Source: a virus
Strand: one strand, 5' to 3'
Virus record (IMG/VR): IMGVR_UViG_3300028025_003133
Span: 1-26,644 of that record
DNA length: 26,644 nt
Below are positions 1-26,644 of the stretch, one piece after another. The notes below the pieces were generated by a model. That model was not told the DNA's origin. It made no database searches and saw only the letters and a list, made by a program, of their open reading frames with translations. Position numbers and translations under genes: made by a program. Every line of letters starts with the position of its first letter. The stretch's first letter is position 1.

Positions 1-1130
1 GTTTTAGGCTGAGCCGCTTGTGTACGAGCAGGAGCCGCCGCTGGGGTAGCAGGGGTAGCCGCAGGTGCAGGGCGTGGTCTAGTTGGATTAGCAGGTGCAC
101 CACTTTGGCGAGGAGCCGCAGTAGTTGCAGTAGCAGGAGCCGCCGCTGGGGTAGCCACAGGTGGAGTTGTGTTATTCGTAGTTGTAGTCGTTGTAGACGA
201 AGGACCTGTTTGAGTCAAGTCATTGGTCTTTCCCTGTTGGGAAGTTACTTTGTTACCTGAACCAACATTGGTGGCACCCGCAGGGTTTTGACCCTTTGGT
301 GTGGCTCCCATAGCCATACCACCACGGCGACCACTAGACAGGTCAGCACCTGATAGGTCATAGTCACCATTTTGAGTTGTTGTAGCGGTGGCATCTGCTT
401 TACCGCCTGCGCCACCAGTACCACCAGCGGCTGCTTTGGCTTGACGAGCAGTACGTTGGCGTTGAGCCGCAGGAGTATCTGATACTTGACCAGCAACACG
501 TCCACCTGTACGAGGACGCTTGACGGCAGGAGTACCTACGCCTCCAGCACCACCAGCACCACCCTTACCAGCAGTGGCTGTCTGTGAGGACTGTGGACCA
601 AATGTACGAGAGGAAGCATCAACGTTTGTGCTGTTGTCCTGTTGTGCACCAGCACCAAGGATGCTTCCGCCTGTTTGTACGTTTCCTGTCTCTACATTTC
701 CAAACGTGATATTTACACGACGAGAGTTGTCAGAGTTGTTAATTTCCATGTTGTTTTGGTTGGTGCCACGGCGCATTGAACGGCTACTTGCTGGCTGTGT
801 AATAGACTGCTGAGCGTTATTGCCTGCGCCACCCCATGCTTGGGAGATAGAACTAGTGCTTCCTCCGACGGGGGCTGTACCTGAACGACCCATGCTGTTG
901 CCTGCACCATAATTTGTTTGCTGAGGGATGCCATAGTTTGGCTGTCCAGCAAGGTTTGGTCCTTGACGTGGTCCCATTTGAGAGCGTGGTTGACCAGTTG
1001 GTAATTGACCTACTGGCGCTTGAGTTCCGAGTCCTGTGTTAAAACCAAACGAACGCTGGCGAGCACCTTGTTGTTGCTGAGCATCAAACACTTGCTGTGC
1101 TTGCTGTTGGCGGTAATCATTAATAGCCAT
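1..1130 (-). CDS. Large disordered Gln/Ala/Pro/Thr/Gly-rich protein, C-terminus beyond window
   Basis: The minus-strand frame is open from the ATG at 1130 to the left edge, giving at least 376 codons with no stop, so the gene is 3'-partial here. It starts MAINDYRQQQAQQ. Residues 1-60 are Gln-rich. A short patterned stretch near 140-165 (NITFGNVETGNVQTGG) may fold. The rest is low complexity, ending in Thr/Asn and then Ala/Pro/Thr repeats. No catalytic motif, signal peptide or membrane segment is visible. The start overlaps the upstream stop by 1 bp (TAATG). Its place at the end of a run of small leftward genes suggests a virion-associated or scaffold-like role, but this is inference only. Short ORFs in other frames here are by-products of the repetitive codons. 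Confidence 0.8.
   Translation of the reverse strand, partial: MAINDYRQQQAQQVFDAQQQQGARQRSFGFNTGLGTQAPVGQLPTGQPRSQMGPRQGPNLAGQPNYGIPQQTNYGAGNSMGRSGTAPVGGSTSSISQAWGGAGNNAQQSITQPASSRSMRRGTNQNNMEINNSDNSRRVNITFGNVETGNVQTGGSILGAGAQQDNSTNVDASSRTFGPQSSQTATAGKGGAGGAGGVGTPAVKRPRTGGRVAGQVSDTPAAQRQRTARQAKAAAGGTGGAGGKADATATTTQNGDYDLSGADLSSGRRGGMAMGATPKGQNPAGATNVGSGNKVTSQQGKTNDLTQTGPSSTTTTTTNNTTPPVATPAAAPATATTAAPRQSGAPANPTRPRPAPAATPATPAAAPARTQAAQPK
27..155. repeat. 24-bp direct repeat in the Ala/Pro/Thr coding region
   Basis: The same 24 bases, beginning agcaggagccgccgctgggg, occur at 27-50 and 132-155. On the coding (minus) strand each copy encodes ATPAAAPA. This looks like internal duplication in a low-complexity protein and not a regulatory repeat. 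Confidence 0.75.
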
Positions 1131-1438
1131 TAACTTGATAATCCTTGCATTGAGTAGCGACTGGAACCTTCAAAATCATCTGCAATAAAACCATTGCGAA
1201 TCATTACTGGTGCGCCAGAGACCCACGAACGATAAGTTGGCGCAAACCTATCTGTGTTTAGAACGTCCATAATTCCCATTTCTTGCTTGGCAAAGCCACG
1301 GCTCTGAGGCATCAACTGTTGTGGAACAACTGGACGAATAGCCTGAATAGTGTCGTGGTCAGAGATAGCGTTCTTCAACGCCATGTCTACAAGCATCTCT
1401 GAGCGAGATTGCCATGGTTTATATGGAACTTGAATCAT
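1130..1438 (-). CDS. Hypothetical phage protein, 102 aa
   Basis: I do not recognise this protein. It begins MIQVPYKPWQSRSEMLVDMA and has mixed composition with no membrane segment and no Cys cluster. The middle (about residues 45-85) alternates hydrophobic and basic residues, as in a small globular domain. It joins its neighbours by 1-bp TAATG overlaps at both ends, so it is probably translationally coupled within the leftward block 1-3337. By position a virion-associated role is possible; nothing in the sequence shows one. Confidence 0.75.
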   Translation of the reverse strand: MIQVPYKPWQSRSEMLVDMALKNAISDHDTIQAIRPVVPQQLMPQSRGFAKQEMGIMDVLNTDRFAPTYRSWVSGAPVMIRNGFIADDFEGSSRYSMQGLSS

Positions 1439-1671
1439 TATTTACAATCAGCGCAAAGACTAGAACTTGTAGGAGTTGATTCCCCACAGCCACCACATGA
1501 GTGCATTGCTGGACGAGGAATACCACCAGCAGGAGCGTCATCCTCGTTCATCTGTGGAAATCCTGTAGAAAGGTCACGAGCAAGTCGGGCATAAGCGCCA
1601 CGACTTACTTGGCGACCTGGGTGATGTGCTTTGTCTTCGGCATAAGTGCCGTCGTCACGATGTCCTGACAT
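1438..1671 (-). CDS. Small HRDD-motif protein with C-terminal zinc-ribbon-like Cys pairs, 77 aa
   Basis: The first 25 residues (MSGHRDDGTYAEDKAHHPGR) closely match the start of the next gene upstream (MAGHRDDGTFAEDKAHHEGR), so the two share a recent origin in that part. The C-terminus carries CGGCG and CADCK about 16 residues apart, which fits a small zinc ribbon. The rest is polar and Pro/Gly-rich. It has 1-bp TAATG-type overlaps with both neighbours. The function is unknown. The paired N-termini suggest a shared docking or packaging signal, which is inference. Confidence 0.75.
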   Translation of the reverse strand: MSGHRDDGTYAEDKAHHPGRQVSRGAYARLARDLSTGFPQMNEDDAPAGGIPRPAMHSCGGCGESTPTSSSLCADCK

Positions 1672-1901
1672 TAGTAGTGTCCTTTCTTTAGACGCTCTTC
1701 TTTAAGTGTTTGTTCTTCCTGAATGTCTTCAGGGTCCCAAGGGTCTAGTGCTTCATCGGAATTACCGACAAGACCTTTGACCATGTTGTTCATAGTCCAA
1801 CCAGCAGGTGGTCCAGACATAAAGTTTTCTCGGCTTACTTTGCGACCTTCATGGTGCGCTTTGTCCTCTGCGAACGTTCCGTCGTCTCTATGTCCAGCCA
1901 T
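1671..1901 (-). CDS. Small HRDD-motif protein, paralogous N-terminus, 76 aa
   Basis: The N-terminal 25 residues are nearly the same as those of the downstream neighbour (HRDDGTxAEDKAHHxGRxVSR), after which the two diverge. The second half is acidic then basic (DPWDPEDIQEEQTLKEERLKKGHY), probably one charged helix. It lacks the Cys pairs of its neighbour. The start codon overlaps the upstream stop by 1 bp. No family is recognised. The shared head with a different tail suggests modular duplication. Confidence 0.75.
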   Translation of the reverse strand: MAGHRDDGTFAEDKAHHEGRKVSRENFMSGPPAGWTMNNMVKGLVGNSDEALDPWDPEDIQEEQTLKEERLKKGHY

Positions 1902-2233
1902 TAGTCTCTCCTAGCGTCATTTGAAGTTTGGCGCTCGTAATAATCACCGTACTCTGTTTCTTCACCCATACTTGGTGAGCGGTCATTGTCCCATGCTGGG
2001 TCACTCAAACTGCTAGGTGTTTTAAAACCATCGTAGGGGTCAAGATACGGAGAGCCAAGTGCATCAGGATTACCACCATTTTTGGTAATCTCATTTGCGT
2101 AACCTCGGAAACGCTCTAAATCTTTTTCTTTTTGAGTCTTGTACTTATTCCAGTTTTGAAGTGGTGTAGGTTGATGCCCACCATGTGACGTGGCAGGGTT
2201 ACCTACTGGGTTGCCTCTGTGGTCAGTAGCCAT
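1901..2233 (-). CDS. Small HRG-motif protein, 110 aa
   Basis: It begins MATDHRGNPVGNPATSHGGH, which resembles the upstream gene (MGTNHRGMPIGDN) and more loosely the two HRDD proteins downstream. A Lys/Glu-rich helix (about residues 30-50, NKYKTQKEKDLERFRGYANE) is followed by a polar, acidic, probably disordered tail ending in NDARRD. No enzymatic motif is seen. It overlaps both neighbours by 1 bp. Confidence 0.75.
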   Translation of the reverse strand: MATDHRGNPVGNPATSHGGHQPTPLQNWNKYKTQKEKDLERFRGYANEITKNGGNPDALGSPYLDPYDGFKTPSSLSDPAWDNDRSPSMGEETEYGDYYERQTSNDARRD

Positions 2234-2508
2234 TAGTAGCCGTTTCTTTCCATATAAAGAGCACTGTATATTTGTTGTTCTTTGTCGGTAACTCCATGGT
2301 AAGTGCCTTTGCCATACTTGTCACGCTCTTCACGGTAGGTATTAAGGTGCGCTTGTGCTTCACTAGGATGCACCTCTGGAGCATTCATATGTGACAGTGG
2401 ACTTCCTCCACGGATGTCTTGTGTCATACGGCGAGCCATTACTTGTGCAAGACGTGGGGTGGCACGGTAGTTGTCACCAATTGGCATACCTCTGTGATTA
2501 GTACCCAT
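2233..2508 (-). CDS. Small HRG-motif protein, 91 aa
   Basis: The N-terminus MGTNHRGMPIGDNYRATPRL is like that of the next gene downstream (MATDHRGNPVG). The remainder is polar with a charged helical centre (LNTYREERDKYGKGTYHG) and a likely helix at the end. No known domain is recognised. It is coupled to its neighbours by TAATG overlaps. It is the most upstream of four consecutive genes that start with M-x-x-(x)-HR-(G/D). Confidence 0.75.
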   Translation of the reverse strand: MGTNHRGMPIGDNYRATPRLAQVMARRMTQDIRGGSPLSHMNAPEVHPSEAQAHLNTYREERDKYGKGTYHGVTDKEQQIYSALYMERNGY

Positions 2509-2705
2509 TATTTATCCGTTTCTGGGGTCATGAAGACGTCATCTGATTCCCACTCACCCTGTGCTGGGCGACGAGTTGTATCGTGAGGACCGACGGCTTC
2601 GTCGTACAATTCATCTTGTCCCCTTCCATAGGTAAGTGTTTCAACGAGGGAGCGACCATGTCGGCGGTCTCCGCCATCTGAGGCTTTACGAACTACATAG
2701 GCCAT
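2508..2705 (-). CDS. Hypothetical small polar protein, 65 aa
   Basis: It starts MAYVVRKASDGGDRRHGRSL. It is Arg-rich in the first third and acidic at the end (GEWESDDVFMTPETDK). It lacks the HRG-type N-terminus of the four genes downstream, although it contains RRHGR internally. It lies 3 bp from the upstream stop. No family is recognised. Confidence 0.7.
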   Translation of the reverse strand: MAYVVRKASDGGDRRHGRSLVETLTYGRGQDELYDEAVGPHDTTRRPAQGEWESDDVFMTPETDK

Positions 2706-2708
2706 TAT

Positions 2709-3197
2709 TTATCTCCAAGCAGGCATTAGGCTCTTAAAGTAAGAGCGACGTTCAGGACTAATTGATACGGCTTGTTCATCGTCGGGGGTGGGGATACCAC
2801 GTGGTCCAACTTTTCCATCATTTGTTAAACGAACTGGTTCTGCACCAGGAGGTGAGAACTTCTTTCCTTGTGATTCCAGCATGATGCCAGTCAAAGGGTT
2901 AAATTCAGCAGGCCAAACGTAGTCACCAGGGTTTACACGTTCCCCTTTATGTACGCCTCTATTGTATTGACGAGCGTTAAGACGGCTCATTGTTCCAAGT
3001 ATTTTATCTTGGCGACGGTTAGATGACATAGTGCCAAGGTAACCATCAGGGTGTGTGGTATCACCTTGAGAGCGGTAGCCAGAGATTAATTCATCTTTGC
3101 TAGAGCGCCATACGGGGGATGGACCATACATGTTGTTAGGTACAGCACCAGGAGCCTCAGAAGGGTTACTCCATGCAGTAAATGTTTGCTGTGCCAT
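2709..3197 (-). CDS. Hypothetical phage protein, 162 aa
   Basis: It is rich in Pro, Gly, Arg and Ser and begins MAQQTFTAWSNPSEAPGAVP. The middle (about residues 50-115) holds SNRRQDKILGTMSRLNARQY and a PGDYVWPAEFNPLTG stretch that looks folded. The tail ends RRSYFKSLMPAWR. No transmembrane segment or catalytic motif is visible. The start overlaps the stop of the 46-residue gene upstream by 1 bp. A virion-associated role is possible from position only. Confidence 0.75.
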   Translation of the reverse strand: MAQQTFTAWSNPSEAPGAVPNNMYGPSPVWRSSKDELISGYRSQGDTTHPDGYLGTMSSNRRQDKILGTMSRLNARQYNRGVHKGERVNPGDYVWPAEFNPLTGIMLESQGKKFSPPGAEPVRLTNDGKVGPRGIPTPDDEQAVSISPERRSYFKSLMPAWR

Positions 3198-3337
3198 TAC
3201 TGGAGACCTCCAGAAGATGGTCCACCAAGAATGCCACCTTGACCGCCACCCATCATCCCGACAGGACGTGGACGAGTTTGGGCGTTGCGATACTTGCTTG
3301 CGGTAGGGCGGCGAGATGGTTTGCGGCGACCAGACAT
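3197..3337 (-). CDS. Very small Arg/Pro then Gly-rich protein, 46 aa
   Basis: This is an easily missed ORF. ATG is at 3335-3337 and TAA at 3197-3199, the latter overlapping the next ATG by 1 bp. The first half is strongly basic (MSGRRKPSRRPTASKYRNAQ), as in a nucleic-acid-binding arm. The second half is Gly/Pro-rich (MMGGGQGGILGGPSSGGLQ). The overlap and the tight fit between two genes support it as real. Function is unknown; a packaging or DNA-binding arm is speculation. Confidence 0.65.
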   Translation of the reverse strand: MSGRRKPSRRPTASKYRNAQTRPRPVGMMGGGQGGILGGPSSGGLQ

Positions 3338-3344
3338 TGGTTAA

Positions 3345-3635
3345 CTACTTTACGATTGGCTTGAATGAGATAGCAGAGATTGTTTCGCCGCCCTCACCAA
3401 TGATGTCATCAAATCCGATGACAAAAGAGAGGTCAACGCCTCGTGGTGCTACAAAACCACGTGCAATAGCACAGGCTTTAGCCGCTTGGTTAACTGCTGA
3501 TGCTCCAATGGCACGCATCTTTGGTAGTTGGCCTGCGTTAATAGCACGGGCCATGATGGAGCCTACTGATTGTGGGTTACTAGAACCCGATACTTTGAGA
3601 ACATCATCAATTGTGGTGGTCAAATCTTGCGACAT
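3345..3635 (-). CDS. SpoVS-like (Alba-fold) protein, 96 aa
   Basis: The sequence from residue 13 on follows the stage V sporulation protein S family almost end to end: VLKVSGSSNPQSVGS, then MRAIGASAVNQAAKACAIAR, then GFVAPRGVDL, then a final strand ETISAISFKPIVK. Bacterial SpoVS is about 86 aa, so this copy is full length with a short N-terminal extension. The family has an Alba-like fold and is thought to bind nucleic acid; in Bacillus it affects sporulation and septation. In a phage the role is unknown; a chromatin-like or regulatory DNA/RNA-binding role is plausible. A strong ribosome binding site (CAGGAG) lies 6 bp before the ATG, and a 32-bp gap separates it from the nuclease gene upstream. 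Confidence 0.9.
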   Translation of the reverse strand: MSQDLTTTIDDVLKVSGSSNPQSVGSIMARAINAGQLPKMRAIGASAVNQAAKACAIARGFVAPRGVDLSFVIGFDDIIGEGGETISAISFKPIVK

Positions 3636-3667
3636 ACGATACTCCTGAAAAAAGGTTGTATCTTTAT

Positions 3668-4036
3668 TTAACAGTAACCAGCCTCAATTAGCAGTTCGGT
3701 AAGGTCTTCCAACCTCATCACAACATAAGATTCACCTAATGCTTTTTCCCCTTTACCAGGGCGCTTAACAACCAATGCAGGAACAGCCCCACCCAGACGT
3801 TCCGCTTGTTGTACCGTGTCATTAAGCCACTGACTCAACTGAAAGGATTTTTGGTTCTTACACTGAACGGCAACCTTACGAAAGGTATCCCTACGGGCAA
3901 TCCCATTGACATCACCTGTGTCGTTACCCCCTGATAAAGCAGGGCGGTGGGCGTGGATAAAACCTTTAGAAATTAAATAGTCTCTTACAAGTACTTCAAA
4001 GGATGTCCCTTTGGCTTTTGCTTTATTACTCACCAC
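3668..4036 (-). CDS. PD-(D/E)XK nuclease, Hjc-like Holliday junction resolvase candidate, 122 aa
   Basis: The layout fits a small PD-(D/E)XK nuclease: an N-terminal helix with Glu at residue 14 (KGTSFEVLVRDYL), Asp at 42 (GDVNGI), and QCK at 58-60 in VAVQCKNQKS, where Q takes the usual place of the second acidic residue. Archaeal Hjc and related phage resolvases have the same size and order. The expected role is cutting branched DNA during recombination or packaging. The start is one of two tandem GTG codons (4036 or 4033) overlapping the upstream gene's end. Restriction-like or repair nuclease roles cannot be excluded. Confidence 0.7.
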   Translation of the reverse strand: MVSNKAKAKGTSFEVLVRDYLISKGFIHAHRPALSGGNDTGDVNGIARRDTFRKVAVQCKNQKSFQLSQWLNDTVQQAERLGGAVPALVVKRPGKGEKALGESYVVMRLEDLTELLIEAGYC

Positions 4037-4265
4037 GCACCGCCTTTATCAACATTTCTTGCTCGTGTTTATTCATCAAACTAGAAAAAGGAACTAACAA
4101 TTCAGCAAGTTTAGAAATTAAGGCTGAGGCTTTGTCACGGTCTGTCCGTAGGCGTTCAATCTCATCGGCTGCTTCATCTATTGCTTGGGAAACATATTCC
4201 GCAGGCATATCGTCAGAAGAATTCCACGAAAAATCCCGTAGTCGGGTCACGATGTCGTCGGTCAT
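4026..4265 (-). CDS. Coiled-coil hypothetical protein, 79 aa
   Basis: The sequence MTDDIVTRLRDF, followed by AIDEAADEIERLRTDRDKAS, is a type common in phage accessory regions: a short N-terminal motif followed by a heptad-rich helix (about residues 25-55). No catalytic residues are seen. It overlaps the upstream nuclease gene by 4 bp (ATGA) and the downstream one by 11 bp. Function is unknown. Confidence 0.7.
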   Translation of the reverse strand: MTDDIVTRLRDFSWNSSDDMPAEYVSQAIDEAADEIERLRTDRDKASALISKLAELLVPFSSLMNKHEQEMLIKAVRGE

Positions 4266-4693
4266 GTGTCATACTCCTCATTGTTTAACAAATCAGTTAT
4301 ATGTGAAGGATACAGAATATAACCTTTTGTTGGGTTGTCTGAACCTTTTGCCAAATCTTTATATGTCAGGTATTTTTTATTAATTTCTAAATAGGTTTTT
4401 AAACGATTGACGGAAGTAATTATAAAAGCATCGGGGGAATGCATGTACACCCACCAGTGTGCTTTAGTAACATTGATGCCTGAAGGCTTCCACCCACTAC
4501 CTCGTGGGTTTTGTTCGGTCTCTACAACCATATTCCCATTTCGGTAACGGTCATACTTAACTTCAAAAGAACCTTGACTCAATGAGTTAAGGAATTGTTT
4601 AACAACCTCTTCTCCTTGATGACCAAAGGCTAAATCTTTAGTAAAATCAAACCTGTCAATATCATGGGATGGTTGATACTCGCTATTTGCCAC
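4262..4693 (-). CDS. PD-(D/E)XK-type nuclease candidate, 143 aa
   Basis: GTG at 4691-4693 is chosen because GGGAG (4701-4705) sits 7 bp upstream; an ATG at 4741 exists but has no such site and would overlap two genes. Conserved-looking features are GHQGEEVV (Glu 28/29), KYDRY (Asp 48), VVETEQN (Glu 58/60) and a Trp-rich strand TKAHWWVYM. These give the E-D-ExE order of a nuclease core, and GWKPSGINVTKAHWW resembles phage proteins annotated as endonucleases of this fold. Substrate and role are unknown. The usual Lys after the second acidic residue is unclear, so activity is uncertain. Confidence 0.6.
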   Translation of the reverse strand: MANSEYQPSHDIDRFDFTKDLAFGHQGEEVVKQFLNSLSQGSFEVKYDRYRNGNMVVETEQNPRGSGWKPSGINVTKAHWWVYMHSPDAFIITSVNRLKTYLEINKKYLTYKDLAKGSDNPTKGYILYPSHITDLLNNEEYDT

Positions 4694-4766
4694 GGTACAT
4701 CTCCCTTTGCCAAAGGATAATAACCAGCATTGCCCCCACAAGGAAACCTGCTATAAAGTTACCCAC
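4683..4766 (-). CDS. 27-aa single-pass membrane protein
   Basis: GTG at 4764-4766 opens a frame MGNFIAGFLVGAMLVIILWQ followed by REMYRGK and TAG at 4683-4685. Residues 3-19 form one hydrophobic segment, then comes a basic tail, as in an N-out/C-in micro-membrane protein. AGAGAG (4774-4779) lies 7 bp upstream of the GTG. It overlaps the upstream stop by 8 bp and the downstream GTG start by 11 bp. It is one of three such tiny ORFs within 750 bp. Function is unknown. Confidence 0.5.
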   Translation of the reverse strand: MGNFIAGFLVGAMLVIILWQREMYRGK

Positions 4767-4902
4767 GGGCTAACTCTCTAGACAAGCGTTCTACCTCTGT
4801 GTACAACTCATGTACCTTGGCTTTAAGCGCATCTCGTTCGGCTTGCAGTTCAGCCACGCTGGTGTTTTCCGCAAATTCTATTTTTACTATATGGTCATTC
4901 AT
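4759..4902 (-). CDS. Short coiled-coil protein, 47 aa
   Basis: Starting at ATG 4902 (GAGGA at 4911-4915, 8 bp upstream) gives MNDHIVKIEFAENTSVAELQ, then a leucine-heptad helix ERDALKAKVHELYTEVERLS. The in-frame ATG at 4908 is too close to the ribosome binding site. It is probably a short dimeric coiled coil. It overlaps the upstream gene by 8 bp. No family is recognised. Confidence 0.6.
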   Translation of the reverse strand: MNDHIVKIEFAENTSVAELQAERDALKAKVHELYTEVERLSRELARG

Positions 4903-5077
4903 TGTCATTCTCCTCAGCAACTTTCTTCCAAGACTCAGCAAGTTCTTTCCACTTGTCACGGTCTGCTGTCATTTCCCTTAACGCTTCTTGGGTTTTACCA
5001 TGCGCTTCACGTGATTCCATAAGTTGTGTGTGAGTACTAGGAACATAATAACGCTTATTGTTGTAGTTTATTGCCAT
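4895..5077 (-). CDS. Coiled-coil hypothetical protein, 60 aa
   Basis: ATG 5077 is preferred over the upstream ATG at 5125, since GGAGA lies 5 bp before it. The protein begins MAINYNNKRYYVPSTHTQLM and continues into a charged helix (REAHGKTQEALREMTADRDK, then WKELAESWKKVAEEN). It is likely a helical dimer. It overlaps the gene upstream by 23 bp and the gene downstream by 8 bp. Function is unknown. Confidence 0.65.
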   Translation of the reverse strand: MAINYNNKRYYVPSTHTQLMESREAHGKTQEALREMTADRDKWKELAESWKKVAEENDNE

Positions 5078-5261
5078 TAGTATCTCCGTAATGTTGGTAG
5101 TAAGGGTTGCCCTTATGGTGGACAAGAGTAGCGTACCCTGCTTGTAGGTACAAGCCCCAGTTGTCGTTCATGTACTTAAACCAGGCTTTGCGGTCATACT
5201 CTGACATGTCTTTCCAAACAGCAAAGTTAGCGCCAATCTCTGGCTCACTGCCTATTGCCAT
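5055..5261 (-). CDS. Hypothetical protein, 68 aa
   Basis: It is rich in aromatic residues: FAVWKDMSEYDRKAWFKYMN, then DNWGLYLQAGYATL and NPYYQHYGD. The Trp/Tyr pattern suggests a small folded domain or a peptide-like surface, but no family is recognised. The start overlaps the stop of the 28-aa membrane protein upstream by 1 bp (TAATG). Confidence 0.65.
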   Translation of the reverse strand: MAIGSEPEIGANFAVWKDMSEYDRKAWFKYMNDNWGLYLQAGYATLVHHKGNPYYQHYGDTNGNKLQQ

Positions 5262-5347
5262 TACTTGTCGTTAAACATTTGTCCAGTGAATACACCGCAA
5301 ACAAAAACAGCAGTGACCATAATTACGAGTGTAAAGAAATCTACCAT
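5261..5347 (-). CDS. 28-aa single-pass membrane protein (second copy type)
   Basis: ATG at 5345-5347 encodes MVDFFTLVIMVTAVFVCGVF followed by TGQMFNDK and TAA. Residues 3-21 are one continuous hydrophobic segment containing a Cys, ending in a short polar tail. It overlaps the end of the preceding micro-ORF by 7 bp and the next ATG by 1 bp, so it fits the coupled-gene pattern here. The ribosome binding site is poor (AGGA directly before the ATG), consistent with translational coupling. Function is unknown. Confidence 0.55.
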   Translation of the reverse strand: MVDFFTLVIMVTAVFVCGVFTGQMFNDK

Positions 5348-5427
5348 TTCCTGACCCACAGTTTGTGACTAATCCATCCAATGGAAAAGTAAAGGGCGAC
5401 AATAACAATATTATAAATTGCATTCAT
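5341..5427 (-). CDS. 28-aa single-pass membrane protein (first of the pair)
   Basis: ATG 5427 with GAGGA 7 bp upstream encodes MNAIYNIVIVALYFSIGWIS followed by HKLWVRKW and TAG. Residues 3-19 are hydrophobic and the tail is basic and Trp-rich, which predicts the C-terminus in the cytoplasm. It is the best supported of the three micro-membrane ORFs because of its ribosome binding site. A role in membrane perturbation, superinfection exclusion or anchoring is conceivable but not shown. Confidence 0.6.
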   Translation of the reverse strand: MNAIYNIVIVALYFSIGWISHKLWVRKW

Positions 5428-5428
5428 T

Positions 5429-5572
5429 TTAGTATCCTCTAGCCTTAACAAGGTCTTCTTTTAGTTTTTCATTATCTTTTTCTAAGTCTCTACAACGGTC
5501 AATCCAAAACTTAATGACCCTGCGCTGTTCTAACACTTGGTCATTAACTGGTAAGTCAGGCATATGAGTCAT
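5429..5572 (-). CDS. Short coiled-coil protein, 47 aa
   Basis: ATG 5572 overlaps the upstream TGA by 4 bp (ATGA); TAA is at 5429-5431, 1 bp before the next ORF. The sequence MTHMPDLPVNDQVLEQRRVI leads into a charged helix (DRCRDLEKDNEKLKEDLVKA) with heptad leucines. It resembles the other short coiled-coil genes nearby. Function is unknown. Confidence 0.6.
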   Translation of the reverse strand: MTHMPDLPVNDQVLEQRRVIKFWIDRCRDLEKDNEKLKEDLVKARGY

Positions 5573-5835
5573 TTGAACTCCCCTGAATAGTCTGTAGCGG
5601 TATTACGTAAGTAATCATAGCCAACTTCAGTAATTCTCCAAGCGTCACCATCACGAGACAAGAACCCCAAATTGGTAAGCCTGTCTAAAGACCTACCAGC
5701 AACATACGGTTTATGAAATTTGTGGTGCATACAAGCAAACAGTTCTTGGAGTGTAAAGGTTCTCATCTTTTTCATGCTTGCATAACGTAGTGCCATGTAA
5801 GACGGACCTCGGTAAGGGATGACTGTTGGGGTCAC
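5569..5835 (-). CDS. Winged-helix DNA-binding protein, 88 aa
   Basis: Residues 25-80 look like a winged helix: TFTLQELFACMHHKFH (helices 1-2), PYVAGRSLDRLTNLGFLSRD (recognition helix and start of the wing) and DAWRITEVGYDYLR (wing and last helix). The start is a GTG in a GTGA overlap with the upstream gene. It may act as a small phage regulator or a replication accessory; no partner or operator is visible. Confidence 0.65.
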   Translation of the reverse strand: MTPTVIPYRGPSYMALRYASMKKMRTFTLQELFACMHHKFHKPYVAGRSLDRLTNLGFLSRDGDAWRITEVGYDYLRNTATDYSGEFK

Positions 5836-6326
5836 GCTGTGTACTTTCCTTGTCGTCGTTCGGTAGGTGCCATAGAAATGCGACGACTCAATTCACGGCT
5901 AATGACCTGTGCTCCACGTTCACACCGTTCAAAGACTGACTCAGTTAGTTTACGAAATGCACGTGACTGTAAGTAGGCATCGGTATCTTCCATCACTTGG
6001 GGGTCTGTATCTCTACGAGCCTTAGCCAAGGTGACGGTGTCTCCCTTTGCTCCTTCTCCCCACTGGGAGATGAGGGTAACTGCCTCTGAGTACTTCTGTG
6101 TGGTAGCAGAGCGCTCTTCAGCAATCTCTGCCAATACAAGTTCTGACTTTGCATATGAACCCCATGAAATAAACTTTGTGTAAAGTTCCATCAATTCAGG
6201 GTCAGGTAGTTCATCTAAGTACATAGGCAATTCAGGGAAATCACCGTGAGGTTTGTCTGCAAGTGGAAACTTACTTAAAAAGTCACCCATGATTGGGCTA
6301 GTGGGGGCTAATGATGGTTTATTCAT
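5832..6326 (-). CDS. Hypothetical helical protein, 164 aa
   Basis: The first 45 residues are Pro-rich (MNKPSLAPTSPIMGDFLSKF, then ELPMYLDELPDPELME). The rest is strongly helical and charged (about 45-150), including YAKSELVLAEIAEERSATTQ and a basic end (RELSRRI). No family is firmly recognised. It follows the Cas4-like exonuclease with an 8-bp overlap, which suggests a part in recombination or replication. Confidence 0.7.
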   Translation of the reverse strand: MNKPSLAPTSPIMGDFLSKFPLADKPHGDFPELPMYLDELPDPELMELYTKFISWGSYAKSELVLAEIAEERSATTQKYSEAVTLISQWGEGAKGDTVTLAKARRDTDPQVMEDTDAYLQSRAFRKLTESVFERCERGAQVISRELSRRISMAPTERRQGKYTA

Positions 6327-7101
6327 TGTTATCGTCTTTCCAACATGTGTTCTTATATGAACAAGTTTTGCAAGTTTTATTTGAGGAGTCTTCTACCCAA
6401 ACTGGGCGCATTGGTGGAACACCTGACTCTAAACCTCTTATTACGTTTTTGCAACCTGAAAGAATGTCTTCAATAAGTTCTGGTTGGAACTTTACTGAGA
6501 ACTCTTTTACTTCTTGTGTGGCTTTCCATTCATACAGGAATACAGCATCGTGAATTCCTAGACAATGCATGTATAGGTTTACCTGGCGAAGGTGAGTACT
6601 AAAAGGTTTGCGAACTTTCTTCCACATGTCATCAGGGCTGGTGGCGCTTTTATAAAGTTCAAAGTCTTCCATGCGAATGGTTCCAGCGCCAACACTCTTA
6701 ATCTCAAGGATGGCTTTACCTTTGGAGTCATTGATAATGCCATCAGCATGCCCCATCAATCTGAACTCCTCATCAAGGATGGGTACTTCAACTGCCTCTA
6801 ATACACCTGCGTCTGTCAACCACTTCTGCCATTTAGCGTGAATAGCATGACCTTCAGCAAAGATGTTTAGAGTTTGAAATGACAAGGCACGGTCAGCCTT
6901 CTCGTAACCCTTAATGGTGTACCAAGATGAACGGTTGCACCAATCACGCTTACAAATCTCTGAAGGGTGCAGGTGAAGGGTATCTCTAGTGCTCTCTAGT
7001 TGTTCACGTATAAGTTGTTCTTCAACAACAGGGATAAGCCGATACTTAGAAGTTAAAGACTGCTTGTAGTTGGCTAGATGCCATGGTGTTTTTTCAGACA
7101 T
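6319..7101 (-). CDS. Cas4-like/RecB-type exonuclease with Fe-S cysteines, 260 aa
   Basis: This is a single-domain PD-(D/E)XK nuclease of the Cas4/RecB family. The active-site pieces are GHADG (Asp 120), LEIKS (Glu 133, Lys 135) and Q173-x3-Y177. The iron-sulfur ligands fit Cys 50 or 55 (SEICKRDWC) with Cys 244, 247 and 253 (TCKTCSYKNTCW). Phage members are usually given as end-processing exonucleases for recombination. Here it sits in one operon with a resolvase and RecA, which supports that reading. No CRISPR array or other cas gene is in the window, so an adaptation role is unlikely. It overlaps the upstream gene by 8 bp. Confidence 0.9.
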   Translation of the reverse strand: MSEKTPWHLANYKQSLTSKYRLIPVVEEQLIREQLESTRDTLHLHPSEICKRDWCNRSSWYTIKGYEKADRALSFQTLNIFAEGHAIHAKWQKWLTDAGVLEAVEVPILDEEFRLMGHADGIINDSKGKAILEIKSVGAGTIRMEDFELYKSATSPDDMWKKVRKPFSTHLRQVNLYMHCLGIHDAVFLYEWKATQEVKEFSVKFQPELIEDILSGCKNVIRGLESGVPPMRPVWVEDSSNKTCKTCSYKNTCWKDDNNE

Positions 7102-7480
7102 TTTTCATTTTTCTATAACTGTTGAGAGCATTTTCCCAAGCGTTGGGTGGGATGTTATCTTCAGTCATGACAAAATACAATAAATCAGACATAGATTCCC
7201 ATTTATTCTTTTTTGCTGGGTAATCATGCCTGTGCTCATCTGCATACTTACGACGGTACTTAGCGTGTACGTATGGTTTACAATTGTCTCTTTTTACTTT
7301 TATTGAAAAGACTTCTAAAGACTTGTGGAGGTTAGAAAGGGCACCCGAGATTGTCCCATGATGCGCTCTTACTTCATACTTGTCTCTTAAAAGAAGTTGA
7401 AGTTCTTTCCAAGTATGCCCATCTTCTGCTGTTTCAAGAAGTTCCAATAGTTTAGTTGGTACATCAATTTTCGTCATCAT
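7094..7480 (-). CDS. Winged-helix-type protein, 128 aa
   Basis: Residues 8-70 form a likely winged helix: LLELLETAEDGHTWKELQLL, then HHGTISGALSNLHKSL (recognition helix) and a basic wing with KRDNCKPYVHAKYRRKY. The C-terminal part (about 90-128) is helical and ends in the basic RKMKNV. It lies between the resolvase-like gene and the Cas4-like exonuclease, overlapping both, so it may help recombination or regulate the block. The start may be either of two tandem ATG codons (7480 or 7477). Confidence 0.65.
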   Translation of the reverse strand: MMTKIDVPTKLLELLETAEDGHTWKELQLLLRDKYEVRAHHGTISGALSNLHKSLEVFSIKVKRDNCKPYVHAKYRRKYADEHRHDYPAKKNKWESMSDLLYFVMTEDNIPPNAWENALNSYRKMKNV

Positions 7481-7766
7481 GTATCATCGCCAAAAAATCA
7501 TCTTCAACAAGAACCACGTAACAACGACCATTGAGGTCAAACTGCAAAATAGGTACACGGTCTTCAATAATCGCACGTTCTCTCAACTCTCGTAAATCAA
7601 CTTCTTTGAGAGTAATGCTTTTGGTGCCAATTGTCAACTTGTTTTCAATAAGGAACTCTGTAGACCTTACGTCATTCTTTCTCAACCAAAACGAACCAGA
7701 GCCAGCATTACGACTACCGTTGTATGTAGTTGCTGAACGCTTCTCTTGTTTGCGGGATTTCTTCAT
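7464..7766 (-). CDS. Phage Holliday junction resolvase-like PD-(D/E)XK nuclease, about 100 aa
   Basis: The protein reads MKKSRKQEKRSATTYNGSRN, then GSGSFWLRKNDVRSTEFLIE and NKLTIGTKSITLK. This order (Gln-Glu-Lys helix, SGS, xDVRS, E-x-K, then a helix and closing strands) is typical of small phage resolvase-like nucleases. From this ATG the acidic positions are Glu 8, Asp 32, Glu 41 and Lys 43. The usual Gly-Asp is Asn-Asp. An alternative GTG at 7799, overlapping the recA stop as GTGA, would add 11 residues; ATG 7766 is preferred because AGGGA precedes it. It probably cuts four-way junctions made by the RecA encoded directly upstream. Confidence 0.75.
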   Translation of the reverse strand: MKKSRKQEKRSATTYNGSRNAGSGSFWLRKNDVRSTEFLIENKLTIGTKSITLKEVDLRELRERAIIEDRVPILQFDLNGRCYVVLVEDDFLAMIHDDEN

Positions 7767-7795
7767 GATGTCCCTGCGGTCATCAGCCCCTAATG

Positions 7796-8824
7796 TCACG
7801 CTTCAATACCAAAGTGTTTCATCACGGCTACACGTAGTTCTTCTTGCATACCTAAGTCTGCACGGAAAGCCAATAGCATTGCTTCCTTACCTTGCCAACG
7901 CTGTTCACTGTAAGAGTAGTAAGCGCCAGCACGAGTAATAATGTCTACAGAAGCAGCAATGTTCACCATGTCCTTGACGGTGTCAAAATCACCAAATTCA
8001 AATCCTGGTACAGAACTGAAGTAGAAGTCAACTATAGATGACTTGTTAGGAGAGAACGTCTTGTTCTTGAGGGTACGACCTTTAATGGACTGACCAACAG
8101 TTTCATCCTTCTGCTTCAACCATTCATCACGCTTAACTTCCACACGGCAGAAGTAATGGAAGTTCTTTGCCTTGCCACCTGGGGTAGTACGAGGGTCTCC
8201 CCACATCACACCAATCTTGTCACGCCACTGGTTAATCATGATTCCTGTGCAACCACGCTCTTCATGAATCATTGAACGCTTTTGTGCTTTAGAAGCCTTA
8301 CGGAAGAATTTTCCAGTAAGACGAGCACCAAGTCCCATGGTGAATTCTTCCATAGTCTTTTCCATCTCATCACCTGGGATGAGCGCTGGAAGGGAGTCAA
8401 TAACAATCATGTCTACTGCACGAGCATCCATAACACGGATGACAAGGTCATACACCTGCTCCATGAGGTTGGTCTCTACGACCCACAAGCGGTCAAGGTC
8501 TACGCCAATAGCCTTTGCGTATTCAGGTACATATTCTTCAGCCGCAACCCACATGGCTGTGAAGTTTGGGTCAAGTGCTTGGTTAGCCGCAATGGTCTTG
8601 TATGCCATAGCAGTCTTACCTGATGACTCTTCACCAATGATTTCACTCCATTGGTTTACAGGCCATCCTCCTCCCAACATAAGGTCAAAGGCAAGGACCC
8701 CTGTGGTTATGCGGGTCATCTCTTGATTAACAGCACTCCCTTTTACAATGATGTCATCCCCATACTTCTTCTGAATAGAAGAGATGATGGAGGACAATGA
8801 TTCGTGTGTTACTTCTGGTGGCAT
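7796..8824 (-). CDS. recA: RecA/UvsX-like recombinase, 342 aa
   Basis: This is a full-length RecA-type strand-exchange ATPase: Walker A GEESSGKT (64-71), the catalytic Glu region VAAEEYVPEY (about 93-102), Walker B MIVIDSLPAL (Asp 143), and the loop-2 region INQWRDKIGVMWGDPRTTPG followed by GKAKNFHY. It is similar in length to bacterial RecA (about 350 aa) but ends MKHFGIEA, without the acidic C-terminal tail that restrains E. coli RecA. The predicted role is to pair single-stranded ends for recombination-dependent replication and repair. The resolvase-like nuclease and Cas4-like exonuclease lie downstream in the same operon. Confidence 0.95.
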   Translation of the reverse strand: MPPEVTHESLSSIISSIQKKYGDDIIVKGSAVNQEMTRITTGVLAFDLMLGGGWPVNQWSEIIGEESSGKTAMAYKTIAANQALDPNFTAMWVAAEEYVPEYAKAIGVDLDRLWVVETNLMEQVYDLVIRVMDARAVDMIVIDSLPALIPGDEMEKTMEEFTMGLGARLTGKFFRKASKAQKRSMIHEERGCTGIMINQWRDKIGVMWGDPRTTPGGKAKNFHYFCRVEVKRDEWLKQKDETVGQSIKGRTLKNKTFSPNKSSIVDFYFSSVPGFEFGDFDTVKDMVNIAASVDIITRAGAYYSYSEQRWQGKEAMLLAFRADLGMQEELRVAVMKHFGIEA

Positions 8825-8833
8825 GTTTTCTTT

Positions 8834-9184
8834 CTATGACCAACTGGATTGGTCGGCTTGTGCGTACATCCCATTCCAACCGCACTCGTAACAACGAGGG
8901 GCTGGGTTAACAGAAGATACGCCGCTTCTGCTAAATACGTAGTTACCACCACATTCAGGACAGGTTGACGTCTCTTTACGAGCCGCCGCTCCACCCTTAG
9001 TGGCACTAGAACGTAGGTAATCGGACAATGTAGCGTCCTCGGACATTACGTTAGGGTTTGATACAACAGCACCACTAGAAGTGTTTGTTTGTTGAAAATT
9101 CAATGGTGTTTGCACAGGAGGCAAATTAGTGCGTGGAGGTGTTGGTTTTTCTCCAGCCAGTTTCTTGGACCACCAGTCAGTCAT
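8834..9184 (-). CDS. Zinc-ribbon protein, 116 aa
   Basis: ATG 9184 is preferred over 9202 because GGAAG lies 6 bp upstream. The N-terminus MTDWWSKKLAGEKP matches a short start seen in small zinc-ribbon proteins of actinobacteriophages (from memory). Residues 15-60 are Pro/Asn-rich and probably disordered. Two Cys pairs, CPECGGNYVF and CYECGWNG, form a C-terminal zinc ribbon (about 75-105). It sits between polymerase-side and recA-side genes and probably binds nucleic acid or a replisome partner. The exact role is unknown. Confidence 0.8.
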   Translation of the reverse strand: MTDWWSKKLAGEKPTPPRTNLPPVQTPLNFQQTNTSSGAVVSNPNVMSEDATLSDYLRSSATKGGAAARKETSTCPECGGNYVFSRSGVSSVNPAPRCYECGWNGMYAQADQSSWS

Positions 9185-9539
9185 ATTGTTCTTCCATATC
9201 ATCTAATTGTTCATCGGACATAATTACCCCTATGTGCCCATTCTCTAACATTTTGTTGATAAGAGCAACACTAAAGACAGTAAGTGCATTAACAAAATCT
9301 TCAGCAGGGGAAGTAATCTTATCAGTGGATTCCAGGAAGTCAACAAACCAATCGGAGGCTTCCCTGACCTCATCCAGTATCCCTGAAGACGCCACCATAA
9401 CCCATCGGGAAAGAACGTCCATAATCTCTAGTTCTTGCACTTCCTCAGAAGGTGTAGCAAATCCCATAGACCTTGCAATCTTTTGACCTTCTGTCGCAGA
9501 AAGCATTAAATAAAACATTCTCTGTTCAACTTCAAGCAT
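9177..9539 (-). CDS. Hypothetical helical protein, 120 aa
   Basis: It is all-helical in appearance, beginning MLEVEQRMFYLMLSATEGQK and ending in a very acidic tail (MSDEQLDDMEEQYD). No catalytic or metal motif is seen. It couples to the polymerase upstream by TAATG and overlaps the zinc-ribbon gene by 8 bp. An acidic C-terminus can bind SSB-type or DNA-competing partners, but that is speculation. No family is recognised. Confidence 0.7.
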   Translation of the reverse strand: MLEVEQRMFYLMLSATEGQKIARSMGFATPSEEVQELEIMDVLSRWVMVASSGILDEVREASDWFVDFLESTDKITSPAEDFVNALTVFSVALINKMLENGHIGVIMSDEQLDDMEEQYD

Positions 9540-11602
9540 TATCCTTTTGCCTCTGACCAGTTGGAAGCGTTGTGATACGAAACCATGAGGGGCACTCCCT
9601 TTATTACGTTACCATTTCCCATGGCGGTAATGAACGGGTCAATAATTGCATCCAATTCTTCGTAAGGAACAGCGGCTACCAATTCGTCATGAACCTGTAC
9701 CAGCATCTTCACATTGGTGTCTGAGAGGTCACGGGCAATGTTAATCATCGCTTGCTTACATAGGTCAGCGGCTGACCCCTGTACAACTGCGTTTACCGCC
9801 TGACGTTCAGCACGAGCACGGTTTTCTTTATCAGTGGAAGTAAGGTCAGGAAGTCTGCGCCTACGACCTGACAAGGTGGTGACATATCCCATTCTCCTGC
9901 CTTCAGCAACTACCTCTTGTTTCCAAGCAGTTAGTCCAGAGAACTGACGATAATACTCTTGAATCATCTCCTGAGCCTGCTCAAAAGGAATACCCGTAGT
10001 ACGTGCTAGTTTCCCTGGACCGCCTCCATAGGCTGTGAGGAAGTTAACGCCTTTACCAATCTGTCGCTCTTCGCTTGTTACGTCTTCTATGCTCTTCTTA
10101 AACAAGAGGGCTGCGGCACCTGTGTGAATGTCAATGTTGTTGTTAAACACATGCAATAGTTCTTTATCTTGTGAGTACATTGCCATAACCCGAAGTTCAA
10201 TTTGGTCATAGTCAGCCACAATCAAGGTGTGCCCTTCAGGTGCTACAAACAAACTACGGATGTTTGAATCTCGTGGGATGTTCTGAAGGTTGGGGTCACT
10301 AGATGACAAGCGCCCCGTTGCTGTGCGATGCAGATGGAAAGAAGGATGGAGTCTGCTTTTGTATAAACGGGGAAGCATGCCGTCAACAAAAGTTGATTTA
10401 AGTTTCTGTGTTTCTGACCACTGGATTAGAAGTTCAATCGCTGGGTGCTCAGCCTCAAGGTGTCGCAAGGTCTCTTCATCTACTGAAGGCATCCCACCCT
10501 TGGTTAACTTGTAAGGCTTTAGACCTAGCCCACCCTCACGCTTCTTGTTAAATAGAAACTCCTGCTTTTGTTTGGTGGAGTCAGGGTTAAAACCTACTGG
10601 CGTAAACTCGTGTAGTGCCAACAAGGTGTCACGCATCTTCCCATCTAACTCTTTACCCAACAGTTGCATGTTGCGGTGGTCAACGGGGATTCCTTCATTT
10701 TCCATGTGCATTAGGATGTGTAGCACTTCTGTGTCTTGGTAAAAAGAGTTTACTAAAGCAGTATCTTGCTTAACCTTTTTCCACAAGCGTGTGTACAGCA
10801 TCCATGTCCAGCGAACGTCAAGGTGTACGTAGTTAACTGCTTTGGTGAAAGGTACGGAAGTAATGAACTTACCTAGTTTCCCATCTCGTTCATACGCATT
10901 ATGTTTTCCATAGTTGTGCATGATGAGGTTCTCTAGTGAGTAAGACATAAGGTTCTCATTCACTAGATGCTGTAGCAACATGGTGTCGGCGTACAACCCT
11001 GGAGGTACTTCTCCGTAGTACTTGCAGATACTACGTGCGTCAAACTTTACGTTATGACCAATCTTTACAAGGTCACTGAAGAAAAGTGGGCGCAAAGCCT
11101 CAAAGACATCTGACCTAGACAACTGAAGAGGTGCTTCTCCGTACACAGCAGGCTTATGGTATTTAAGTTTTGCCATAGACTCTTGTCCATTTTTAAGAAT
11201 CTTGCGATAGCCAGGTGGTGGAACTGTTGAACCATCACCTATTTCTTCAGGCTCTATGACTTCACCCAGCGGATGCCCCATAGGAATAGCCCATGACTTA
11301 CCCTGTGTAGCAATGCCTATCCAAAAGACGTCATTACGTAAAGGGTCAACTGCAAGCATCCCACGGTACTTTGCTTCAAAGTTCTCGTGAGCACGGCGCT
11401 GAATCTCAGGGCTGGGGTTCTTCAAGGAAGTAACGTGCTTTTTCCACGCATTTTCCATGGCATCCACCATGTCGGGATGTCTTTCTAAGATTCCCCGTGT
11501 CTCAACGTCAAAGGCAAAAGCACCAACCTGTTGCACGTCGGCAACAAGTTGATGAATTTGCGATATTGATGTAACAACAAAGGGAGCGTCTCCCTCTGCC
11601 AT
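9539..11602 (-). CDS. polA: Family A DNA polymerase with 3'-5' exonuclease, 687 aa
   Basis: This is the replicative polymerase of the phage. The N-terminal proofreading domain has Exo I FDVETRG (Asp 32, Glu 34), Exo II GHNVKFDAR (Asn 184, Asp 188) and Exo III YVHLD (Asp 262). The polymerase domain has motif A VADYDQIELRV (Asp 464, Glu 469), motif B RQIGKGVNFLTAYGGG (Arg 513, Lys 517, Phe 521, Tyr 525) and motif C QVHDELV (Asp 639). There is no 5'-3' exonuclease domain, as in T7-type enzymes. Phe 521 corresponds to E. coli Phe 762. It starts by a 1-bp overlap with the SSB-like gene. Confidence 0.97.
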   Translation of the reverse strand: MAEGDAPFVVTSISQIHQLVADVQQVGAFAFDVETRGILERHPDMVDAMENAWKKHVTSLKNPSPEIQRRAHENFEAKYRGMLAVDPLRNDVFWIGIATQGKSWAIPMGHPLGEVIEPEEIGDGSTVPPPGYRKILKNGQESMAKLKYHKPAVYGEAPLQLSRSDVFEALRPLFFSDLVKIGHNVKFDARSICKYYGEVPPGLYADTMLLQHLVNENLMSYSLENLIMHNYGKHNAYERDGKLGKFITSVPFTKAVNYVHLDVRWTWMLYTRLWKKVKQDTALVNSFYQDTEVLHILMHMENEGIPVDHRNMQLLGKELDGKMRDTLLALHEFTPVGFNPDSTKQKQEFLFNKKREGGLGLKPYKLTKGGMPSVDEETLRHLEAEHPAIELLIQWSETQKLKSTFVDGMLPRLYKSRLHPSFHLHRTATGRLSSSDPNLQNIPRDSNIRSLFVAPEGHTLIVADYDQIELRVMAMYSQDKELLHVFNNNIDIHTGAAALLFKKSIEDVTSEERQIGKGVNFLTAYGGGPGKLARTTGIPFEQAQEMIQEYYRQFSGLTAWKQEVVAEGRRMGYVTTLSGRRRRLPDLTSTDKENRARAERQAVNAVVQGSAADLCKQAMINIARDLSDTNVKMLVQVHDELVAAVPYEELDAIIDPFITAMGNGNVIKGVPLMVSYHNASNWSEAKG

Positions 11603-12252
11603 TAGTCTACTTCGTTGGCAATCTCAATAAGGTCTTTACGAGATGGAATAGAAATGATGTCAGCAGTGTAAGCACGGCTCACAAGGGACTTCAATCCTGC
11701 ATCATCAATCTCTGAGATGCCCCACTCTTCAAGGTCACGGTCTTTTACTAACTGGTGGCTGGTTGCTGTTGTAGCACCCTTACCAGTCTTGCTCACTGCC
11801 CAGTACTGCTTAGTAAGAGGACCTGTGCGTGGGTCTGTGTGGAAGTTCTTTAACTGGTCAATGACACGTGGTCCGACTTCGTATGACTTAATGGAAGGTT
11901 CTTCACCTGCAACAAGTAGTGCAACGTTGAATGCAATGCGAACTGATGGGCGGTCACCAGAGTCACAAAGTGGGCAACCCTTATCATCAAACTCTCCGAT
12001 ACATACAAAAGACTTTTGTCCTTGACGCTCAATCCAGTGCTGACGCCATGAAGCGTAAGGCTCATCGTTTAGAAACTTAATGATTTGTGGTTCATCAGCA
12101 ATCTTTAGACGTTGTGCAAATGGTGAGTCTGCGTTCTTGACTGCGTCAACGCTTCCCCAACCACCACGAACAAGCGTGCGTGCTTGTGGTTTCTCTGTCA
12201 TTGTTTCTTCCTGTTCTTCAGACACCATGTCTGTTTCATCATACTTACCCAT
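11602..12252 (-). CDS. Single-stranded DNA-binding protein-like, 216 aa
   Basis: ATG 12252 lies directly after the upstream TAA (12254-12256) with GGAAA 7 bp upstream; a longer frame to 12342 would overlap the previous gene. Residues 1-25 are acidic and disordered. The core includes FLNDEPYASWRQHWIERQGQ, then VCIGEFDDKGCPLCDSGDRP and RIAFNVALL, whose aromatic strands and Cys set match phage ssDNA-binding proteins annotated next to family A polymerases. It is expected to coat the displaced strand and help RecA and the polymerase. The gp32-type Cys/His zinc site is incomplete here, so the assignment is moderate. Confidence 0.7.
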   Translation of the reverse strand: MGKYDETDMVSEEQEETMTEKPQARTLVRGGWGSVDAVKNADSPFAQRLKIADEPQIIKFLNDEPYASWRQHWIERQGQKSFVCIGEFDDKGCPLCDSGDRPSVRIAFNVALLVAGEEPSIKSYEVGPRVIDQLKNFHTDPRTGPLTKQYWAVSKTGKGATTATSHQLVKDRDLEEWGISEIDDAGLKSLVSRAYTADIISIPSRKDLIEIANEVD

Positions 12253-12253
12253 A

Positions 12254-12706
12254 TTAACGTTTCCAATTCTCTTGAATGTATTGCTTAAAGCCGTCCCAAT
12301 CACCTTTGTGTGGTTCAGCGATGTTGTATTGTGCCACAGCATCTATGAGCGTGTCAAGTTGTTGTTGTGTATAAAGACGACGACCCTTTGACGCTTTCCC
12401 TGGAATTTGTGGCGTGTTTGGTGGAGGAGTTCTGAAACTGGATTTTGGTATCCAGCCATTGCTCTCCCACATTCTTACTGTAACGCTACTTTTACCTAGC
12501 GCTTTACAGATTTCACCAATGGTGTACATCATTAAACGTTCACCACCGATTATGTACTCCTTACCTTTTGCACCGTTGTAACGGTCATCTAGTGGGGAGT
12601 TAGGTATCTTAACAGATGTAGGGCGGTTTTTAGGCTCACGTTTTCCTGGAAAATTAGGAAGGTCGCCAAACAACCCCATAAAGTTATCTAAGCCTTCAGT
12701 GCCCAT
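12254..12706 (-). CDS. MerR-type helix-turn-helix protein, 150 aa
   Basis: Residues 60-130 form a MerR-like DNA-binding domain: MYTIGEICKALGKSSVTVRM, WESNGWIPKS, a Pro-rich wing and GRRLYTQQQLDTLIDAV. The N-terminal 55 residues are Pro/Gly/Lys-rich. There is no C-terminal effector domain, so it is probably a structural or replication-linked DNA-binding protein and not a metal sensor. It sits between the SSB-like gene (1-bp gap) and a helical gene (19-bp overlap). An alternative is a phage regulator; no operator is identified. Confidence 0.75.
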   Translation of the reverse strand: MGTEGLDNFMGLFGDLPNFPGKREPKNRPTSVKIPNSPLDDRYNGAKGKEYIIGGERLMMYTIGEICKALGKSSVTVRMWESNGWIPKSSFRTPPPNTPQIPGKASKGRRLYTQQQLDTLIDAVAQYNIAEPHKGDWDGFKQYIQENWKR

Positions 12707-13074
12707 GATTCTTTTTCTGTGTAAAAACCTTGAACTTCTGCTTCTTTATCTTTGTTAGCCCATACGTAGCCAAGAAGTTTGTCTTCATCTAAAAGTTCTA
12801 CAACCTTTTTAAGGTCTTCCCAAATGCCTAGACCTCTAGCCCATTGTTCTGCGGCATCACTATTAAAGGAACGACTAACACGACGCTCATACTTTAACTC
12901 CACAGAACCAGCCTCGTACCAAAGGTGTCCTTTGTCGTCTTCATATCCATTTTCTTGGATTGCTTTTACTAGTTCTGCTCGCATCTCATTTTGACGTTTA
13001 GTCAATGCTTCAATGCCTTCTTTAGACTTCTTAAACTCTTGTGCTAGTCGTTCGTAATAATCTGGTGTTGTCAT
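12688..13074 (-). CDS. Hypothetical helical protein, 128 aa
   Basis: It starts MTTPDYYERLAQEFKKSKEG with GAGGT 6 bp before the ATG. A long helix (about 10-45) is followed by strands (GHLWYEAGSVELKYERRVS) and a helical, charged second half (ADKEAEVQ-type stretches). It is of a kind found between helicase and polymerase genes in actinophages, from memory, but no family name is offered. It follows the SNF2 helicase stop by 2 bp. Confidence 0.7.
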   Translation of the reverse strand: MTTPDYYERLAQEFKKSKEGIEALTKRQNEMRAELVKAIQENGYEDDKGHLWYEAGSVELKYERRVSRSFNSDAAEQWARGLGIWEDLKKVVELLDEDKLLGYVWANKDKEAEVQGFYTEKESWALKA

Positions 13075-13076
13075 GC

Positions 13077-14624
13077 TTATACCTCTGAGTGGCTTAGGAA
13101 CTCGGATAGTGTACCAAGGTTCAAGTCAAACTTACCCTGACTGTCATACCCTTTGTCAATAAACGCTTTGTTTATTTCTCGTTTTTGTTGCAACATCTCG
13201 TATTGACGTTCCTCAATGGAACCTTTCATTACGAATGATACGACTGTAACATGCGGGTGTACCGACGATAGTCGGATAATGCGGGCTTCTCTTTGGTCCA
13301 ATTTTCCAGCAGACCAAGGTAAATCGTAAGAGATAAGGTAATTGGCTTGCGGTAAGTCCACCCCGTAACCTCCTGCATCAGAGGATAAAAAGAGCCGAAC
13401 ATTATCATCGGTTGCGAACTTTTGCTTTGCAACATCTCTCTGGTCTGCGCCCATACCACCCATGAAGAGTACGCTGTCCGTAAGTCCTTTAGTTGCTTCC
13501 TGGATAATCCGTAAGTTTTTCTTAAAGAATGAGAATAGAACAACTTTATTAGTTGGGTCTTCATTTAATACATCCTCAATGTAATTGACAACTGTGTCTA
13601 GTTTGGGTGTCTTATAGGTCTCGGGGAGCCATCCTTCCGAAAGGATTCTGGAGGCGTATGCACTTCCCTCAGTGTTTTGAGTAGGGTCGTCAAACGCTTT
13701 GGCTGACTCCACCACCAGCCTAGGATTATCGCAGAGCATACGTAATACAGTAAGCCTAGACATAATTTGACCTTGTGCTTCATTTCCTTGTCCCCCGTGG
13801 TAATGCGACCAAAGGTCAAATGACCTTCCGTGGCTTGTTATTGCTTTTTGAATTTCGGCTAAAAGGTCAGCCGCAATGCGTTCATAGACTCCAGCAACGC
13901 CAGTGTCAAATTGAACAGGTATTACTTGTGTAATGACTTCAGGAAGTTGGTCCTTGATGTCATCTCGTGTTTTACGAACCATTGCTTCTGACATTGAGTC
14001 ATTGAGTTGTTTTAAGTTACGGTACCTAGTTGGTTTGCCAAAGTGGTCACGAACAATAAAAGTCCTGTCAAACACATCAAACTTACCTAGTACTGAAGTA
14101 TCTACAAATTGCATAATTGAAAACAGTTCTTCTGGTTTGTTCTCAATTGGTTGACCTGTTAATGCAAAACGGTAGTGGCACTTAGCCCCTAGTTTTTTAA
14201 GCATCTTAGAACGCTTAGAAGTAAATGATTTAATGATTGTGGCTTCATCTATAACCATGGCGTTGAACCGCATGGCTTCCCATTGCGCCAAGTCTTTAGT
14301 AAGGCTTTCAGGGTTTACAATGATGTATTGGCAACCAATAGACAAACGCCATAACTTCTCACGTTGTTTAGGGGTGCCATCAATAACAATTGCTCTAGAC
14401 GTAGTGAACTTGTTTATTTCACGAAGCCACTGGTACTTGAGACTGCTCGGAACAACTACGCACACTTTACTAATCTCATTGTCATCAATTAAAGATTCAA
14501 TAGTAGAAAGTGTTGTGGGAGTTTTACCAGCACCCATAACCATGGCAAGGAGCATCTGTCCCCGCTCTACCATTCTTTCACTTGCTTCTTGTTGAAAGGG
14601 GTACAAGGTTCCTATAAAGGTCAC
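13077..14624 (-). CDS. SNF2-type DNA helicase/translocase, about 515 aa
   Basis: This is a two-lobe superfamily 2 ATPase. Motif I is MGAGKT (about 30-35), motif Ia is VVPSSLKYQW, motif II is VIDEAT (about 116-121), motif III is ALTGQPIENK, motif V is SSDAGGYGVDLPQA and motif VI is DQREARIIRLSS. This is the SNF2/Rad54-like arrangement found in many phages, where such proteins remodel or translocate on duplex DNA during recombination. The start is taken at GTG 14624, overlapping the primase stop by 4 bp (GTGA); GTG 14633 would add three residues but lacks a ribosome binding site. Motif III has Gln where Thr is usual (LTGTP). Confidence 0.9.
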   Translation of the reverse strand: MTFIGTLYPFQQEASERMVERGQMLLAMVMGAGKTPTTLSTIESLIDDNEISKVCVVVPSSLKYQWLREINKFTTSRAIVIDGTPKQREKLWRLSIGCQYIIVNPESLTKDLAQWEAMRFNAMVIDEATIIKSFTSKRSKMLKKLGAKCHYRFALTGQPIENKPEELFSIMQFVDTSVLGKFDVFDRTFIVRDHFGKPTRYRNLKQLNDSMSEAMVRKTRDDIKDQLPEVITQVIPVQFDTGVAGVYERIAADLLAEIQKAITSHGRSFDLWSHYHGGQGNEAQGQIMSRLTVLRMLCDNPRLVVESAKAFDDPTQNTEGSAYASRILSEGWLPETYKTPKLDTVVNYIEDVLNEDPTNKVVLFSFFKKNLRIIQEATKGLTDSVLFMGGMGADQRDVAKQKFATDDNVRLFLSSDAGGYGVDLPQANYLISYDLPWSAGKLDQREARIIRLSSVHPHVTVVSFVMKGSIEERQYEMLQQKREINKAFIDKGYDSQGKFDLNLGTLSEFLSHSEV

Positions 14625-15532
14625 AGAATCCACCCAGGGATTGCAGTAGCAGTACTAATTGCGTCAAATATCTCTTCGTCTGCCATGTCACCTATGTCTT
14701 TTGCTTTTGTGTTCTTATAGTTTAACCATAAAACGCCATCATCAAATCGTGGCAATGTTTTAAACAACATCTTGTTGGCTTTTAATCCAGCCTCATCATT
14801 GTCCATTGCCACAATTACTTTAGATGCGACGGAGTTAAGCAAACTAAGTTGCTCTGTGCTGACATACGAACCAAATGTTGCTAGTCCTTGTACGCCTGTT
14901 GTAATGGACGCTAAGCGCACAACATCTAGTGGTGACTCTAGAAGTACCGCTGGTTTGTTTAAGAACTTCTCAATGCCAAACAAGGTGTGGCTCTTCTTAA
15001 TACCAATTGGGTAATTGCGAACCCAATCAGTCTTTTTAGATTGCCAACCCATTAGGTGCCCCATAGGAGACACAATCGGAATAACCCATGACTTGTTTTT
15101 AGTATCCCAACGGATGCCGTAAGAGCGTGCGATAGATGCATCTAGATTCCTGTTGTACAAATAGGATGCTGGTACTTCATCAAAACGACTGTATGAAATC
15201 CAATCAATCTCAGGTTCGGGTTCAGGAAGGTTCTCACGACCAATCCTACTAAGGCTTGAGTTAATCAGAAATGAATGAACATCAATGAGTGATGCTTCAT
15301 CACCAGTCAGCGTAGAGATTAAACCTACAAGGGTTCCACGCCCTCCACATGAATAACAAATCCATAAACCAGTCTCTGCGTTCATAGACCAAGATGGTGA
15401 CCTATCAACGTGACCAGTGCGTTCTAAGTGAACAGGACAGCGTCCTGATATTTCACGTTCACCTGCGTTAGTAACTTCAACACCAAGGTCAATTAAGACA
15501 CTTTGAATGTCAGTAGTACCAGTTGCCGTCAT
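14621..15532 (-). CDS. DNA primase, CHC2 zinc finger plus Toprim, 303 aa
   Basis: ATG 15532 is used because GAGAG lies 5 bp upstream and the longer frame from 15616 would overlap the helicase by more than 100 bp. Zinc-binding residues are Cys 32, His 35 (CPVH), Cys 59 and Cys 62 (CYSC). The Toprim core has LLESPLDVV (Glu 199) and AMDNDEAGLKA (Asp 244, Asp 246). The protein is shorter than bacterial DnaG and lacks the C-terminal helicase-binding domain; here the helicase is separate. It makes primers at the phage fork. The 23-bp overlap with the DnaB-like gene suggests coupled expression. Confidence 0.92.
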   Translation of the reverse strand: MTATGTTDIQSVLIDLGVEVTNAGEREISGRCPVHLERTGHVDRSPSWSMNAETGLWICYSCGGRGTLVGLISTLTGDEASLIDVHSFLINSSLSRIGRENLPEPEPEIDWISYSRFDEVPASYLYNRNLDASIARSYGIRWDTKNKSWVIPIVSPMGHLMGWQSKKTDWVRNYPIGIKKSHTLFGIEKFLNKPAVLLESPLDVVRLASITTGVQGLATFGSYVSTEQLSLLNSVASKVIVAMDNDEAGLKANKMLFKTLPRFDDGVLWLNYKNTKAKDIGDMADEEIFDAISTATAIPGWIL

Positions 15533-16760
15533 TGCCACTCTCGTCCACCTCTGTAAAGTCCATGTTTTCCCAATCCCATTTAATTCGTACTTCTCCCTTG
15601 GGGGCAGTACGAGCAAGGATTACTCTAATAATTGATTGGTTGTCAATGTCTGGGTCAGACTCAACACCCAGTACAAGGTCTGAGTCTTGTACGAATGATG
15701 ATGAGTAACCAATAGAGTCTGCTGTTACTTGGCGAGACTTCTTGTTACCCAGTTTCCATGACAACACTTGTGTTGTTCCCACGATGGGAATGTCAAACCG
15801 CTGTGCAAGACGTTTAAGTGAGCGTGTGATGTTTGTAAGCGCTTGCGAACTTCCTTTAGGCTCGCCATGCTCATCGTCCATGAGATACACACCATCAACA
15901 AACAAAATGCCAGGGCGGTACTGCTGAATCTTTCCAGCAATAGCACTTACTGTTGTAAGGGATGTGGAGTCTTCAGTCATGTGGAATGGGTGCATGTTCT
16001 TGCGAAGTTTAAGAACCTTCTCAATGTTTTCCATCTCACGCTTTGTCAGGTCACCTCTAATGATTCTCGTATGAGAAGTCTTGGAGATAAGGGCGTCATA
16101 ACGAGCCTCTTGTTCTTCAATACTCATTTCAAATGAAACAAACATTGGGCTGATGCCATGTTCGTGTGCAGCGTTAGCCATGATAAGACTCATCATTGAC
16201 TTTCCCTTTTTGGCTTCACCAACAAACGTAATCAACTGCTGTGGTCGTAGTCCTGCTGTAATGCGGTCAAGACCTATAAACCCTGTAGGAATACCTCGTA
16301 GAGCGTTAGGCATGTTACGCATCTCTTCGTAACGGCTTAGTCGTGCTTCCCAGTTCTGAACAATGTCAACATCTCGTAAGCGTGCTGTCTCAGTTGAGGC
16401 ACGTTGTAACCCTGCCGACAGTTCCATAAAGGCTTCATCAACAAGATTGTTGTTCAGCGCAGGCATTACTGTGCTGATGGTTTCAATTAGCCGTTGTCGT
16501 TTGTAGGAGTGAAACAACTCATCAATGAGTGCAGGGAATGGTTCCATTGAAGCGTCAGAAAGTATGACGTCTCCAAACTCTTGGTGGAAAGCACGGTCTG
16601 TTGGTACTGACCCATACTCTCTCCAATAGTTTGAAATCCACAACCACATCTTTTGTGTCTCACCTGAGAAGTGGTCGGGACGAAGACCTGCATTGATGAT
16701 TGGAGTAATGTCTGCCGACTCAATTACTTTGCTAATGATGAGATGTTCTGAGTTAGCCAT
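15510..16760 (-). CDS. dnaB: DnaB-like replicative helicase, 416 aa
   Basis: The N-terminal helical domain (about 1-110) is followed by a RecA-like motor: Walker A GEAKKGKS (181-188), the VSFEMS strand (Glu 211), Walker B ILFVDGVYLM (Asp 289), and a Gln in VGTTQVLSW. This is the DnaB/gp4 type, slightly shorter than bacterial DnaB (about 470 aa). The start is taken as ATG 16760, overlapping the preceding TGA by 1 bp; ATG 16772 would add four residues. It unwinds the phage fork and probably contacts the primase encoded next and the DnaC-like loader two genes upstream. Confidence 0.93.
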   Translation of the reverse strand: MANSEHLIISKVIESADITPIINAGLRPDHFSGETQKMWLWISNYWREYGSVPTDRAFHQEFGDVILSDASMEPFPALIDELFHSYKRQRLIETISTVMPALNNNLVDEAFMELSAGLQRASTETARLRDVDIVQNWEARLSRYEEMRNMPNALRGIPTGFIGLDRITAGLRPQQLITFVGEAKKGKSMMSLIMANAAHEHGISPMFVSFEMSIEEQEARYDALISKTSHTRIIRGDLTKREMENIEKVLKLRKNMHPFHMTEDSTSLTTVSAIAGKIQQYRPGILFVDGVYLMDDEHGEPKGSSQALTNITRSLKRLAQRFDIPIVGTTQVLSWKLGNKKSRQVTADSIGYSSSFVQDSDLVLGVESDPDIDNQSIIRVILARTAPKGEVRIKWDWENMDFTEVDESGNDGNWYY

Positions 16761-17188
16761 CAGATGGACCATGCTTTCTTGGAGTCTGCTACCGTTGCAC
16801 GGATGCCAATGATGGCGGCTTGTTCTTGCTCGGGGACATAGATAGTACGGACTGAACGCTTAAAACGCAAGTCATATGACAATTCTTCTGGATTTGCATA
16901 ACCGTAGACGGGGAGTGACACACCTTTGCGCCCAAGCCACCTGTCAATTGCATCAACAGCATCTAGTCCTAAAAAGGTATAAACCTCTGTGTCAATACCT
17001 AAACGGTCTGAATAATCTACTAAGGCTTTTAATGGGAGTTCGTGTGGTTTCCATTTGCTGAGTTCTTTATCCCAGTCGGCACCTGCACGTTGAAAGAACC
17101 TGCGCTCAGGAGGGGAAGCAAGTAACCCTTCAAAAACAACACCTTGACCAATGTCATTGAAATTTCCAATGTCATTACTTTGCATCAT
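16760..17188 (-). CDS. Hypothetical replication-module protein, about 142 aa
   Basis: I do not recognise the family. The core reads VVFEGLLASPPERRFFQRAG, then TEVYTFLGLDAVDAIDRWL and RSVRTIYVPEQEQAAIIGIR. The start is uncertain: tandem ATGs at 17188/17185 give a 14-bp overlap with the loader gene, while ATG 17221 would extend it by 11 residues; neither has a clear ribosome binding site. Its place between the loader and the helicase suggests a part in helicase loading or a replisome link. Confidence 0.65.
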   Translation of the reverse strand: MMQSNDIGNFNDIGQGVVFEGLLASPPERRFFQRAGADWDKELSKWKPHELPLKALVDYSDRLGIDTEVYTFLGLDAVDAIDRWLGRKGVSLPVYGYANPEELSYDLRFKRSVRTIYVPEQEQAAIIGIRATVADSKKAWSI

Positions 17189-17822
17189 TGAAAACCATTC
17201 GGTAGTCAGGTCCTTCAACATTTATAAAATAACAACTCTCTTGGAGAATGGATAGCAAACGCTTTCCATAAGTGCGACCAAGTTCGTTAGGGCTAAGAGA
17301 AGTTGTAACAATCGTTGTTAGTTTTTCTTCATACCGATTGTCAATCAAGGATATTAAAGCGTTACGTGCAAACTCTGTTGTTGCTCGTTCTGCTCCAAAA
17401 CCATCTAGCACTACCAAGTCAAAAGTTCTACGCATGTACTTCATCAGAAATGGGTCTGAATAGGGTTCAGGTAATTCACCATCATTACGCATTTCATCGT
17501 AAACCATGTCAACGTAACGGTCAGCAGTAATAAAGATTCCTGACAATGGGTGTGTCTCAACTGAGGCAATCAAAGCACCTTGCGCTAAGTGTGTTTTACC
17601 AACACCCGTAGAACCATAAAGAAGAAACCCCATCCCTTCTTGAACATTCTTTAAGACAGTTGTGCACCAATGATTGAGTGCATTGAACGCATCAGTGTCT
17701 CCTGCTTCGTAGTCATAAGTTGACAACGTCTTGCCTTGGTAACGGGCAGGTATGCGAAGGTTCTTTAAACGTTCGTCTTTGCTCCTGTTTTGCCAATACT
17801 TGTTGCTATGCCATTCACTCAT
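17175..17822 (-). CDS. dnaC: DnaC/IstB-like ATPase, phage helicase loader, 215 aa
   Basis: This is an AAA+ ATPase of the DnaC/DnaI type. Walker A is GSTGVGKT (70-77), Walker B is DLVVLDGFGAE (Asp 140), sensor 1 is TTIVTTSLSP, and an Arg near the C-terminus (GRTYGKRLLSIL) fits an arginine finger region. The length is typical of phage loaders. It very likely places the DnaB-like helicase encoded two genes downstream. The neighbouring upstream genes (initiator and a 140-aa protein) complete a lambda O/P-type arrangement. The start overlaps the upstream stop by 8 bp. IstB-like transposition is unlikely because no transposase is present. Confidence 0.9.
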   Translation of the reverse strand: MSEWHSNKYWQNRSKDERLKNLRIPARYQGKTLSTYDYEAGDTDAFNALNHWCTTVLKNVQEGMGFLLYGSTGVGKTHLAQGALIASVETHPLSGIFITADRYVDMVYDEMRNDGELPEPYSDPFLMKYMRRTFDLVVLDGFGAERATTEFARNALISLIDNRYEEKLTTIVTTSLSPNELGRTYGKRLLSILQESCYFINVEGPDYRMVFNDAK

Positions 17823-18237
17823 TGTTACTCATTAATCGTGGGTCAATCTTGGGACCATCGTAGGGGATGTTTTCTTCAACGGTGCCAACTTTTTTAGCCA
17901 AGGAATCAAGGCGACCAATGAAAGCCTTCCATGCTGGTATCCCATCCGTCAATGGTTTGATATTTATATCTTTATGAAACTGTGTAATCATTGCCCTGAT
18001 GTCATCGTGTGTTCTTCCTGTTTCAAGGATTGTGTTAAATGCTTTCATCATGGCTGGAGCATTTACTTGGGAGTTCATGAGATTTTCCGTGTCCATCAAA
18101 AGTTGGTCTCTGAATTCGTAGACCAAAGACGCCAAGGTGTTCTTTTGTTTTGGTTTCTTTTTTGAAGTGTCTTGTGCTGGGGCGTCTGGGTCGGAGCCAA
18201 AGGTTAAGCCCCAGTCATCTTGCTGTCGTGGTTTCAT
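17815..18237 (-). CDS. Hypothetical replication protein with KIDPRLMS tail, 140 aa
   Basis: Residues 1-35 are polar and basic (SKKKPKQKNTLASL). The middle is helical (about 40-110). It ends GPKIDPRLMSNNE, which shares KIDPRLMS with the end of the upstream initiator although the codons differ. That peptide could be a docking tail for a common partner, such as the loader or helicase; this is inference. It starts in an ATGA overlap with the initiator gene. No catalytic motif is seen. Confidence 0.7.
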   Translation of the reverse strand: MKPRQQDDWGLTFGSDPDAPAQDTSKKKPKQKNTLASLVYEFRDQLLMDTENLMNSQVNAPAMMKAFNTILETGRTHDDIRAMITQFHKDINIKPLTDGIPAWKAFIGRLDSLAKKVGTVEENIPYDGPKIDPRLMSNNE

Positions 18238-18701
18238 GACATCAACCTTGGGTCTATCTTTCCTAATTTTCCCCTTCTAGTTTGTTTATTCTTGTTTGTT
18301 ATTCTTATTTGGGTAGCACCCCCGCTACCCTCGGGGGTAGCACCCGTGCTACTACTGGGTAGCGCCCCCGCTACCCCTAATGGGGAGGGTGGCACACCTG
18401 CTACCCCTAAATAATTAGGGTTATTGAAGTTCACCAAGTACTCATTTGGGAGGCTTCTACCGTTCTTGGATTGGCTCCGTTTTATAAGAACACCGAGGTC
18501 AACCAGTTTGTTAACTGACCGAATTACCGTGGTTCGGTGGTAGCCAGTTTTCTGAGCCACGTGGTCATAGGTGGTCCATAGAGACTGCGTTTTGCCGTTC
18601 ATGTAGCAAAGCATCTCTAGTAAAACATCCGTCGTTGTGGCGTCTCCACGCAAGTATTCCCTAAGCCACGTAGGGTATTGAAGGAAAGGTCCGTCAGCCA
18701 T
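18234..18701 (-). CDS. Winged-helix replication initiator (lambda O-like), 155 aa
   Basis: ATG 18701 is used because AAGGAG stands 6 bp upstream and a promoter lies at 18727-18754. Residues 20-95 form a winged helix (LWTTYDHVAQKTGYHRTTVI, then RSVNKLVDLGVLIKRS). A Gly/Pro/Ser linker (99-131) is encoded by the four iterons, then a basic segment (ITNKNKQTRRGKLG) leads to the final KIDPRLMS. This matches lambda O in plan: N-terminal DNA binding, origin inside the gene, C-terminal partner contact. It should bind the iterons and recruit the loader-helicase. A plain transcription regulator is the alternative. Confidence 0.8.
   Translation of the reverse strand: MADGPFLQYPTWLREYLRGDATTTDVLLEMLCYMNGKTQSLWTTYDHVAQKTGYHRTTVIRSVNKLVDLGVLIKRSQSKNGRSLPNEYLVNFNNPNYLGVAGVPPSPLGVAGALPSSSTGATPEGSGGATQIRITNKNKQTRRGKLGKIDPRLMS
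18250..18412. other. Putative phage replication origin inside the initiator gene
   Basis: Four palindromic iterons (18311-18406) stand next to an AT-rich tract at 18278-18310 (27 of 33 bases are A or T, with almost all pyrimidines on the plus strand). Order along the gene is wing domain, iterons, AT-rich tract, as in lambda ori within O. The iterons are the likely initiator sites and the AT-rich tract the likely unwinding element. The evidence is the sequence layout plus the initiator and loader genes around it; no function is measured. Confidence 0.7.
18311..18406. repeat. Four tandem 20-bp palindromic iterons, gggtagc-N6-gctaccc
   Basis: The copies are 18311-18330, 18335-18354, 18357-18376 and 18387-18406. 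Copies 1 and 3 are perfect (gggtagc-N6-gctaccc). Copy 2 ends gctacta and copy 4 begins gggtggc. Centre-to-centre distances are 24, 22 and 30 bp, so they lie close to a two- to three-turn spacing. The six-base centres differ, as expected if the arms are the bound part. They sit in the linker codons of the initiator. Confidence 0.8.
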
Positions 18702-18726
18702 GTTCTGCTCCTTTTGATGGGTCTGA

Positions 18727-18754
18727 AGCATACACCATGAACCGCTCTTGTCCA
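18727..18754 (-). promoter_or_regulatory. Promoter for the leftward replication genes
   Basis: Read on the minus strand: -35 TGGACA (18749-18754), 16-bp spacer, -10 TATGCT (18727-18732). Transcription would start near 18720, leaving a leader of about 19 bases that contains the AAGGAG ribosome binding site of the initiator. Five of six -35 positions match TTGACA. Confidence 0.55.
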
Positions 18755-18759
18755 TGGGG

Positions 18760-18765
18760 TACACT
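18760..18765 (+). promoter_or_regulatory. -10 element of a probable leaderless rightward promoter
   Basis: TACACT (TAnnnT) ends 6 bp before the ATG at 18772, so transcription would begin at or within a base of the start codon. No ribosome binding site precedes that ATG. Leaderless mRNAs of this form are common in Actinobacteria. A good -35 is not seen at the expected place (18736-18742). Confidence 0.5.
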
Positions 18766-18771
18766 ATTTTG

Positions 18772-18933
18772 ATGGCTAGCAAAAAAGTATGGGACACACC
18801 AGACCCTTCCAAAAAAGACAAGAAACTGACGCCTGAACAAAAGGCTAAAGCAAAGGCTCGTGCTAAAAATGCTGGTCGCCCTTACCCAAACTTAGTGGAC
18901 AACATGGCTGTGTCCAAAAAAGGAAAGAAATAA
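18772..18933 (+). CDS. Small Lys-rich basic protein, 53 aa
   Basis: The protein begins MASKKVWDTPDPSKKDKKLT, has a basic helix (PEQKAKAKARAKNAGRPYPN), and ends LVDNMAVSKKGKK. The high Lys/Arg content suggests nucleic-acid binding, and GRPYPNLVDN is a motif seen in small phage proteins (from memory). It is the first gene of the short plus-strand operon and apparently leaderless. Function is unknown. Confidence 0.7.
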   Translation: MASKKVWDTPDPSKKDKKLTPEQKAKAKARAKNAGRPYPNLVDNMAVSKKGKK

Positions 18934-18935
18934 CA

Positions 18936-19058
18936 ATGTGTAAAGAATGTGGCTGTGGTATCACAGACAAGAAAAACCCTCTCTTTGGCAAAGGCGCTGC
19001 TAAAAAAGCACCTGCTAAAAAAACTGCTGCTAAAAAGGCCGCTGCTAAGAAAAAATAA
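18936..19058 (+). CDS. Tiny Cys-cluster plus histone H1-like Lys/Ala tail protein, 40 aa
   Basis: This is a very short ORF, ATG 18936 to TAA 19058 (which overlaps the next ATG by 1 bp). The head is MCKECGCGITDKKN, with three Cys in a CxxCxC knuckle. The tail is KKAPAKKTAAKKAAAKKK, like the C-terminal domain of histone H1 and of bacterial H1-like proteins. AGGAAAG precedes the start by about 10 bp. It may bind DNA or RNA; the pairing of a metal knuckle with an H1-type tail is unusual. Its coupling to neighbours supports it as a real gene. Confidence 0.65.
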   Translation: MCKECGCGITDKKNPLFGKGAAKKAPAKKTAAKKAAAKKK

Positions 19059-19282
19059 TGAACATTAAAGACAAGTTGATGGTGTACATCACTTTAGGTA
19101 TTTTAGGGTTCATTGGTTTAGTTGTTATTGGCGAATACGCCTCAATGCTTGCACAGCAGGCTTCAACTGGTGAAAAGTTTGCAACTAACTCAGATGCTAT
19201 TGCTTTAGTGCAAAATGCATTGGTTGGTCTTATTGGTATCATCGGTGGTTACTTTGCGGGTAGAAGCAAGGGTGAAGAATAA
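19058..19282 (+). CDS. Two-TM membrane protein, holin candidate, 74 aa
   Basis: There are two hydrophobic segments: MVYITLGILGFIGLVVIGEY (about 8-27) and ALVQNALVGLIGIIGGYFAG (about 49-68), separated by a polar loop, with a charged tail RSKGEE. This size and topology fit class II holins, but no endolysin is visible nearby. It is coupled to the genes on either side by TAATG overlaps. Other small phage membrane proteins have the same shape, so the holin call is tentative. Confidence 0.6.
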   Translation: MNIKDKLMVYITLGILGFIGLVVIGEYASMLAQQASTGEKFATNSDAIALVQNALVGLIGIIGGYFAGRSKGEE

Positions 19283-19548
19283 TGCCAGCAAAGAAAGACC
19301 CACGCTTAGAGCGTGCAGGTGTTTCAGGTTTTAATAAACCAAAGGCAACACCCGACCACCCAACCAAATCACACATTGTTGTTGCTAAAGAAGGTGACCA
19401 GATTAAAACTATTCGTTTTGGTCAACAAGGTGTGTCAGGTTCTCCTGACGGGTCTGCCCGTAACAAGGCATTTAAAGACCGTCATGCAAAGAATATCGCT
19501 AAAGGCAAAATGAGCGCCGCTTATTGGGCAAACAAGGAGAAGTGGTGA
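19282..19548 (+). CDS. Conserved phage protein of unknown function, 88 aa
   Basis: The sequence MPAKKDPRLERAGVSGFNKP and the parts TKSHIVVAKEGDQIKTIRFG and KNIAKGKMSAAYWANKEKW are those of a small basic protein that I recognise from cyanophage and marine phage genomes, usually called hypothetical. The core has a strand pattern (HIVVAKEGDQIKTIRFGQQG) and the ends are basic. It lies between the membrane protein and the Dps-like gene. A virion or DNA-associated role is possible. The stop overlaps the next GTG by 4 bp. Confidence 0.75.
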   Translation: MPAKKDPRLERAGVSGFNKPKATPDHPTKSHIVVAKEGDQIKTIRFGQQGVSGSPDGSARNKAFKDRHAKNIAKGKMSAAYWANKEKW

Positions 19549-19982
19549 GCACACTAACTAACGACCTCAAAACATTGCTGGCTGACTCTGTCACCATGTA
19601 CTTTGTTGCCCATGGGTATCATTGGAACGTAGAGGGCGCTGACTTCAGTCAGTATCATTCTTTGTTTGCTGACATCTATGAAGATGTATATTCCAGCATT
19701 GACACCATTGCCGAAGACCTACGCAAACTAGACGAGTATGCACCTTTCACCCTGAGCAAGTTCATTGACCTCAGAACGGTTGAAAGTGTTGAAGTGGCCC
19801 CTAACCCCAAAGCAATGGCAAAAGCCCTGCTAAAGGTCAATGAGGGGGTTCTCGTGACAATTGGCAAGGCTTTTGCTTCGGCTAATAAAGCCAATGAACA
19901 GGGTATTGCTAATTTCTTGGCAGAGCGTGATGACATGCACAAGAAATGGCGCTGGCAGTTAACTGCCTCCACTAAGTCCTAG
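19545..19982 (+). CDS. Dps-like ferritin protein, 145 aa
   Basis: GTG 19545 is used because AAGGAG (19534-19539) lies 5 bp before it. The Dps ferroxidase set is present at exact family spacing: His 26 (HWN), His 38, Asp 53 and Glu 57 (SIDTIAEDLR), as for E. coli H51, H63, D78 and E82. The helical bundle runs the full length, ending FLAERDDMHKKWRWQL. Dps proteins form 12-mers that oxidise and store iron and can shield DNA. A phage copy might protect DNA or limit oxidative damage. It overlaps the convergent leftward gene by 24 bp. Confidence 0.85.
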   Translation: MSTLTNDLKTLLADSVTMYFVAHGYHWNVEGADFSQYHSLFADIYEDVYSSIDTIAEDLRKLDEYAPFTLSKFIDLRTVESVEVAPNPKAMAKALLKVNEGVLVTIGKAFASANKANEQGIANFLAERDDMHKKWRWQLTASTKS

Positions 19983-19989
19983 AAGGACT
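19954..19989. terminator. Inverted repeats at the convergent gene ends, weak terminator candidate
   Basis: A perfect 14-bp palindrome ggcagttaactgcc (19954-19967) and a stem agtcct-aga-aggact (19975-19989) lie where the plus-strand operon and the leftward block meet. Neither is followed by a clear T-run on either strand, so a bidirectional terminator is possible but poorly supported. Confidence 0.25.
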
Positions 19990-20780
19990 CGCACTTCTTC
20001 CATAGTTGCTGGGGTGCTAATAACAGTGCCGTTAGGCATCACTACCGTAACCATGCAGTCACCATCAGGTGCCATCAATTGGGTTCGTTCACTAGGTGTA
20101 GAAGTTACCTTGTAACTTGTGGTGGCTGTTGGGTTAATACCAGTGGTTGTTGCCATCTCAGGTTCCTCAATCTTTTCTTTGTGTGTCTTCTTGTCAACCA
20201 ATTGCTCAACAAGTTCTTCTTTGGAGTATGCCCCAACGTCTGAGACACCACGTGCTGTAGCGGCTTTACGAAGTACGCCAATACTCATAGAGCGCAACTC
20301 ATCATCAGAGAATGGTTCAATCTCTACAACTTCAGGACTTTCTTTTTCAAGGACAGGTGCAGGAGCATCAACCTCAATAGGTACAAGGCCATTGCTCAAC
20401 TCTTTAACGGGGATACCCATGTCATGAGCATCAAACACAAAGTTGCTAATGTTCTCTTCGTTCTCTGAATCCCAAAGAACCAATAGCGTTCCTTTTTTAC
20501 TCTTGAGAGTATTTAGGATTTCTAACCACGAATCTCCACCTGTGCAATCAAACACTTTGCTTGCGTTATCCACAAGTACCTGTGGGGCATTGCTCTTTGT
20601 ATAGGCAATGTATTCTGCTTCATTATCCAGCATAAAGTCATAGACTCTGTCTTCAGAACTGGTTGCCCCTTTACGTGGGCAAATAAGGAAGATGTTATTC
20701 TCAATACCTAATTCGGATAGCCCATCTTCAATGATGTTCTCTCCGCACTTACCGCTTCCAATGATTCCATAATGCGTCAT
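19959..20780 (-). CDS. Rossmann-like N-terminus plus SAP-like helix domain protein, 273 aa
   Basis: Residues 1-140 begin MTHYGIIGSGKCGENIIEDG, a Gly-rich nucleotide-binding-type loop, and continue with alternating strands (IFLICPRKG, KVFDCTGGDSW, GTLLVLWDSENEE, GIPVKELSNGLVPIEV). Residues 158-195 (SDDELRSMSIGVLRKAATAR, then YSKEELVEQL) resemble a SAP or Rho N-terminal-type helix pair. The C-terminus has strands (CMVTVVMPNGTVISTPATME). A linker of Pro/Glu separates the parts. Function is unknown; it might bind nucleotide and nucleic acid. AGGA precedes the ATG by 7 bp. It is at the end of the tail block. Confidence 0.65.
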   Translation of the reverse strand: MTHYGIIGSGKCGENIIEDGLSELGIENNIFLICPRKGATSSEDRVYDFMLDNEAEYIAYTKSNAPQVLVDNASKVFDCTGGDSWLEILNTLKSKKGTLLVLWDSENEENISNFVFDAHDMGIPVKELSNGLVPIEVDAPAPVLEKESPEVVEIEPFSDDELRSMSIGVLRKAATARGVSDVGAYSKEELVEQLVDKKTHKEKIEEPEMATTTGINPTATTSYKVTSTPSERTQLMAPDGDCMVTVVMPNGTVISTPATMEEVRVLLGLSGGS

Positions 20781-20789
20781 TTTGTATTC

Positions 20790-21044
20790 CTATCGTGTTG
20801 CTTTACGTTGTGCCCAGTCACCCATGAGGGTTATTAATCTGAGCAGCCCGTGCACTGTACCAGCAATTGTTGCAATCACCAAGCCACTTAGGGGAACATT
20901 GGGAACCTCTATGAGAAGTGTAGACACATAACCCAAAAGAACTCCAAAGACAATCTTTACCCAAGGCATAGCCTCTTTTGGCGTAAGTACGTCTAACACT
21001 TGAAGGATTTTATAGACGGCTAAACCAGCCAATATGTAGTTCAT
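20790..21044 (-). CDS. Small multi-pass membrane protein, holin candidate, 84 aa
   Basis: ATG 21044 is used (AGGA 7 bp upstream, directly after the tail gene stop); an ATG at 21074 would overlap that gene. Hydrophobic segments are MNYILAGLAVYKILQVL (weak), VKIVFGVLLGYVSTLLI and SGLVIATIAGTVHGLLRLIT, followed by a basic tail QRKATR. Two or three TM helices directly after the tail genes fit a holin. No endolysin is seen in the window, so the role is not fixed. Confidence 0.65.
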   Translation of the reverse strand: MNYILAGLAVYKILQVLDVLTPKEAMPWVKIVFGVLLGYVSTLLIEVPNVPLSGLVIATIAGTVHGLLRLITLMGDWAQRKATR

Positions 21045-21045
21045 T

Positions 21046-22758
21046 TTATTTTCCTGGATAGTAGTCCCATGCAATGGAGTATAGAGCCAACATTGTTACG
21101 GGCGCAATATACTGAGCAATAACTCTTTCAGTAGTTTTAATGGTTCGTTCATGGTCCTGTAGATAGAACGAAAAGGCATTGTTGACACCTGTACCCGCCG
21201 TATCCCAGTAGTAGTCAAAGGTACCACCACCCGTTGTACCATCCTGGATTGGGATATACCCACCATCACGGGTACTTCCTGAAAAGTAATGACCATTAGT
21301 AGATGGTTCAAATAGCCAGTTGTTTATTGAAATTGAACTTCCAGGTGCCATTACAAAAGACAGGACAGGGGTAGATGAAACTGTTGCTGAAGCGCCTGTT
21401 GTTGATGGTACATATTCCAAACTTGGGCGAGCAGGGATGCTGGTGTACGCATATTTTGTTCCGTCGTACCAACCCCCATCTGCATAGATAGTGGTTGGCA
21501 TTGAGCCACCTGCTACTCCTGCCTCCCACGCAAGTCTGGTGGTGTTAGTTGCTGTGTGCAACGCAGAAAACGAAGCGCCTGCGCTTCCCGTGTAATCATA
21601 ACTAGTTCCATAAAGTTTTGTTCCCAGATATGGAAATGGTTTACGAGGGTAAACCATTACAGTGCGGTTAGCATATGAGCCAGGAGGCATCGTAATAGTA
21701 ATGCCATTAGCGTTATTTGTAATTGCTGGGTTTGAAGCACCGATGGTATTAGTACCATATGTATAAACGCCCCAAGTAGTTGTGGTCTGCAAGTTAGCGT
21801 AATAAGTTGTGCCACCCTGAGTTACAGTTCCTGATGATGCAGTAATAGTTGCATTAGTAAACTCTGGGTCAGACACAAAGTTAACACGCTGGGCATACAC
21901 ATTGAAAACATGTGGCTTTGGTAGTGCAGCATTATACGTATAGGTAACTGGACATCCAGACATTGCTGAAATGTACGAACAGATACTTCCAATAGTTCCT
22001 TTTTGTTGACGCAACGTTCCAATGTTATTTAAAAGAGTTCTAACTTTAGAAGTACCTAAATCATCAATCGTTACCTCTAACCCAGTTTCATATGCCAAAG
22101 CATCTAGTGCTGGGGTTACTGCAATTTCAGGGTCATTGGATATCGCAACACTTTCAACAAGTGTCCTTGTTCTATCAATCTCATTACCAAATAGTTCAAG
22201 AAAAGCGTAAAGAGGAGAATAACCATTTACTAAAACTTCTTGACGGTAATCTAACTCCCTGTAATACTCTGGTATTTTAGACCACAAAGATTCTACAGAG
22301 TTATAACTGATTGGAATTTGTATGTACAATGTTGCTACACGGGTAAACCAGTAGTTGGAACCGTCACTGTATTTAACAAACAATGCGTAATAAACCCACC
22401 TGCCCTCAGAAATTACAGGTGTATCGTCATAGTAGTTATTCAACGTGTTGCTTGTAATGCTTTTTACAAAAACACCATCATTAATAGTTACGGGTTCCCC
22501 ACTAGATGATGAGATAATTTGCAGTTCTACAGGTTGAGAACCAACAGTAACTACGTCAACAAGCGGTTCCTCAAGTGTCCACTCTAAACGTACAACTCCT
22601 TTTGTGAGGATATTTGCACTAAACGTGTTTTCACCTGTTGTCAATCGTGCAGAAGAAATGCCACTGGATTGAAGTGCAGAGTCGGTTGCACCTGGTTGTT
22701 GTAGGTATGAACCATACCCACTTGTTTGTTTACGGAGTGAAAAGGATGTTAACGCCAT
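21046..22758 (-). CDS. Tail protein I-type baseplate/fibre protein, 570 aa
   Basis: Residues 150-275 carry the phage tail protein I pattern: SLWSKIPEYYRELD, YAFLELFGNEIDRTRTLVES and LAYETGLEV, then VRTLLNNIGTLRQQKGT. This family (P2 gpI) lies at the edge of the baseplate and links to fibres. The first 150 residues look like an immunoglobulin-like beta domain. The last 290 are Gly/Thr/Ser-rich beta strands, likely receptor-binding or fibre attachment. It follows the baseplate J gene with a 1-bp overlap, the usual J-I order of contractile-tail phages. Confidence 0.8.
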   Translation of the reverse strand: MALTSFSLRKQTSGYGSYLQQPGATDSALQSSGISSARLTTGENTFSANILTKGVVRLEWTLEEPLVDVVTVGSQPVELQIISSSSGEPVTINDGVFVKSITSNTLNNYYDDTPVISEGRWVYYALFVKYSDGSNYWFTRVATLYIQIPISYNSVESLWSKIPEYYRELDYRQEVLVNGYSPLYAFLELFGNEIDRTRTLVESVAISNDPEIAVTPALDALAYETGLEVTIDDLGTSKVRTLLNNIGTLRQQKGTIGSICSYISAMSGCPVTYTYNAALPKPHVFNVYAQRVNFVSDPEFTNATITASSGTVTQGGTTYYANLQTTTTWGVYTYGTNTIGASNPAITNNANGITITMPPGSYANRTVMVYPRKPFPYLGTKLYGTSYDYTGSAGASFSALHTATNTTRLAWEAGVAGGSMPTTIYADGGWYDGTKYAYTSIPARPSLEYVPSTTGASATVSSTPVLSFVMAPGSSISINNWLFEPSTNGHYFSGSTRDGGYIPIQDGTTGGGTFDYYWDTAGTGVNNAFSFYLQDHERTIKTTERVIAQYIAPVTMLALYSIAWDYYPGK

Positions 22759-24257
22759 TAACTTATGATTCCTGTAATTCCACCACTTGTAGAAATAGAA
22801 ATAGTACCTCTTCGTAACAGTGCACCGCTTGCTGGGCTTATCGTGTTTACCGTCCCAGTGCTTGTACTGAATACAGTAATGTTTGCGTAATCAACCCCTT
22901 CAACACTTTGAATAGCCCTGTATAGGGAACCTAATGAAAGAACTTGGTCAAAGGAAACATTATCAAAATCAAAGAAACTATCAACTACTTCGGAAACAGC
23001 AGAAGAAACATAGTAAGAAACATAATTACTTTTAACGGCTACAGAGACAGTTACGTTTACAGGTGTTAAGGTAACCGAAGAAGCAGCAATTACACTTGCT
23101 CCTACCAAACTACGTGGTGCAAAGTATGCAATTACTTCTTCTTTAACATAACTAGGTATAGTTAAAGACACAGCAGTAGTCGTTAAGTAATCTGCTTGGT
23201 AAGGAACACCATACACAGTAACGTTTGTTCCAGCCACTGTACATGTTGCTTTTACAACTTGCGGAATACGAAGAGCCAAGTCTTTAAAGTCTTGTAAAGA
23301 AACTGCACGGTCTTGCGTACGGAACATCAAAGGAATATTTGCTTTCATTGAATCAATTGATTCTGAATCTGTACCACCAGAAGTAGAGGAAGATGAGGCA
23401 ATGTAAGCACCTTCAACAGATGACCCAGTATTAAATGCTGTGATACGACCAACACCAATGTTTCCAGCAGCCCCTTGACCACGACGGTAGGAGACAGTTA
23501 TCTCTGCTGTATTTTCTGGAATCTTTCCGTTAATACCATTACCAAAGATAATCTGGGCTACTCCATCAGAAGCAATTTCAACTGTAAACACTTTGTCAGT
23601 AGACGTTGCACTGGACAAATCAGAGGTGTAAAAATATTGAACTAATGAAGGACTGCCACTTATTGTGGGTCCTTCAGCAGCAAACACAGAAACAGTAGAA
23701 GTAATTACACCTGTGTAGCGGAGGTTAAAACGTTGTCCAGATGTACCATTGCTGTAAGTGTTACGAGTAACTGTTTGTACAGGGGACTCACTTTCCTCAT
23801 AAATACCTTCACCAACTTGTATGACTACCGAAGTAGCCGAAGGACCCATACTTGCGGATGCTGTAGTAGTAAAGTACACAACAGGCAAGTTGTCAGTTGC
23901 TGAAGCAATGAAACCCGTGTTAGCAGGAATAATGATTGTGTCAGAATGCGTTGGGTTAGTTGCGGCAATAGTAACGGTACCTGTTGATGCTGTTTGGGCG
24001 GCAGGACGGTAATCAAAAAGGTTTGCCAAGGCTAAGATACTAGACTTGTTATTAGCAGTACCTATGTAAGTTTCGGCTGCGGCACGGTCTACATAATAAT
24101 GGAGAATGTCCCCCATGTACGCCCAAAGGTCTACAAACACCATCCCAAAATCAGATGAGTTTCTATTTGACCATTCAGGGAGTACGGCAGATGCACGGTC
24201 CAAGAGGTCTTGGCGAATGGACAGGTAATCCCTGCTTGTGTAATCAAAACTAGGCAT
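22758..24257 (-). CDS. Baseplate J-like protein, 499 aa
   Basis: The N-terminus SRDYLSIRQDLLDRASAVLP, followed by DFGMVFVDLWAYMGDILHYY and DRAAAETYI, is the hallmark of the baseplate J family (P2 gpJ, T4 gp6 wedge relatives). Long beta-rich central parts and a C-terminal segment (IPSYVKEEVIAYFAPRSLVG, then VEGVDYANITVF) complete it. It forms the wedge of the contractile-tail baseplate, between the gp25-like protein encoded upstream (1-bp gap) and the tail protein I downstream. Confidence 0.92.
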   Translation of the reverse strand: MPSFDYTSRDYLSIRQDLLDRASAVLPEWSNRNSSDFGMVFVDLWAYMGDILHYYVDRAAAETYIGTANNKSSILALANLFDYRPAAQTASTGTVTIAATNPTHSDTIIIPANTGFIASATDNLPVVYFTTTASASMGPSATSVVIQVGEGIYEESESPVQTVTRNTYSNGTSGQRFNLRYTGVITSTVSVFAAEGPTISGSPSLVQYFYTSDLSSATSTDKVFTVEIASDGVAQIIFGNGINGKIPENTAEITVSYRRGQGAAGNIGVGRITAFNTGSSVEGAYIASSSSTSGGTDSESIDSMKANIPLMFRTQDRAVSLQDFKDLALRIPQVVKATCTVAGTNVTVYGVPYQADYLTTTAVSLTIPSYVKEEVIAYFAPRSLVGASVIAASSVTLTPVNVTVSVAVKSNYVSYYVSSAVSEVVDSFFDFDNVSFDQVLSLGSLYRAIQSVEGVDYANITVFSTSTGTVNTISPASGALLRRGTISISTSGGITGIIS

Positions 24258-24258
24258 T

Positions 24259-24666
24259 TTAGAACCCTCCGTTGGTCGTGGTATTAGATATGTTAAAGGT
24301 TACTACTGAAGAGTTATACGGGGGTACAACGTACTTTACTGAGATTGACACCGTTGTGTCGTATGTGTTTCCAGAAAGCAATTCATTAGGGACACCTATT
24401 TGGACGTCAGTAACCCTCCCAAAAGGCAAGTTGGCATTTAAGTCTGCTATAGCATCCATTCGGTACTCAGCAAACACCAATGGGTCAGGTTCCTCAAAAA
24501 GAAGGTTTCTAATGTTTGCCCCATACTTGGGTTCCATTACTCGTTCTCCAGGGCTGGTCGTCAAAATATCAATTATGTTTTGCTCCATGATGGCGTCTAA
24601 AGATGCAGTTGTAGATATAGCACCTGTATCAGAAGTAAAAGAAAATGGGATTGAAATAGATTTCAT
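24259..24666 (-). CDS. gp25/gpW-like baseplate wedge protein, 135 aa
   Basis: The core ASLDAIMEQNIIDILTTSPG, ERVMEPKYGANIRNLLFEE and PDPLVFAEYRMDAIADLNAN matches the gp25-like wedge family (P2 gpW, T4 gp25), including the characteristic GER-M-P-YG pattern. The length is normal. It contributes to the junction between inner baseplate and sheath. Its neighbours, hub upstream and J protein downstream, follow the standard order of contractile-tail gene clusters. Confidence 0.92.
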   Translation of the reverse strand: MKSISIPFSFTSDTGAISTTASLDAIMEQNIIDILTTSPGERVMEPKYGANIRNLLFEEPDPLVFAEYRMDAIADLNANLPFGRVTDVQIGVPNELLSGNTYDTTVSISVKYVVPPYNSSVVTFNISNTTTNGGF

Positions 24667-24676
24667 TGGTTAGTCC

Positions 24677-25849
24677 TTACACATAAACATCAGAATAATT
24701 TTTAGATGACACCCATGCATTATTGATAAGCGCAGGGTCTGGGGGGCTTATACGTGCTACAGAAACTTGTTTAGCATCATCTGTATTTCCTAGAGAATCA
24801 CGAGCAAGTTCAAGGTGTGTAACCATATACGATTGTGTTAATTCATGACGGACTGACACTACATACCAAAACCCATCAAACTCAGAGTTATATTCATTAA
24901 TGTTAACAATACCCCCAGGATGGATACTCGGGTCAGCAACCACCTGAAGATTGGCAGTCATTGGGAATTTCTTCCTAAGAGCGCCAGTAACCAAAGACTT
25001 ACCCATGTCATATGAATCTACGTTGGTATTTAAAACATTAGAAAACCTAGATTTGACAGCCGTTGCTAGACCAGAGGATTGAAACTCTGTACCATTTTCT
25101 ACTGACAGTAGTTTTCCTGTTTTGTCTAATAGATGCAATGTGTCGGGAGTTCTAGCACCATCAGGCGTGATTGCTCCGATGCGCCCTTCAAAGTTAAGGA
25201 TTTGACCAGGTTGTGGACTAACGTCTCCTTTACCCCCACGTATGGTAAGGAGCATAGAATATGAAATGTTGCGGTACAGAGAACTAAACGGGTCCCAAAT
25301 TTGCAAATGAGTACCGTCCATAACTGTGGAATACCCTAGTTTTTTAGCAGTGTTTACTAAAAATTCCCAATCAGATTGACTGGACTGCACTAAACGTGAA
25401 AACTTAAAAGGATTGTTTGGTACAGAGAATGAGAAAGAATACTTATCAGCAATAGAACTTGCTATTTCAGCAATTGTTTTAGATTCCCAAACACGAGAAG
25501 TCAATGATTTCATTATATAACTAGAACCAAAACAATGAACAGTTGTTACTTGAAACGGGCTTCCATTTACAACACCATCTTTTGCTCTAGCCATAGGCTC
25601 TAGATAAACAATATAACCGTAGAAATAAAAAGTAGAACGTTCTCTAAGTTCAATACTAAATTTTATAGGGACATCAATATATTGGTGTATTAATTGCGGG
25701 TCCATACCAACAAAGTTTAAAGAAGCAACAGTATGCATTCCTTCTTTTTCTTCAACTGTAATTTCTTGCAGCGTTAAGTAATTGACAGGAACATTGTCAA
25801 TTGCAACCTCTACAGTAGGAGACAGTGGTGATGAACTCTTGAAAATCAT
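24677..25849 (-). CDS. Tail hub protein, gpD/gp27-type, 390 aa
   Basis: Features of the gpD/VgrG-N hub family: a short beta start (PTVEVAIDNVPVNYLTLQEI), a barrel region (KFSIELRERSTFYFYGYIVY), AEIASSIADKYSFSF in the middle, QSDWEFLVNTAKKLGYSTVM (the typical S-D-W-x-F-L motif, about 157-176) and a C-terminal region YDMGKSLVTGALRKKFPMTA. It should form the trimeric hub at the tail tip on which tape measure and spike sit. It overlaps the LysM gene by 4 bp. Confidence 0.85.
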   Translation of the reverse strand: MIFKSSSPLSPTVEVAIDNVPVNYLTLQEITVEEKEGMHTVASLNFVGMDPQLIHQYIDVPIKFSIELRERSTFYFYGYIVYLEPMARAKDGVVNGSPFQVTTVHCFGSSYIMKSLTSRVWESKTIAEIASSIADKYSFSFSVPNNPFKFSRLVQSSQSDWEFLVNTAKKLGYSTVMDGTHLQIWDPFSSLYRNISYSMLLTIRGGKGDVSPQPGQILNFEGRIGAITPDGARTPDTLHLLDKTGKLLSVENGTEFQSSGLATAVKSRFSNVLNTNVDSYDMGKSLVTGALRKKFPMTANLQVVADPSIHPGGIVNINEYNSEFDGFWYVVSVRHELTQSYMVTHLELARDSLGNTDDAKQVSVARISPPDPALINNAWVSSKNYSDVYV

Positions 25850-26103
25850 TTCAAAGGAATCCTAATTACGCTACCCATGGGGATTACATCGGGGTACCCC
25901 AATGACTTATTAACATCCGCAAGTTTCCAATACATGGATGGGTTATTTAAATAACGGTTTGCCAAAGACTGAAAAGTCTCTCCTTGGTCCGATATGACTG
26001 TGTAATACGACGAACTAGTAAATTCAGTATTAGTGGCAATTAAGTTAGTAACTCCATTGCGTGTTTCTGTACTTTCAGAATAACGAGAACCTTTGATAAT
26101 CAT
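25846..26103 (-). CDS. LysM-like small tail protein, 85 aa
   Basis: Residues 33-85 form a LysM-type module: YYTVISDQGETFQSLANRYL, then NPSMYWKLADVNKSLGYPDV and IPMGSVIRIPLK. Phage proteins of this kind (gp53/gpX-like) lie between tape measure and hub and stabilise tube and baseplate. The first 32 residues are polar. The start overlaps the upstream stop by 1 bp (TAATG) and the stop overlaps the hub start by 4 bp. Confidence 0.85.
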   Translation of the reverse strand: MIIKGSRYSESTETRNGVTNLIATNTEFTSSSYYTVISDQGETFQSLANRYLNNPSMYWKLADVNKSLGYPDVIPMGSVIRIPLK

Positions 26104-26644
26104 TATCTATCCTTCCAGTTAACAGTTGGTGCTGGGTTTTTTGGAAATTTAAAGATAGTCCCACGAGCATGGAACACTAACCATTGAGCAAAAGATGAGA
26201 TAGTAATGGGTTCTGTAAAAGTTCTTGTAATAACTTGTGTTCCTGAACTTGTAGTACAAGTTACGTTAACAATATGTGTTATGGTCACTCTTACAGGGTT
26301 AATAGCATTTGTCATGGTTTTTGCAAAAGACTGTTGGTTAATGTCAAAAGGAACCGCATAGTATTTATGCTTACGTGCAGAAGCCTTAGTAGTTGCTTTG
26401 TTAGTTTCAGTAGCCACTTCTGTAGTTGTCAATTGTTTGGATTTACTATCAGTAAGGTACGTTATATTTCCTTGCGCTAACACTTTTGTTTGTTGGTTTG
26501 GAAGCATTTCTTCCATTACAAACTTGCCACTAAAGTCCCACGTAATTTCACCGTCTGCTATCTTCTTAGCCGCTGCTGGGGAAACCCAAGATTTAATAGA
26601 ACCTTCAAACTGTAAGTTTGCCCAGTCTGCGCCAACTACAGCAG
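26103..26644 (-). CDS. Tail-associated protein, N-terminus beyond window
   Basis: The minus frame is open from the stop at 26103 to the right edge (180 codons), so the ATG at 26516 is internal and the gene is 5'-partial. Upstream of that ATG it reads DWANLQFEGSIKSWVSPAAA, KKIADGEITWDFSGKFV and on into MEEMLPNQQ. The second half has strands (VRVTITHIVNVTCTTSSGTQ) and ends FPKNPAPTVNWKDR. It lies just upstream of the LysM gene, where tape-measure-side or tail completion proteins are found. No family is recognised. Confidence 0.75.
   Translation of the reverse strand, partial: AVVGADWANLQFEGSIKSWVSPAAAKKIADGEITWDFSGKFVMEEMLPNQQTKVLAQGNITYLTDSKSKQLTTTEVATETNKATTKASARKHKYYAVPFDINQQSFAKTMTNAINPVRVTITHIVNVTCTTSSGTQVITRTFTEPITISSFAQWLVFHARGTIFKFPKNPAPTVNWKDR

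Follow-up and report, generated by a model that had tools for sequence, protein, structure and literature searches.

A putative replication origin within the linker of its own initiator gene in a family of uncultivated phages

A replication origin located inside the gene of its own initiator is known in kind, since both phage lambda and phage SPP1 have one. The lambda O protein is described as an N-terminal DNA-binding domain followed by a flexible linker, behind which a C-terminal P-binding domain is thought to lie, and each iteron is bound by O as a dimer (PMC6022878). In lambda, an A/T-rich sequence of 38 bp adjoins the four iterons (PMC3349717), and six iterons are described for Stx phages (PMC7466680). 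In SPP1, oriL lies within gene 38 and comprises origin repeats and an A/T-rich unwinding element; this phage provides its own loader and DnaB-type helicase (gp39 and gp40) and relies on the host primase and replisome (PMC6316719). In plasmid RK2, the A/T-rich element of the origin is itself made of repeats (PMC5043065). Iteron plasmid origins (RK2, P1, and F) resemble the locus described below in that repeated initiator sites accompany an A/T-rich element. In plasmids, however, the iterons are as a rule found outside the initiator gene, and the initiators belong to other families.

The DNA analysed here (hereafter, the window) is a viral stretch of 26,644 bp. Its initiator gene (18234-18701, minus strand) encodes a protein of 155 aa that, according to Pfam and PHROG profiles and an AlphaFold2 model, comprises a winged-helix DNA-binding domain (approx. 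residues 11-95; 18417-18671, minus strand), a linker, and a short C-terminal tail, KIDPRLMS (18237-18260, minus strand). A putative recognition helix falls within residues 53-66, GYHRTTVIRSVNKL (inside 18417-18671, minus strand). Within the codons of the linker lie four sites of 20 bp, each with arms GGGTAGC/GCTACCC around a 6-bp spacer. A first-pass annotation, made from sequence alone, had read them as four palindromes of exactly this form; all four are present where it had located them, but only two are perfect. In gene order (minus strand), iteron 1 (18387-18406) has one mismatch to the 20-bp consensus, iteron 2 (18357-18376) is perfect, iteron 3 (18335-18354) has two mismatches and a codon phase unlike that of iterons 1 and 2, and iteron 4 (18311-18330), again perfect, adjoins an A/T tract; the starts are 30, 22, and 24 bp apart. 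Owing to the two codon phases, the first two copies encode the peptides GVAGVPPS and GVAGALPS and the last two SSSTGATP and EGSGGATQ. The placement of the array and the A/T tract in linker codons of a winged-helix gene was also correctly recognised at first pass, the linker corresponding to model residues 97-149, for which pLDDT is below 50 (the alignment underlying the model has only 16 rows). The 10 bp separating iterons 1 and 2 (18377-18386) may hold another element.

We consider it probable (approx. 0.83) that the four palindromic sites and the adjoining A/T tract constitute the replication origin of this phage, a reading that is drawn from comparison of sequences. The sites themselves were computed directly. 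When up to three mismatches are allowed, the consensus has four matches in the 26,644-bp window compared with 0.60 expected, and 0 of 100 shuffles reach four. Four consensus sites with at most two mismatches were found in none of 20,000 synonymous versions of the gene drawn from the codon usage of the window with the protein held fixed (mean 0.09, maximum 2), nor in any of 20,000 shuffles of the initiator gene's own synonymous codons (maximum 3). Among 522 segments of 200 nt from the window outside the array, one has two sites and none has more; the same type of segment from 14 related loci (n = 1335) yields 25 with at least three sites, and their coordinates fall over the initiator gene.

The A/T tract, in which we propose to see the unwinding element, is located exactly at 18278-18310 (minus strand); it has 27 A/T in 33 bp, as had been noted at the outset, and is A-rich on the gene strand. 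It contains the element AAGAATAA twice, at 18299-18306 and, in a different codon phase, at 18286-18293 (both on the minus strand). A/T content alone is not special, because equally A/T-rich 33-mers form six clusters in the window, this tract among them, and AAGAATAA is not distinctive by count, with four occurrences in the window and 7 of 100 shuffles reaching four. The argument rests on position, on repetition in two phases, and on conservation. In the A/T stretch after the last site, AAGARTA, an element picked post hoc after the sequences had been inspected, occurs on average 1.63 times per locus versus 0.21 in the synonymous null (59 loci). It is present at least once in 50 of these loci and at least twice in 44, of which 42 have it in two codon phases; it is absent from nine, one of them cut by a contig end. 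Across the family, the array is directly followed by an A/T-rich stretch that in most cases contains the repeated element.

That lambda O carries its iterons and A/T region in the same place is borne out by the annotated lambda record, which shows the same layout. Each of the two phages has four inverted-repeat iterons within the linker part of its initiator gene, read in two codon phases here and in three in lambda (0, 2, 2, and 1), and an A/T stretch that is A-rich on the gene strand lies on their 3' side (in lambda, 45 nt with 76% A/T). Iteron starts are 20, 24, and 23 bp apart in lambda, a spacing to be compared with 30, 22, and 24 bp here. The iterons differ in length (20 bp here, 18 bp in lambda), and their sequences are unrelated. 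Used as a control, the array scan described below recovers three of the four lambda iterons at half-site spacings of 5, 7, and 9, whereas a spacing of 6 finds only one. SPP1 resembles the window phage in its in-gene origin and in having a phage-encoded loader and DnaB-type helicase near the initiator, but differs in its second origin, oriR, and in repeats that are described as direct.

A scan of viral contigs found 12 close homologues of the initiator (72-97% identity), and a wider search gave relatives (80 of 88, among the matches listed) that, together with the window and after identical linkers had been merged, represent 62 distinct linkers, four of which are cut by contig ends. Scanned for 6-bp half-sites spaced 6 bp apart, 42 of these linkers have four sites, 17 have three, one has two, and two have one. 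The first-pass annotation had made its reading depend on whether relatives with the same initiator keep the repeats: they do, at least three sites being found in 59 of the 62, compared with a mean of 0.86 in the synonymous null. In 58 of the 62, the observed number of sites is reached by at most 2 of 200 synonymous resamplings, and of the 59 arrays that have three sites or more, 58 are read in two or more codon phases; as the sequences are related, these locus counts are not independent. Among the linkers scored below three, L142 really has four sites, three of which are hybrid (GGTAGC or AGTAGC on the left, GACACC on the right), and it lies on the same contig as L044; L202 is cut by a contig end, and L196 has one site and a truncated initiator gene. 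In the L196 region (4001-4600), the initiator frame ends at 116 aa, and the usual tail is visible by eye further on in another frame. Either a deletion between repeats or an assembly collapse would account for the one-iteron array of L196.

In contigs searched with exact patterns, the site of the window's clade is confined to the initiator gene (6 of 6 contigs of that clade, including contigs of 94.5 kb and 72.5 kb). The other site type was found in the initiator gene in all seven searched contigs of other lineages, with one extra copy elsewhere in G011 and in G012; in G001, it also occurs once outside the initiator gene. These out-of-gene copies of GGTGTC-N6-GACACC (G001, 53114-53131; G011, 66390-66407; G012, 2069-2086) have a similar spacer with a GTTGC core and are perhaps a separate conserved site.

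Conservation at the DNA level beyond that of the protein was also computed directly, from same-amino-acid codons in seven sequences, the window among them, out of 11 distinct linkers in its clade. Synonymous differences amount to 55% in the helix-turn-helix (HTH) part (n = 1449), 6.9% in the iteron arms (n = 335), 38.5% in the spacers (n = 96), 7.9% in the A/T tract (n = 229), and 14.7% in the tail (n = 143), and there are none in the 78 comparisons of codons between sites; owing to the relatedness of the sequences, these comparisons, too, are not independent of one another. Amino-acid differences, in the same order, are 19%, 20%, 43%, 25%, and 12%, with 7% between sites. In the arms, amino-acid change is similar to that in the HTH part and synonymous change is far lower, so that the encoded protein drifts there much as it does in the HTH part but the DNA is held. 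Synonymous changes do not, then, freely break the palindrome arms, which was the second point on which the reading had been made to depend.

The half-sites themselves differ between lineages. The commonest is GGTAGC in the six-member group that includes the window, GGTAGT in L006-L010, and elsewhere mostly RGTGTC, with some RGTGAC and, in L184, AGTATC. The site-by-site list of half-sites was fitted by eye and leaves out four extra sites with two or three mismatches (one in L029, two in L037, and one in L038). The putative recognition helix reads HRTT..R in the GGTAGC group, HRTT..K in L006-L010, [SDN][RK][RS]T in most other lineages, and SRIT in L184, so that the half-sites appear to change along with recognition-helix residues. 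A tree built from 49 distinct domains recovers the GGTAGC group as one clade (96/89) inside a GGTAGY clade (93/97) and places L184 among the GTC-type rows; the tree label of L142 is a placeholder, as the symmetric-array scan had scored none there. At base 4 of the half-site, A predominates in lineages with T or I at residue 57 and G in those with R or S. Counter-examples are L044/L142 and the fourth site of L038, where residue 57 is S and some left arms nevertheless have A at this base. Because there are two departures in all, a recognition code linking residue 57 to base 4 should be regarded as a hypothesis. In L044 (260-757, on the contig of L142), three of the four iterons combine the two types of half-site, as if between specificities.

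As for the initiator itself, the best-scoring families are those of replication initiation proteins (PHROG_270, 4e-14; the O-like PHROG_678, 1e-9; also PHROG_391), together with Pfam HTH_36 (E = 9.4e-8). The DnaD family has a winged-helix fold as well, and its structure 2v79_B (Z 7.9, 101 aligned, rmsd 5.4) is one of many fold matches of equal score. By profile, the PHROG_186 DnaD-like helicase loader matches at 7e-5, but Pfam DnaD_N (E = 0.076) reaches 13.7 bits versus a cut-off of 27, and the PHROG replication-initiation families score much better. Fold comparison otherwise returns generic winged helices, mostly transcription factors, and the best match by sequence among solved structures is a transcriptional regulator (E = 0.0023). 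No match to the initiator was found by tblastn in the phage collection at 1e-3, and 0 of 80 pattern-matched stretches from bacterial and archaeal genome contigs encode a relative of it. Behind the winged helix, there are only a linker of approx. 60 residues, which is modelled with low confidence, abounds in Gly, Pro, Ser, and Thr, and is in part repetitive as a protein, and the short tail. With 155 aa compared with 299 aa in lambda O, the protein has no C-terminal loader-binding domain of lambda-O size, and for this reason we do not file it as a lambda O protein. The partner function may instead sit in the initiator tail or in a separate protein of 140 aa encoded by the next gene.

This gene (17815-18237, minus strand) lies between those of the initiator and of a DnaC-like helicase loader (17175-17822, minus strand; PHROG_50, 6e-40; Pfam IstB_IS21, 2e-11), which was thus correctly described at first pass as lying two genes downstream of the initiator; in lambda, by contrast, the gene that directly follows O encodes P. 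After the loader come a 153-aa protein of no assigned function, a DnaB-type replicative helicase (15510-16772, minus strand; Pfam DnaB_C, 1.6e-28; PHROG_19, 3.6e-60), a DNA primase with zinc ribbon and Toprim (14621-15616, minus strand; PHROG_47, 1.6e-38), and an SNF2-type helicase (13077-14633); further downstream follow a single-strand-binding-like protein, a DNA polymerase of family A that has a 3'-5' exonuclease domain (9539-11602, minus strand; Pfam DNA_pol_A, 1.5e-109), and a RecA/UvsX-like protein (7796-8824). The statement that the phage brings its own helicase, primase, and polymerase, unlike lambda, is upheld by the DnaB-type, Toprim, and family A genes. As SPP1 already has an in-gene origin, a loader, and a helicase, it is, among these enzymes, the primase and the polymerase that go beyond SPP1. 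The window also contains a weak match to Cas4/PD-(D/E)XK-like nucleases (6319-7101) and a PDDEXK_15 phage endonuclease (3668-4036). A Ferritin/Dps-like gene (19527-19982, plus strand; Pfam Ferritin, 2e-16) sits amid phage structural and replication genes. Among the PolA matches listed, the top ones are Streptomyces phages at approx. 32%, which is too weak to name a host.

The 140-aa protein, a candidate adaptor, belongs to no known family (no Pfam match at E<=0.1; best PHROG 0.024), and comparison by sequence with solved structures gave no convincing match. Its predicted model (mean pLDDT 65) resembles lambda P (Z 6.3, 79 aligned, rmsd 2.9) and the C-terminal part of DnaD (Z 5.7, 67 aligned, rmsd 3.2), with ties to AAA+ and designed proteins; such Z values are common, so these fold matches are a lead only. 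Its C-terminal end, PKIDPRLMSNNE, includes the same peptide, KIDPRLMS (17827-17850, minus strand), as that in the initiator ending, GKIDPRLMS. The neighbour gene was located by rule for 52 of the 58 initiators with a complete frame, and the tails of initiator and neighbour resemble each other in most relatives; in L188, for example, YDDLEVDGRLK is paired with YDDLQVDIRLLPD. For 24 representatives, the alignment total of tails with their own partners is 632 compared with a shuffled mean of 472 and maximum of 580 (0 of 20,000 shuffles reach it), a test that is inflated by shared descent; a control with residue-shuffled tails has a mean of 353. Five of the 24 tail pairs score below their own mean with other partners, and in 15 of the 52 pairs the neighbour is without such a tail (L145, L147, L148, L151, L152, L155, L158, L171, L172, L174, L182, L184, L185, L196, and L200). 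From these comparisons, we infer that the shared tail is a candidate docking peptide for a common partner.

If the array is the origin, its use might be pictured as follows. The 155-aa protein would bind each 20-bp site as a dimer, with one recognition helix per half-site, as is suggested by the symmetry of the sites, the half-site statistics, and the correlation between helix and half-site. Four such dimers, on sites whose starts are 22-30 bp apart, would form a nucleoprotein complex that, by analogy with lambda, could melt the A/T tract with its AAGARTA repeats. The complex, probably together with the 140-aa product, would then recruit the DnaC-like loader and the DnaB-type helicase of the phage, followed by its own primase and polymerase, an order proposed on the basis of gene order and protein families. 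A more specific version, which we put forward tentatively and at somewhat less than even odds, is that of a split lambda O: a 155-aa protein without the partner domain would keep the predicted DNA binding and the origin, and a separate 140-aa adaptor, weakly lambda-P/DnaD-like in its predicted fold, would have the same C-terminal docking peptide (approx. [VI]D-x-RL). Both tails would dock on one receptor, either the loader or the helicase, and co-vary in most lineages, which would amount to twin-tag recruitment of the helicase. In parallel, the half-sites of the array would have switched (RGTGTC versus GGTAGY, with AGTATC as a second departure) together with helix residues 55, 57, and 61, and hybrid arrays such as that of L044 would be possible intermediates.

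Palindromes in a coding sequence could also be of use as RNA hairpins or DNA cruciforms, for example as an element of the initiator mRNA that affects its translation or stability. The array does fold better than all of 200 shuffles, both as transcript (z -2.9) and as DNA strand (z -3.6). Within sites, pairing of the outermost bases is a little more frequent than between sites (65% versus 60%), and inner spacer pairs are complementary in 1.05 of 3 cases versus approx. 0.75 by chance. However, over 219 sites in 59 loci, arms form 1277 Watson-Crick pairs with their own partner compared with 1273.7 after shuffling within loci (603 of 2000 shuffles are as high), although this test is weakened because the scan itself chose sites with both arms near one half-site. 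Moreover, in the hybrid sites of L044/L142 (GGTAGC-N6-GACACC), some stem pairs are lost but each arm is still a known half-site. On balance, binding of a dimer to a common half-site appears to fit better, and a hairpin function seems very unlikely. Still less can be said for the notion that a repetitive protein linker has given rise to the DNA repeats as a by-product. The linker is indeed rich in Gly, Pro, Ser, and Thr, and weaker measures of the array are occasionally reached by resampling under the two codon nulls (two perfect palindromes in 3 and 19, and eight half-sites in 3 and 57, of 20,000). Yet no resampling gives four consensus sites, 58 of the 62 linkers exceed the synonymous null, the motif encodes different peptides in its two codon phases, and codons in the HTH part show eight times as much synonymous change as those in the arms, so that this explanation can for practical purposes be set aside.

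It might be argued instead that the array serves in partition or packaging, or as a transcription operator, and lies in the initiator gene by chance, as palindromic arrays bound by winged-helix proteins are common as operators and partition sites. Such a role is highly improbable for an array that occupies the 3' part of the gene, far from the gene's expected own promoter, that has stayed within this gene in 59 of the 62 distinct linkers, and whose host gene belongs to replication-initiation families and is near those of the loader and helicase. An unlikely reading, too, although one with more to recommend it, is that the array is a real initiator-binding site with a part in copy control or autoregulation or as a second origin, and not the main origin. 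SPP1 has both oriL and oriR (PMC6316719), and plasmids carrying the lambda iterons together with oop transcription inhibit lambda replication (PMC3349717). GC skew, which had been suggested as a check on the origin, lends it no support: neither the window nor four long contigs have a consistent extremum at the array, and a detrended extremum lies within 3 kb of it in only one of the four (G005; G007 was read over 60 of its 61 kb). Against this reading stands the A/T-rich stretch, mostly with its repeated element, that is found directly beside the array throughout the family; in addition, the exact-pattern search, which would miss divergent copies, finds no second array of the clade's site. The skew result, the single iteron and truncated frame of L196, the nine of 59 loci without AAGARTA, and the generic nature of the fold matches count against the array being the origin.

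Among the matches listed in the open-licence literature, no title concerns in-gene origins of the phage family to which the window belongs. The variant features of this system are the lack of a C-terminal domain in the initiator, the twin tails, and a fuller phage replisome. The in-gene origin of lambda and SPP1 is thereby probably extended to a family of uncultivated phages, and the window phage also encodes a primase and a family A polymerase. The 62 distinct linkers form a natural series in which one stretch of DNA serves for coding, for several predicted binding sites, and as a proposed unwinding element, and many relatives keep this layout while the recognition sequence changes. The joint change of half-site and recognition helix makes the switching of specificity between initiator and origin testable with natural pairs, and the twin tails suggest a simple candidate link among initiator, adaptor, and loader.
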